A DNA stretch of 64,000 bases from Sulfurimonas sp. (GTDB lineage: Bacteria; Campylobacterota; Campylobacteria; Campylobacterales; Sulfurimonadaceae), in assembly GCA_027063645.1 (NCBI GenBank), contig JAMORK010000039.1, positions 1 through 64,000 of the forward strand, given 5' to 3'. Of the stretch, positions 1 through 64,000 are shown in pieces. Under the pieces are notes generated by a model. That model searched no databases and was not told the origin of the DNA. It saw only the letters and a program-made list of their open reading frames with translations. The position numbers and the translations under genes were made by a program. The stretch's first letter is position 1, and every line of letters starts with the position of its first letter.

Positions 1-4
1 CTCT

Positions 5-31
5 CCCCCCCCCACCGCCATTAAGTTAAGC
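5..31 (+). repeat. Left terminal inverted repeat of the IS
   Basis: CCCCCCCCCACCGCCATTAAGTTAAGC matches the reverse complement of 1592-1618 with 2 mismatches. Confidence 0.85.
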
Positions 32-193
32 AATTGAGTAAAAGGTACACATTGAAAAAATAAAGGGTAAAAATCTTTGAATTTGTTGCTTGAAACTGTT
101 TCTAATACACTTATGAATCCCTATTTATAGGGATTTGCAAAGGTTTTTGAAAGCACTTTTTGGCTATAATATATATTATATGAAGGATTGGTT

Positions 194-1558
194 ATGTTAA
201 AAAAAACTACTGAAATTTCGGTAGTTTTTAAAGGTACTAAAAGAGAAGAAAGTTTTAAAAACAGACATAAAATTGGTAAAAACAGTTTTACAAGAGATAG
301 AAAGTTAGGATTCGATAAAATTATGACTATGATGATTAAAAAGAGTAATAAATCTTTACAAAACAGCATCAATGATACCCAATTAGATTTGGGAGAGGAT
401 GTTACTATCTCTAATAGTGCTTATACGCAAGCCAGAGCAAAGTTAAATTATACAGCTTTTGAAGAGTTTGCCCAGATGGCTCGCGATATATTTTATAAAG
501 ATGGTGAGTACGAAACATATCATGGCTTTAGAATACTTGCTATTGACGGTTCTGTTACGACTCTACCAAATACAGATGATGTAAAAAAAGAATTTAATCC
601 TATGAAGGTTAAATGTCAAATTAAAGAGTTTGCAAAAGATGTGTCTCAAGCGCGAATATCTTGTCTTTTTGATGTTCTCAACAATATTGCAATAGATTCT
701 TCTATAAATAATAAAAATAAGAGTGAAGAGAATAATCTCATAGCTTATGATGAGAGGACTTTAGCAGTAAAACATTTGCACTATGCTAAAAAAGATGATT
801 TAACTCTTATGGATAGAGGATATCCTTCATTTGAACTATTTGCAGCAGCTTACAATAAAACAAATATTCTTTGTCGACTTAGAAAAAATGTATTTTCAAA
901 AGCAAAATTTCTTTTTGATGCACATAGTGAAAAAAAAGATGTTATTCTTGAGATAAATGCACCGAAATATTTGAAAGATACACTGAGAAGTGAAAATATA
1001 CCAACTAAAATGAAGATACGATTTGTGCAGGTTATTTTAGATAATGGGACAGTGGAAGTTTTAGCTACTAATGTAATAGATAACAACAGATTAAAAACTT
1101 CAGAATTTAAAGAACTATATGCTTTAAGATGGGGAATTGAGACATATTTCGACCTTATTAAAAATAGGCTCTCTTTGGAGAATTTTACAGGTCAAACAGC
1201 TCTTGCTGTAAAACAAGACTTCTTTGCAACAATATTCCTTACAAACTATGAGTCAATGATGACTTATGATATCAATCAGGACTTAAAAGAGAAGACCAAA
1301 GATAATAAATATGTGCAAAAAGTTAATAAAGCTGTATCCTTCAACATAATAAAGCATAAGGTGTTTGATTTACTTTACCTAGATAACCCTATAGATGAGA
1401 TGTTAGAACAGATGGAGAAGTTATTTTTAACCAATACAATCGTTATTCGACCAAATCGAAAATCAAAGCCACGACTAGATAAAGATATTCACAAATCTAC
1501 CATTGCTGCAAATTCTATAAATCATCTTAAAAGAAAGAAGAAAAATGTTGGAAATTAA
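194..1558 (+). CDS. IS4-family DDE transposase
   Basis: LAIDGS and LMDRGYPS aspartate motifs and Y-R-E-K signature YALRWGIETYFDLIK; ATG at 194 preceded by GAAGGA. Confidence 0.9.
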   Translation: MLKKTTEISVVFKGTKREESFKNRHKIGKNSFTRDRKLGFDKIMTMMIKKSNKSLQNSINDTQLDLGEDVTISNSAYTQARAKLNYTAFEEFAQMARDIFYKDGEYETYHGFRILAIDGSVTTLPNTDDVKKEFNPMKVKCQIKEFAKDVSQARISCLFDVLNNIAIDSSINNKNKSEENNLIAYDERTLAVKHLHYAKKDDLTLMDRGYPSFELFAAAYNKTNILCRLRKNVFSKAKFLFDAHSEKKDVILEINAPKYLKDTLRSENIPTKMKIRFVQVILDNGTVEVLATNVIDNNRLKTSEFKELYALRWGIETYFDLIKNRLSLENFTGQTALAVKQDFFATIFLTNYESMMTYDINQDLKEKTKDNKYVQKVNKAVSFNIIKHKVFDLLYLDNPIDEMLEQMEKLFLTNTIVIRPNRKSKPRLDKDIHKSTIAANSINHLKRKKKNVGN

Positions 1559-1591
1559 TCAGTTAAAAGTACCAAAAATAGGTGCTCATAG

Positions 1592-1618
1592 GCTTAACTT
1601 AATGCCGTTGGGGGGGGG
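1592..1618 (-). repeat. Right terminal inverted repeat of the IS
   Basis: GCTTAACTTAATGCCGTTGGGGGGGGG, inverted relative to 5-31. Confidence 0.85.
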
Positions 1619-1806
1619 AAATTGCATTTATTTCATAAGCTTACAATAAAATTCAAAATCTCATTTTACTATTTTAAAAAAAGGCTTTTAAGAGTTTAAT
1701 TACTCCATTAGATCTCTACTTGTTTTTCATTTTCAAGAATTTTTTTACTCAATCTTAATCTTAAATATGATAGAGTTTATACTATCTTTGCAGAGGAGTT
1801 TTGAGC

Positions 1807-2274
1807 ATGTCACATATACCAAATACATTGAACTCTTTTTGGCTTTGGCGTGAAGTCTCCTCTAAACTCGGTGTTTCCAATCCAGCATACAAGTACTGGA
1901 AAAACACTCCCACTTTAAAACTTAATAACAAATACCTTTTTATTCAAAAAAATACTTTACCATCAAAACATGAGCATGTTGAAAATATCCTTACCGATCT
2001 CTCAGGCTATCTTCCTATCAAATTCGCTTCTGATCAACTCCATGTCAATGAACATATTTTCTCCTATGAGAAGATGAAACTCTATAAAGAGTTTGAGTAT
2101 AAATTTGTTGAAGATATAAAATTTGTCAATATTAAAAAGTTTTTCAGGGAAAATGGCATTAAAGTTTCAAAAAGCTCTATCATCCAACTTGGAAAGATGA
2201 AAGACCTAGAGATTAGTGCAGACTCTACATTTTATAATCTTAAAAATGATTATGGCATAGTGGTTTATAACTAA
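1807..2274 (+). CDS. Conserved hypothetical protein
   Basis: Open frame after an AGAGGAG-like ribosome binding site; TTG at 1801 is an alternative start. Followed directly by the TPR gene. Confidence 0.6.
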   Translation: MSHIPNTLNSFWLWREVSSKLGVSNPAYKYWKNTPTLKLNNKYLFIQKNTLPSKHEHVENILTDLSGYLPIKFASDQLHVNEHIFSYEKMKLYKEFEYKFVEDIKFVNIKKFFRENGIKVSKSSIIQLGKMKDLEISADSTFYNLKNDYGIVVYN

Positions 2275-3323
2275 TGGGTACTTTTTTTATAGAATTTCGG
2301 GATCCCCTTTTCTCCATCATCATCTTTTTTGCCATCATTTTTATAATCACTTTTTTCTCCTACTGGTGGGGACGGTATAAAACAAAAGAGGATTCACGTC
2401 ATCTTGATAAATTTTTGCAACAATTTCGCTCACTTCCAAGTCAAAGTGAACTCAAAATTCTTATATCTAGCGGTGAATTATCTGAAAAATCATGGCTACT
2501 GCTTGCAAGCTCCTATTATAAAAATGGGGATTATGAAAAAAGTATAGAGATCTACAATGAAATTCTTAAGCTCCCTAATTCTAGTAACACAAAAGAGACG
2601 ATGTTTTTACTTGGAAAAACTTACTTTAAGGCAGGTTTTTTAGAACGGGCAAAACAGATCTTTTTAGAAATTTTAAAAAAATCTCCACGTACCCCACAAG
2701 CACTTAACTACCTCTTACTTGTATATGAGTATATGAGGGATTACAAGGCTGCCTTGGATGTTCTTGAACCACTTGATGAGTTACAGATAGATATCACCAA
2801 TGAAAAGGCTTATTTACAATCGCTAGAGCTTCTCAACAATATAGCTCTTTCAAATGATGAAAAAGTACAACAACTCCTAGAAATTTATGATAATACTCAT
2901 CAACTTAGCTATCTTGTCTTTGAATTTCTTTTCCGCATAGACCCTAAACAGGCATGGAAACACTTCGATAGTTCAAAGAGCGAACTCTTAGCCGATATTT
3001 TATGGAATTTAGATTCAAAAAACTTGGATTTAGCTATAATTTCAAAAAATAGTTTTCTGCGGGAACTCTACAGTGCAAGGGGAGATATAAACCTTGCACA
3101 AGGAAGTTCCGTATTTGAATTTGATGTGCTTATACAGCTGAAAGAAAGCTCTGTCAATGCAAATCTCAATTTTGAGTACTTATGTGATAGCTGTAAACAA
3201 GTACACCCCTTTGCTTTTACTCGATGTAGTTACTGCCATGCGATTGATACATCTAAAGTGGAGTGGAACTTAAGCAAAGATTATCGTAAGGATTTTAGTG
3301 AAGAAAATAACTCTTTTCAGTGA
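2274..3323 (+). CDS. TPR-repeat membrane-anchored protein with C-terminal zinc ribbon (LapB/YciM-like architecture)
   Basis: N-terminal TM helix, TPR-like repeats, C-terminal [20 protein letters not shown]. Confidence 0.75.
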
Positions 3324-3539
3324 TAGAAGTGCCTTAGGCAATCCTAATCCTGGTGGATATGGTGCTATTCTCCACTTTGGAGGTAGAGAAAAAAAGCTCT
3401 CTGGAGCTTTTGAGCACACTACAAACAATAGGATGGAACTGTAAAGTGTTATAGAGTAACTAAGATCCATAAAGAGAATGAACACTGTGACAAACTTACA
3501 CATGATGCTGAAGAAGCGATGAAAGAGAAACTCTCATAA
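3298..3539 (+). pseudogene. rnhA: Ribonuclease HI remnant
   Basis: GTG at 3298 gives [48 protein letters not shown] then TAA at 3442. The other-frame tail VTKIHKENEHCDKLTHDAEEAMKEKLS resembles the RNase HI C-terminus; the central part is missing. Confidence 0.85.
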
Positions 3540-3557
3540 GAGTTAAACGGGGATAAG

Positions 3558-4238
3558 ATGCATAAAAATATAGAAACTTTAGAAAAACAACTCAACTATG
3601 TGTTTCAAGATAAGAAACTTATCATTGAAGCACTCACACACAAAAGCTACAAACAGTCATACGACAATGAGCGGTTAGAGTTTTTAGGAGATGCTGTTTT
3701 AGATTTAATTGTAGGGGAATACCTTTACAAAAAATTTGAAAAATCTGATGAAGGTAAACTCTCGAAGATAAGAGCTTCACTTGTCAATGAAACAGGTTTT
3801 GACAAACTTGCCCGCTCTTTACACCTCGGAGATTATATACTTCTCTCCAATGCTGAAGAAAATAATGGTGGCCGTGAAAAATCTTCTCTTCTCTCCAACG
3901 CTTTTGAAGCTGTAATGGGAGCTATCTACCTTGAAGCTGGATTAAAAACAGTGGAGCAAATAGCAATTAAACTTATCGAGGAAAACCATAAAGAGATCTC
4001 TTTAGACTTTCTTTTTAGGGATTTTAAAACAACACTTCAAGAGCTTACTCAAGCTAGATTTGGCATAACACCAGAATATAAAGTGATGGCATCACGTGGA
4101 CCTGATCATCAAAAAGAGTTCGAAGTTGGTGTATTCATTGAAGATAAAGAGTATGCTAGAGCAATAGGTAAAAGTAAAAAAATAGCACAACAAGAAGCAG
4201 CAAAAATTGCTGTTGATCTACTCAAGAAGGAAAAATAG
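3558..4238 (+). CDS. rnc: Ribonuclease III
   Basis: ERLEFLGDAVLDL motif and C-terminal dsRNA-binding domain. Confidence 0.95.
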   Translation: MHKNIETLEKQLNYVFQDKKLIIEALTHKSYKQSYDNERLEFLGDAVLDLIVGEYLYKKFEKSDEGKLSKIRASLVNETGFDKLARSLHLGDYILLSNAEENNGGREKSSLLSNAFEAVMGAIYLEAGLKTVEQIAIKLIEENHKEISLDFLFRDFKTTLQELTQARFGITPEYKVMASRGPDHQKEFEVGVFIEDKEYARAIGKSKKIAQQEAAKIAVDLLKKEK

Positions 4239-5311
4239 TGAACAGTTTTGGAATGAAGTTACGTTTTAGTACCTTTGGTGAATCCCACGGAAAAGCTATA
4301 GGCTGTTTGCTTGATGGTGTTCCAGCTGGTCTCAAAATAGATGAAGAGTACATTCAAAGTGAACTTGATCGTCGTAAACCGGGGAAAAGTGAGTTTGAAA
4401 CTGCAAGAAAAGAGGCAGACAAAGTTGAGATTCTTAGTGGAGTTTTTGAAGGCCTAAGCACTGGTACTCCCATTGCTATGATTATCTACAATACAAATCA
4501 AAAATCAAAAGACTACACAAATATCAAAGATGTTTTTCGTCCAGGGCATGCTGATTTTACTTACTTTGAAAAATATGGCCTACGTGATTATCGTGGTGGT
4601 GGTCGAAGCTCTGCTCGTGAAACGGCTGCTCGTGTTGCTGCAGGAGCGATAGCAAAGCTCATGCTCAAAGAGCTCGATATAGAGGTACTTAGTGGCATTA
4701 GTGAAGTTAATGGCATACAAGCTACAAACTTTGACTATAAGGTTGCAAAATCTAGTATTATCTATGCACTAGATAGCTCAGTGGAAGAGGCACAAAAAGA
4801 AGCAATCCTTAAGGCTAAGAATAATCATGATTCTGTTGGTGGCGTTTCACGTGTACTCATAAAAGGTGCACCAATTGGATTAGGACAACCTCTTTATTAT
4901 AAACTTGATGGCGTTTTAGCAGATGCGATGATGGGACTCAATGCTGTCAAAGCAGTAGAGATAGGTGATGGCGTTTTAAGTGCTCGTGCTTTTGGCTCAC
5001 AAAACAATGATCAAATTCGCTCTCATGGCTTTGAGTCTAATCATGCTGGTGGTATCTTAGGTGGTATCAGTAATGGTGAAGATATAGTTCTCAATGTTTA
5101 CTTTAAGCCAACACCCTCTATTTTCAAAACGCAACACACTATCACTAAAAACAATGAAGAGGTAGACTTTGCTCTTAAAGGGCGTCATGATCCTTGTGTT
5201 GCTATTCGTGGAACTGTTGTATGTGAAGCGATGGCTGCACTTGTGATTGCAGATATGTTACTCTTAAATATGGGTTCAAAAATGGATGGTGTCGTAAAGT
5301 ACTATAAGTAG
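4238..5311 (+). CDS. aroC: Chorismate synthase
   Basis: FGESHGKAIGC, DYRGGGRSSARETAARVAAG and GRHDPC motifs. Confidence 0.96.
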   Translation: MNSFGMKLRFSTFGESHGKAIGCLLDGVPAGLKIDEEYIQSELDRRKPGKSEFETARKEADKVEILSGVFEGLSTGTPIAMIIYNTNQKSKDYTNIKDVFRPGHADFTYFEKYGLRDYRGGGRSSARETAARVAAGAIAKLMLKELDIEVLSGISEVNGIQATNFDYKVAKSSIIYALDSSVEEAQKEAILKAKNNHDSVGGVSRVLIKGAPIGLGQPLYYKLDGVLADAMMGLNAVKAVEIGDGVLSARAFGSQNNDQIRSHGFESNHAGGILGGISNGEDIVLNVYFKPTPSIFKTQHTITKNNEEVDFALKGRHDPCVAIRGTVVCEAMAALVIADMLLLNMGSKMDGVVKYYK

Positions 5312-5316
5312 TCAAA

Positions 5317-5341
5317 CAAAATAAGCTTGAAGCTTATTTTG
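5317..5341. terminator. Bidirectional intrinsic terminator between aroC and the convergent DUF302 gene
   Basis: Perfect 12-bp inverted repeat CAAAATAAGCTT-G-AAGCTTATTTTG. Confidence 0.7.
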
Positions 5342-6377
5342 CTAGTGGGTTTGTGTTTGGAGTGTCTATACCACCTAAAGAGTGGATTATAGCAGGTATC
5401 TCTGTATCTAACTGCTCAATCTTTTTCATCTTCTGTGGATCTGTAATATTTAATGCAGCTGCCCAAGCATGAAGTGTTGGCATACCAATTACAATCTTAT
5501 TCTCCCCAGCTTTTATATATGCATACATAGAACATGGTGCAAACATCGCTGCTTTTGGTAAAGGTTTTTTACCGTCAAAGATTGTATATGAAAATGGGAT
5601 ATGGCATAATGACCATACCACATACTGATCATACCCAGGAAGTACATCTTCATCTGTGTTAAGACTATACTTCATATTGTAAAATCCAGCGATGATATAC
5701 CCTTTTCTCTCAAAAGCACCCTCAAATTCCTCTTGAAACTCATCAAAAAAGTCATCAATATCTTCTGGAGTTTCAAAGGGGATCTCAAAGTTCATCATCG
5801 TTTTATCAGCCAAACCGTGAAGTTTAGTGTATGATTTTATCGCTCCTGAATACTTTGCTTCTATAGCAGCATCTAAAGGTTCAAACATCTTAATAAAACT
5901 CTTTCTCACCTCTTTATCTTCAACTTGAAGAATATCAAGAGCAGCCTCAGGCATAATATGAGTAATCACTGTTTTATGATCTGCAAGTTTTCTATAGATA
6001 ACAAGATTAAATGGAGTAAATCCACCTATACGGGGATCTATATTCATCAAAGGTCTTGCCTGTGCATCATTGACTAAAGAGGAAAATGAAAGCTGTTCTA
6101 GTTGTGTTTCACCCACTTGTTTCACATAAACATTTTGTACATTATGGTGTGGATCATTTAGGTAAAAACCTATATCTTCCAATGGCTGTTTTGTAAACTC
6201 AAAAAAGTTTTTATCAAAATTTGCATCAGCATCATCAATCGTATACTCCACTGCAAGCTTTGTGTTCTCGCTTGGTATAAACTTGGCACTTACCCCGCTT
6301 ACAAGGAGTGTGCTTAATGTAGCCATCCCCACCAAAGAATCAAATAATCGCATATAGTTCCTTTTTATAATATTCAA
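5334..6377 (-). CDS. DUF302-like protein, exported
   Basis: N-terminal signal segment; C-terminal VVWSLCHIPFSY...AAMFAPCSMYAYIKAGE, as in the neighbouring paralogue. Confidence 0.65.
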   Translation of the reverse strand: MNIIKRNYMRLFDSLVGMATLSTLLVSGVSAKFIPSENTKLAVEYTIDDADANFDKNFFEFTKQPLEDIGFYLNDPHHNVQNVYVKQVGETQLEQLSFSSLVNDAQARPLMNIDPRIGGFTPFNLVIYRKLADHKTVITHIMPEAALDILQVEDKEVRKSFIKMFEPLDAAIEAKYSGAIKSYTKLHGLADKTMMNFEIPFETPEDIDDFFDEFQEEFEGAFERKGYIIAGFYNMKYSLNTDEDVLPGYDQYVVWSLCHIPFSYTIFDGKKPLPKAAMFAPCSMYAYIKAGENKIVIGMPTLHAWAAALNITDPQKMKKIEQLDTEIPAIIHSLGGIDTPNTNPLAK

Positions 6378-6445
6378 AAAACTAAACTTCGATAAATTTA
6401 CTTTTTTGGATATACCAACACTCGCATAAAGCGAGTGTAAAGCAA

Positions 6446-7420
6446 CTACTCAATAATAGAGTTAATTACTTCTTTAATAGTATTTTGTGCTTTTTGTAAT
6501 GGTTCAATTGATTCTTTATCTTGAATATCAACTGTAGTGATCCAGTTTTCAACACTTAAGAATCCCATTTTCATTACATTTTCATCTTTCTTTTTGTAAA
6601 GATAGAATGAACATGGAGCCCATGCACCAGCTTCTGGGTGAAGTTTAGATACTGGGAAAATTACTTCAAATTTACAAATAGAGTATGTGTGAAAAAAGTC
6701 ATATACATCAGTATATCCCTTGTCATCAAAAATCTCTTCTTGAACATTTGTGTAGTTTGGAAGTAAGAAACCAGCAGGCTCTAACTCACCTTCAAATTCA
6801 GTTTCAAAATCTTCTACATAGTCTTCCATTGTAGCATCTTCATCAAGTTCAACTTCTGTAGAGAAGTTTACCTGTAAAGGTTTTCCATTGTGACTTGGAG
6901 TATATGCTAACTCTTTAAAGTGACCATTTGGCATTGCAGTTTTAAGTGCTTTTTCAATTAAAAGACCATATGCAACTAAATCAGGATCATTTACAGGGAT
7001 TTGAGTAGCTCTTGCCATACCATTGATAGTTAAAGTAGAAACATTCATATTTCCTTCTTTATCTTCCCAAATTGACATTGTTAGTGGTGTTAAAGCACCA
7101 AATTGTGGATATTTCTTAATAAGATTAAAAGTTAAATCATTACTGATATACATAGCTAAGTTATATGTTTTATAGTAAGTTTTTTTGAATCTTAATGAGA
7201 ATGGTTTATTCATATCGTTGTTACCAGGAACAGATAAACCAACTGAGTCAAAAGCATCCTCAATAGATTTTGTAGTAACTTTTCCATCAGCATTTGCTGA
7301 AGTAAATACTTGAACATCTTGAATAACTTTTGGCTTTGCCGGAGCAGAACTTGTTCCATTACAAGCAACCATTGACATAGCTACGAAAGCAGCTAAAACG
7401 AGTGTGTAGATTTTTTTCAC
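6446..7420 (-). CDS. DUF302-like putative lipoprotein
   Basis: Signal peptide with lipobox-like MVAC; HTYSICKFEVIFPVS...AWAPCSFYLYKKKDE parallels 5334-6377. Confidence 0.65.
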   Translation of the reverse strand: MKKIYTLVLAAFVAMSMVACNGTSSAPAKPKVIQDVQVFTSANADGKVTTKSIEDAFDSVGLSVPGNNDMNKPFSLRFKKTYYKTYNLAMYISNDLTFNLIKKYPQFGALTPLTMSIWEDKEGNMNVSTLTINGMARATQIPVNDPDLVAYGLLIEKALKTAMPNGHFKELAYTPSHNGKPLQVNFSTEVELDEDATMEDYVEDFETEFEGELEPAGFLLPNYTNVQEEIFDDKGYTDVYDFFHTYSICKFEVIFPVSKLHPEAGAWAPCSFYLYKKKDENVMKMGFLSVENWITTVDIQDKESIEPLQKAQNTIKEVINSIIE

Positions 7421-7488
7421 ATTTTCTCCTTGTTTTTTGATGAATTATAAAACTCTAGCATCATTTACATATAATTAAAGTTAATAAT

Positions 7489-7944
7489 TTAGAATTTTAC
7501 TTTATCACCTATTTTGATCGTACCTTTGCCACTTATAACCTTAGCAAAAACACCTCTATCGTTCTTCAATAACTTTGGAAGTTTTGAATTTAATGTAGAA
7601 AGACCCTTACAGAGTGTACAACTTTGTGTAATCTCAAACTCTGTATCACCTATAAAAAGTCTTGCCCCACAATCTAGTGAATATGGATTAATATCTAGAA
7701 GAATGTTTTCCCCTAAAGAGCCATAATCAATCTCTATATTTTCATTATGAGCCATTGCATAACTCTCTTGTGATGTTAAAAGAACAGAACGCTGTAGATT
7801 TTTTCCATAAAACTTATCTAGCAAAACTCCTTCTGCATCAAGCTCTATAGACTCTACACTTTCTCTTTTCTTTATTTCATCATCAGAAGTTATAAAAAGC
7901 TTTAATACTTTACCTTGCATCTTTTCTCTTATCTGTGATTTCAC
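7489..7944 (-). CDS. MOSC domain-containing protein
   Basis: GSLGENILLD and CTLCKGLSTL...GVFAKVISGKGTIKIGDKV, MOSC-like pattern. Confidence 0.75.
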   Translation of the reverse strand: MKSQIREKMQGKVLKLFITSDDEIKKRESVESIELDAEGVLLDKFYGKNLQRSVLLTSQESYAMAHNENIEIDYGSLGENILLDINPYSLDCGARLFIGDTEFEITQSCTLCKGLSTLNSKLPKLLKNDRGVFAKVISGKGTIKIGDKVKF

Positions 7945-8425
7945 TATCTATATCTTTAGTAAAGCCCTCTTTCTCTTTAAACTCATCTAAAGAGATATCT
8001 TTATAAAAACCTTCATATATATATTTCAAAATCACTAAAAATTCAAACTCATCTTTGTAACCTAGACTTACATACTTAATCTTTGCATCTCTATCTAAAA
8101 ATAATACAGCAGGATAAAAGGCATAGCCTACATCTTTTGCAAAACATTTACCGCCCGTTTCTTTACCCTTATAGATGATTCTATCTTCTAAAGACACATT
8201 GATAGATATAAATTTATAATGCTCTTGTATATACTCTTTAACTATGTCATCATCTAAGGTAAACTCTTCCATAGAGTTACAGTAGCTACAACCAATTTTG
8301 TGAAGATATACAATAACTTCTTTATTTGTATTTTTAACAATTTCGTCTATGTTGATAGTTTTTGAGAAGAGGTTACTCTCAAATGTAAGTAGAGCCATAA
8401 ATGATAGTATAAATAATTTAAGCAT
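7910..8425 (-). CDS. Thioredoxin-fold periplasmic protein (SoxW-like)
   Basis: Signal peptide; VYLHKIGCSYCNSME redox CxxC; lies in the sox cluster. Confidence 0.75.
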   Translation of the reverse strand: MLKLFILSFMALLTFESNLFSKTINIDEIVKNTNKEVIVYLHKIGCSYCNSMEEFTLDDDIVKEYIQEHYKFISINVSLEDRIIYKGKETGGKCFAKDVGYAFYPAVLFLDRDAKIKYVSLGYKDEFEFLVILKYIYEGFYKDISLDEFKEKEGFTKDIDSEITDKRKDAR

Positions 8426-8450
8426 CTATTACATCCAAGAATATGAAGTT

Positions 8451-8472
8451 AATAAGCATAAAAATGCTTATT
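8451..8472. terminator. Stem-loop at the end of soxZ
   Basis: AATAAGCAT-AAAA-ATGCTTATT. Confidence 0.55.
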
Positions 8473-8785
8473 ATTTGATCTTACCTTTACCTTTGATAGT
8501 GTTACCTTTACGATCTGTAGCAACCATCATCACTTTATCACCCTTTTTAAAGTCACCTTTAAATTGGAATTTGAAGATTGGGTTTTTAGATAGGAATTGA
8601 GATGTAGACATATCAAATACTGTCTCACCATTTACAGTTGCAGAGATATGTTCAATGAAGTTAGCATCATCTCTATTTCCTGTTTTTTTCTCCATCATAT
8701 TATATGTAGACATCTCATGTTTAGCCATAGCTTTAACTTTGACTACTCCACCTTTTAATTTTGCTTTTACTTTAATACCAGCCAT
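8471..8785 (-). CDS. soxZ: Thiosulfate oxidation carrier complex protein SoxZ
   Basis: 104-aa SoxZ-like MAGIKVKAKLKGGVVKVKAMAKHEM...; adjacent to soxY. Confidence 0.92.
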   Translation of the reverse strand: MAGIKVKAKLKGGVVKVKAMAKHEMSTYNMMEKKTGNRDDANFIEHISATVNGETVFDMSTSQFLSKNPIFKFQFKGDFKKGDKVMMVATDRKGNTIKGKGKIK

Positions 8786-8830
8786 TTTATTTCCTTAATA
8801 TTTTATTCTTAATTTAAAGAGGTAAAGGGA

Positions 8831-9310
8831 TTAACCTTCACATCCACCAAGTGCAACATCTAAAGTTTGTTTAGCAGCATAAAGCTTACCGTCTTCACCC
8901 TCAACTACTACAGTAATAGTACCTGGTTTACCCATTTTAATTTTAATTGAGTAATCATTTACAGAGTATTTAGTTGCAGAGATAACACATACAGCTGACT
9001 CTGGGTTAGCATCTTGGAATACAGCAATAGTTTTTGCAGCTATTTTTGTTCCAAATTCTACTGGAATTGCACCACCAGAAGAGGCAACAGCTTTCTTACC
9101 ACTGTCAAAACTTTCACCAGCAGCTTTCAGTTGTACACCCTCTTCGATAAGTGTAGTAGAACCATATAATGCTTTAATAGCATCATCAACAGTGTGAGCT
9201 GTCCATACAGCTGGCTTTGATTTTCTAAAATCTTCTGCTTTTACACTTGCAGGTACAACAGCTAAAGCTAATGCACCTAAAGTTACGTTTAAAAATTGTC
9301 TTCTTTCCAT
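8831..9310 (-). CDS. soxY: Thiosulfate oxidation carrier protein SoxY
   Basis: Tat-like RRQFL signal; C-terminal LGGCEG carrying the conserved cysteine. Confidence 0.9.
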   Translation of the reverse strand: MERRQFLNVTLGALALAVVPASVKAEDFRKSKPAVWTAHTVDDAIKALYGSTTLIEEGVQLKAAGESFDSGKKAVASSGGAIPVEFGTKIAAKTIAVFQDANPESAVCVISATKYSVNDYSIKIKMGKPGTITVVVEGEDGKLYAAKQTLDVALGGCEG

Positions 9311-9327
9311 AATGTTTCCTTTTTGTT

Positions 9328-10482
9328 TTATTTACCGTGAACTATGTAGTCAACTACTAGTTTGAAGTTAGCATCAGATAAGTCTGCACCACCTTTAGCA
9401 GGCATACCACCCTCTGTACCATCTATCGCTTTTTTGTATACTGTTTCCATACCTTCAGCAAGGAATGGTTTCCACTCATCACTCCCAGGAGCTAAGTAAG
9501 AAGAGTGACACATTGCACATGCATTATTATACACCTCTTTTACATCTACTTTTACTTCTGCTTTGTTATCCTCTTTTGGAAGATCTCTTACATCAGACAT
9601 TGGTGGTAAAAAGTTAGAGATACCAGCACCTTGAATACGTGTTACTACAACTGATTTTTCTTGACAGTCTTTCATACAACGTTCACTTGCTTTTACTTTT
9701 ATAGCACCAAAGTTTGTTGGGTTAGCATAAAAAGTACGTACATCATCTAAAGCATTTGGCCCATCAATGTTAGGGATAAAACCATTTTCATTTGGCATTT
9801 TGATTTTAAGCATTTTTTCACGGTTAAGTACAAACTCGTCATCAATCTCTTCACCCTCATACTCAATCTCATTAATGTTAAGCATATATGCAGTAAGTGC
9901 ATATGTCTCATCATCACTTAATGTTTTTGATTTTGGATGAGGCATACCATCTTTGATATACCAGAACATTGTACTAATTTGTGGCCAGTAAGAACCAAAT
10001 ACACGAGTTGGTCCATCAGCTTCAGGATCATGCCATCTATTGTTTGTTAAAGTCTTTTGTAACTCATAACCGTTTCCTTTTGAAAGTGCTGGATAACCAC
10101 CTCCACCAGAACCGAAGTCACCATGACACATAACACACTTAGCTTCGTAAATCTCTTCACCCTCTTCAACAGAACCACTACCTTCTGGTAAACCAGTACC
10201 ATCAGGCATTACATCTTTATCCCAAGCTTTTAATTCATTCGCAGTTGGAACACGACCATTATAAATCTTTTTTGCATCTAGTGCAACTTGTGGATTTACA
10301 TAGTATGGACCTGTTTTATCATTTTCTACAGGATAAATCACACCACCATCAATAGTTGGCTTTCCATTTACTGTGTTAGTACCTTTTGGCTCTGCACTAT
10401 TTTGCATACAACCAACTGTAAGTACTGCAATCGCTGCTGCAGCTGAAGCTGTTGCGATTAATTTAGTATTTAATTTAAGCAT
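9328..10482 (-). CDS. soxD: SoxD-type di-heme cytochrome c, possible lipoprotein
   Basis: Two CxxCH motifs (CVMCH, CAMCH), lipobox-like LTVGC, directly downstream of soxC. Confidence 0.85.
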   Translation of the reverse strand: MLKLNTKLIATASAAAAIAVLTVGCMQNSAEPKGTNTVNGKPTIDGGVIYPVENDKTGPYYVNPQVALDAKKIYNGRVPTANELKAWDKDVMPDGTGLPEGSGSVEEGEEIYEAKCVMCHGDFGSGGGGYPALSKGNGYELQKTLTNNRWHDPEADGPTRVFGSYWPQISTMFWYIKDGMPHPKSKTLSDDETYALTAYMLNINEIEYEGEEIDDEFVLNREKMLKIKMPNENGFIPNIDGPNALDDVRTFYANPTNFGAIKVKASERCMKDCQEKSVVVTRIQGAGISNFLPPMSDVRDLPKEDNKAEVKVDVKEVYNNACAMCHSSYLAPGSDEWKPFLAEGMETVYKKAIDGTEGGMPAKGGADLSDANFKLVVDYIVHGK

Positions 10483-11794
10483 TCTTTATCCCTCCTGGTG
10501 TTCTCATCTGTACATGGTTAACTTCACCTGTAGCTGTTACTTCCCAAGTCTCAACCGCATTTCTGTGGTAAACTGATTCAACACCCATAATACTTACTTC
10601 TTGATCGATTGTAGGTTGAATATAACCTGCATCGTCCATAGCACGTGAAGTAAGAAGAAGTCTCTCCCCTTTTTTATATGTGTGCATATAGCTCCAACGT
10701 GTCCATGATTTAGGAAGTACTAAACCTTTAAGATTTGCTTTCACATAGTTGTTTCCACCATCAAATGATAAATCAACTCCAGTAATAGTTCCCATACCAG
10801 ACCATGCAAGACCTTCTATCTCAACGATATCACCATCTTTAAGATTAGTCCATGGAATCTCTGGAGATGGAGATGTTACAGTTGAGTTTACCTCATTTGC
10901 ATAGAAATGTTGGATAGCTTTACCACTTGGTTGTAGAGCAGTATACTTAGAAGTTTCTTCTTTACAGTACCAAGGCTCAGTTGAGAATTCAAGACGTTTT
11001 AGCCATTTAACACAAAGGTTACCTTCCCAACCTGGAAGAAGTAATCTTACTGGGTATCCTTGTTCTGGACGAAGTGCTTCACCATTTTGTCCCCAAACGA
11101 TCATAGCATCATCAAGAACTTTATCAACAGGAACAGTTCTTCCCATCTCTGAGTTGTCTGAACCTTCAGCAAGCATCCATTGTGCTTCTGGCTTAAGACC
11201 AAGATCTTCAAGAATAGTTTTCACATAAACACCAGTCCACTCAGCACAAGACATAAAACCTTTTGCAAATTGAACAGAGTTAAATTGTGGTCCACGCCAC
11301 TCTTGTCCACCATTGGCAGGACACTCAATAAAGTGAGTACGAGTTACACTTGGGTAACGTTTAAGTTGCTCTAATGTAAGAACGATTGGCTTCTCAACCA
11401 AACCGTGAATCATTAAACGAAATTCATTTGGATCTACATGTGCCACACCACCGTGTGAACGAGAGAAAAATAAACCATTTGGTGTAATGATTCCCATAGA
11501 TTCTTGGATTGGAGTAACAGCAATAGATGCACGGAAGTTTCCAGAAGCTAGTAGCTTAGTATTTCTTCTTGTAACATTATGCTCATATTTTGAAGGTACA
11601 CCGTAACGATTTTTTGTTACAGGATCCCCCCAAACTTGTCCCCATGGTACATGGTGCATGATAGCAGGATCGTCTGCCATCGCGTCAGATGACATTACAG
11701 ATGTTCCAGCAAGTGCAGCAACTGAAGCAGCAGCTGATTTTCTGAAAAATTCTCTTCTGTCGATCGTCTTATCGTGTTGAGATTTATTATCCAC
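10475..11794 (-). CDS. soxC: Sulfane dehydrogenase subunit SoxC (sulfite oxidase-type Mo enzyme)
   Basis: Tat RREFF signal; THFIECPANGGQEWRG and sulfite oxidase dimerization domain. Confidence 0.93.
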   Translation of the reverse strand: MDNKSQHDKTIDRREFFRKSAAASVAALAGTSVMSSDAMADDPAIMHHVPWGQVWGDPVTKNRYGVPSKYEHNVTRRNTKLLASGNFRASIAVTPIQESMGIITPNGLFFSRSHGGVAHVDPNEFRLMIHGLVEKPIVLTLEQLKRYPSVTRTHFIECPANGGQEWRGPQFNSVQFAKGFMSCAEWTGVYVKTILEDLGLKPEAQWMLAEGSDNSEMGRTVPVDKVLDDAMIVWGQNGEALRPEQGYPVRLLLPGWEGNLCVKWLKRLEFSTEPWYCKEETSKYTALQPSGKAIQHFYANEVNSTVTSPSPEIPWTNLKDGDIVEIEGLAWSGMGTITGVDLSFDGGNNYVKANLKGLVLPKSWTRWSYMHTYKKGERLLLTSRAMDDAGYIQPTIDQEVSIMGVESVYHRNAVETWEVTATGEVNHVQMRTPGGIKNA

Positions 11795-12012
11795 ATTTTC
11801 TCCTTTTTAGTTTGTTATTACTTTAAGTTTTATTTAAAATTTATATAACTCTGATTATCTATAAATAGACAAAGTTTTTTACTTTCACATTATGCCATTT
11901 TATACTTAATAAAAATATAGGGCGCATATCATTATACAAAAAAATGAGATAAAAATGTGATATTATTGATATTTCGAGCTTTGTGAGTTACTTATCGAAA
12001 CATAATTAAAAT

Positions 12013-12285
12013 TTATTCTTTTTCAACTATGCCTAATATCACAAAAGTGTCATTACTCTCATCTACATAAAAGGGGATAACAAAGCCACCATGGACTACA
12101 TCACGGATATTGTCATTGTCATAATATATAGATTTCTTATATTTATTATACTTTGTTGGAATATTTATAATGATAGTATCTAGATAAGATTTAAAGTTTT
12201 TTGCAACTTTATAATCTGTAACAATCATCTCATCTAAGATATCTTTTAGCTGTGTTTCATAGAGCTCTGATGCTACAATATTCAT
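12013..12285 (-). CDS. RelE/ParE-like toxin
   Basis: 90 aa with ParE-like layout (YETQLKDILDEM...INIPTKYNKYKKSIYY...TFVILGIVEK); preceded by an adjoining small ORF. Confidence 0.55.
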   Translation of the reverse strand: MNIVASELYETQLKDILDEMIVTDYKVAKNFKSYLDTIIINIPTKYNKYKKSIYYDNDNIRDVVHGGFVIPFYVDESNDTFVILGIVEKE

Positions 12286-12286
12286 C

Positions 12287-12424
12287 CTATTTTTCTCTCT
12301 TTTTTAGCCACTCATTTATCTCTTTCATACAGAGACTATATGCCTTGAAAGATTCTTTTTTATTGGCGTATTTCTCCAATTCTTTTGCAAAAAGGGTTTT
12401 CAATTGTTCTTGAGAAGGATTCAC
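12287..12424 (-). CDS. 45-aa small ORF, candidate antitoxin (not in the ORF track)
   Basis: GTG start overlapping the upstream stop (TAGTG); translation VNPSQEQLKTLFAKELEKYANKKESFKAYSLCMKEINEWLKKREK; stop 1 nt before the toxin ATG. Confidence 0.55.
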   Translation of the reverse strand: MNPSQEQLKTLFAKELEKYANKKESFKAYSLCMKEINEWLKKREK

Positions 12425-13032
12425 TACTCCTCCTCTTCCTCTGATGTTTCAGATTGCTCAGATGGTTTATTTCCATAGATCGTATCTACATCATCACTTA
12501 TCATCTGAATATCATCCATAGCATCTTCATAAGCTTCAAGTTTAGCATCACATTCATCTTCATCATCTGCTGCTAAGGCTGCTTCTTTTAAAGAGTCTTC
12601 AATCATATATGCTTTAAATGGCATACCATAGTTATAAACTAACTCTCCACCATCTTTTCCTTGTAAAAAAACTGTTGCTGTACCACCTAAGAGTAAAAGA
12701 ACTGCCAAAGCCTCTAAGGCAAAGATTTTCATTCTACATCCAACAATTTTTAAAAATGCGATAAGACCAAACGCGATGGCAAGGTAGAGTCCAAGTGTTT
12801 TATGCTCAATGAGTTCATGTTGCCCTGCTTCACTAAGATAATCATATATCTGAGGACCAGCCTGCGAACCTGTATACCAAACACCAACCATTGCGATTGC
12901 TGCAACTAATGTAAGACGTGAAGATATCTTAGACATCCCCTCACTCTTTGTAAACATATAAACTAGACCAAAAACTGAAGCAACAAGGGGTAAAACCATT
13001 GCAAAGTGTGCTGTAGCTGGATGTAACATCAT
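12424..13032 (-). CDS. DUF2231-like integral membrane protein
   Basis: HPATAHFAMVLPLVASVFGLVY, four hydrophobic segments, acidic C-terminal tail. Confidence 0.65.
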   Translation of the reverse strand: MMLHPATAHFAMVLPLVASVFGLVYMFTKSEGMSKISSRLTLVAAIAMVGVWYTGSQAGPQIYDYLSEAGQHELIEHKTLGLYLAIAFGLIAFLKIVGCRMKIFALEALAVLLLLGGTATVFLQGKDGGELVYNYGMPFKAYMIEDSLKEAALAADDEDECDAKLEAYEDAMDDIQMISDDVDTIYGNKPSEQSETSEEEEE

Positions 13033-13119
13033 AATATTCTCCTATTTGTTATAATTATGTATTATAATAAAATAATAGCAACTGATGTTTATCACATAAT
13101 TATAATATATAACCTTAAG

Positions 13120-14172
13120 TTACTTTTTATCAATAGCATCTTTTGCAGACTTAATTGCTGAACCAAGTGCTACCTTTGCTACACCCCATGCTTCTATACC
13201 CATACGTTTTGCCTCTTGTGCTTTTGGAGACTTAAAGGCTGTATCTGCACGCTTCACTGCATTTTTGGCAAAAGAGGAAAATCTCTCTTTCATCACCTCG
13301 GCAGTTTCTTTAGAGATATGTACCAACTCTTCTAAATCATAATGCATATCTTTATTGATAGCTAAAAGGATTCTGTTTATCACCGGAGAGCTTTGGGATG
13401 CCTGTGTAGTTATCACTTGTGAGAAGAGAATATCTGTCTGATTAAGATCTTCAATAATTGTGTCATAATCTTCTATCAAAATATGTTTTGCTTCCACAGG
13501 TGTATATGCAAGTCTCTTTTTAAATCGATCTATCGATTTTATAAGTCCACTTCTCATACCTCGAAGTGTAGCACTGAGAATCTCTTGGGCTCTATTTGGT
13601 GTAGCTTCTGAGAGATCAATTGCAGCGATCAATATAGTTGAAAGAATTTTTCTTACACGTATAGTATTGAGTGAGCCCTCTTTGATAGCTTCAAAAGTGA
13701 TCTCTTTAATCACTTCAATTGTGGTTTCGCTAATATCACCATCACTATCTTTTTCTAATGCAGTGATAAGTGCAGATTCAACCATCTCACTTAAGATGTC
13801 ATAAAGATCAATAGACTGAAGTTTTACCTGATGCAGTCTTGCTAAGGCAGTCTCATTCGATTTAACTCTCTCTTCTAAGACATCAAAAACATCGTATTTT
13901 GTCTCTTGAAGTTGTGTATATTTTTTCTCTAAACTTCTCTCAATTAACTCTTTTTGTGCAAGAAGTGTTTCTACATCCTCTTGCAAAGATGAAGTCTCTA
14001 AATTTAAAATAGTGTTTACCAAACTTTTCATCTCTGCTAAATTCAATTTATCTACATCAAATTCATTATGCTCTATAAGATTTTCTATTGCAGAAGAAAC
14101 TCTTTTTTCTACACTTTTAAATCTTCTATTATAGGACTTTTCAAGCTCTTCATTTAGTTTTTCTACATTCAT
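13120..14172 (-). CDS. Conserved hypothetical, predominantly helical/coiled-coil (DUF6781-like)
   Basis: Uninterrupted frame rich in helical heptads. Confidence 0.5.
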   Translation of the reverse strand: MNVEKLNEELEKSYNRRFKSVEKRVSSAIENLIEHNEFDVDKLNLAEMKSLVNTILNLETSSLQEDVETLLAQKELIERSLEKKYTQLQETKYDVFDVLEERVKSNETALARLHQVKLQSIDLYDILSEMVESALITALEKDSDGDISETTIEVIKEITFEAIKEGSLNTIRVRKILSTILIAAIDLSEATPNRAQEILSATLRGMRSGLIKSIDRFKKRLAYTPVEAKHILIEDYDTIIEDLNQTDILFSQVITTQASQSSPVINRILLAINKDMHYDLEELVHISKETAEVMKERFSSFAKNAVKRADTAFKSPKAQEAKRMGIEAWGVAKVALGSAIKSAKDAIDKK

Positions 14173-14185
14173 TCTATACCCCTTT

Positions 14186-14449
14186 TTAAAGTACCATTTT
14201 TATATCTTGATGCTTTTTCAATGCCTCAAATATAAAAGTTCTATCATCTTCATTATGCACAAGCAAATCAAGATTCATACTTACATACTTCCCTGTTTTT
14301 GAGCTGTTAGAGTGAGAAAGCTTATGTTCTCTCTCTTCTATCACATCATGAATCGCTTTTTCTAAAGCCTCTTTCTCACTTGCAATCACCTTATAACACC
14401 AGTTACATGGATATGTAAGTTCCACTTTTTTATCGTCTAAAGTTACCAC
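14186..14449 (-). CDS. DUF493 (YbeD-like) protein
   Basis: [10 protein letters not shown]...[36 protein letters not shown]. Confidence 0.7.
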
Positions 14450-14900
14450 TTTTACCTCCTGATTTAGATTCTAATTGTACATTACGGATTATCATCCCTT
14501 TATCTATCGCTTTTACCATATCGTAAATTGTTAAAAGCCCTACACTTGTTCCTGTTAATGCTTCCATCTCAACTCCAGTTTGTCCTGTAAGTTTTGCAGT
14601 CACTGTTAATTTAAAACCGGGGAGATCTTCTAACTCTTCTATATCACAATTGATTCCACTAAGATTGAGTGGATGACACATGGGGATAAGAGTGCTTGTT
14701 TGTTTTGTTCCCATAATAGCTGCTATAACTGCAGTTTGTAAAACAGGGCCTTTTTTTGTTGTCTCAGATACTATAGCATCATAAGCATCACGGCTCATCT
14801 CTATAGTTCCACTCGCTACAGCAACTCTTGTTGTTTGCTCTTTCTCACTTACATCGACCATTTTTGGTCTTTGATTTTCATCTAGGTGTGTTAAATTCAT
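14430..14900 (-). CDS. moaC: Cyclic pyranopterin monophosphate synthase MoaC
   Basis: [33 protein letters not shown] motifs. Confidence 0.95.
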
Positions 14901-14953
14901 TTGATTCTCTTTTGTAAAGTGTATTTGTTTGACACTATTATAGCAAAGAGGTG

Positions 14954-15532
14954 TTAATGATTTGTTTTGATACGTTTGAGTGCTATTTCATACTCATGGG
15001 GATGGTTAAGATTTAAAAAGGGTTCGCTATCAAAAAAGTCTACATAGTTTGTCTTTACGCTTTTCAGTAAAAAGCCCAATTTATGTTGAGACTCTTTTTG
15101 CATTTGTAAAAATTTCTCTTCTAAAGTCTGATGGTAAACGCCACACATTGGCTGTATCTTACCATCTACTCTTGCTATTGTTGCATCTACACTTGAACTG
15201 TCTTTTTCTAAAAGTGTTTTTATCTCATAACTACTAATAAATGGAGTATCAACACTTATAGCAAAAAACTTTTTACTTTGAAGTTTTTTAAAACTTGCTA
15301 TAAAACCTGCTGTTGGAGCATACTCTTGAGAGTTATCTTCTATAAAATTTGCTTCAAAAGAGAACTTATCTTTGTTTTTAGATGATATATATACAGTGGA
15401 AAATATTTGGGAAAGTCTTGAGTATTGATACTCTGTTAGTGTTGAAAATGTAGAGAAAGGAAGAAGAGATTTATCTCTCTTCATCCTTGAACTTTTGCCA
15501 CCCGCAAAGATGACACAAGGGGTGTTAAACAT
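14954..15532 (-). CDS. mobA: Molybdenum cofactor guanylyltransferase
   Basis: [21 protein letters not shown] nucleotidyltransferase motif. Confidence 0.88.
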
Positions 15533-16716
15533 TAGTTTCTTGTAAGCTCAGCTTCAATTCTTCTGTTTTGTGCACGACCTTCAGCTGTATCGTTTGATGC
15601 AATAGGGTTTGCTTCACCAGCACCCATTGCACTTAGTTGTGCTGGATTTACACCTTTAGCAATAAGTGCATCTTTCACAGCGTTTGCACGTTTTTCGGAA
15701 AGTTTTTGATTATATGAAGCACTACCACGTGAATCTGTATAACCAACGATTTTCGCATCATAGTTAGTGTATCTATTTAAGAAATCTGCATAAGTTTGAA
15801 TAAGAACATCAACATCAGCAGGAACTACAGCAGAATCATTTGCAAAGTTAATCTCAAGATTTACAATAAGTGGACAACCATCTACATTTACTGCCTCACC
15901 AAGTGGAGTATTTGGACAGATATCTTTAGAGTTAAGAACGCCATCTTGATCATCATCACCATCCACTTTACAACCAGCAGCATCTACTGTTGTACCAGCT
16001 GGTGTAGTAGGACATTTATCTAAATCATCAGCTACACCATCACCGTCACCATCAAGAACAAGAGCACATCCAAGAGCATCTACTTTAGTCCCTGCAGGAG
16101 TATGTAAACAGTTATCTTCTGCATCAACAACACCATCGTTATCTTCATCAAGTGGAGCAGCAACAGGAGCTGCCTTAGAAGCTCTTTCACCAAATGCATA
16201 GTTAAGACCAGCAAGTACTAAAACATTGTTGTCAACACGAACATTGTAGTTATTTCCAACTTTAGCTAAGTACATCGCTTCTGCTTTAAGAGATAATGCT
16301 TCTGTTAGAGGAACTTTCACACCAGCACCTGCATCAAAAACGATACCACCAAGGTTTCTGTCGTTAACATCACTACCAACAAATTCATACCCTGCACCAG
16401 CTTTTACAAATGGTACAACAGAATCCATTGCATCAAAACTGTAAACGCCATTAATAAGTGCACGAGTTACTGAAGTGTCTGTACCATTGTCATTATCTAC
16501 ATCTGGAGAATAAAGAACAGAAAACTCTGGAGAAAAGTTTGAATCAGGAAGATTATATTGTAACTCTACACCACCTAAATAGTGATCGTCACCTTTTATC
16601 CCTACATTTCCCTCTGCCATGTTGTACCCAACCATTGGAGAGATTTCATATGCATAGTCATTTGCTAATGCCATAGTACCAAGCATAAGTGCTGGTATAA
16701 GAAGAAGTTTTTTCAT
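15532..16716 (-). CDS. OmpA-family outer membrane protein with thrombospondin type 3-like repeats
   Basis: Signal peptide, N-terminal barrel, DxDxDGV calcium repeats, C-terminal OmpA domain (GYTDSRGSASYNQKLSEKRA). Confidence 0.88.
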   Translation of the reverse strand: MKKLLLIPALMLGTMALANDYAYEISPMVGYNMAEGNVGIKGDDHYLGGVELQYNLPDSNFSPEFSVLYSPDVDNDNGTDTSVTRALINGVYSFDAMDSVVPFVKAGAGYEFVGSDVNDRNLGGIVFDAGAGVKVPLTEALSLKAEAMYLAKVGNNYNVRVDNNVLVLAGLNYAFGERASKAAPVAAPLDEDNDGVVDAEDNCLHTPAGTKVDALGCALVLDGDGDGVADDLDKCPTTPAGTTVDAAGCKVDGDDDQDGVLNSKDICPNTPLGEAVNVDGCPLIVNLEINFANDSAVVPADVDVLIQTYADFLNRYTNYDAKIVGYTDSRGSASYNQKLSEKRANAVKDALIAKGVNPAQLSAMGAGEANPIASNDTAEGRAQNRRIEAELTRN

Positions 16717-16787
16717 CTTTATTTCCTTGTATTTTATATTGAATTGTACTTGAATTATACCCAAGAAAAGTGAAATCTTAGTGATTT

Positions 16788-18047
16788 CTATCTCGGGTCT
16801 GTGATATAACCTGTGATTGCAGAGATTGCAGCAACTGCTGAATTTGCAAGGTAAACCTTAGAACTTCTACTTCCCATACGTCCAACAAAGTTTCTATTTG
16901 TTGTAGAGATAGCAACTTCATTGTCACCAAGGATTCCCATATATCCACCAAGACATGCTCCACAAGTTGGATTACTTACAACCCCACCAGCTTCAACAAT
17001 GATGTCGATATAACCTAAATGGTTTGCTTCACGAAGAATCTTTTGTGTTCCTGGAGTAACAATAAGACGTACATCTTCATGCACTCTATGCCCTTTTAAA
17101 ATCTCAGCAGCCACTTTTAAGTCAGCTAAACGCCCATTTGTACAAGAACCGATAAATGCTTGATCTACTTTAATCTTATCTGCTACAGCTTGCACTACAG
17201 AGTGCCCATTTGATGGTAAAAATGGGTAAGCAATTACAGGGTCGAGGTTTGCAACATCTATCTCAAGAATTTCAGAGTACACTGCATCTTCATCAGAATA
17301 ATGCTCTTTTGGCTCACGTGCCAAGTTTTTGTCTGCTAAAAATTCTCTTGTGATATCATCCACTGCAACAATACCAGATTTTGCACCCGCTTCAATCGCC
17401 ATATTACACATAGAAAATCTATCATCCATTGTAAGGTGTTCAATTGTTGAACCTGTAAATTCTAGTGTCTTATAAAGAGCACCATCCACACCAATCATAC
17501 GAATAATCTCTAAGATGATATCTTTTCCCGTTGTATGCTTTCCAGGCTTACCACTAAGAACAACTTTAATAGACTCAGGAACTTTAAACCAGTTACCACC
17601 TGTAATCATTGCAAATGCAAGGTCAGTTGAACCCATACCTGTTGAGAAAGCTCCAAGTGCACCATGAGTACAAGTGTGTGAATCAGCACCGATAATAACA
17701 TCACCAGGAACTACAAGCCCTTTTTCTGGTAAAAGTGCATGTTCAATCCCCATATCTTTTTCATCAAAAAAGTTTTTCAGCTTATGTTTTTTTGCAAAAT
17801 CACGAGAGATTCTTGCTTGATTTGCTGATGCAATATCTTTAGCAGGGATAAAGTGATCGAGTACAATAGAAAAACCATCTGGATTTGCCAGTTTTTCTGC
17901 ACCACTTAGATTAAATGCTGAGATAGAGATAGGAGTTGTAATATCGTTTCCTATAACCATGTCGATGTTTGAGCGGATGATTTCACCTGCAAAAACCTCG
18001 CGACCAACATGCTCAGAGAAGATTTTTTCTGTAATAGTTTGAGCCAT
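16788..18047 (-). CDS. leuC: 3-isopropylmalate dehydratase large subunit
   Basis: GADSHTCTHGALGAF, GSCTNGR and NPTCGACLGG Fe-S motifs. Confidence 0.93.
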   Translation of the reverse strand: MAQTITEKIFSEHVGREVFAGEIIRSNIDMVIGNDITTPISISAFNLSGAEKLANPDGFSIVLDHFIPAKDIASANQARISRDFAKKHKLKNFFDEKDMGIEHALLPEKGLVVPGDVIIGADSHTCTHGALGAFSTGMGSTDLAFAMITGGNWFKVPESIKVVLSGKPGKHTTGKDIILEIIRMIGVDGALYKTLEFTGSTIEHLTMDDRFSMCNMAIEAGAKSGIVAVDDITREFLADKNLAREPKEHYSDEDAVYSEILEIDVANLDPVIAYPFLPSNGHSVVQAVADKIKVDQAFIGSCTNGRLADLKVAAEILKGHRVHEDVRLIVTPGTQKILREANHLGYIDIIVEAGGVVSNPTCGACLGGYMGILGDNEVAISTTNRNFVGRMGSRSSKVYLANSAVAAISAITGYITDPR

Positions 18048-18117
18048 AATATGAACCTCTTAAATTATAATAATGGCGCGATTATAACATAAGAGCTTTA
18101 AAGTGAGTTTTGGTGCT

Positions 18118-18840
18118 TTATTCTTTAAGTTTTTTAATCTCTTCTTCTATATATCTTGCCACTGATTTTAGCTGAATGTCATTATATTTATGTTTCCATG
18201 AAGGCATATCTGATTTATCTGCTCCCCAAAAATATCCACCAAATTTTGCATATAGAAAAATCTGTTGCTCACTTAAAAGTGTTCTAGTGAGATTGTAGGG
18301 ATAAATAAAATTTTTATCTTCCTTGGATTGTTCAACATACTCACTCTTCCCATCTCCTAATACACCATGGCATTTTGCACATTTTTGTTGAAAAATCTTT
18401 TTGCCTACACTATGCATATTTACTTTTTCATCCTTAGTAAGTTTTGCTGAATACTTCAAGAGATGCTTTATCTTTTCTTCTCTATCTATATTAAAGAGTT
18501 CAGAGATATACAAAGAGACTGCTGCAATTTTCTCATCATCATAGACATATTTAAAGGCTGGCATAATATCTGCATGTGCACCAAAGTAGTGTGCTCCATA
18601 CTTAATAATTTCAAAAGATTGTTCTTGTGTAAGAAGTGTTTTTTGCAGTTTTCTTGGCTTGACTATAAGCTTAATCTCTGGGTTTGTTTCCCCATCTTTT
18701 CCATGGCAAGAGATACATGTTTTTTCATATATCTCTTGCCCTAGATGAAGCATCTTCTCTTTTTCTAAATCATTTTCTGGATCCCCATAAGCTGCAAATA
18801 AGGGATATATTCCAAGTATCAGATAGAATAAGATTTTCAT
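18118..18840 (-). CDS. Di-heme cytochrome c
   Basis: Signal peptide; CISCH and CAKCH. Confidence 0.85.
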   Translation of the reverse strand: MKILFYLILGIYPLFAAYGDPENDLEKEKMLHLGQEIYEKTCISCHGKDGETNPEIKLIVKPRKLQKTLLTQEQSFEIIKYGAHYFGAHADIMPAFKYVYDDEKIAAVSLYISELFNIDREEKIKHLLKYSAKLTKDEKVNMHSVGKKIFQQKCAKCHGVLGDGKSEYVEQSKEDKNFIYPYNLTRTLLSEQQIFLYAKFGGYFWGADKSDMPSWKHKYNDIQLKSVARYIEEEIKKLKE

Positions 18841-18847
18841 CTTCTAC

Positions 18848-19153
18848 TTATTTCATTATAACTTCTAAGAGCATATTTGGATGGATAGCACACTCTACAC
18901 TAAAGTCACCACCAGGCTTTACTATAATACTTTTTTCAGTCCCTGTACTTTGCATACCAATATCAAATTCATTATCTTCATCGTCAGTATAAGCATTATG
19001 TGCAAAAGGATCAGAGTTCAAAAATGTGATCCTATCTCCTGGTTTTACTGAAATCTCATGGGGGATAAAGGTCTTCCCCTTTTGATCTATAATATGGTTT
19101 GTTGCAAAAAGAGAAAGAGAGACAAATAGCATAGCTAAAACAGTTTTTTTCAT
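18848..19153 (-). CDS. Cupredoxin-fold copper protein
   Basis: Signal peptide; FLNSDPFAHNAY...CAIHPNM gives H/C-H-M type-1 copper ligands. Confidence 0.85.
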   Translation of the reverse strand: MKKTVLAMLFVSLSLFATNHIIDQKGKTFIPHEISVKPGDRITFLNSDPFAHNAYTDDEDNEFDIGMQSTGTEKSIIVKPGGDFSVECAIHPNMLLEVIMK

Positions 19154-19162
19154 TGTATATCC

Positions 19163-20203
19163 TTATTGTGGGAATTTGGTTGGAATTTTTAAATCGATAT
19201 CTGGGCCTGTTAAACTCTTCATAAATTCAACTACCTTAGCTACCTCTTCATGAGTAAGTTTTCTATCTTTCATTGCATCTGATTTATTTCTTACTCCATT
19301 TTCATAGCGCCCACCACTTGCACAAATCACAGTTGCTTCTTCTAATGTTTTTACACTTCCATCATGAAAGTACGGATAGGACTTTGTAACATCACGAAGT
19401 GTTGGCGTTTTAAAAACACCATACCATGCCCCTCTATTTTTAACATTATAACGTCCGAGTTCTTTGCCTTGCAACTCACCATCATTAAGCCCAATATTTT
19501 GAAAACTTCCATCAGTAAAGTTCCAACCATCATGGCAATCTATACAATGTGCCTTCCCTTTAAAAAGGGCAAAACCCTCTTTAGCATCTTCACTAATCGC
19601 ATTTTTATCCCCCCTTGCATATTTATCAAAAGGAGATTCTGTAGAGAGAACTGTTCTCTCAAAGGAAGCAACAGCCTTTGCTAAGGTCTCTTTTGTTAAT
19701 CCCTCACCTGGATAAGCTTTTTCAAAAAGGGCCACATAGCCTTGTATTTTATTTAGCTTTGGAATAAGTTCCTCTAGAGGCATATTCATCTCTACATCTG
19801 CAGACATAGGACCTGTTGCTTGTTGCTCCAACGATCTTGCACGACCATCCCAAAACTGATGACGTTGATATGCAGCATTGAGAATTACTGGAGAGTTTCT
19901 TGGTCCAACACGTCCATCATACCCTACTGCTTTTGATGTTGGCACCTCATCAGTCCAACCATGTTGAGGGTGATGACAAGTTGCACAAGAGATGGTATCA
20001 TCCTTAGATAATCTTACATCAAAATAAAGTAATTTTCCAAGTTCTATACGCTCAGGTGTCAATTTATTATTTTTAGGTTGTGGAACCTCTGATGGTCTTA
20101 ACCATTTTGACATATCTTCATCAGCACCGAGAACTGCTACACAAGAGGAGAAGAGAAACACCACGACTGTAAGTTTTTTTAACATAAGAGAACCTTGTAT
20201 CAT
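19163..20203 (-). CDS. Di-heme cytochrome c peroxidase/MauG family
   Basis: CATCHHPQHGWTD, CIDCHDGWNFTDGSFQNIGL, PYFHDGSVKTLEEA. Confidence 0.9.
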   Translation of the reverse strand: MIQGSLMLKKLTVVVFLFSSCVAVLGADEDMSKWLRPSEVPQPKNNKLTPERIELGKLLYFDVRLSKDDTISCATCHHPQHGWTDEVPTSKAVGYDGRVGPRNSPVILNAAYQRHQFWDGRARSLEQQATGPMSADVEMNMPLEELIPKLNKIQGYVALFEKAYPGEGLTKETLAKAVASFERTVLSTESPFDKYARGDKNAISEDAKEGFALFKGKAHCIDCHDGWNFTDGSFQNIGLNDGELQGKELGRYNVKNRGAWYGVFKTPTLRDVTKSYPYFHDGSVKTLEEATVICASGGRYENGVRNKSDAMKDRKLTHEEVAKVVEFMKSLTGPDIDLKIPTKFPQ

Positions 20204-20242
20204 TTCTATATCTTACATAATAACATTTTAAACTTTGGAGAA

Positions 20243-21190
20243 TTATAAAAAGAGATTGTTGCTTAAAAAATAGTAAATATACTTGAAAGAGACAAGCACA
20301 ACAAAAAGTGTATATGCTGTTATAATCTTACTTTTTGTATGCTCTTTAAAAGAGAATACTACCCCATAAAGAACATAGTAGTTAGCCATAACGAGGACTC
20401 CATAGATAAAGTAGCCTATAAAGTAATACTCCTTAGCCAAGATACAATAGGGACATTTATGTGTTGGAAGCTCATAGATATATGTACTAAAAAAATAAAC
20501 AATAGTTATGTAAGAAAGATAAAGAAAAAGGATACTTAAAAGTGATAAAAATACTTTCTTTTTCAGGTATGTTGCAAGTAAGATAAAAAGATAAGTGATA
20601 TAAAAAGCAACTACAATCTCTTCTATACTCATCCCCAGCATAAAGCTAGTTGTTTGAGATGTATAAAGATTAGAACAACATAGAACTGGTTCCTCAACAC
20701 TTAAACTCATAAAAAAGTTCAACTCCAAAAACCAAGAAAGAGCTATAAGAAGATACAGAAAAATATAAAGGTACATCTTCAAAGAAAAATAGGGAAAACC
20801 TTTTGCTTTTTGATCCTCCTCATCTACTTGAATCCAAAATATTGCTAGTACAATCACTATAAACTTTAAAGCTATAAGTAGACTGCCATAGATTCCAGAA
20901 TTCACCACACCAGCACCACACATCGCCCCAGGGATGAGTTCTGCAAGAGTATCAATACTCAAGACAAATAAGATAAATAAAAAGATAGAGATTAAAAGAG
21001 CCACTTTTATAATCGTAGTTGTTAAGAGGGATCTCTTTTCTAGTTCGTACTGCAGTGCATTTGTTGCATTTTTATCATACCGTAGCAAGATATAAAGAGT
21101 ATGATAAAGAGCAAAGCTCAAAAAAAGAAGCACTAAACTACTTAAAAAAAGTTCTAAGCTTACTTGTGGAGAGATTAATATCTCATTCAA
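20243..21190 (-). CDS. Polytopic membrane protein with CPYC motif
   Basis: About 8 hydrophobic segments; LPTHKCPYCILAKEY. Confidence 0.55.
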   Translation of the reverse strand: MNEILISPQVSLELFLSSLVLLFLSFALYHTLYILLRYDKNATNALQYELEKRSLLTTTIIKVALLISIFLFILFVLSIDTLAELIPGAMCGAGVVNSGIYGSLLIALKFIVIVLAIFWIQVDEEDQKAKGFPYFSLKMYLYIFLYLLIALSWFLELNFFMSLSVEEPVLCCSNLYTSQTTSFMLGMSIEEIVVAFYITYLFILLATYLKKKVFLSLLSILFLYLSYITIVYFFSTYIYELPTHKCPYCILAKEYYFIGYFIYGVLVMANYYVLYGVVFSFKEHTKSKIITAYTLFVVLVSFKYIYYFLSNNLFL

Positions 21191-21851
21191 GAGATCCTCC
21201 CTCTAGATTATAAACCTTATCTACACACTCAAGTTTTTCAAAGATGGGATCATGTGTCGCTATTAAGATAGTTTTTCTAAGATTTTTAAGATTTTGTATC
21301 AACCCTAGAAAAAAGAGAGAGTTTTTTTTATCGAGATTTGCTGTGGGTTCATCACAGAGAACTATCTCTGCATCATTGACAATAGCTCTAGCAATAATAC
21401 AGCGCTGTTTTTCCCCACCAGAGAGCGTTGAGACTTTTTGTTTAGCCTTATGTTCAATATTTGCCAAAGAGAGTGCTTTTTTTATTTTTTGTGCCATCTC
21501 TTTTTCAGATAAAGATTCTAAAACCAAAGCAGGGAGTAGATTTTCCTCTACACTTAAGTTATCAAGAAGATAAAAAGATTGGGTTACATAGCCAATGGTA
21601 CTTCGACGATAGGCTGAGGCATGATAATCTGAAAGTGATACTATATTTTCCCCCTTCACCTCTACCAATCCTGAACTTGGTTTCATTAAAGAAGCGATAA
21701 TATGCAGGAGTGTTGTTTTACCACTCCCACTACTTCCATGCAAAAGAACACACTCATTGGGTGAAATAGCTAAAGAGATATCTTTTAAGGCTTGAAAATT
21801 ATTGTGATTGGTATCTGTAAAAACCTTATTGACATTTTGCAGTTGTATCAT
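21183..21851 (-). CDS. ABC transporter ATP-binding protein (LolD/MacB type)
   Basis: Walker A GSSGSGKTT, LSGGEKQR, LCDEPTANLD. Confidence 0.92.
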   Translation of the reverse strand: MIQLQNVNKVFTDTNHNNFQALKDISLAISPNECVLLHGSSGSGKTTLLHIIASLMKPSSGLVEVKGENIVSLSDYHASAYRRSTIGYVTQSFYLLDNLSVEENLLPALVLESLSEKEMAQKIKKALSLANIEHKAKQKVSTLSGGEKQRCIIARAIVNDAEIVLCDEPTANLDKKNSLFFLGLIQNLKNLRKTILIATHDPIFEKLECVDKVYNLEGGSLE

Positions 21852-23026
21852 CGTATCATCTCACTCATATCTTTCACACAAAGTTTCCATACTGGGATCA
21901 CCACAGCAAGTAAAAAAGGTAAAACAAAGATACCAAATAATATCAAAAGATCTAATGGCTTAATATAGGGCATAAACTGAGGATGGATACTTAAGTTTGC
22001 ACTCCCTAAAAATATATCTCTTAGTAAAGGTGCATCAAGAAAAAATACATAGATATAAGCTAGTATTACACCAATAAGATAAGCACTAAGAACAACAATG
22101 AAATTTTCTACTAACTTAAAAGAGATAATCTGCTCAATACTCCATCCTGTACTTCGCAAGATAACAATCTCTTTAAGATCTAAACTCTCCACCATAGAGT
22201 AACGCTGATACAATAAAAGCAAAAAAGTAACAATAGCAAAAATATACAAAGCCATAAAAACACCACCCTTATAGTTAAAGAGTTTTGTATAGTGCTTGGC
22301 TATATCTTTTTTGGTAATAATTCTTGTATCAAAATGGGAAACAATAAGCTTTTCATATACCTTTTGGTACTCATCAGGATTAGAAAGCTCAATAACAATA
22401 TCGCTTACATACCCCTTCTCAATACCCAATATCTTTCTTGCCAATGGCATATCCATCACAATCATATCGTTTGTAAGAAGATCGCTCCCTTTTGGAAACT
22501 CTTTATAGATATATACTTTTTCTTTAGTTCTATCAGGTGGTCTGAAGATATAATACTTTCTATAGTGATACTTATCAAAAAAATCTTTAACCCCTGAGCC
22601 TATAATCATATTTTTTCTCTCTAAAAACTTTTCAATATCTAGAGTGTTTATGAGTTTTTGCATCCCTTTGACAATTTGCACATCATACATATCTAGACCA
22701 ACAAGCATAAAATGTTGCTCTTTTGGCTCATAATAATGTGTCCCATAAATGCGACCCTGCACTTTAGATACACCTGGGATATCTAAATACTCCTCTACCC
22801 ATTTTTCTGGAGTATTTAAGAGGTGCCCTGACTTATAATGTTGTACTGTAAAGTCTGCTTGATTTTCTAAAGTACTCATAAGCTCCTCTTGAATCGAGGA
22901 GGAGAGAAATAAGACACTCGCTAAGATAGCGATAAGTCCACTAGAGAGTAAAAAAGTAGCAATATACCTCTTCTTATAATTGAGAAGCAAAAGAAGAAGA
23001 AAATTCAATCTACTTAGCATAGACAT
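21848..23026 (-). CDS. ABC transporter permease (FtsX/MacB-like)
   Basis: N-terminal TM plus large periplasmic domain and three C-terminal TMs; overlaps the ATPase gene. Confidence 0.85.
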   Translation of the reverse strand: MSMLSRLNFLLLLLLNYKKRYIATFLLSSGLIAILASVLFLSSSIQEELMSTLENQADFTVQHYKSGHLLNTPEKWVEEYLDIPGVSKVQGRIYGTHYYEPKEQHFMLVGLDMYDVQIVKGMQKLINTLDIEKFLERKNMIIGSGVKDFFDKYHYRKYYIFRPPDRTKEKVYIYKEFPKGSDLLTNDMIVMDMPLARKILGIEKGYVSDIVIELSNPDEYQKVYEKLIVSHFDTRIITKKDIAKHYTKLFNYKGGVFMALYIFAIVTFLLLLYQRYSMVESLDLKEIVILRSTGWSIEQIISFKLVENFIVVLSAYLIGVILAYIYVFFLDAPLLRDIFLGSANLSIHPQFMPYIKPLDLLILFGIFVLPFLLAVVIPVWKLCVKDMSEMIR

Positions 23027-23216
23027 AATCCATCTCTTTGTAGTATCTCATCTGAGGGTAAAGTCTATTTGATTGGTCTTGATACTCACTTACTCGTCTT
23101 TCCAAAAAACTTGTGCTAAGAGCAAGCCCAGGAAGATGGGTTAAAGATGTTACTAAGGAGAGAAACTGAGAGTGTTCTTGTTTTCCTTGAGGATAAACAC
23201 CCAAAAGTAACACCAT
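23010..23216 (-). CDS. Small hypothetical membrane-anchored protein; start uncertain
   Basis: Frame extends upstream as a hydrophobic segment (VKKFIYFIVSLCITFMVLLLG) without a clear canonical start; overlaps the permease gene. Confidence 0.4.
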   Translation of the reverse strand: MVLLLGVYPQGKQEHSQFLSLVTSLTHLPGLALSTSFLERRVSEYQDQSNRLYPQMRYYKEMDYVYAK

Positions 23217-23294
23217 AAAAGTGATACAAAGAGAAACTATAAAATAGATAAATTTCTTTACTAATATAGAAGACTCCTTGTATCTAGCTTTTAC

Positions 23295-23799
23295 TTAACT
23301 GTCATACTTGATAGCTCTTTTTGTAAATTCAGGTGTACAAAAGAACATCGCTACAAAGATAGGGTTTAATTTAACATTGTTTTCATCTACAACATCAAAT
23401 ACTTGAAAACTAAACCCCTCTCCATCATTTGGATTTTGGGGAGTAACTACAAACTCAATAGGACTAAGTGCTCTCATCATATTGATAATATTTTTCTTCT
23501 TCTTTTTATTCTCTTCATTGAGTATATTGAAATCTTTTTCTTGAGCCTCTTTATGTGCTACTAAAATCTGTTCAATTACATCGACCTTATCTTTAAAGAC
23601 AACCTTATTCCATTTGATGATTGTATTGTTTGAAGCAATTTGACACTCTTTAAGCATTAAAGGGCTTGGTCTTTTTGTTCGCATTGCTTCTATAAGACCT
23701 AGTAAAAAATTCATTCCACCCACTTTTTGTGCCGCTTTTTCCATAAAAAGATGGATAAGCATCTTTGTTTCTTCAGTTTGATTATTAAAATTACACATT
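23295..23799 (-). CDS. Conserved hypothetical protein
   Basis: Likely start MCNFNNQTEETKM at 23799, overlapping the end of the GGDEF gene. Confidence 0.5.
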
Positions 23800-25359
23800 A
23801 TTTTTTTCCTTTTTATAAATACAGATATTATTTTTTCCATTCTGTTTTGCATCATACATTGCATTATCAGCATACTTGATCAAGTCAGGGAGAGTTGTGG
23901 AATCATCTGGATATACCGAGATGCCTATGCTCGCCCCTACATGAATAATTTTATGTTCTAAAATTATATCCTCATTTATCTTGTTTAAAATTTTATTGGC
24001 TACTTGCATCACCTGATCTAAAGTCTCAACCTCACTTAAAACAATAGTGAATTCATCTCCACTCAATCTTGCTGCTATATCGTTCTTACGGATTGAAGCG
24101 ACTAAAATCTCCCCTACATGTTTTAAAAGTTCATCACCTATATGGTGTCCATAAGTATCATTGACCTGTTTAAATCCATCGAGATCTATAAAGAAAAGGG
24201 CTACTCTGTTTTTATGTCGAAAAGCACGATTAAGTTCATTTTGAAATTCAATCATAAACAAAGTACGATTTGGAAGCTTTGTCAATGGATCAAAAAGAGC
24301 TAGCTCTTTAAGTTTTTCTCTGTTAAGAATAACATACAAAGAAAAAAGATACATCATCCCTAAGACAGCAAACAGTAACATCTGTATATATCTAAGTTCC
24401 ATATCGAGATTACTTATGTAGTTTGAAAGTGTGTAAGTGACTATATAAGCGATGTTTTTCTCCCCTCTTACATCTTCTAAAGGGTGAAATGAGAGCACTA
24501 TATGTTTATAGTTATAAACCACTTTAACAGAAAAGGAAGTATGTTTTGCAATACCATCTGCAATATGCTTTCGCAATTTTTCAGTATTTATTTTATTGTA
24601 AAAGTTTTTATCTTTAATCTGCTTATGGGTACTCTCTTCAATATAATATAAAGGGGTCTCCCAAGTATCTTTGTATGTGATACCAAACTCTTTTTCTATA
24701 ATAGTATTTTTTACAATTTTCTTTGAAACCAAAATATGTGAATCATAGATATAATCATCAGTGATACTTTTTAACATCTGTTTTGTAGAAAATGAGACCT
24801 CCATACTTCCAAGGTAGTGTTTATCATTTCCAAAGATTGGGTAAACAAAGCGTACGCCAGTCATAAAACCACAAGCTTCAAAGCCCTCTTGAGGTTTTTT
24901 TGTTTTATTGACTTTCACAACACTGTAGCGTGTTAAGCTCAAATCATCACCATAACTATTTGGTGCATACATTCGCAAAAAGCTTGTATTGTCAGGAAGA
25001 TGAAAATGCACTTGAGAGATTCCCATATTTGTAAGTCTTTTGTAATTACGTAGTAAAAGTTTGTATACTTTTTCTCTTATAAGTGCTTTTTCAGAAGAGC
25101 TACTAGCCTCCACTCTCTCTAGTAATGAGATGAGCTTTTCATTTTGCATATACATAGCATAAATATCGTGAGACATAATCTTAAAGTACTTATAGCTTGT
25201 TTGATATTTTGCAGAAAGAAGATCACTCTGCACTTTTAGATAATATTCTGTTTTACTTTGATGTAGATAATTAACAACAAAATTACTTACTATCATTAAA
25301 AAAAAGAATAACACAGATGTAACAACAATTTTACTTACTTTGGTATCTAACATCAACAT
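23791..25359 (-). CDS. Diguanylate cyclase with periplasmic dCache-like sensor
   Basis: Two TMs, periplasmic HFHLPDNTSFLR motif, GGDEF domain with SGDEF active site. Confidence 0.88.
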   Translation of the reverse strand: MLMLDTKVSKIVVTSVLFFFLMIVSNFVVNYLHQSKTEYYLKVQSDLLSAKYQTSYKYFKIMSHDIYAMYMQNEKLISLLERVEASSSSEKALIREKVYKLLLRNYKRLTNMGISQVHFHLPDNTSFLRMYAPNSYGDDLSLTRYSVVKVNKTKKPQEGFEACGFMTGVRFVYPIFGNDKHYLGSMEVSFSTKQMLKSITDDYIYDSHILVSKKIVKNTIIEKEFGITYKDTWETPLYYIEESTHKQIKDKNFYNKINTEKLRKHIADGIAKHTSFSVKVVYNYKHIVLSFHPLEDVRGEKNIAYIVTYTLSNYISNLDMELRYIQMLLFAVLGMMYLFSLYVILNREKLKELALFDPLTKLPNRTLFMIEFQNELNRAFRHKNRVALFFIDLDGFKQVNDTYGHHIGDELLKHVGEILVASIRKNDIAARLSGDEFTIVLSEVETLDQVMQVANKILNKINEDIILEHKIIHVGASIGISVYPDDSTTLPDLIKYADNAMYDAKQNGKNNICIYKKEKNNV

Positions 25360-25456
25360 CCCGATATTTATTTTCTATATAATGATTATACAATAGTTCA
25401 TACTGTTTTAATTCTTAAAGCAGAACGAAACTTAATTTTCCTTAAGCTAATCATAA

Positions 25457-26755
<1,299 letters not shown>

Positions 26756-26786
26756 AACTAAATAATTATTAAAAAAGGAGCATATT

Positions 26787-27767
26787 ATGGCAAAAGCTGA
26801 TATGTTAGGGGAATCTCTATGGGATGCCTACTCAAATAAAGTAACAACATTAATGAATAACCCCCAACACCAAGGGGAGATCTTTGAAGCAGAAGCAGAG
26901 AAACGTGGGCATAAGCTTATCGTTGCTGATTTTGGGGCTGAATCTTGTGGAGATGCAGTGCGTCTTTACTGGGAGATTGATCCTAAGACAGATAAGATTG
27001 TAGATTCTAAATTTAAATCTTTTGGTTGTGGTACTGCTATCGCATCAAGTGATGTTATGACTGAACTTTGTATTGGTAAAACTGTACAAGAAGCTGTAAA
27101 GATTACCAACATTGATGTTGAGCTTGCTCTTCGTGATGATCCAGACACTCCTGCTGTTCCACCACAAAAGATGCACTGTTCAGTAATGGCTTATGATGTT
27201 ATTAAAAAAGCTGCTGGACTTTACCTTGGTGTAGAATCTGAAAGTTTTGAAGAAGAGATCATTGTATGTGAATGTGCACGTGTTTCACTTAACACTTTAA
27301 GAGAAGTTATTAAACTTAATGACCTTAAAACTGTTGAAGAGATCACTGACTATACTAAAGCTGGTGGTTTTTGTAAGTCTTGTATCAAACCAGGTGGACA
27401 TGAAGCTCGTGAATGGTACTTAGTAGACATTTTAGCTGACACTCGTAAAGAGATGGATGAAGAGAAGATGAAAGCTGCTGCTGATGCACAAGCTGAAGGT
27501 GGTGGTAGTTTTGAAGATATGACTCTTGTACAACAGATTAAAGCTGTTGATGCAGTTATAGATGAAAATGTACGCCAATTCTTAATTATGGATGGTGGGA
27601 ACATGGAGATTATCGACATTAAGAAAAATGATGGCTATATTGATATCTACATCAGATACCTAGGTGCATGTAATGGTTGTGCATCCAGTGCAACTGGTAC
27701 ACTTTATGCGATTGAATCTACCCTAAAAGAGAAGCTTTCAAAAAATATTCGCGTTTTACCTATCTAA
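26787..27767 (+). CDS. nifU: Fe-S scaffold NifU (IscU-like N-domain, central 2Fe-2S, NifU C-domain)
   Basis: FKSFGCGTAIASSDVMTEL, CECARVSLNTLREVI, CNGCASSATGTL. Confidence 0.95.
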   Translation: MAKADMLGESLWDAYSNKVTTLMNNPQHQGEIFEAEAEKRGHKLIVADFGAESCGDAVRLYWEIDPKTDKIVDSKFKSFGCGTAIASSDVMTELCIGKTVQEAVKITNIDVELALRDDPDTPAVPPQKMHCSVMAYDVIKKAAGLYLGVESESFEEEIIVCECARVSLNTLREVIKLNDLKTVEEITDYTKAGGFCKSCIKPGGHEAREWYLVDILADTRKEMDEEKMKAAADAQAEGGGSFEDMTLVQQIKAVDAVIDENVRQFLIMDGGNMEIIDIKKNDGYIDIYIRYLGACNGCASSATGTLYAIESTLKEKLSKNIRVLPI

Positions 27768-27771
27768 TTAA

Positions 27772-27792
27772 ATAGAGAGTTTTTCTCTCTAT
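27772..27792. terminator. Stem-loop after nifU
   Basis: ATAGAGAG-TTTTT-CTCTCTAT. Confidence 0.55.
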
Positions 27793-27806
27793 CTTTAAAA
27801 AAGTAC

Positions 27807-28925
27807 TTAAGAGTTATCTCTTAATGCTTTTTCTTCCTCTAGCATATTATTTAAATTTTCTATCACTCGTATTGAAGCTTTTTCAGCTGCATCAAAATAT
27901 GTCATTACATTTTCTGAATGTTGTGTGCAGGTACCCTCTTGAACACACTGAACTGCTTTTTGAATATTATCATGCACCTCTTTATGTGGTGCAGCCATTT
28001 TTGCATAACTTGGACATTTACCAAATTTATCTTTCCCTTGCCCATCAAAATACCAACGACCCAAACGGCACTCTTTATCTGAAGCAAAACTATCTTTAGC
28101 TTCCCCTCGAAAGACAGTTTTATATCCATTTGATTTGAAAAGTAGGTGATCTAGTTTACTTAAGATCATAAAAATTGCATAGGTAACATCTTTATTTTCT
28201 TTTGAAATAATCTGCGAGTTTTGACTTAATACAGCCATCTTCTCCTGAAAACCTTCCATCTGTTCATTTGATTTACAAGATAAATTTTCCATCGCTTGAG
28301 AATGTTCATGTACCTCTTGTGTATTTTGCTTTAATGCGGCAACAGAGATTTCAACCTCACTCGTAGCCTTTTGTGTTCTCTCAGCTAACTTACGAACTTC
28401 ATCTGCAACAACGGCAAAACCACGACCATGTTCACCTGCACGTGCAGCCTCAATCGCAGCATTTAGTGCAAGTAGATTTGTTTGGTCTGATATATCTTTA
28501 ATCAGTGTAATAACATCTGCAATACTATCCACATTTGTGTTAAGTGTATTGACTTGATCGTAGGTACTTGTAATATGATCTAATAGTTCAGACATTGTAC
28601 CTGTTAAGAGTTCTATCTCTGAACTACAATGATATGTATGCTCATTATTCTCTGTATTTTTTGCATCTATATCCTCTAAAGCATTTAAATTACTCTCAAG
28701 ATCTGTTTGCAAGAGAGTAAGATCTCTATCACACCCATCAGTTAAACCTTGTGTAAGTGCCTTTATAAGCTTATTCATGATCTCATTAGAATGAGCCTCT
28801 CTTGCCTCTTGTTCCAATGCAACATTAGCCTGTTTTAGATCCTCAATCTCTTGAAGCAAAGAGTTGTTTTTCTCTTCTAGATTTTTTATTCTTTCTTCTG
28901 TCTCTTTTGTATTGTTAAAAAACAT
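27807..28925 (-). CDS. Soluble methyl-accepting chemotaxis protein with CZB zinc-binding domain
   Basis: [36 protein letters not shown]-terminal [34 protein letters not shown]; no TM segment. Confidence 0.88.
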
Positions 28926-29036
28926 CTACACCCCTTCTTTTCTTCTATACTTTTATTTTATTCCTCTTAAGGTTAAATAACTATAATTTTTTAGAGACAT
29001 TTGATGATTTAACTCCTTTTTGTTACAATCACACTT

Positions 29037-29636
29037 ATGTATACAAATTTATATTCAAAAATTACAGATGCCCTCGTTGAAGATGGCTATATTATTATAG
29101 AAAATGCACTCGATCCCTTACTTGTACAAAAATTACAAGAGTGTTCTATAAAAGGTGAAGGCTACAAAAATGCTGGCATATCTTCAAAATCAGATTTTCA
29201 TCTAGATAAGCAAAGAAGACGCGATAAAACACAATGGCTTCATGAAGATGAAAAGGTCCAAGGGCAATACCTCTCATTTGCTCAAGGCTTACAAGATTAT
29301 CTCAATCACTCTCTCTACTTGGGGCTCAATGATTACGAAGCACATTTCGCTCTTTATGAAGAGGGGGATTTTTATGAAAAGCATCTCGATAGCTTTAAAA
29401 ACTCAAAAAACCGTATAGTAACAACTGTCTTTTATCTTAATGATGAATGGAAAAAGGAAGATGGTGGAGAACTTATCATATATGATGAAAATGGTATATT
29501 ATTAAGTAAAGTTGTACCAAAATCTAATACACTTGTTGTATTTTTGAGTGAAAAATTTCCCCATGAGGTACTTCCAGCAAAACGAAAACGCTACTCCATC
29601 GCTGGATGGTTTCGGGTAGATAAAAAAATTATATAG
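29037..29636 (+). CDS. 2OG-Fe(II) oxygenase family protein
   Basis: HLDSFKNSKNRIVTTVFYLNDEWKKEDGGELIIY...FPHEVLPAKRKRYSIAGWFR (HxD...H...R). Confidence 0.85.
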   Translation: MYTNLYSKITDALVEDGYIIIENALDPLLVQKLQECSIKGEGYKNAGISSKSDFHLDKQRRRDKTQWLHEDEKVQGQYLSFAQGLQDYLNHSLYLGLNDYEAHFALYEEGDFYEKHLDSFKNSKNRIVTTVFYLNDEWKKEDGGELIIYDENGILLSKVVPKSNTLVVFLSEKFPHEVLPAKRKRYSIAGWFRVDKKII

Positions 29637-29682
29637 TAAATAAAATATGATTAGTTAGTAAAGAGATAGTAATGTGGAAAAT

Positions 29683-29706
29683 AAAAAAGGGATAAAACCC
29701 TTTTTT
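29683..29706 (-). terminator. Intrinsic terminator downstream of rplT
   Basis: AAAAAAGGG-ATAAAA-CCCTTTTTT. Confidence 0.75.
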
Positions 29707-29707
29707 A

Positions 29708-30067
29708 CTATTTTGCTAATGCTGCTTTAGAAGCTTCAACAACTGCGCTAAACGCTGCTGCATCGTTCATAGCCATATCAGCAAGAATTTTACGATCAAG
29801 CTCGATACCAGATTTGTGAAGACCATTCATGAAAGTTGAATAGTTCATACCGTTTAAACGACATGCTGCATTGATACGGATGATCCATAATTTACGGAAC
29901 TCACGTTTCTTTTGCTTACGATCACGGAATGCATATACTAATGAACGTTCAATTTGTTCCTTAGCTTTTCTAAAGTGTTTACGACGACCACTATAGAAAC
30001 CTTTTGCTAATTTTAATATCTTTTTGTGTCTTCTTCTACGAACAACACCTGTTTTTACTCTTGGCAT
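29708..30067 (-). CDS. rplT: 50S ribosomal protein L20
   Basis: [33 protein letters not shown]. Confidence 0.97.
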
Positions 30068-30091
30068 TTCTTTCCTTTTTTCTTTACCTAG

Positions 30092-30155
30092 CTACTTTTC
30101 GTAGTCAAGGTGCCACTACTGTTGGTGGACTTGCCCAACTTTTCAAATAAGTTGG
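30092..30155 (-). promoter_or_regulatory. Structured rpmI-rplT spacer, candidate ribosomal protein leader
   Basis: Three stems: CTAC/GTAG (30092-30104), CAAG+CCAC/GTGG+CTTG (30106-30133), CCAACTT/AAGTTGG (30135-30155). Confidence 0.4.
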
Positions 30156-30176
30156 AGATATAATGAAAAACTAAAA

Positions 30177-30368
30177 TTAGTTAATCATCGCCTTGATGTT
30201 TTTTGCGTCAGCTTTTGCAACTACTTTTGGAGAGTTTTGCTCGCGACGAGTTTGCGCATCTTGTTTTGTAAGAATGTGGCTTCTAAACGCTGTTCCGCGT
30301 TTAATTTGACCATTTTTCTTAACTTTAAAACGCTTTACAGCGCCTTTTACCGATTTCATTTTTGGCAT
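30177..30368 (-). CDS. rpmI: 50S ribosomal protein L35
   Basis: MPKMKSVKGAVKRFKVKKNGQIKRGTAFRSHILTK. Confidence 0.95.
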   Translation of the reverse strand: MPKMKSVKGAVKRFKVKKNGQIKRGTAFRSHILTKQDAQTRREQNSPKVVAKADAKNIKAMIN

Positions 30369-30449
30369 CGATGGTCCTTTACGTAAAATTCTCATTTTTG
30401 AGAATGGGATTATACCCAAATTTTTATAAATTTTTGCTATACTCTACTT

Positions 30450-30680
30450 ATGAATTCGATTAAACATATAGAAGCAGCCCTAAAAGAGCTCGATGACGAG
30501 GTACAAAAGATACTTTTAGATTGGGGAATTCCTCTCAATGAAAAAGACAATCTTATGCTTCCTATTTTACAACAAAAAAAAGTGCTTACCCAAACTCTTG
30601 AAGATTTAACCTACTTAAAAGAGCATCCACCCACACCCAACCAACCGTGTGGTATATCTAAATACAGAGATGATAACTAA
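30450..30680 (+). CDS. Conserved hypothetical protein
   Basis: 76-aa ORF immediately upstream of the mqnD-like gene. Confidence 0.5.
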   Translation: MNSIKHIEAALKELDDEVQKILLDWGIPLNEKDNLMLPILQQKKVLTQTLEDLTYLKEHPPTPNQPCGISKYRDDN

Positions 30681-30681
30681 T

Positions 30682-31545
30682 ATGAAAACAACACTTATAG
30701 CCCACTCCCCCGATGCTGATGATATCTTTATGTACTATGCCATTAAGTTTGGCTGGGTCAATATGGAGGGTGTTACATTTGATAACATTGCTAAAGATAT
30801 TCAAACACTTAACGAAGATGCACTTCGTGGAGAGTATGACATTGTAGCGATTAGTTTTGCTCTTTACCCTCACATCAAAGAGGAGTATGCTCCACTTCGT
30901 ACTGCTGTAAGTTTTGGAGAGGGTTATGGTCCTAAACTCATTAAACGAAAAGGTGCAACACTCAAACGAAACTTTAAAGTGGCACTGAGTGGAAAACACA
31001 CTACAAATGCGATGCTTTTTCGCATAGCTTACCCTGATGCTCGTGTAACATATATGAACTTTCTTGAGATAGAAGATGCTGTAAAAAACGGTGATGTTGA
31101 TGCTGGCGTTTTAATCCATGAGTCTATCTTAACTTATGCAGAAGAACTTGAAGTGGAACGTGAAATGTGGGATATCTGGCAGGAGTTAGCTGGCAAAGAT
31201 TTACCTCTCCCTCTTGGTGGTATGGCAATTCGTCGTTCACTCCCTTTAAACAAAGCTATAGAGTATGAAGCAACACTTACAAAAGCTGTGCAAGTGGCAC
31301 GCGATCATAAAGATAGACTCTCTAAGATGCTTCTTGAGCGTAATCTAGTTCGCATAGATGCACCAACCCTCGATAGATACCTTGAACTTTATGCCAACGA
31401 TGAGTCTATTACCCTAAGTGATATTCAATACAAAGCTATTAACAAACTCTTTGAAATTGGACATAAACATGGTTTTTACGATACACTTGTAGATATAAAA
31501 GACTATCTTATACCAACAGAGTATAAAGAACTTAGGAATTCATAA
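30682..31545 (+). CDS. mqnD: Futalosine-pathway menaquinone biosynthesis protein, MqnD-like
   Basis: TLIAHSPDADDIFMYYAIKFGWV and EGYGPKLIKRKG; MqnA/MqnD-type fold. Confidence 0.7.
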   Translation: MKTTLIAHSPDADDIFMYYAIKFGWVNMEGVTFDNIAKDIQTLNEDALRGEYDIVAISFALYPHIKEEYAPLRTAVSFGEGYGPKLIKRKGATLKRNFKVALSGKHTTNAMLFRIAYPDARVTYMNFLEIEDAVKNGDVDAGVLIHESILTYAEELEVEREMWDIWQELAGKDLPLPLGGMAIRRSLPLNKAIEYEATLTKAVQVARDHKDRLSKMLLERNLVRIDAPTLDRYLELYANDESITLSDIQYKAINKLFEIGHKHGFYDTLVDIKDYLIPTEYKELRNS

Positions 31546-31812
31546 ATGGAAGCAAAGCTTGTAGCACTTGGTGTTGAGACTTTTAAAATTGCTCTTATGC
31601 TTGCCCTACCTGGACTTTTAACAGGTATGTTTTTGGGTCTTGCTGTCTCTATTTTCCAAGCTACAACACAAATTAATGAGATGACACTCTCTTTTATTCC
31701 TAAAATTATTGGTGTTGTTATTGTGATTGTTCTTACAATGCCATGGATGCTCAACTCTATGACCGATTTTGCTGTAAACACTTTTAACCTCATACCAACC
31801 TTTGTAGAGTGA
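31546..31812 (+). CDS. fliQ: Flagellar biosynthesis protein FliQ
   Basis: 88 aa, LALPGLLTGMFLGLAVSIFQATTQINEMTLSFIPKI. Confidence 0.95.
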   Translation: MEAKLVALGVETFKIALMLALPGLLTGMFLGLAVSIFQATTQINEMTLSFIPKIIGVVIVIVLTMPWMLNSMTDFAVNTFNLIPTFVE

Positions 31813-32609
31813 TGCAAACAAAAACCATAAATTTCTCCAAATACTCCTCTTTTAAGATTGGTCCCTCACTTGATGTGAGAATATTTGAGGATGATTTCTC
31901 TTGTACTTCAGATTATTATCTTATAGGTTCATGCAATAATACTCTAGTTGGTAACAACCCTCCCCCTCTTGCGATGCTAAGTAAAAAATATGATTACATC
32001 AAAATCGAAGATGGCGTTTTAAAGATAGGGGGAGCAACTCCTAGTGGAAAAATTGCCTCTTTTTGTAAAAAAAACAACATCGCAAACTTTGAATTTGTCT
32101 CTCATCTTCCTGGAAAACTTGGTGGATTAGTTTACATGAATGCTGGTCTTAAAGAGTACGAGATATTTAACTATCTTTTAGCAATAACAACTCCATCTGG
32201 AGTGAAAAAACGCGATGAGATTCATTATGAATACAGAAAGACAGATATAACAGAGCCTATCTTAGAGGCAAGTTTTGAACTCCAGTATGGTTTTGATGAA
32301 AGCAAGGTGCTTATGTTTAAAAAGATGCGCTCAAACCAACCCTCAACACCAAGTGCTGGAAGCTGTTTTAAAAACCCTCAAGGGGATTATGCAGGACGAC
32401 TTATAGAAGAGGTAGGGCTCAAAGGTTTTATGCGAGGAGCCATCTGTTTTAGCCCTGAGCATGCAAATTTCTTAGTCAATAATGGCGATGGAAAATTTGA
32501 AGATGCACTTTGGCTCATAAAAGAGGCTCAAAAAAGAGTAAAAGAAAAGTTTGATATTGATTTGGAATGTGAGATTGTTCTTTTAGAAAAAGAATATAAA
32601 GATGCCTAA
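31809..32609 (+). CDS. murB: UDP-N-acetylmuramate dehydrogenase
   Basis: FEFVSHLPGKLGGLVYMNAG, SAGSCFKNP, HANFLVNNGDG. Confidence 0.9.
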   Translation: MMQTKTINFSKYSSFKIGPSLDVRIFEDDFSCTSDYYLIGSCNNTLVGNNPPPLAMLSKKYDYIKIEDGVLKIGGATPSGKIASFCKKNNIANFEFVSHLPGKLGGLVYMNAGLKEYEIFNYLLAITTPSGVKKRDEIHYEYRKTDITEPILEASFELQYGFDESKVLMFKKMRSNQPSTPSAGSCFKNPQGDYAGRLIEEVGLKGFMRGAICFSPEHANFLVNNGDGKFEDALWLIKEAQKRVKEKFDIDLECEIVLLEKEYKDA

Positions 32610-32624
32610 ACTTACTTAGGCATC
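32601..32624. terminator. Bidirectional terminator between murB and the convergent OMP gene
   Basis: GATGCCTAA-ACTTAC-TTAGGCATC. Confidence 0.7.
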
Positions 32625-32633
32625 TCAAAAAAA

Positions 32634-33404
32634 TTAAAAACGAAGCATTAAACCTGCATAAAAGCCTTTAAACTCCATATTCATTTTTGTTTTATCATCA
32701 TCACTTGTTAAGTCAAATTTTTGCATTCTGTACCCAACTTCTAAACCTGGATGTAAAACAGGAATCATATCAAGAGTATAGTCAACTTTGGCGCGAACGT
32801 CATAGATAGTTGAACCGTCATAAGTGATATATTTCACATCAGATTCTAAGCCAATGTTTGTAGCAGGGATCTCAACACGAACTCTTGCATATACTAAAGG
32901 AATCGCAATTGTTTTAGAATCTTCATAATTTCCTAAACCTATACCAAAAATATTAACTGCTTGTGCTTTATATGATGCATCTACCACTTTAATATCAAGA
33001 CCTAAGTCAAGTGTAGTCCATGCTGTGTTATCTAAAAGATTATAATAAGGGATAATATCGTACTGTTTCATGCTGATAGAAGCATTTTTAAATAATCCAC
33101 CTGTATCAAAATCTTCAAAAGAACCTTTTGCACTCCCTTGATCATCAATATCTGTATACTCAAGACGTAAGTTTGGTAAGATTGGGATAGGATGCTTAAT
33201 AAGAGCCCAAACATATGTGCTTGTATTATCTACCTGTTTAGATGTGTAAGTACCCTCAGAACCAAGTGTTGCATCAGTATAAGAGATAGTTCCTGATGGA
33301 GATTGATTCCATCCACCTACACCCATCTCCACTCTTGCAAAATCTGCATTTAAAGTAGAAATCAATGCAACAGTTGATAATAAACCAGTAACTAATTTTT
33401 TCAT
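32634..33404 (-). CDS. Outer membrane beta-barrel protein (TIGR04219-like)
   Basis: Signal peptide, VEMGVGGWNQSPSG, amphipathic strands, terminal F. Confidence 0.75.
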   Translation of the reverse strand: MKKLVTGLLSTVALISTLNADFARVEMGVGGWNQSPSGTISYTDATLGSEGTYTSKQVDNTSTYVWALIKHPIPILPNLRLEYTDIDDQGSAKGSFEDFDTGGLFKNASISMKQYDIIPYYNLLDNTAWTTLDLGLDIKVVDASYKAQAVNIFGIGLGNYEDSKTIAIPLVYARVRVEIPATNIGLESDVKYITYDGSTIYDVRAKVDYTLDMIPVLHPGLEVGYRMQKFDLTSDDDKTKMNMEFKGFYAGLMLRF

Positions 33405-33492
33405 AGAAAACCTTTTTTTTTATATAAAGGTGATTATATCAGAGAAAAATAATATGATTTCTTAAAGAGAATAGGTAAAAAGTGGAAAAAAT

Positions 33493-33550
33493 GTTTAGGG
33501 GAAAAACCCTAAACTTATAGAGGGAAAGGGTAAGTAAAAACTCACCCTTT
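33493..33550. terminator. Tandem stem-loops downstream of tpx
   Basis: GTTTAGGG-GAAAAA-CCCTAAAC (33493-33514) and AAAGGGT...ACCCTTT (33526-33550). Confidence 0.6.
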
Positions 33551-33569
33551 AAAACTTACTAAAAAAGGT

Positions 33570-34073
33570 CTAGCTTACTGCAGCGATTGCAGCATCGTAG
33601 TTAGGCTCTTCAGTGATTTCTGGAACGATCTCTTTATAAGTTACGATTCCGTTTTCATCAATAGCGAAGATTGCTCTACAAGTAACACCTGCAAGAACAG
33701 ATCCACCAAGTAAAACACCATAAGCATTAGCGAAATCTTTGTTACGGAAGTCAGATGTAACAGTTAAGTTAGTGATCCCTTCAGTTGAACAAAAACGACC
33801 AGCAGCAAATGGAAGGTCTAAAGAAACGATAGTTGGTTTAACACCATCTAAAGAAGATGCTTTTGCATTGAAGTTACGAGTTTCAGTAGCACATACACCT
33901 GTGTCTAAAGAAGGAACAACAATGATAAGTTGTTTATGCCCTTGAGCTCCACCAACTACTACATCACCTAAACCATCAGAGTTAACAACTGTTACCTCAG
34001 GAGCTTTATCTCCAACATTTACTTCATTACCTAATAATTCTACGTCTTGACCTTTGAATTTAGTTGTTGCCAT
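33570..34073 (-). CDS. tpx: Thiol peroxidase Tpx
   Basis: VPSLDTGVCATETRNFN and SLDLPFAAGRFCSTEGI. Confidence 0.95.
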   Translation of the reverse strand: MATTKFKGQDVELLGNEVNVGDKAPEVTVVNSDGLGDVVVGGAQGHKQLIIVVPSLDTGVCATETRNFNAKASSLDGVKPTIVSLDLPFAAGRFCSTEGITNLTVTSDFRNKDFANAYGVLLGGSVLAGVTCRAIFAIDENGIVTYKEIVPEITEEPNYDAAIAAVS

Positions 34074-34190
34074 ATTCAAATCCTTTTATTTAATTTTTTA
34101 ACGTCTTTCACGTTTTGTTGAGAGAAGTATATTTTAAATCGGATAATTTTACTCTTATTTAAAAAAAGAGTGTTTTGGACTAAGTTTAAT

Positions 34191-35762
34191 TTAAGACTCA
34201 ATATCACTTACAACACAATTTCTTCCTAAATCTTTGGCTTTATAAAGGTGTTTGTCAGCTCGCTTTAAAACATCATCTTCTGTTTCATCTCTATAAAAAC
34301 TTGTAACACCAAAACTACATGTAATCTCTTTTGGTACACCAAAGTTATGTTTGTAGATAGTGACTCTTAATTTCTCAGCTAGTACAATGGCATCTTCTAA
34401 AGTAGTTTCAGGAAGAATAATCACAAACTCCTCCCCACCCCAACGAACAAAAATATCACTTGCACGAATATTTAAATTTACCAAAGCCGTTATTTTTTTT
34501 AAAACAATATCTCCAACATCATGTCCATAAGTATCATTTACTTTTTTAAAATGATCAATATCAAAGAAAACGATACTCATATCGCGTTCAAATCGATGCA
34601 GTTCAGCAAGACGATGATTCATAATCTCTTTGAATCCATATCGGTTATAGATTTTCGTCAAAGGATCATGTGTAGCTATCTCATGAGCAAGCTCTTCTTT
34701 TTTTACTAAATACTGCATAATGAGACCAACTAATAAACTGATAAAAAGACTTAAAAAGCTTAAAATAATCAGAAGAGTTTTGTTTCTTTGAAGTACTAAG
34801 TCAACCATATCGTCAAACTCATAGTTAATAATATATGCCACTTGTTTATGATAGAAGTTCTTCACTGGCATAAAGTTAATCGTTAAAGCACGACCTTTAT
34901 AGGTCTCTTTATTGTGAACTGTTATGGAAAAATTTTCTTTATTCTTGATCGCTTTATTTACCTCTGGAGCTATTTTTGCATTAACAGCATGGAGCTGTTC
35001 TAGACTAAGCTCTTTTTGATCAATAAGTGTTTTTTTATCATAAAATAGGGAGGAGAACTCACTCTCTTTATAATTACTTGTTTCCTCTTGAAATACCTTT
35101 GTTTTAACTATATCGCTATTAATCAAAAATAAAAATGAAGAGTCATCAACTTCTTGTATCATCTCTTGGATTGCACTAAAGGAGTAAGAGATCTCTACCG
35201 TACCTACAAAAATATTATCTTTAAAAATTGGATACACATTTCTAAAACCATTAAAGATTCTCCCCTCTTCAAAAGCATGAACAAACCTCTTAGTTTCATT
35301 CACATACTCCAGGGTTGGTCGTACACCAACCAAGGAGTCTCCAAATTTGCTAGGTCGATGAAAACGTAAGAAGCTTATGCTTCCTGGTAGATGGAAGTGA
35401 AGTTGTCTCACAAATTTTGTTTGCATATAATTATAAGTACTTAGAAACTCTTTATATAGCTCTCCTCTAAGTCTGTTCAACTGCTTTGAATCTTTTGTTA
35501 CTGAAGCACGAGCCATAATCTTTCGCATTTTTTCTGTATCTATTGTTGTGTCATAAAATGTTTGGGAGAGTTTAGAGAGGTAATTATCAGAAAATTGCAT
35601 CTCCTCTTTAAAACTTTTTAAACTTTTTTCATTTAAAAAGGAGATAGCCTTCTTCTCTTGATTAGATACATACAGATAAGAGAGGGTCTGTAATACTATG
35701 TAAAAAGAGAGAAATATATAAAAAGTTATTTTACTTATTTTTATTTTACTAAAAAAGTCCAT
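34191..35762 (-). CDS. Diguanylate cyclase with periplasmic dCache-like sensor
   Basis: Two TMs, periplasmic QLHFHLPGSISFLRFHRPSKFGD, GGEEF active site. Confidence 0.9.
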   Translation of the reverse strand: MDFFSKIKISKITFYIFLSFYIVLQTLSYLYVSNQEKKAISFLNEKSLKSFKEEMQFSDNYLSKLSQTFYDTTIDTEKMRKIMARASVTKDSKQLNRLRGELYKEFLSTYNYMQTKFVRQLHFHLPGSISFLRFHRPSKFGDSLVGVRPTLEYVNETKRFVHAFEEGRIFNGFRNVYPIFKDNIFVGTVEISYSFSAIQEMIQEVDDSSFLFLINSDIVKTKVFQEETSNYKESEFSSLFYDKKTLIDQKELSLEQLHAVNAKIAPEVNKAIKNKENFSITVHNKETYKGRALTINFMPVKNFYHKQVAYIINYEFDDMVDLVLQRNKTLLIILSFLSLFISLLVGLIMQYLVKKEELAHEIATHDPLTKIYNRYGFKEIMNHRLAELHRFERDMSIVFFDIDHFKKVNDTYGHDVGDIVLKKITALVNLNIRASDIFVRWGGEEFVIILPETTLEDAIVLAEKLRVTIYKHNFGVPKEITCSFGVTSFYRDETEDDVLKRADKHLYKAKDLGRNCVVSDIES

Positions 35763-35795
35763 GATTTATTGTAGTCTTCTAAAACTTAAAAAGTA

Positions 35796-36779
35796 CTACA
35801 ATCCACTTCTTGGTGCTATATCTAGTTCCTCTACAGAGCTAAACATCTCATTTTTATACATATCTACAGCTACACGCCCTATCATAGCAGCATTGTCAGA
35901 GCAGTATTTGAGTTCACTCAAAATCAGTTCTGCCTTATGGGGTTTTAAAAGCTCCTCTATCTGTGAACGCAGGTAAAGATTAGCAGATGCACCACCTACT
36001 ATAGCAAAGGTGTTTGGTTTCACTGTTTTAAAATACTTTTTAAGCTTCATTGTAAGATGTTTTGTGGCGATATGCTCAAAAGAGGCAGCTATATCTTTAT
36101 ACTTCTCTTTATCATCTCCTGCCTCTTGCACTGCTAAACGCACAGCATTTTTAAGCCCTGAATAACTAAACGCGATAAGTGGAGATTGGTGAAGTGGCAC
36201 TGTGAAGTTATAAGCAAGTCTATCACCATCTTTTGCGAGTTCTTGAATAAGCGGTCCACCAGGATAACCTAGTCCCATCATTTTTGCTACCTTATCAAAG
36301 CTCTCTCCAAAGCTATCGTCCATACTTTTCGCTACTGTCTCTATTTGTGTCAAACTTTTTACTTCCATCACTTGTGTATGTCCACCAGAGACAAGTAAGC
36401 ATGTAAGGGGAAACTGTGTTTCTTTTTCTATAAAGAGAGAGTAGATATGCCCTATAAGATGATTTACACCTATGATAGGGATATCTAAGGCAATAGCAAT
36501 TGCCTTCGCCATTGTCACACCCTCAACAAGTGTAACAGCAAGACCAGGTGTTGATGTCACAGCAACAGCTTTGAGACGAGGAAAGTACTCCTTCACCTGT
36601 TCAAGTATCTTAGGAAGTGCCTCTGCATGAAGTCGTGCAGCAAGTTCTGGAACTACTCCACCATAAACACTGTGTTCTAACTCTTGAGAGATTTTTTTAT
36701 GAAATAAAAGCTTGTTTGTTGCTATCTCTGTGATGGCTATTGCAGAATCATCGCAAGAGCTTTCAATACTAAGTATCAT
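35796..36779 (-). CDS. tsaD: tRNA threonylcarbamoyladenosine biosynthesis protein TsaD
   Basis: [43 protein letters not shown]. Confidence 0.95.
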
Positions 36780-37801
36780 GATTTGCTTTCCTTTATGTAA
36801 CAATTATTGGAGTAGGGTAAGGCTATAAAAAAACATGTTTTTTCTAAGTTACTTGATGGAAAAAGACTACTTCTAGATAAAGAGCGTGAGCTTATATCGA
36901 TCTTTCCATCAAATATTTTATGAATAATCTCTTTTGACATATAGAGTCCTATCCCTGTCCCTTGTGTTTTCTCTTTAGTTGTAAAGTAAGGTCTAAAAAT
37001 TTTCTCTTTTATCCCCTCATCCACTCCAGATCCACTATCACAACACTCAATCTCTACACCATACTCATTGACTAAAAATTGCACTCGAATCTTTTTCACC
37101 TCTGCACCCTCTAAGGCATCTTTAGCATTGTTGATAAGATTGAGTACCACCTGAGAGATAGATGATGCTATATACACATCACTATAACCCTCATCTATTA
37201 CTATCTCTAGATCAATCTTCTTATTTGCTATATGTGCATCTATGATACTATGGATCTCTTTTACGATAGAATCCAATGTTTTCATCTCTAGATGGCTTCT
37301 CTTATCAAAAAAAGAGATAAAATCATCTATAGTTGATGCTAAGTATTTTACATTATCTTCGATAATATCGTAATTTTTATTTTCAATATCTAAATTTGAA
37401 AGCCTCATATTTAAAAGAGCTAAGTTAATTGTATTGAGTGGTTGCTTCCATTGATGCGAGATATTTGCCATCATCTCTCCCATCAAAACAAATCTAGCTT
37501 GCTCAAAAAGGATGATATCTTTTTGCCTGTTTTTCTCCATCTCTTCATCTAAGTATTTATTTACATGTGCCAAGCGGCTTGTTAAGCGAATAAGAAGAGA
37601 TATCGTAACAGGAGTAAGGATTAAAGGCAAAAATATGGAGAGATAAAATAAAAATTCATTATATGGTTCATTGAAAATATAGCTAAACCCATATACCGTA
37701 GGTATAGAGCCTACAAGCACAAAAATCGTACTTAAAAAAACAATCTTTCTTGGAGATGAAGATGCGATGTATTGGATGATTTTATCTATAAGCATCTTCA
37801 T
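36776..37801 (-). CDS. Membrane-bound sensor histidine kinase
   Basis: Two TMs; [18 protein letters not shown]-box; [23 protein letters not shown]. Confidence 0.9.
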
Positions 37802-37814
37802 CCCCTTTTTATAT

Positions 37815-38906
37815 TTATGAGCATAAATACATCTTAAACAAATCATCTAAACTCACTTGATTTTTTTGCAGGTATGCTTTCCTTTGTTCATATACTCTTG
37901 ACAGTATATCCTTTTTATCGTCACTTAAGTGTATCTCTCTATGACAGTTTGGACATAAAGAGATAATATTGTCAACATCATCAAGCTTAAAGGTATAATT
38001 TTTTTGTTGAAACATAGGGATAATATGATGCCCCTCTACATAATTTTGCCCTTTAGAGAGAAAAGTTTTATGCTCCTTTGAGAGTACACAGTAAAAACCA
38101 TCGCGTTCTTTTGCCTCAGCTATAAGTCTTGCATCGCGTTTATAGCGTTGCTGTGCTACTTTAGTATCGAGTTGACACAGTAATGTTTCCTCTTGAAAAA
38201 AGAGTGCATCAAAACTGATGTTTTCATACAAAACCTCCACCTCTTCAAGAAGATCTTCTGCTATAAAATAATAATTTCCTTTTTTTGAGAGGATCTCTAT
38301 GTTTACCAAAGAGTTAATCATCCAAGTATAAAACTTGTCATACTCTTGCTCTTTTTTTATTTTCTCTATATCTCGTGTTTTCATATACAGAGCCAAATCA
38401 TCTCTCTCTCGAATATAGATAAGTTGCTCTTTGATAAACTCTTTAGAGAGTCCCCGCTCTTTTTCTAATAGAAGTAGCTTAAAAAGTATACGAAACGGAA
38501 AGATTTGAAGCTTTATATCTTTGGTGGCTATGTTAGGGTAAGTGGAGTTATCAAGCTGATTTAAAATGTATTTTTTACACTTCTTATACTCTCCAAGCTC
38601 ATAAAAATGTAAAAATTTCTCCCCCTCAAGAGTGAGTTCTATCACCCTGTTTGGAGCCATTTTTAAAAAACCTAAAAAAAGAAGTGGTCTAAAAAAATGT
38701 GCGGGAGTGGAGTTGTTTGGCTTATACTCTGTTCGTGAAGCGAGGTACTCTTTTATCTCTCTCTCAAATTGGGCTTGTGAAACTTTTTTTTGCTCTGCTA
38801 CATACTTTAAAACACTAATACTTCGTGTATTCATATAGCTTGACTCCCCTAAAGGTTTGTCAAAAATCTTTCCATTGCCTGGAGCTTGCCATCTGTAATG
38901 ATTCAT
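37815..38906 (-). CDS. HNH endonuclease, candidate restriction enzyme
   Basis: C-terminal YVEGHHIIPM...DNIISLCPNCHREIH HNH motif; 6 bp downstream of a C5 methyltransferase gene. Confidence 0.8.
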   Translation of the reverse strand: MNHYRWQAPGNGKIFDKPLGESSYMNTRSISVLKYVAEQKKVSQAQFEREIKEYLASRTEYKPNNSTPAHFFRPLLFLGFLKMAPNRVIELTLEGEKFLHFYELGEYKKCKKYILNQLDNSTYPNIATKDIKLQIFPFRILFKLLLLEKERGLSKEFIKEQLIYIRERDDLALYMKTRDIEKIKKEQEYDKFYTWMINSLVNIEILSKKGNYYFIAEDLLEEVEVLYENISFDALFFQEETLLCQLDTKVAQQRYKRDARLIAEAKERDGFYCVLSKEHKTFLSKGQNYVEGHHIIPMFQQKNYTFKLDDVDNIISLCPNCHREIHLSDDKKDILSRVYEQRKAYLQKNQVSLDDLFKMYLCS

Positions 38907-38912
38907 AAAAGT

Positions 38913-39962
38913 TTATCTTGGCATTGTACTTAAAAGAGAATCGATAAGTCGAGGGGGAACACCCTCACCTATCACCTGACGAACAAGGTTTTCACTTGCC
39001 CACTCAGGTGGAGTCCAATCATCAGGCAGACCTGTTAAGATGAAGATCTCTTTAAGTGTTAAAACACGAGCATCGCTGTATGTACCATCGGCTAACAGTC
39101 GCCCTGGGTGAACATTGTTCTGACTTGAGACTGAACCATTTGCCATCGTAATTGTTGGGGCTGGTTTATCCCACTCTATACGTTTATAAGTGGTGTCATA
39201 CCCTTTTATACGAGTACCATCTGCTTTTTTAGGGTAATGTACCTTGTTATGTAGAGCAGTTTTGCCTGTTGGAGTATGTTTTAAAAAAGAGATATGGCGT
39301 TCATTATGTGTTTTGGCTTTATGAAACGCGATGTTTGAACTCTCTCCACTCTCTAGAGGGGGAAGGTGTTCTATCACCTCACGAACTGTAATCTTAGGCT
39401 CTTTTGGTGGGAGGGTCCACTCTTTAATCTTAGAGATTAAAAAGATAGCTCGTTTACGGCTTTGTGGCGTTTTATAATCAGCCGCATCCACAACAACAGG
39501 GTTTATAATATAACCCAATGGCTCAAGAGATTGCTTAATAAAGTCAGTGATTTTTATCTTCTCTTTGTTGTGTACAAGATAGGTGTTGAGCACTTTTGGA
39601 ACATTCTCTATGAGGATGTTGCTTGGCTCTAACTCTTGGGCGAGTTTAATCACATACTTGATAAGAGAGTTTCTAGGGTCATCCTCTTGCATCTTTCCAG
39701 CAAGGCTCATCCCTTGACAAGGTGGAGTGGCGATGAGAAAATCACACTTGGCTTTTTTAGCCTCACTTAAAACCTCAGAGAACACCTCTTCATTTGTGAT
39801 GTCCCCTTGAACCATCTTGCACTTTTTGTGCATCTGTGCATGAAACTCTGCTCTGTTTTTTAGAAGCTCATTGGCAACAGCGATCTTAATCCCATGGTTT
39901 TGTATATAGGTCTCAGCGATTCCTACATTGGCAAAGAGTGAAACGCCATGAATCATACACAA
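38913..39962 (-). CDS. DNA (cytosine-5) methyltransferase
   Basis: ATPPCQGMSLAGKM, ENVPKVL, PQSRKRAIFL, C-terminal RVLTLKE...GEGVPPRL. Confidence 0.92.
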   Translation of the reverse strand: MCMIHGVSLFANVGIAETYIQNHGIKIAVANELLKNRAEFHAQMHKKCKMVQGDITNEEVFSEVLSEAKKAKCDFLIATPPCQGMSLAGKMQEDDPRNSLIKYVIKLAQELEPSNILIENVPKVLNTYLVHNKEKIKITDFIKQSLEPLGYIINPVVVDAADYKTPQSRKRAIFLISKIKEWTLPPKEPKITVREVIEHLPPLESGESSNIAFHKAKTHNERHISFLKHTPTGKTALHNKVHYPKKADGTRIKGYDTTYKRIEWDKPAPTITMANGSVSSQNNVHPGRLLADGTYSDARVLTLKEIFILTGLPDDWTPPEWASENLVRQVIGEGVPPRLIDSLLSTMPR

Positions 39963-41023
39963 CTCCTTACATAAGCTCTCACCTCTGTATCTAGTGCAAA
40001 AACCTCTTCCACATTTTGTGGGAGCTGTGTAAACTTCTCAAAAGCTTGGATGATATACTTGCTTATATCCATAAAGCCTATCTTTTGTGCTATAAAAAGC
40101 TCTATGGCAGCTTCATTGGCTGCGTTTACCACTGCTCCACGAGCAGGGTTTGCTAAAAGTTCCTCTTTGATATCCCATATAGGGTAGCGATCACTCTCAA
40201 TCTTGCGAAACTCCAAAGAGCCCACTTCAAGCAGATCTACATGACCTAAAATATTCTCTTGCATCTTGGCATCAAGTGCATAGGCGATAGGGAGTTGCAT
40301 AGAAGCATAAGCAAAGTGTGCTGTGGTTGAGCCATCTTTAAAATCTATAAGTGCATGAATGAGAGATTTTGTCTCTATAATGGCATCATAATGCCCCTCA
40401 CCAAAAAGCCATCTTGCCTCTAGTAGTTCAAACATTTTGTTGACCATAGTTGCAGAATCTATGGTGATTTTTTGTCCCATCGACCAGTTTGGATGTTTTT
40501 GAGTGTCTGCGAGTGTCGCGTTTTTTAGTCGTGAGAGTTCCCAGTCACGGAATGCTCCTCCACTTGCTGTAATGATCATCTTACTTACAGGTCTCTCTTG
40601 AAGGAGATACCAAAGTCCAAAATGTTCTGAGTCAATTGGCTGAATTTTTGAAGTGTCTATAAATGCTCCACAAGCTACAAGACTCTCTTTGTTTGCTAGA
40701 GCAACATTCTTACCACACTCTAAAGCTTTAAGGGTTGGTCGCAGTCCTAAAAAACCTACAAGTGCATTGACCACAAGTTCACTTGCACTCTCTTCTATGA
40801 CAGAGAGTATAGCTTCGCTTCCAGCATAAACACAAGGGTGGTTTACATCTTTTCTATCAGCTTCATTGGCGATTACAACTACTTTGGGAGAGTGCTCTTG
40901 AATCTGCTCATTTAAAAGTGTAATATTTGAGCCACACACAAGTACCTCAACAGCGATGTTAAACTTTTTTGCAACAATGAGTGTGTTGACCCCGATGGAG
41001 CCCGTAGAACCTAGAAGTACCAA
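39953..41023 (-). CDS. dxr: 1-deoxy-D-xylulose 5-phosphate reductoisomerase
   Basis: LLGSTGSIGVNTL, NKESLVACG, PIDSEHFGLWYLL; TTG start abutting the cdsA stop. Confidence 0.95.
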   Translation of the reverse strand: MVLLGSTGSIGVNTLIVAKKFNIAVEVLVCGSNITLLNEQIQEHSPKVVVIANEADRKDVNHPCVYAGSEAILSVIEESASELVVNALVGFLGLRPTLKALECGKNVALANKESLVACGAFIDTSKIQPIDSEHFGLWYLLQERPVSKMIITASGGAFRDWELSRLKNATLADTQKHPNWSMGQKITIDSATMVNKMFELLEARWLFGEGHYDAIIETKSLIHALIDFKDGSTTAHFAYASMQLPIAYALDAKMQENILGHVDLLEVGSLEFRKIESDRYPIWDIKEELLANPARGAVVNAANEAAIELFIAQKIGFMDISKYIIQAFEKFTQLPQNVEEVFALDTEVRAYVRSCV

Positions 41024-41773
41024 CTAGACAAGTCCTCGAAGTAGTACAAGCATCACAATTCCACCAAAAAGGTAGCCATCTATGCGGTCTAAAACACCAC
41101 CATGCCCAGGAAGTAGATCCCCACTATCTTTTACACCAGCCGCTCGTTTAAGGGAAGACTCAAAAAGGTCTCCAAAAATGGAACTCACAGCTACCGCAAA
41201 ACTTACAAGAAACGCCACACCCAAATCGACAATAGGTAAACCAAAAAACATACCACCAAGAGTTGCTACAGCGATGCCACCAACAACACCCTCCATCGTT
41301 TTATTTGGAGATGTCTCACAAAAAGGAGTTTTTCCTATGCTTTTACCAACTGCATAAGCACCCACATCAGTAAGAGCTACTACAGCTAAAAGCCATAAAA
41401 GGGAAAGTACTCCGTACTCTTGGTACATTGTAAACATAAAAAGCATACCAGCAGTTGGGTAGATAAAAGGAAAAAAGTCTTTCCATAATATCTCTTTGTT
41501 AAACGCCACGGCACTTGCATATGCCACACCAGCTAAAACAAAAAGGTCATCTCCATAAGGGTAGATACCTGCAATAAGCCAAACACCTATGGCAAAAGGA
41601 AGAAGCCCGTCTTTTTCAACTTGAAAAAGTCTTATCGCCTCTTTAAAAGCTAAAAGATAGATAGCTCCAAACACAAGCCACATAACAAAAAAACTATCTA
41701 TAAATCCTATGACAAAAACAGCGGCTAAAAGTGCCAAACCTGTAATAATTCTCTCTTTATTGTTTTCAAACAT
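41024..41773 (-). CDS. cdsA: Phosphatidate cytidylyltransferase
   Basis: SIFGDLFESSLKRAAGVKDSGDLLPGHGGVLDRIDG. Confidence 0.95.
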   Translation of the reverse strand: MFENNKERIITGLALLAAVFVIGFIDSFFVMWLVFGAIYLLAFKEAIRLFQVEKDGLLPFAIGVWLIAGIYPYGDDLFVLAGVAYASAVAFNKEILWKDFFPFIYPTAGMLFMFTMYQEYGVLSLLWLLAVVALTDVGAYAVGKSIGKTPFCETSPNKTMEGVVGGIAVATLGGMFFGLPIVDLGVAFLVSFAVAVSSIFGDLFESSLKRAAGVKDSGDLLPGHGGVLDRIDGYLFGGIVMLVLLRGLV

Positions 41774-41832
41774 AGTGATATTTCCCCAAAGTGTATTTAA
41801 AAGAGATTATATCCTATTAGAGTTTAAAAGTA

Positions 41833-42141
41833 TTATACGAGGATATCAAGTTTGTGGATTTTATCTTGAGAGAGCCCCTCGTCATTTTCATCTTTTTGGC
41901 GTTTTTCATTTCTTTGTGTCTCTTGATCTGCTTCATTTTTTTGATGTTCACGGTCAGGATCAACCTCTTGATTCTCCTCAGTTGGACGAACTTCAAGAAC
42001 TTTTTCCTCTTTCTCCTGTACTGCTGCTTGAGCAACCATATTTTGAAAATCTACACGGTTATTATGAGCATTTTGGACAGCAGTAGCTGCTGGTGTCATT
42101 TGATTTGTAAAAATTGCATTACCAATGGGACCCACAGCCAT
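41833..42141 (-). CDS. Small conserved hypothetical protein with highly charged C-terminus
   Basis: MAVGPIGNAIFTNQMTPAATAVQNAHNNRVDFQNM then a Glu/Gln/Lys-rich tail. Confidence 0.55.
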   Translation of the reverse strand: MAVGPIGNAIFTNQMTPAATAVQNAHNNRVDFQNMVAQAAVQEKEEKVLEVRPTEENQEVDPDREHQKNEADQETQRNEKRQKDENDEGLSQDKIHKLDILV

Positions 42142-42143
42142 AA

Positions 42144-43472
42144 CTATCTCCTTGTATCTACCTCTACGGTTTTGTATTTATTGTAAAGTACATTTGCACC
42201 ACTTTGGATGGTGACTTCACGTCGTGGAGTATAATCGACCAAAAATCTATCTTGTGAAGTAGTAGTGAACTCTACGCACAATTTTGCAGCAGCTTTAATG
42301 ATATGTTCTGGAAGATTTTGCTTGTCAGTTGAGATAATCACATGGGTAGAGGGTTGGTCTCTCATATGAAGCCAGATATCTTTTGCTCTGGCATTTTTAA
42401 GAAGTTCTATATTCCCTCTCTCGTTTTTCCCAAGTTGTACCTTATACCCCTCTATCCAAAAAACTTCTATAGAATCGTTTTGTTTTATCTTTTTATTTTG
42501 TACCTGTTTTGGAAAAAGCAGCTCTATTTTCTGAGTATCTTGAGCTACCTCTACCGTATGGATAAAAAGTTTTATATGCTCTATCTTCGAGCGAAGTGAT
42601 TCCTCTTCTATATGAAGATTTTTAGCCTTTTGTTTTGCTTTTTTAGAACGGGTGAAAAACATATCACTAATCATAAATGCACTCGGGTATGGTTTTTCTA
42701 GTGTAATATGTAGCTTTTGGCCATCATAATCATCCAACTCAAGCTCTGTTGTGTAAGGCTTAATGTTATGGATGTTAGAGAGCACAAGATTACCATAATG
42801 CTCATTTTTTTGAGCCTCCTCTTGCAAGCTTTCCTCATCATCAAGTTTTGCATAAAGCTTCTCAAGTTTTTTCAGTTTCTTTTTTAAAAATGCAATCTTT
42901 TGTTTTTTCAAACTCTCTAGTTTATTGCTTTGCTCTTTCTCATACACACCATATAAAAATGCCTCAATATCCTCTATGGGGTACTCTTTAGGGGTAAAAG
43001 GAGCGGGAGGGACATCAAGTAGTTTTTGCCCCACTCGCACCTCTCTAAATGAAGAGAAAAGGTCCACATGACGAAGAGCTTCAAGAACAACATTCTCCTC
43101 ATCTAATATAATCACATTGGTATATTTACCGGTAAACTCTATCTGAAGGTGTGTTAACTCCTCTTTATATGCAGAAGCTACAGAGCTTGTAAGACGGATG
43201 ATTTTATCACCATTGAGAAGTTCTATATTTTGTATATTTGATCGGTTGAAACGTTTGGCCAAAATCACATCAAAAGGAGCATTGTACACCTTAGAACGCG
43301 GATACTCTTCACACTTGAACATACTTGAATTGGAGCGTTGCATATTAAAATAGATTACATCATTTTTATCAAAAACAACTCTAAGAGTTGTGTCACTGAC
43401 TCTATGGATAGCAGATATTTTTTTAAAATCTTGCAGATATTTTACAATCTGCTCTAGGTGAGAAAGTTTCAT
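42144..43472 (-). CDS. NFACT/RqcH family protein
   Basis: N-terminal NFACT pattern, coiled coil, C-terminal DIWLHMRDQPSTHVIIS (DUF814). Confidence 0.85.
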   Translation of the reverse strand: MKLSHLEQIVKYLQDFKKISAIHRVSDTTLRVVFDKNDVIYFNMQRSNSSMFKCEEYPRSKVYNAPFDVILAKRFNRSNIQNIELLNGDKIIRLTSSVASAYKEELTHLQIEFTGKYTNVIILDEENVVLEALRHVDLFSSFREVRVGQKLLDVPPAPFTPKEYPIEDIEAFLYGVYEKEQSNKLESLKKQKIAFLKKKLKKLEKLYAKLDDEESLQEEAQKNEHYGNLVLSNIHNIKPYTTELELDDYDGQKLHITLEKPYPSAFMISDMFFTRSKKAKQKAKNLHIEEESLRSKIEHIKLFIHTVEVAQDTQKIELLFPKQVQNKKIKQNDSIEVFWIEGYKVQLGKNERGNIELLKNARAKDIWLHMRDQPSTHVIISTDKQNLPEHIIKAAAKLCVEFTTTSQDRFLVDYTPRREVTIQSGANVLYNKYKTVEVDTRR

Positions 43473-45172
43473 GAACCTACCAGCTTTGGAATCGGTTTAC
43501 CGATATGATACCCTTGGGCAAAATCGATACCACACTCTTTAATAATTTCATAAATCTCTTCATCCTCTACATATTCTGCCACTGTTTGAATCCCTAATGT
43601 TTTTGCTAGATTAACAATGGCTCTTGTGATAGTTCTGTTTTTTTCATTTTGTTTCAAATCTTTGATAAATATACCATCAATTTTAATAAAATCAAGATTA
43701 ATCTCTAAGAGTCGGCTAAAGTTTGAGTTCTCAATCCCAAAATCATCTACAGCAATCTTAAAGCCCATCTCTCTTAAACGATTGAGTTTCTTTGTAATCT
43801 TTTTAGAATTTTTTGCCACTGTGATATTTTCTAAAATCTCAAAGGTTACCCTTGAGGCATCTATATCAAATTGTCTAAGTTTCTCTTTTAAAAACTTTAT
43901 AAGATACCCCTCTAGTAGATCTCTCTCAGTTAAGTTGATGGAAAACTCCTCTGTTTTATCTGAGAAAAAAGCAAAACTTTTGTTGATCATGACACGTGTG
44001 ATTGCTGTAGCAAGACCAAGCTTTTCTGCAGATTTTATAAAATAGATAGGTGCAATCACCTCACCCTTGTAAACCCCCCGAGCTAATGCTTCATACTTAT
44101 AGATCTCTCCAGTCTTCACATTTTCTATAGGCTGAAAGTAAGGTTCTATCGCCTCTTCAAGGATTAACTCTCTTGTTAAACGCAACCACTTAATTGCCTC
44201 TTTCTCATCTACAAATGCAGCAGTATTTTCACTATAGATCTCATAATGTCTACTGCCTAACTCTTTTGATTTGTCTAAGGCATATTCACAGTTAATCAAT
44301 GTTTCAGAGATATCAGCGCGTATTGCATCTACACCTATATTGAAGGTGATATGTATCTCCGAATCATCTACTTGAATATTTTTTGTGTCAAAAAAAGAGA
44401 CCAACTGGTCACAGTATAAATAGACATCTTTTAAACTTACATCTTTTACAAGTATTGCAAAACGATCAGACTCTGTTTTATAAAGTTTTGCTTTTCTATG
44501 TATATGTTTTTCTAAGATTCTCGCTGTTCTTATAATCACATGGTTGGCAAACTCTTTGCCATACTCTTTGTTAAGTATCGAAAAATGGGAGATATCCAAG
44601 AGTAACATATAGTGGTACTCGTGAGACATAAGATCGTCTTGTAACATAATCGCATTTGGCAAATCAGTGTAGTACTCATGCAAACATCTATATTCTATCT
44701 CTTTTGTTTTCTCCTCTACAAGCTTCTCCAAGTTTTCATGATAAGCCTGTAACTCTTTTTCATTTTCTATCTTTTGTGTTACCTTCACAAGGAGAGAGTA
44801 AAACTGTTTATGATCAAAAGGTTTAAGAAGATAGCCATCAACATTGTATTTGATACTTTGCATAAAATACTCTGCTTCATTAAAAGCAGAAAGGACTAAA
44901 ATTGATATATCTGTGTTAAACTTTTTAATCTCACCTATCATCTCTAAGCCATTCATTTTAGGCATTTTCACATCGGTGATAATCAAGTCAAAAGATTGCT
45001 CTTTAGCCTTTTGCAGTCCATCAACTCCATCAATACCTATACAGATATCATCAAAGAAAAAAGATAGAAACTCTAAAACAATCTCTCGCATCTCTGGAGA
45101 GTCTTCAACATAAAGTAAGCGAAGTTTTTTTGTTTTTTCTATAAGATACTTAATCTCTTGCTCTTCTAGCAT
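43469..45172 (-). CDS. Response regulator with degenerate GGDEF and EAL domain
   Basis: REC DVKMPKMNGLEM; GGDEF position reads SDRFA; EAL motifs YEALARG, DDFGIENSNF, QGYHIGKPIP. Confidence 0.88.
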   Translation of the reverse strand: MLEEQEIKYLIEKTKKLRLLYVEDSPEMREIVLEFLSFFFDDICIGIDGVDGLQKAKEQSFDLIITDVKMPKMNGLEMIGEIKKFNTDISILVLSAFNEAEYFMQSIKYNVDGYLLKPFDHKQFYSLLVKVTQKIENEKELQAYHENLEKLVEEKTKEIEYRCLHEYYTDLPNAIMLQDDLMSHEYHYMLLLDISHFSILNKEYGKEFANHVIIRTARILEKHIHRKAKLYKTESDRFAILVKDVSLKDVYLYCDQLVSFFDTKNIQVDDSEIHITFNIGVDAIRADISETLINCEYALDKSKELGSRHYEIYSENTAAFVDEKEAIKWLRLTRELILEEAIEPYFQPIENVKTGEIYKYEALARGVYKGEVIAPIYFIKSAEKLGLATAITRVMINKSFAFFSDKTEEFSINLTERDLLEGYLIKFLKEKLRQFDIDASRVTFEILENITVAKNSKKITKKLNRLREMGFKIAVDDFGIENSNFSRLLEINLDFIKIDGIFIKDLKQNEKNRTITRAIVNLAKTLGIQTVAEYVEDEEIYEIIKECGIDFAQGYHIGKPIPKLVGS

Positions 45173-45260
45173 AACCCACCCTCTTTTAACTTATAAAAGG
45201 TATTTTAACCAATTTTTACTTTTTTAACACTCCTTTAACAAAACCCTTATATAATTAGAC

Positions 45261-47183
45261 ATGATTATAAATAGATATTTAACTTATATTATTTTTACAC
45301 TATTTATCTCCCTGTCTATTTTTGCAATCTGGACTGATATGGATGATATAGCAACAAAGATATCAAAAACAACAGAAGTTGACAACAAACTTCAAAAGAT
45401 CATCCTTCTTAAGCAACTCATTCAAGAGTTACAAAAGGAGAGAGGTCTCAGCAATATATACCTCTCAGGTGCGAGTGAAGAATCTCTACAACTGCTTCAA
45501 CAACAAAGAGACACTATGCAAGTAGCTATAAAAAAAGTTGCTTCACATATACAAGCTCAAGCACTTTTAAACAACATCTATACTATACGTCAACATCTTC
45601 AAGATAGAACATACTCCAAAGAAAAAGTTTTTGAGGCTTATACACATCTTGTATTAAATATGATTTTAGAGACTAAAAAACTTCTCCTTTTTACAAATGA
45701 TCAAAAAATCAGAAACCATTTTCTTGTGTACCAAAATACTAACTTTGTTCAGGAATATCTTGGGCAACTTCGTGCTATCATAGGGAGTATTTTGAAACAA
45801 AAAGAGATGACTAACAAACAATATATCTCTGTTATAAAACTAGATACATTAGTCAAAAACTATATATCCCAAACAAAAGAGGATATCCTTTTAACAGATT
45901 CATATATAGCATCTCCCTTAGAAAAAAAATGTTTTATCAAAACAAACAAAATTATTAACAATGTTATACAAAAAAAGCTCTCATCAATACACTCTTCCCC
46001 TATAGAATGGTTTCACACATCCACTTGTGCTATCGATGCTATTGGTGATACCATGACAGGATATCTTGTGCATATTCAAAAAGAGATAGATGACAAAAAA
46101 GATAAAGAGATATTAAAACTCTATGCACATCTAACTTTTTGGGCATTTGCAGTTTTTATGTCCATTATACTTACTATCATCCTTTTTAATACCAATAAAA
46201 AGATGCTTAGTAAACAAAAACTTCTTAAAGATTATAAAAAGGCAATTGACAACAGTACTATTGTTTCAAAAACAGACAAACGTGGTGTTATTACTTATGT
46301 CAATAAAGCTTTCTGCGATATCTCAGGATACACAGAGGAAGAACTTTTAGGAAAACCTCACAATATTGTACGCCACCCAGATGTAGATAAAAAAGTTTTT
46401 AAAGAGCTATGGAGTACTATAAAAAAAGGAGATACTTGGAATGGACAAGTTCTTAATCTTGCTAAAGATAAAACTCCTTATTGGGTACAAGCTAGTATAT
46501 CTCCCATCTATGATAATAATAACAACTTAGTTGAATACATAGCTATTCGTCATGATATTACACAGGTAATTGAGCTTAATAAAGAGATAAAAAACACTCA
46601 ATATGAGCTTATCTACAGAATGGGTGAATCTGTTGAATCGCGTTCTAAAGAGAGTGGACATCACATCCAAAGGGTAGCACATTACTCAAAACTTTTAGCT
46701 TATTACTATGGTCTTGGTAATCAAGAAGCAGAAACACTCTTTGTCGCTTCAACAATGCACGATATGGGGAAAATTGCCATCCCTGATTCTATCCTCTTGA
46801 AAACTGACAAGCTCACAAATGATGAATGGGAGATTATGAAAACACACTCTGCCATAGGCTATAAAATTCTCTCAGGTTCTAAACTTCCTATCCTTAAGAT
46901 GGCAGCAAATATCGCTTTTGAACATCACGAATACTACAATGGAAATGGATATCCAAGAGGCATAGCAAAAGAGGAGATCTCTATCCATGCTCGCATCGTC
47001 GCTATAGCTGATGTTTTTGATGCACTTATCTCAGATAGAGTCTATAAAAAAGCCTGGCCACTTGAGAAAGTTGTTCTTTTATTTGAGAGTGAGACGGGTG
47101 AACAATTTGATCCTAAACTTGTAACATTATTTTTAGATAATATTCATGAGTTTATGAAAATCAAAAATCAATTTGAAGATTAA
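45261..47183 (+). CDS. NIT-PAS-HD-GYP sensor phosphodiesterase
   Basis: ELQKERGLSNIYLSG (NIT), [32 protein letters not shown] and HHEYYNGNGYPRG (HD-GYP). Confidence 0.88.
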   Translation: MIINRYLTYIIFTLFISLSIFAIWTDMDDIATKISKTTEVDNKLQKIILLKQLIQELQKERGLSNIYLSGASEESLQLLQQQRDTMQVAIKKVASHIQAQALLNNIYTIRQHLQDRTYSKEKVFEAYTHLVLNMILETKKLLLFTNDQKIRNHFLVYQNTNFVQEYLGQLRAIIGSILKQKEMTNKQYISVIKLDTLVKNYISQTKEDILLTDSYIASPLEKKCFIKTNKIINNVIQKKLSSIHSSPIEWFHTSTCAIDAIGDTMTGYLVHIQKEIDDKKDKEILKLYAHLTFWAFAVFMSIILTIILFNTNKKMLSKQKLLKDYKKAIDNSTIVSKTDKRGVITYVNKAFCDISGYTEEELLGKPHNIVRHPDVDKKVFKELWSTIKKGDTWNGQVLNLAKDKTPYWVQASISPIYDNNNNLVEYIAIRHDITQVIELNKEIKNTQYELIYRMGESVESRSKESGHHIQRVAHYSKLLAYYYGLGNQEAETLFVASTMHDMGKIAIPDSILLKTDKLTNDEWEIMKTHSAIGYKILSGSKLPILKMAANIAFEHHEYYNGNGYPRGIAKEEISIHARIVAIADVFDALISDRVYKKAWPLEKVVLLFESETGEQFDPKLVTLFLDNIHEFMKIKNQFED

Positions 47184-47211
47184 AACTGTATAATTTGCCA
47201 AAAAGAAAACA

Positions 47212-47886
47212 ATGAATCAAAAACTTTATATGGTCTCCCTAGGTCCTGGAGATGCCCAACTTTTAACCCTTAAAGCCCTCAATGCTTTTAAAGAGTGTAG
47301 TGCCATTTGTGTTCCAACAAAAAGCGATGACAACTCTTTTAGAAAATCTATTAGCCATACAATTGTCCAAGATGCCTTGCATATTTTAGGAGAGGAAAAA
47401 GAGATTATTCCTGTTTACTCCCCTATGCATTTTCTTTATGAAGATTGGGTGCACGAGGCAGATATAATCTTAGAGACTTTAAAAAAACATGAGTGTGTTT
47501 GTTTTGTAACCCTTGGAGATGCTGCTATATACTCAAGTATCTACTATCTTTTAGATATTATCAAAGAGAAAAACTTAGCTGTGTATGAGAGTTGTGAAGT
47601 GATAGCAGGAGTCACCTCTTTTAGTGCAGCTTCAGCTGTAAGTAAAAAAGCTCTTTGTCTTGGAGATGAACAACTTACCATAAAGCCTATAAATCCTAGA
47701 GGAGAAGTGCTTACTACTGAAATTTTAATGCGTCCTAAAATCGGGATGGATACAAAAGTTTTAGGAGAGGGAGATTTTTATACATACGAAAACATGTACC
47801 TCAAAGATGAGAAAATCACCCCATCAAAGATAGAAAAAGTCAAATGCTATATGACCCTTTTTATAAACTATGCACGAAGAGACTAA
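47212..47886 (+). CDS. cbiL: Precorrin-2/cobalt-factor II C20-methyltransferase
   Basis: LYMVSLGPGDAQLLTLKAL; TLGDAAIYSS; EVIAGVTSFSAASA. Confidence 0.85.
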   Translation: MNQKLYMVSLGPGDAQLLTLKALNAFKECSAICVPTKSDDNSFRKSISHTIVQDALHILGEEKEIIPVYSPMHFLYEDWVHEADIILETLKKHECVCFVTLGDAAIYSSIYYLLDIIKEKNLAVYESCEVIAGVTSFSAASAVSKKALCLGDEQLTIKPINPRGEVLTTEILMRPKIGMDTKVLGEGDFYTYENMYLKDEKITPSKIEKVKCYMTLFINYARRD

Positions 47887-47887
47887 G

Positions 47888-48440
47888 TTACTTTTTTAGT
47901 ATCTTTTTCATCTCTTTGTCAAAGTCTGATTCTATTTTTTGTATTTTGTTAAACTCTTCGCTCACTCGCTCGAATAGAACGAACTCTCTCAAGCAGTTCT
48001 CTAAAATAATCCTTTCCAAAGTATTGACCATTTTTCAATCTCTCATCATCCATAGCAAAGCCTTTGATGATGTACTCTCTAAGAATTTTAGTTGTCCAAA
48101 TACGAAACTGTGTCGCTTGTGAGGAGTTTACTCTATAGCCTACGGAGAGAATGGCATCAAGGTTATAAAAATTAACTTCGCGTTTAACCTCGCGTTTGCC
48201 TTCAAGTTGAACTATTGGGAATTTCCCAATAGTTGCATTTTCCTCTAGTTCATGGGTTTTATAGATGTTTTTTAGGTGTTCGTTGATGGTTGAGACATCG
48301 ACTCCAAAAAGTTCAGCCATCCTCTTCTGAGGCAACCAAACACTCTCATTATGCATAAAAATCTCTACTTTTACATCATTTGATGGAGTTGTGTAGAGGA
48401 GAAACTCTGTAAGTTCATCTTGTAAAGTTAATTTTTTCAT
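47888..48440 (-). pseudogene. RhuM-family protein remnant
   Basis: N-terminal RhuM-like sequence (MHNESVWLPQKRMAELFGVDVSTINEHLKNIY...RVRSIRASE) stops after RRV; shifted-frame tail EEFNKIQKIESDFDKEMKKILKK ends at 47888. Confidence 0.7.
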
Positions 48441-48502
48441 CTTTATTTTCCTAATTTTGTATCTATGTATACAACGACATCTTTTATAACTTGTTTTTTA
48501 TT

Positions 48503-49303
48503 TTAGTTCACCTTCGTCCACTCACCCTTCTCTGCCCCACTTAAATCATACTTGTTCAAGTAGCCTCTTGGTGTTAAAACGCGACCATCTTTTGTGAGTT
48601 TTGTTGTGGAGTTTCCTATGAGGAGTGTTGTTGACATATTTACATCTGTATTTGTTATGCCTGCTTCTACTAGCTCACTTGATGTTACAATTTTGATTAT
48701 CTGATTTTCACGTCCTAAATCTCTTGCAATCACAACTATTCTCTCTTCACCTAAGGCTTTAAGTTGGTCTAACATCCCTTGGTATGGGTCAAGACGACTT
48801 TTACTTTTTGGATTGTAGATAGAGATGACAAAGTCAGCTTCAAGTGCAAATCTTATGCGTTTTTGAATAAGCTGGGCATCTGTGAGTCTATCTGAGAGAG
48901 AGATAAGACAAAAATCTTGTGAAAGTGGTGCACCAACCTCGCTTGCAAGTGCTAAAACAGAACTTATCCCCGGGAGTGCTGAGTACTCAATGGTGTCCCA
49001 TAAATCAAGAGTATCTAAAAGCTCAACAACAAGACTTCCCATCGCATAAACATTCGCATCTCCATTTGAGAGAAGTGCTACTGTGCGACCTTTTTTCGCT
49101 TCATCTATGGCATGTTGTACTCTCTCTATCTCTTTTGTCATAGGGGTTGTAAATACCTCTTTGTCTGCCACAAGTTCTGGTAAATCTTTTGCATACTTTG
49201 TATATGCCACAATTAAATCTGCCTCTTCAATGGCGTTTATTGCCTCATTTGTAAGATAGCGACTACCTCCCGCTCCTGTTGATACTAATGTTAATTTTCC
49301 CAT
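48503..49303 (-). CDS. cbiH: Precorrin-3B/cobalt-factor III C17-methyltransferase
   Basis: LTLVSTGAGGSRYLTNEAINAI; LLSNGDANVYAMG; ALPGISSVLALASEVGAPLSQDF. Confidence 0.85.
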   Translation of the reverse strand: MGKLTLVSTGAGGSRYLTNEAINAIEEADLIVAYTKYAKDLPELVADKEVFTTPMTKEIERVQHAIDEAKKGRTVALLSNGDANVYAMGSLVVELLDTLDLWDTIEYSALPGISSVLALASEVGAPLSQDFCLISLSDRLTDAQLIQKRIRFALEADFVISIYNPKSKSRLDPYQGMLDQLKALGEERIVVIARDLGRENQIIKIVTSSELVEAGITNTDVNMSTTLLIGNSTTKLTKDGRVLTPRGYLNKYDLSGAEKGEWTKVN

Positions 49304-49315
49304 CTCTTTTTCCCT

Positions 49316-52300
49316 TTAGTTTATCTTTTGAGTATATTTACACTTTGGATAGTTAGTGCATCCATAAAATTTACCAAACTTTCCATCTCTCTCTTTTAGC
49401 TCACTGCCACATTTAGGACACTCTGTTTTACTAACCTCTTCTTCAAGAACTTTAACTACTTTTTCTGCTGTAACTTTTTGAGTAAGAGACTTAATAAAAT
49501 ACTTATTTTCTAAGTCGAGTTTGTACTCTTTTTCATTAATACTAAGAACTTCTAAGGCTAAAAGAGATTTTAAATCCTTTTTACTCAAAGTACTATTTAT
49601 AGTTTTGTTATTTTTCCATAAAACAAAATTACATCCATCTATAGATTTTGTTTGAGGATTCCACTTATAAGTTTCACATTGAAAAGTTTTATCGTTTTCT
49701 ACTAAACAAGCATCACATTGTGGGCATTTCAACTCGCACTCAAAAGTTTTATCTATATACTCTACAAGTTTTTTTGTGTACTCTCCAGCATTTTTGAGTC
49801 CTTGTTTACTTCCAAAAACCCAAAAAGCACTCTTTGCTCTTGAGATGGCAACATTCATCATATTACCATCATCACTATTAGTAAAGTGTGTACCACTATA
49901 GCTTTTATCTACTGCTGGAGAAAAGATAATAATCTCTCTTTCACTCCCTTGAAAAGCATGAACTGTCCCCACTAAAATTTTATCTAAGTTATATTGTGAA
50001 GCCTGTTGTAATGCTTTTGTAAGCATCCTTTTTTGGTTGTTAAAAGGTGTAACTATACCTATATGCTTATAAAATTCATCAGCATTTAGAGCTGTGTTGT
50101 TATGTTTGTTATATATATCTGTTAGTGCTACTATGTTGTTAAGTAAATATGTAACTATCTCTTTAGTCTCCATATAACTACTGTTGTTTTTAACACTAGA
50201 GTCAATATTAAAAAGCTTCATAGATGGGTAACTCTCTTTTACATCATCAAGGTATAAATTTTTTGAGAAAGTTCTTACTTTAGGAATAAGAATACCCTTA
50301 TAGATAATCTCATTACAGTACTCTATAATTTCATCTTTACATCTAAAATGCTCTTTAAGCCATAAAGAGTTCTCTTCATACTCCTTCATCTCAAAACTAT
50401 CAAAATTGGTAGCTCTGTTTGCTATGGTTAAAAAGTTAGAAAATATCGCTGAATGCTCTTTTTTAAATCTGCTATAGTCTATATCTTCTGAGATATTTGC
50501 CACAATAGAGCTATCTACTATCTCATCAAATGGATAAACGGGTTCTATCTGTTTCTCATCCCCTACGATTATCATTTTTTTTGCTACATATAATGCAGGA
50601 AGACCAATGGGTGCTAAAACCATCCCTGATTCATCAGATAAAACCAAATCAAAAAATTCTCTTATAAGTATATGTTTATCATCCTCTTTGTGTTTAAATG
50701 CTCCAAAAAGAGAATGCATTGTGACCGTGACCATAGGAAAAAGTGGTGTTAGAAGAGAGATGTTGTTTATATCACTCGAGAGGTTTGAATCTGAATCTTC
50801 CTGTTCAACTATTTTATATCCACCATCAAAATACTTCAGTCCATAGAGAGTATCATTTTGCTCTAGTTTATTGTCAAGTAGATCTTTTAAATCATCTATT
50901 TTTGTGATGCTTATTTCATTGAACTTATCTTTTTTATAGATTTTAAAATCACAAGATTTACACTTAAAAAGAGTATCTTTACTCTCTATAGCATCTTCAC
51001 AAATTGGGCATTTTCCATTAGATGGTTTTTGTTCTAGCCTTTGTAAGTTTAAAATAAAAAGAGCTTCTAAAAGATGAAGACTCAAAAAGAATGTATCAAA
51101 CCTCTCCTTTTTATCTAACTCTTCATAAGTTTTAAAGAGATCTTCACTTCTATCTATACTCTCACTCATACTTTGCGACAAATTATTTATTTTGCTAAAA
51201 AGATGTTCTACTGCTTCATCTAAAGTTGTAATCTCTTTTTCAAAAACAGTAGTAATATTTTTAAGATATACTTCTTTTACCCTCTGAGTATCAAGTGAAG
51301 TAATATAATCAAATATCTTAGCTATACTTGTAAAAAGCACTCCATTTTCATACCTGTTTTCACTATTTCTAATCTGAGGAACAACACAATCTTCTTTGAT
51401 TAAATCTACTTTTACATCAGCCTCAAACTCTTTTAGGTCTAACCATCTTTTATATAAAAGTTTCTCACTTTTTTTAGCATCTCCAAACCCACCTGAGATA
51501 CCCTCAATGATGTTGTTTATAGCTTGTTTTACACTCGATGTACCAAGTATAGGTTTCCCTGTATCTATAAAACTATATGGATCTTTTTGAACTGCATCAT
51601 AACTAGATTTTGCATTCAAAGCAGTTTTAACGATGTAGTCTGCAAAAATTGCACGAAGAAGTGCTGTTTTACCCGTTCCAGGAGGTCCATTTACAGGAAC
51701 TACCTCCATAGGAGAAAGATAACTACTCAAAGCTAATCTCTGAGAAAGAGTAATAGCAAACTCTGAGTTAAAAGAGCCTAAATGCTGTTTTTGTAGCTCT
51801 TTAACTCTCTCTTGTGTCAAGTTTAAACTGTTTTTATCTGAGGCTAAAATATCTATCTTCTCTAAGTATTGTGATGGATGATGATAGAGCACTCTGTTGA
51901 GTTTATCGTTTGCTGACATCTTCTCTACATGAGGAATTATTGAACTTTTATAGGCTTGAAGTAAACCTCTAACTATATTATCTTGTTCCATAAGTTTTTC
52001 TATATTTACAATGCCAATAAGAGCACTAGGTTCACTCTCTTCTAAAGTATTTAGATGTTTCTTTGAGTTTATCTTTTCTTTTAGTTTTTGATTAAAATCT
52101 TCTACTATTTCACCATAACTTTTTTTATCTGTAAATGATAAATTTGAAGCATCTATGTACTTTTGTAAAATACTTATATAGTAGTCAAAATTCTTATTTG
52201 GATATCTTTTATCTAACTCTTTATCTTGTAACTCCTCTTTAAAACTCTGTAAATCTTTATGATTTATAGCATAGAGTTTATTTGAAGCATAGTAGTTATT

Positions 52301-52738
52301 AAAGACAATTTGAGCTTTACTAAAGAGAGATGTTAAAAATCTCTCTTTGTTGTAAATAGAGAGGTTTTTTAACTCTACAAGAGTTTTTTTAATCTTTTTA
52401 TCGAGTGTAAATACAAAATAAATAGGAGTTGAGTAAATCTTATCTTCTCTATTTTTAGAGATCTCTACAAACTCATTCACAAAAGGAAAGTAGATAACTT
52501 TGTACTTTTCTAAACTTTTATCTTCAAGTTCTCTTATATGTTTCATCATATAACAGAGATTGTCTTTGTAAGTTTTTGTATCTTTTTCACCATACTTTAG
52601 AAGAAAATAGTTTACATCTTGAAGCTCTTTTTTGTCTATATTTCCATCTTTTTTAGGAAAAACCAATGCACTTAACGATGACTGAACTATAAAATCATAG
52701 TAATACTGAATAATGGTGTTACTCTCTATTCTGCTCAA
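49316..52738 (-). CDS. Large SF1 (UPF1/DNA2-like) helicase with zinc ribbons and C-terminal topoisomerase-type C4 zinc finger
   Basis: Walker A NGPPGTGKTA; LSDESGM and VGDEKQIEPVYP; GTVHAFQGSEREIIIFSPA; NVAISRAKSAFWVFG; CPKCGSELKERDGKFGKFYGCTNYPKCKY. Confidence 0.9.
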   Translation of the reverse strand: MSRIESNTIIQYYYDFIVQSSLSALVFPKKDGNIDKKELQDVNYFLLKYGEKDTKTYKDNLCYMMKHIRELEDKSLEKYKVIYFPFVNEFVEISKNREDKIYSTPIYFVFTLDKKIKKTLVELKNLSIYNKERFLTSLFSKAQIVFNNYYASNKLYAINHKDLQSFKEELQDKELDKRYPNKNFDYYISILQKYIDASNLSFTDKKSYGEIVEDFNQKLKEKINSKKHLNTLEESEPSALIGIVNIEKLMEQDNIVRGLLQAYKSSIIPHVEKMSANDKLNRVLYHHPSQYLEKIDILASDKNSLNLTQERVKELQKQHLGSFNSEFAITLSQRLALSSYLSPMEVVPVNGPPGTGKTALLRAIFADYIVKTALNAKSSYDAVQKDPYSFIDTGKPILGTSSVKQAINNIIEGISGGFGDAKKSEKLLYKRWLDLKEFEADVKVDLIKEDCVVPQIRNSENRYENGVLFTSIAKIFDYITSLDTQRVKEVYLKNITTVFEKEITTLDEAVEHLFSKINNLSQSMSESIDRSEDLFKTYEELDKKERFDTFFLSLHLLEALFILNLQRLEQKPSNGKCPICEDAIESKDTLFKCKSCDFKIYKKDKFNEISITKIDDLKDLLDNKLEQNDTLYGLKYFDGGYKIVEQEDSDSNLSSDINNISLLTPLFPMVTVTMHSLFGAFKHKEDDKHILIREFFDLVLSDESGMVLAPIGLPALYVAKKMIIVGDEKQIEPVYPFDEIVDSSIVANISEDIDYSRFKKEHSAIFSNFLTIANRATNFDSFEMKEYEENSLWLKEHFRCKDEIIEYCNEIIYKGILIPKVRTFSKNLYLDDVKESYPSMKLFNIDSSVKNNSSYMETKEIVTYLLNNIVALTDIYNKHNNTALNADEFYKHIGIVTPFNNQKRMLTKALQQASQYNLDKILVGTVHAFQGSEREIIIFSPAVDKSYSGTHFTNSDDGNMMNVAISRAKSAFWVFGSKQGLKNAGEYTKKLVEYIDKTFECELKCPQCDACLVENDKTFQCETYKWNPQTKSIDGCNFVLWKNNKTINSTLSKKDLKSLLALEVLSINEKEYKLDLENKYFIKSLTQKVTAEKVVKVLEEEVSKTECPKCGSELKERDGKFGKFYGCTNYPKCKYTQKIN

Positions 52739-52752
52739 ATTCTTTTCCTTTA

Positions 52753-53802
52753 CTAAAATGCAGCTGCGACTGTCACAGCTCCGTAGATTCTTTTACTTAA
52801 AAAAAGTGTTCTGTTCTCACTTGCTAAAAGGGCTGCTGGTTCTGCTACCCCTTTTATGTTAAAAAACTTTGTTGCTTGTGATGGTGAGAAGTTCTCTGTA
52901 AGAGCATTGATGGACTCTTCATCATAAAACTCTAAATCTAACTCCGTCTCTTTTGCAAATGCCAAGAGTCCCTCCTCATCATTTTTTGCCGTGAAACTTG
53001 CAAGCTTATCTACTTGTGAAAACTCTAAGCCATGTTCATAACAAAAACGTTTTACGGCGTTTGTTATCTCCTCTTTAGATGTTCCTCGGTTCATTCCAAG
53101 CCCTAAACTTATAGCTTGTGGATGGATTTGCAAGGCAGAATTTGGCAATTTTTGAGGAGTGATATAAACCGATGGAATATCTTCACGAAATGCAAGCAAA
53201 TCATCAGGGCTTACAAAGACAAAATTCTCCTCTTTATAGCCTTCAAAAGATTTTACAGACTCAGCCATACAAGGGTAAGTGACAACTTGCACCTGTTTTT
53301 TGTTGATGATGGCGTTTGATACCTCTGCTAAAGATTTTAGGTTACTTATGGAGTAGTTGTATTTTTTAGCAAACATATCAAAGGCGAGTACTTTTATCTG
53401 GTCAGATGCTGTTGTTACAAAGTTGACACACCCCTCAATCTTCTGTGAAATTTCAAGAGCAAGTTCATTTGCACCACCTAAATGTCCTGAAAGAAGAGGG
53501 ATAATTCTCTTTAAATCAAGTGTCATTATAAGCACGGCAGGGTCGGTCGCCTTATCTTTTAAGTATGGAGCTATCTTTCTTATAACAGCACCCGTCGCCA
53601 TTATGAAGATGATAGCATCAAACTCAGCCCAAGCTGTTGGTAAAATATCATCTACTTTTTTAAAAATGTGAAACTCTGCTCCAAGCTCTGGAGTCTCCTG
53701 AGACTTATTAAAAACATGACATTTGTGATTTTTCAGATGTGGAAGTAGCTTTTTTGCTGCTTCTAAAGAGGGGTTATTGATGGTTGCTATGGCTATTTTC
53801 AT
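52753..53802 (-). CDS. cbiG: Cobalt-precorrin 5A hydrolase CbiG
   Basis: FIMATGAVIRKIAPYLKDKATDPAVL; PLLSGHLGGANELA; LGLGMNRGTSKEEI. Confidence 0.92.
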   Translation of the reverse strand: MKIAIATINNPSLEAAKKLLPHLKNHKCHVFNKSQETPELGAEFHIFKKVDDILPTAWAEFDAIIFIMATGAVIRKIAPYLKDKATDPAVLIMTLDLKRIIPLLSGHLGGANELALEISQKIEGCVNFVTTASDQIKVLAFDMFAKKYNYSISNLKSLAEVSNAIINKKQVQVVTYPCMAESVKSFEGYKEENFVFVSPDDLLAFREDIPSVYITPQKLPNSALQIHPQAISLGLGMNRGTSKEEITNAVKRFCYEHGLEFSQVDKLASFTAKNDEEGLLAFAKETELDLEFYDEESINALTENFSPSQATKFFNIKGVAEPAALLASENRTLFLSKRIYGAVTVAAAF

Positions 53803-53972
53803 TTAGTAAGTTTCTCAATATAATTTTTAAAAAGATTATATCTTGAAAAATGTAATGAGAGATTAATTTTTTAATAAAAAATATATTCACAAATATTCTT
53901 TATTAACATCCTTTTAACATCTCTAGTGATAAAATCAGTGTTATAATATACCAAGTAGATAAAGGTAAAAAT

Positions 53973-54365
53973 ATGCATGAAATCAAACTAGATACACGAG
54001 CCTTTCTTGTATCTGAAACGGATGAAAAAGGGATTATCAATTTTGCAAATGATGAATTTTGTAAATATGCCGGATACACCATTGATGAACTTATAGGTAA
54101 GCCTCATAATATTGTCAGACACCCAGATATGCCTAAGGCAGCTTTTAAAGATCTATGGGAGACTGTCAAAAGTGGTAAAAAGTGGAGAGGCTTTGTAAAA
54201 AACAAAACAAAAGATGGTAATTACTATTGGGTTTTTGCTACTGTATACCCTTTTATCAACTGTGACAATAAAAAAGGTTATATCTCCTGTAGAAGAGTTA
54301 TGTCTGAAATGGAAAAAGAAAAATATGAAAATCTTTATAAAACAATGAAAGCAGAGGAGAGATAA
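53973..54365 (+). CDS. PAS domain protein (Aer/CetB-like)
   Basis: [44 protein letters not shown]. Confidence 0.85.
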
Positions 54366-57196
54366 TGGAATTTTTAAAATATATAAGTATCAAAAACAAA
54401 CTTCTTCTCAATGTAATACTTCCAACTATTACGATGATAATTATGGCAAGTTTTGCAATTAGCAATCATATCTCTTTAAAATCACAATATAAAGATTATA
54501 ACGCCATTGTTCAACTCGATACTGCCATCTCTTCGCTTGTTCATGAAGCACAAAAAGAGAGAGGAATGACTGCAGGTTTCTTAGGTTCTAAAGGAAAGAA
54601 ATTTGCACAAACTCTTCCAAGCCAACAAGAAAATACTCAACAAAAAGAACAACTTTTGCAAACATATCTTAAAGAGAGCGATGTAGAGAATATGCTTGAT
54701 GAAGATACAAAACGGTATTTAAATCTTGCACTCAATGAACTCAATCAGATACAAGCTATACGATCTCAAGTCCTCTCACAAAGTATTTCAGCGAAAAAAG
54801 CTATAAACTATTATACCAATATGAATAAAAAGTTTTTAAACTTTATAGCAAAGGCATCTTCTCAAGCTGCTGACCCTGAGCTTTCAAATGCCACACTTGC
54901 ATACTATAATTTTCTCAATGCAAAAGAGCGAACAGGAGTTGAAAGAGCCATAGGTAGTGCTACATTTGCAAATGATAAATTTGCAGATGGTGCAAAAATG
55001 AAACTTCAATCTCTGATATCTGAGCAAGATTCGTATATGGCAAGTTTTGAGACATTGGCTCAACAAGCAGATATTGCATTTTTAGAAAAGATGCTTCAAG
55101 GCAAGAGTATCCAAGAGGTTGAAAGAATGAGAAAAATTTTAAAAGATTCTCATGAGATTGGTGGTTTTGGTGTCAACTCAAACACCTTTTTCTCTTTAAT
55201 GACTAAGAAAATAAACCTTCTCAAAGAGGTTGAAAATTATATGGCATCAAAACTACAAGGCTCTTCAAAAAAATCTAAAGAGACTATGGATGTAGCAAAA
55301 GTCATCTCAGAACTTCTCCATGAAACACAAAAAGAGAGAGGTGCAACAGCAGGATTTTTAGGTTCACACGGCAAAAAATTTAGTTCTATATTAAAACAAC
55401 AAAGGGTTCTTAGCGATAAAATAATATCAAAGCTATTAAAGAAACTTCATGCTATAAAAACCATTCAAAAAACACCAGAACTTAAAAAAGAGATAGCTTC
55501 TGTCCTTGCAAAACTAAAAAATATCCGTACCATTAGAACAAAAAGTGACTCTTTTAGCTTATCGGGGAAAGAGGTTCTTTCATACTATACAGATATAAAT
55601 CAAAATCTTTTAAGTATCATCTCTACACTTATTCCTCAGCTCCAAACAGCCAAAGAGACTAGAGAACTCACTGCATTTTATAATTTTTTAATGGCAAAAG
55701 AATGTGCTGGAGTGGAGCGTGCTGTATTGACAAATAGTTTTGCAAGAAATAAATTTTTACCAGGGATGAAAGAAAAATTTGTTGCACTTATCACAGAACA
55801 ACAATCATTTACAGAATCTTTTTTAGCTCTTGCTAGCGACAATGTTAAAAACTACTATCTAAAAACAATGAAGGACCCTGTTGTTAAAGAGGTTCAAAAA
55901 ATGCGAGAGATTGCCTTAAAAGCGAATACAATTGGTGGTTTTGGTATCAATGCGCAACATTGGTTTGATGAAATGACACAAAAAATAAATCTCCTTAAAA
56001 AAGTAGATGATCACCTAAGTCAAAACCTTACAAACATGGCTTTAAAAAAATATGAAAATGAAAGTTTTGCCCTTCTTTCATACTCTATCATTATGTTTAT
56101 CGTTATACTTTTAACTGTTCTTGTCTCTTACATCATTAGTAAAAACATACGTAACTCTATAGAGAAAATTAGTTATGGTGTAAAACAATTTTTAGAATTT
56201 TTAAATAGACGCCATAATATCATAGAGAATATTGATCTTGATGGTACTGATGAGATGGCAGTTGTTGCAAAAATGGTCAATGAAAATACTGAGCAGATTA
56301 ATGAAGGTATAGAAAATGATATGCTCTGTGTTGGTGAGGCTATCCTTGTTCTTGATAAAATGGCACAAGGACATTATAAATGTCGTGTTCAAACGCAGGC
56401 ATCAAACTCGCAGATCCAAACATTAGCCAATACTATCAATAAGATGTTAGATGTTCAGTCCAATATTATGAAAGATATTTTACATGGCTTAGAAAAATAT
56501 TCAAATTACAACTACCTTGATTCTATTGCACTTGATGATCGTGTTGGAGGAGAAACTAAAGAGCTTGTTGATGGAATAAACAGACTAGGAGAGGCAATAG
56601 TAGATCTTCTTACAACTACTTATAATAACTCTACAGAACTACAAGAGCAATCAGAGTTCCTCCAAACTAAGATGAATGAGTTAAGCAGATCTACAACGGA
56701 ACAAGCTTCTCAACTTGAGATAACTTCAACATCTGTAATGCAGATTGCAGAATCAATAGAGAGTACTTCTGAAAAATCTCAAGAAGTTGTATCTCAATCT
56801 AATGATATAAAAAATGTTGTACAAATCATTGCAGATATTGCAGACCAAACAAATCTTCTAGCTCTTAATGCTGCTATAGAAGCAGCAAGAGCAGGAGAGC
56901 ATGGTAGAGGATTTGCGGTTGTTGCTGATGAAGTGAGAAAACTCGCAGAACGTACACAGAAATCTCTCTCTGAGATAAATGCGAACATCAGTATGTTATC
57001 TCAATCAATCATAGATATTGAATCAAGTATCACAGAACAAAATAAAAATGCAAATCAGATTAATGAAAGTATCGGTGAAATTAAACAAAGCACTCAAGAG
57101 AATGCACAAACAGCTTCTCAGGTTAACGAGATAGCTTATAGTGTAAATTCTATGTCAGCAACAGCACTCAAAGAGATAGAGAAAAATAAATTCTAA
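54365..57196 (+). CDS. Methyl-accepting chemotaxis protein with two NIT-like sensor domains
   Basis: Two repeats ([21 protein letters not shown] and [21 protein letters not shown]), TM, HAMP-like region, MCP hairpin tip [19 protein letters not shown]. Confidence 0.9.
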
Positions 57197-57942
57197 AGTG
57201 ATTTAGAATTTTTCTCACCCTCTTTTTTATATTTTTTAGCATAAAGATGAGACTCTACGGTGGATTGTTGGCTCAAAAACTCCCCAAACATAATAAGAGC
57301 AACACCCTTAATATGGGAAACCTTCTCTTGTATATCGTCAATTGTACCCTTGTAGATTTTCTCATCTGCCCAAGTAGCACGCTCAACCACCCAACAAGGG
57401 GTCGTCTTTTTATATCCTAACTCATAAGCAGTCGTTTTAAGTTTCTCTATTAGACGAATAGAAAGATAAAAAGCAAAAGAGGAGTTCTTGTTTGAAAGGA
57501 GTTGTTTAAGGCTTTCAGGGTTTGGAGTACGACCCTCAACACGAGAGATTATCAGTGTTTGCGAAACGCCAGGTATAGTGTACTCAATCCCTACAGAAGC
57601 TGCAGCACCAAAGGCAGCAGTAACACCAGGTATAACTTCAAATGCTATCCCCTCTGCTCGTAAAAACTCTACCTGTTTGGCAGTAGTAGAAAAGAGAGAG
57701 CTATCTCCCGTATGTAATCGCACAAACTTTTTATGACTATGCTCTTTTATAAATACAAAAATATCTTCATAACTCATATCTGCCGAGTTCTCTATAAGAG
57801 TACCCTCTTTACACCAAGTAAGTAACTCTTTTGGCACTAAACTTCCCGTATAAAGAACAACATCAGCCTCCTGAAGTGCTTTCATCCCTTTTACTGTGAT
57901 TAGTTCTGGGTCACCAGGGCCAGCTCCTACAAATTTTACCAT
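57193..57942 (-). CDS. cbiF: Precorrin-4/cobalt-precorrin-4 C11-methyltransferase
   Basis: [49 protein letters not shown]. Confidence 0.9.
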
Positions 57943-57943
57943 T

Positions 57944-59197
57944 TTACTCTCCTGACTTTTCTTGTGCTTGCTTCTCACGAAGTTTATCTTTTTTACTCTT
58001 TTTCTTTCCCTTCACAGGAGCAGAACCTTTTACTTTTTTTGGTGCTTCTCCTTTGATTTCAAACCCTTTTATGGACTCTCTTTGAAGTTGGATACCTGCT
58101 CGTTTTTCTATGAGCTTAAAGTGATCTTGTGTTGTAAAATCTATGAATGATATAGCGACACCTGACTTACCAGCTCTTGCTGTTCGCCCTATTCTATGAA
58201 TATAGTCAGTTGGAGAACGTGGCAGATCATAGTTTACTATACAATCAATCTCCTCGATGTCTAATCCACGAGCAGCGATATCTGTTGCAAAAAGGATATT
58301 GACCTTTTTTTGTTTAAAAGCTTCAAGTGTGATATTTCTCATCTCTTGGTCCAAGTCCCCATTAAAAGAGGCTGCTTCAAATCCATACTTTCTAAACTTT
58401 TTGGCAATATTATCTGTAGCTCTTTTGTTTGCCATAAACACCAAAACAAGCTCCCATTTGTTTTCTTTAAGAAGATGTCGTAACAGTGGGGCTCTTTGTA
58501 TATCTTCTACAAGTATCACCCTTTGATCAATCTTCTCTACAACACTTCTCTCTTGGAGTTTAATCTCTTCTGGATTATTCATCACTTTAGAGACTAGCTC
58601 TAACATCTTTTGGGGATAAGTTGCTGAGAAGAGAAAATTATGTCGATCTTTTGGAAGAGCATCTAAAACTAAGTCTAATTCTTCCATAAAATCAAGGTTT
58701 AACATCTTGTCTGCCTCATCTAAGACAAGATATTTGAGGTGACTTAGGTTCATCTGTTTTTTCTTTAAAACATCCAAAAAACGACCTGTAGTTGCCACTA
58801 AGATATCACACCCTTGCTGAACCTCAAAGAGCTGTTGCCCTATCCCCTCACCTCCAATAAGAGAGACCACTTGAGGCTTTTTAGAAAGATGTATCCCAAA
58901 CTCTTCAAAGAGGTCTGAGAGTTGCAAGGCTAACTCTCGGGTTGGAGTTAAAACTAAGATTTTTATCTTCCCTTTTTTTGCATTGTCGCGTTCTTTATGC
59001 CATAACTCTAAAAGTGGCAAGATAAAACTTGCGCTTTTTCCACTTCCCGTTTGAGCTTGGACCACTATCTCTTTTTTTTGTAGTATGAGAGGGATCACTT
59101 TTTCTTGTATCTTTGTTGCATCAGAGTAAGATTTTTCTTTCACTGCCTTTTGTATATCGTGTGAAAGTTGGAACTCATGAAACTGCATTGATGACAC
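57944..59197 (-). CDS. DEAD-box RNA helicase
   Basis: AQTGSGKSASF, PTRELALQ, LDEADKML, SATYPQ, HRIGRTARAG; basic C-terminal tail. Confidence 0.95.
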   Translation of the reverse strand: MSSMQFHEFQLSHDIQKAVKEKSYSDATKIQEKVIPLILQKKEIVVQAQTGSGKSASFILPLLELWHKERDNAKKGKIKILVLTPTRELALQLSDLFEEFGIHLSKKPQVVSLIGGEGIGQQLFEVQQGCDILVATTGRFLDVLKKKQMNLSHLKYLVLDEADKMLNLDFMEELDLVLDALPKDRHNFLFSATYPQKMLELVSKVMNNPEEIKLQERSVVEKIDQRVILVEDIQRAPLLRHLLKENKWELVLVFMANKRATDNIAKKFRKYGFEAASFNGDLDQEMRNITLEAFKQKKVNILFATDIAARGLDIEEIDCIVNYDLPRSPTDYIHRIGRTARAGKSGVAISFIDFTTQDHFKLIEKRAGIQLQRESIKGFEIKGEAPKKVKGSAPVKGKKKSKKDKLREKQAQEKSGE

Positions 59198-59287
59198 CTC
59201 TTGATTTTGGGCTATATTGGCGAGATTATATATCTAAAAAGATACATTGTCAACATCTCAATGGGTCTGCTTGTGTTATAATTATGT

Positions 59288-59941
59288 ATGAAACAAATAT
59301 TACTCTTAGAAGATGATGAACTCCTCGCAGAATCGCTTATAGAACTTCTTGAAACAGAAGATTTTAACATTACCCATGTCAGAAATGGGGAGGAAGCACT
59401 TGATACTACATTTGAAAACAAATACAATCTTTTTCTACTTGATGTAAATGTTCCTCAGTTCAATGGGTTTGAACTACTAAAAAGTTTAAGAGAGAGTGGA
59501 GATAAAACGCCAGCTATCTTTCTTACTGCTCTTGGGGATGTTGCTTCTCTTGCAAAAGGTTTTGATGTGGGTGCTGATGACTACATTAAAAAACCTTTTG
59601 ACTTTGATGAGCTTCTTATCCGCATCCATGCACTACTGAAAAAACAGTACAACTCCTATGCAGATGAGATAAAAGTACAAGATTTTTCTTTTATGATAGA
59701 GAGCAATGAGCTCTACTGCAAAGGAGTATATATAGCACTCTCCCCTTATGAACTTAAACTAACACAATTATTTTTTAAAAACATAGATAAAACACTCTCT
59801 AGGGAGTACCTCTTAGATGAACTCTCTTATGATAAAGAGATGAGTGATGGTTCTCTTCGAGTTCATATCAATAAACTCAGAAAGTTCTCTCTTCCCATCA
59901 CTACTATAAAAGGAGTTGGTTATCGCCTTAGCTCATCATGA
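59288..59941 (+). CDS. OmpR-family response regulator
   Basis: REC LLEDDELLAESL, LLDVNVPQFNGFELL, K at IKKPFDFDELL; winged-helix C-terminus. Confidence 0.93.
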   Translation: MKQILLLEDDELLAESLIELLETEDFNITHVRNGEEALDTTFENKYNLFLLDVNVPQFNGFELLKSLRESGDKTPAIFLTALGDVASLAKGFDVGADDYIKKPFDFDELLIRIHALLKKQYNSYADEIKVQDFSFMIESNELYCKGVYIALSPYELKLTQLFFKNIDKTLSREYLLDELSYDKEMSDGSLRVHINKLRKFSLPITTIKGVGYRLSSS

Positions 59942-60983
59942 AAAAAGTGCTTTTTTAAAGTTTTTTCTTACCTATTTTATCAGTATTGCTCTGCTTATTT
60001 TAGTAGCAGGTTTTTTCTATTTTGAGCAGATGAAACAACAACTGACAAAAGGGGAGCACTTCTCCCTTATAGAGTATGCTCGTTATATCAAAATGGGTGA
60101 AGGTTTAAAAAAATTCTCTAAAGACTTTCACCACACCTACACCCTAAGAGATAAACATATAAGTATCAGTAACTTTAGTGCTGATGGGGATCAATTTACA
60201 AAGTACATTCCAACAAGAGACTCTAAGAAGTACCTACAAGTTTTTAAATCAAAAAAACCATATGAAAAAAAGCTCTCTGAGCTAAAAACACAAATCATTC
60301 TTATCCAAACTCTACTCCTTTTTATCTTTGCACTCATAAGTTACTTACTTGCAAAAAGTGCGTTAAAACCTCTCAACAAAAGTATTGAGACCTTAGATAA
60401 ATTTGCCAAAGATCTTATACACGATCTTAATACCCCAGTAACTGCCATGAAACTCAATATGAAAATCATTGAAAAACAAAAAGATTTTCAAAAGAGTAAG
60501 GCCTTTGTGAGACTGAGTAAAAGTGTTGAGAGTATCTCTGAACTTCATAGTAGTTTAACAACACTCTTAGAGGAAAAAACTTTTCAGATAACTAAGCTCA
60601 ATATCTGTGCTATTGTCCAAGATGTGATTGAGCTGCATCAACCAAACTACCCCTCTATCTCTTTTGAGATCCATTGTAGTGCCTTTGAGATGCGAGCCAA
60701 TGAAAATGCCCTCAAACAGATCTTACATAACCTCATCTCAAATGCCTGTCGATACAATAAAAAAGATGGCTATGTAAAGATCTATACCAAAGGCAAAGTG
60801 TTAATCATAGAAGATAGTGGAGTGGGTATTGAAGAGCCTCAAAAGATCTTCAACAGAGACTACAGTGGGCAAAACAGCTCAGGCTTAGGGCTCGATATCG
60901 TCAAGCGTCTCTGCGAAGCGATGAACATAAAAATAAGTGTCACATCAAGTGAAAAAGGGAGCTCTTTTAGTCTGGAGTTTTAG
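59916..60983 (+). CDS. Sensor histidine kinase; start uncertain
   Basis: Two TMs; DLIHDLNTPVTAMKLN H-box; NLISNACRYNKKDG; SSGLGLDIVKRL. Confidence 0.88.
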   Translation: MVIALAHHEKSAFLKFFLTYFISIALLILVAGFFYFEQMKQQLTKGEHFSLIEYARYIKMGEGLKKFSKDFHHTYTLRDKHISISNFSADGDQFTKYIPTRDSKKYLQVFKSKKPYEKKLSELKTQIILIQTLLLFIFALISYLLAKSALKPLNKSIETLDKFAKDLIHDLNTPVTAMKLNMKIIEKQKDFQKSKAFVRLSKSVESISELHSSLTTLLEEKTFQITKLNICAIVQDVIELHQPNYPSISFEIHCSAFEMRANENALKQILHNLISNACRYNKKDGYVKIYTKGKVLIIEDSGVGIEEPQKIFNRDYSGQNSSGLGLDIVKRLCEAMNIKISVTSSEKGSSFSLEF

Positions 60984-62139
60984 TCTTTTTCACAACTATC
61001 TGATGCATTACACGCTCTGGTTCTGGCATAAGAAGACTCATCTTATAAGTGGTTAAACTCACACTCTTGATATCAAAGGCAATACCTGCTTTTTTCAGTG
61101 TATTTATCGCCGTAGTAAGGTGCTGCAAAGTAACAAAGTTAGCCACCATAATACCATCATCTGCAAGTCTTTCATAAAGGTAATCTAACTCACTTATCAC
61201 TTTATCTCCACCTCCACCAACAAAGATTCTCTCAGGAGTACTTTGCTCTTGCTTGTAAAGTTCACTCGCCTCACCCTCATAAAGTTTTGCATCTATAATT
61301 TTATGCTTTTTAAGAGAGTTTTTTATCATCGCAGAGCGTTTGAGGTTTTTCTCAAAAAGGATGCTTCGTATCTTGTAGCGTTTATAGCCATCAATGCTCA
61401 CACTTCCACTTCCAGCACCTACATCCCAAAGCAGCATATTTGGCTGAAGTTCTAAGTTTTGTAGGCTTATGTGGCGTTTATAGCTTTTAGTAATCATCCC
61501 GTTCTCATGCTCTATAGAGTCTTCACTTGAGATATTTGGAAGTGGAGTATAGTTGCATTTTATAAGTAGCGAATAGGGCATCTTTGGTGGATTTTGAAGC
61601 ATATCTTCAACTGTTACAGTTGAGAATTTCTCACTCTTATAACCAAACTGTTCCCCTAACGTTATACTCACATCTTCTGCATCTAAATGTCCCATAATAT
61701 TGCTTAAAATTTTTGGAGTTTCATCATCACAAATAACAAAGGTGTACTCTTTTGTTAAAAAATTCTCTAAGTCCACAACACTTTTTCCATGGAGAGTCAC
61801 AATGCCAGTTTTCACCAAACTCACACCCTCATGAGAGAGCATTGTACTAAGACTAGAGGTGTTGTCAATAATCTTAAAATCAATACCCTCGCGTTTGAGT
61901 ACATTTAAGATAAGAAGTGCACCGGAAAAAAAAGTGGGTGAACCACTCACTATGTAGAGTATCTCTTTATCTAAGTTCTCAAGTATCGCCTCTTTGACAA
62001 CTTTAAAACCACCCTTTACTACATTTGGCAGCGTAGTTTCATAGTTTTTATCGCAAAATATCATATCGAATTGACTAAAATCCAAGTGTAGATTGTCAAA
62101 ATTATAAGGGCCCATCCCACTTCCGGCTATTGTTACCAT
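60967..62139 (-). CDS. cbiET: Bifunctional cobalt-precorrin-7 C5-methyltransferase / C15-methyltransferase-decarboxylase
   Basis: N-terminal SAM methylase MVTIAGSGMGPYNF, C-terminal LWDVGAGSGSVSIDGY and FVGGGGDKV. Confidence 0.88.
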   Translation of the reverse strand: MVTIAGSGMGPYNFDNLHLDFSQFDMIFCDKNYETTLPNVVKGGFKVVKEAILENLDKEILYIVSGSPTFFSGALLILNVLKREGIDFKIIDNTSSLSTMLSHEGVSLVKTGIVTLHGKSVVDLENFLTKEYTFVICDDETPKILSNIMGHLDAEDVSITLGEQFGYKSEKFSTVTVEDMLQNPPKMPYSLLIKCNYTPLPNISSEDSIEHENGMITKSYKRHISLQNLELQPNMLLWDVGAGSGSVSIDGYKRYKIRSILFEKNLKRSAMIKNSLKKHKIIDAKLYEGEASELYKQEQSTPERIFVGGGGDKVISELDYLYERLADDGIMVANFVTLQHLTTAINTLKKAGIAFDIKSVSLTTYKMSLLMPEPERVMHQIVVKKTKTPD

Positions 62140-63224
62140 TGCAACTCCTCTTTTATCTTATTTGGGAGGGTGATAAGCTCTATGCTTCGCACCCCTACCC
62201 CTAATTCTATAAGCCACTGCTTCAAAACCTGAGCACTCTTATATGTAACAAGTTTTAAAAATGGCTCATGGTACTCCTGATCTAAACTCTGTAGTACCCC
62301 TTTGAGTGTTACAAACTCCTCATCAGCTAACTTAAACGCCAACTCAGAATTTATCCACTCTTGTACCTCATCAAAATCTATAGTTCCAAACTTATTGTGT
62401 GTATTTTTAAAACCCTGTGCAAGCTTTGTCATCTTTGCTACACTTGTGATAAAAACCAGCTTTTTAAAGTTGTGTTTTTGTAGTCTTGCACTTGCATCAT
62501 AGACAAAGTTCCCAATCTCCACTATGCTTGTCTCATCATAATGCTCTTTTGCATAGTCAAGAGCTGTGTTTCCAAGGGTAAAAACCACTACACTTTCATC
62601 AAAGGCTGCTGCTACATCTATCTCTGTTTCTATCGAGTCTATATAGGCAGAAGTAGAGACTGGTTTTACAATTCCACGAGTTCCAAGTATGCTAATGCCA
62701 CCAAGAACTCCCACCTTCGCGTTTGCTGTCTCTTTTGCGATTTTCTCACCATTTTCTACTCGAAAGATAGCATGAAATTCATCCTGAGCATCTCCAACAA
62801 TACTCAAAGAGTTCTCTTGCATCATCTCTAGTGGAGTTGGGTTAATAGCTGGATGATTTGGAGTTATTTTCAAGCCTTTTTTTGTGACAACACCCACTCC
62901 CTCTCCTGCCCAAATATAAAGTGTACTTTTGTTTAATTGTAAAATTGTTGGGGTTTGTTCTCGAAGATTTTGAGGCATCTCTTTTTGTAGGTTACAGAAA
63001 ATTTTTGCACCCTTAGTAACATCAATATCATCATTGTCACCTTTTGTGGTACTAAATTCTAAAGTTTTCTCTTGTGTAACTTCTATAGTTGCAACTTTCT
63101 CTTTTGGTAAAAGCACCTCAAGAGTATCTAACACATTGTGTTCAAACTGCTCAACTAAACAAGCGACTAAAACTGCCGTTGCATGGGTTCCTGTTGTGTA
63201 GCCTGAGCGAAGTTTTTCTGCCAT
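62133..63224 (-). CDS. cbiD: Cobalt-precorrin-5B C1-methyltransferase CbiD
   Basis: LRSGYTTGTHATAVLVA; GEGVGVVTKKGL; PAINPTPLEM. Confidence 0.93.
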   Translation of the reverse strand: MAEKLRSGYTTGTHATAVLVACLVEQFEHNVLDTLEVLLPKEKVATIEVTQEKTLEFSTTKGDNDDIDVTKGAKIFCNLQKEMPQNLREQTPTILQLNKSTLYIWAGEGVGVVTKKGLKITPNHPAINPTPLEMMQENSLSIVGDAQDEFHAIFRVENGEKIAKETANAKVGVLGGISILGTRGIVKPVSTSAYIDSIETEIDVAAAFDESVVVFTLGNTALDYAKEHYDETSIVEIGNFVYDASARLQKHNFKKLVFITSVAKMTKLAQGFKNTHNKFGTIDFDEVQEWINSELAFKLADEEFVTLKGVLQSLDQEYHEPFLKLVTYKSAQVLKQWLIELGVGVRSIELITLPNKIKEELQW

Positions 63225-63233
63225 AAGAGTTAC

Positions 63234-63743
63234 TTAATTATAAACCTTCATAGGTATAAATACTTCGCTATCAAGCTCTTCTACAAGAACCTTGTCTTCA
63301 CTTAGCATTGTAAATATCTCTCGCCACTCTTCATCTTTAAATTTATGAGTATTACGAAGCCAAAGTGCATTGTTTTTCGCATTTCCATTGGCTTGAGTGT
63401 TCTCAGTTACTTGACATACTTGACGAAACCTACAAGCTCCATAACAGCCTGTACGACTCACTTTTATACGTTTTTCACCCTTGTTAAGCCCCATCTCTTT
63501 GAGTATCTCTCTGAGGTGTGTGGCTCTGTCATCTTTCCCAGCCTTTCCACAGCGCTCATCATCACAAAGAAGAAGTAGCGTTTTATAGTGCATAATGGGG
63601 CGCTCGGGGTCATAATCTTTTGGTTTACAAGTGTAGCCCTCAACAATCTCACTCCCCATCTCATTGACTCTCACTTCACCCTCTTTTACGGGGTTACTTC
63701 CATACTGTGATGAGCTATGAGAGTTTGTAAGACTACTTGCCAT
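63234..63743 (-). CDS. 2Fe-2S thioredoxin-like ferredoxin in the cobalamin cluster; start uncertain
   Basis: LLLLCDDERCGKAG...GCYGACRFRQVCQV, thioredoxin-like ferredoxin cysteine spacing. Confidence 0.7.
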   Translation of the reverse strand: MASSLTNSHSSSQYGSNPVKEGEVRVNEMGSEIVEGYTCKPKDYDPERPIMHYKTLLLLCDDERCGKAGKDDRATHLREILKEMGLNKGEKRIKVSRTGCYGACRFRQVCQVTENTQANGNAKNNALWLRNTHKFKDEEWREIFTMLSEDKVLVEELDSEVFIPMKVYN

Positions 63744-64000
63744 TATACTTTCCAAACTCCGTGTCGTAGTCTTTTATGAGTCTGTAGGCTGCATGGAGTG
63801 AAGCCACTACCATCGTTGAAGCACCATAACGACCCTCCAAGATGATACCTTCACAGTTAAAATGTTCCATAAAATCACGACCATACTCTTTAGACTCTAC
63901 AACATTGACAAAGCCAACAGGGAAAAGTAAAAGTATGACATTCTCTAGGTTAATATTTAATCTTATAAGTGTATTTATCGCGGCATAGATATATGTAGGA
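63733..64000 (-). CDS. cbiC: Precorrin-8X methylmutase CbiC, partial (runs off the window)
   Basis: Frame not in the ORF track: LFPVGFVNVVESKEYGRDFMEHFNCEGIILEGRYGASTMVVASLHAAYRLI...FGKYNGK*. Confidence 0.85.
   Translation of the reverse strand, partial: PTYIYAAINTLIRLNINLENVILLLFPVGFVNVVESKEYGRDFMEHFNCEGIILEGRYGASTMVVASLHAAYRLIKDYDTEFGKYNGK

What the first reader, a model, noticed from the sequence alone, without database searches (positions are those of the whole stretch)
12013..12424. Unlisted two-gene TA-like module: 45-aa ORF plus RelE/ParE-like protein
The small ORF 12287-12424 is absent from the supplied track. It starts with GTG inside TAGTG, sharing a base with the stop of the DUF2231 gene, and ends 1 nt before the toxin ATG. 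Such tight coupling of a short charged protein with a ParE-like protein is typical of TA modules, but the partner is unusually small with no obvious DNA-binding fold.
Basis: partly seen in the sequence, partly recalled or inferred. Interest (0 to 1): 0.6.

Follow-up and report, generated by a model that had tools for sequence, protein, structure and literature searches.

The report
Stripped-down antitoxin beside a ParE-like toxin
The 45-residue gene is real and conserved: it is the toxin-binding half of an antitoxin that has lost its front domain, it sits beside a ParE-type toxin gene in a family of sulfur-oxidising bacteria, and relatives carry the same pair with a full-length antitoxin, with this short one, or fused into one protein.

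Summary
On the minus strand, a 45-codon ORF (12287-12424, GTG) overlaps the DUF2231 stop by one base and ends one base before a 90-aa ParE-type toxin (12013-12285; Pfam ParE_toxin 24.4 bits, cut-off 23). The short ORF is a gene. All 79 testable orthologous toxin loci, nearly all Sulfurimonas, carry a homologous antitoxin segment directly upstream or fused in frame. Close pairs show purifying selection.

Comparison explains the odd size. At the same locus, relatives have a 71-76-aa antitoxin whose second half aligns with the 45-aa ORF (profile E 3e-12; 0/100 column shuffles) and whose first half aligns with that of ordinary, scattered copies of the family, so loss of the first half is the likely direction. 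One clade has fused a still shorter piece to the toxin in a single ~120-aa protein. A model of one fusion (pLDDT 91) is a ParE fold with the antitoxin helix attached; best PDB matches include ParE and PaaA2-ParE2.

So this is a type II-like pair whose antitoxin was reduced to its neutralising part, at the end of a housekeeping operon upstream of soxC. Toxicity, binding and the first domain's role are untested. Known kind (cf. PaaA2), new variant, intermediates preserved.

The parts
12287..12424 (-). 45-aa short antitoxin ORF (GTG start), equivalent to the C-terminal toxin-binding half of the 71-76-aa long antitoxins
   Evidence: homology to the long form; purifying selection; conservation
12013..12285 (-). 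90-aa ParE-type toxin homologue
   Evidence: Pfam PF05016 24.4 bits v 23; close relatives in 74 genus genomes counting the window's own (E<=1e-20); fold of a 49% identical natural fusion relative matches ParE
12424..13032 (-). DUF2231 predicted membrane protein; the antitoxin start overlaps its stop by one base
   Evidence: Pfam PF09990 28.6 bits v 26.4; upstream neighbour in 45 of 51 short-form loci
12427..12440 (-). GA-rich codons of the Glu tail of DUF2231 that double as a strong Shine-Dalgarno-like stretch for the GTG start
   Evidence: duplex energy with anti-SD -10.1 v -3.3 kcal/mol for the toxin start; not a general feature of the other loci
13120..14172 (-). DUF6781 protein (350 aa), upstream gene on the same strand
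   Evidence: Pfam PF20572; upstream in window and relatives
10475..11794 (-). SoxC-like molybdopterin sulfite dehydrogenase subunit, first gene of the downstream sox cluster
   Evidence: Pfam Oxidored_molyb/Mo-co_dimer; 155-317 nt after the toxin in 49 of 49 testable short-form loci

Best explanation
The pair is a type II-like toxin-antitoxin module whose antitoxin has been cut down to its toxin-binding half. Ancestral state (inferred): a two-part antitoxin of about 73 residues followed by a ParE-type toxin, as in the ordinary scattered copies of the family. In the Sulfurimonas lineage the front half was lost and the remaining ~45 residues, two predicted helices, were kept under selection. The pair is now the last two cistrons of a housekeeping operon, with start and stop codons touching, so the peptide is made just before and in step with the toxin and can bind it at once (inferred). 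Because the front half is gone, the pair probably cannot repress its own promoter; its level is set by the upstream operon (inferred; that the front half binds DNA is not shown). In one clade a further deletion joined the antitoxin at a Met codon to the toxin's start Met, giving a single self-contained protein (the fused state is seen in the sequences; the deletion is inferred). Shown: homology, coupling, conservation, fusion, ParE fold of the fused relative. Not shown: translation, binding, toxicity.
For: Geometry and Pfam hit. Antitoxin segment at 79/79 testable orthologous loci: 51 short and 9 long two-gene, 19 fused. Short-form profile aligns only with the C-terminal half of the long form (E 3.3e-12, columns 37-76 of 78; 0/100 shuffles) and not with its N-terminal half (67/100 shuffles as good); both halves of the long form align with antitoxins of ordinary copies (0/100). 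Fused N-terminal piece aligns with the short form (E 1.7e-9). Natural fusion modelled at pLDDT 91.3, pTM 0.85, antitoxin helix confident; PDB matches: ParE 6x0a TMt 0.86, PaaA2-ParE2 5czf 0.81. A low-confidence model of a long antitoxin shows two helices in the retained half. Orthologues form one clade apart from ordinary copies (100/100), fused forms one clade (100/99). Toxin, antitoxin, SoxC and DUF2231 distances correlate (rho 0.42-0.54; 0/500 permutations). Close pairs have dN/dS 0.07-0.27. Operon-end position with gaps mostly -8 to +24 nt.
Against: No binding or toxicity datum. Across 78 orthologues, residues invariant or nearly so in ordinary copies are changed: R50 to K (99%) and Y72 to F (95%), with clade-specific near-invariants Q12, Y34, T37, T44, K45, so activity may be weakened or altered. 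The lost half matches no known DNA-binding family and did not model well. The long forms also lie tightly in operons, so loss of the front half and capture by an operon do not coincide strictly.
Confidence: 0.7

Rival explanations
1. Domesticated pair: the toxin has lost its poison and the two proteins (or the fused one) form a non-toxic complex with a cellular role, perhaps linked to the adjacent sox or molybdenum-cofactor genes. (Compatible with the antitoxin origin of the 45-aa ORF; it differs on what the pair does now.)
For: Single-copy, mostly vertically inherited, clade-specific invariant residues and R50K/Y72F relative to ordinary copies; conserved place upstream of soxC; permanent fusion with a shortened antitoxin in one clade.
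Against: No toxin without an antitoxin segment in 79 loci, as expected if free toxin is harmful; several complete genomes do without the pair, so it is not essential; most fused forms have lost sox adjacency.
Confidence: 0.35
2. Three-part system: DUF2231 is the third, regulating or anchoring component, as PaaR2 is for PaaA2-ParE2.
For: DUF2231 directly upstream in 45/51 short forms, 5 of 18 fused forms, and also with a long form in another genus.
Against: The same pair follows aroC or DUF6781 in other genomes without DUF2231 next to it; DUF2231 is a predicted membrane protein, not a DNA-binding regulator.
Confidence: 0.1
3. The 45-aa ORF is an untranslated or chance frame between two genes.
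For: It is absent from the supplied annotation and has a GTG start.
Against: Conserved frame, dN/dS 0.07-0.27 in the closest independent pairs, homology to longer antitoxins, in-frame fusions to the toxin.
Confidence: 0.02

Closest known systems
PaaA2-ParE2 (paaR2-paaA2-parE2, E. coli O157:H7 cryptic prophage)
   Same: [quoted passage not shown] ParE2 is among the best structural matches of the fused relative.
   Different: No dedicated regulator gene is linked here; the partner operon is housekeeping; the antitoxin has no detectable sequence match to PaaA2 or any PDB chain; chromosomal and mostly vertically inherited rather than prophage-borne; long-form and fused relatives survive.
ParDE modules with DNA-binding antitoxins (e.g. 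M. opportunistum 6x0a)
   Same: ParE fold of the second protein (TMt 0.86).
   Different: Antitoxin about half the size, without the N-terminal domain; no match to ParD in Pfam.
Single-gene ParD-ParE and other fused TA proteins (PMC11980606)
   Same: Relatives of the window pair are antitoxin-toxin fusions in one frame.
   Different: Here the fused antitoxin piece is itself only ~30 residues, ending at the junction Met, and unfused long and short two-gene states exist beside it.

Membership tests
ParE toxin family (PF05016) | Pfam profile match above gathering score | tested here: met
   24.4 v 23 bits, residues 6-86; marginal
ParE toxin family (PF05016) | RelE/ParE (BECR) fold | tested here: met
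   Model of a 49% identical fused relative, pLDDT 91.3, PDB matches ParE; the window protein itself was not modelled
ParE toxin family (PF05016) | Toxicity through DNA gyrase | not testable with these tools
   needs expression and gyrase assays
Type II toxin-antitoxin module | Two adjacent co-directional, coupled genes, antitoxin first | tested here: met
   1-nt gap in window; mostly -1/-4 overlaps in relatives
Type II toxin-antitoxin module | Protein antitoxin that binds and neutralises the toxin | not testable with these tools
   Indirect support only: obligate pairing and natural fusions
Type II toxin-antitoxin module | Antitoxin DNA-binding domain giving autoregulation (typical, not universal) | tested here: not met
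   N-terminal half absent from the 45-aa form; whether that half binds DNA in long forms is unknown. Autoregulation is not claimed.
PaaA antitoxins | Sequence relationship to PaaA/PaaA2 | tested here: not met
   Profile of the short form finds no PaaA2 chain in the PDB at E up to 10
PaaR-PaaA-ParE three-component systems | Linked regulator gene | tested here: not met
   Upstream gene is DUF2231, DUF6781 or aroC

The most novel reading that the evidence does not exclude
The family preserves, at one chromosomal locus, the stepwise conversion of a self-regulated toxin-antitoxin module into an unregulated operon-embedded pair with a minimal antitoxin and then into a single-chain self-neutralised protein, and the end products have taken on a cellular role tied to sulfur oxidation.
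Probability: 0.25. Interest if true: 0.75.

Novelty: new variant of a known kind. Interest (0 to 1): 0.55.

Why it matters
Work on PaaA2-ParE2 left open whether antitoxins without DNA-binding domains come from ancestors whose domain decayed (PMC8630535 calls this an interesting evolutionary question). Here the full-length, half-length and fused states lie at orthologous positions in related bacteria, so the question can be tested by direct comparison. It also gives a very small natural antitoxin candidate (mostly 42-49 aa) and a class of short genes that annotation misses.

Tried and rejected
Alignments mixing antitoxin-only rows with toxin or fused rows were misaligned by MAFFT and not used for modelling. 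The long antitoxin of L053 modelled poorly (pLDDT 66.8, pTM 0.29), so the fold of the lost half is unknown and no fold search was run on it. The idea that the antitoxin generally has a stronger ribosome site than the toxin failed: true in the window (-10.1 v -3.3) but in only 19 of 50 overall. Pfam, NCBIfam, PADLOC, PHROGs and PDB searches with the antitoxins gave only weak, unrelated hits. No plasmid record resembles the locus. That the front half was lost more than once is suggested by the tree (at least 4 changes) but a single clade of front-half-less forms is not rejected (p-AU 0.287). No report of this family was found in the papers searched. The promoter scan found 12 sites against 8.2 expected, so it says nothing.

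Full report
OBSERVATION. Reading the minus strand, DUF2231 (12424-13032) ends ...GAGGAAGAGGAGGAG TAG, and the last base of that stop is the first base of a GTG that opens a 45-codon frame (12287-12424). After its TAG there is one base, then the ATG of a 90-codon frame (12013-12285). The latter passes the Pfam ParE_toxin cut-off (24.4 v 23 bits); the 45-aa protein matches nothing above threshold in Pfam or NCBIfam.

THE ORGANISM AND THE FAMILY. The window lies in an incomplete genome (1.14 Mb, 54% complete). Records from the same genus bear the name Sulfurimonas (contig L052 has the length and match position of G033:C10). Among the genus genomes searched (135), 74 (the window's own included) hold one copy each of a close relative of the toxin (E <= 1e-20), and a separate, weaker set (E of about 1e-13 and above) is scattered, often several per genome. 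A profile search of 399 genomes of the order shows the same split: high scores in the window's family and a few members of one other family, then a drop to the scattered type.

EVERY TOXIN HAS AN ANTITOXIN SEGMENT. I fetched the surroundings of the close relatives and read the frame upstream of each of 80 distinct toxin genes. Sixty have a separate upstream ORF that touches or overlaps the toxin start; 51 of these are short and nine are long (71-76 aa from the conserved start). Nineteen have the antitoxin segment fused in frame to the toxin. One (L073) begins at a contig end. No toxin stands alone. In one genome (L028) the toxin is frameshifted while the antitoxin is whole, which may be a sequencing error.

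WHAT THE 45-AA ORF IS. Long antitoxins read M(T/K)TIHLxVEDDYIExFMxxLPxDKVxVIEEDF- followed by a second half ending -F.PY.ESMKEL..WL.... A profile of the short forms aligns with the second half only (columns 37-76 of 78, E 3.3e-12; 0 of 100 column shuffles as good) and not with the first half (67 of 100 shuffles as good). Both halves of the long form align with antitoxins of the scattered copies (0 of 100 each). These E-values are for single comparisons. Because the front half is shared with the outgroup, losing it is the simpler direction. Among 50 short forms W39, L40, Y19 and K27 are 90-98% conserved, and in the closest independent pairs dN/dS is 0.07-0.27.

FUSED FORMS. In one clade (18 sequences, 100/99 support; 19 with L137, 99/95) the antitoxin ends ...F.PYYPGM and runs straight on as the toxin. 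In L137 the junction still reads PYYKSMKQIVSS: the Met of the antitoxin's SM motif is the toxin's start Met. This fits a deletion between the two ATGs (inference). L021 is a separate fusion that kept the front half. The fusion of L057 was modelled from 13 sequences at pLDDT 91.3 and pTM 0.85: a confident N-terminal helix (2-16) followed by a ParE fold. Best PDB matches are ParE of Mesorhizobium opportunistum (6x0a, TM 0.86 by target) and the PaaA2-ParE2 complex (5czf, 0.81). Sequence profiles alone find no such relative in the PDB.

PLACE IN THE GENOME. Of 51 short-form pairs, 45 follow DUF2231, four DUF6781 and two aroC, with gaps mostly between -8 and +24 nt; soxC lies 155-317 nt beyond the toxin in 49 of 49 testable cases. 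Long forms follow aroC in eight cases (in some with one gene between) and DUF2231 in one; in four genomes of another genus of the family the order is long antitoxin-toxin-soxC, once with DUF2231 recognisable upstream. Most fused forms are away from soxC. Eight genomes without the pair have soxC beside other genes and no remnant. Distances between toxins, antitoxins, SoxC and DUF2231 correlate (rho 0.42-0.54, 0 of 500 permutations as high). The pair is thus an old, mostly vertically inherited resident. The window genome also holds a normal RelE-like pair with a 76-aa antitoxin next to another TA-like pair, a useful contrast.

HOW IT MOST LIKELY WORKS. The peptide is made immediately before the toxin from the same message and binds it; with no front domain the pair probably does not control its own promoter, and its amount follows the upstream operon. 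Binding, toxicity and the DNA-binding role of the front half are inferences from type II systems in general and from PaaA2, which also lacks a DNA-binding domain (PMC8630535). A caution: positions invariant or nearly so in scattered copies (R50, Y72) are K and F in the orthologues, and Q12, Y34, T37, T44 and K45 are near-invariant only in them. The toxin may have changed or lost its activity, which is the main rival reading.

KNOWN OR NEW. Antitoxins without DNA-binding domains are known (PaaA2, PMC8630535; tripartite systems, PMC4803016), and fused TA genes are known (19 prokaryotic ParD-ParE fusions in PMC11980606). New here are the antitoxin family itself (no library match), the very small size, the link to housekeeping operons and soxC, and the survival of full, half and fused states at related places. 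The tree does not decide how often the front half was lost.

Noticed in passing
window 8831-15532: Molybdenum-cofactor genes (MoaC at 14430-14900 and a MobA-like ORF at 14954-15532) lie just upstream of the DUF493-DUF6781-DUF2231-pair block, and a molybdenum SoxC with a SoxD-like cytochrome and SoxY just downstream.
   Followed up: partly
L146-L153: In eight Sulfurimonas genomes lacking the pair, most soxC genes are preceded by a methyltransferase-like gene and a divergent gene that looks MOSC-like (by eye), with no remnant of the pair.
   Followed up: partly
L056, L057 (same as L123, L125): Fused forms nested in the fused clade occur in genomes of another family of the order, suggesting horizontal transfer of the fused gene.
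   Followed up: no
L028 (G025): Long-form antitoxin intact while the toxin is frameshifted near codon 50; real inactivation or assembly error.
   Followed up: no
L121 (own genome, contig C23): Ordinary TA cluster: RelE-like toxin with a 76-aa antitoxin, next to a MazF-like toxin with a 77-aa antitoxin and an HTH-like protein.
   Followed up: no
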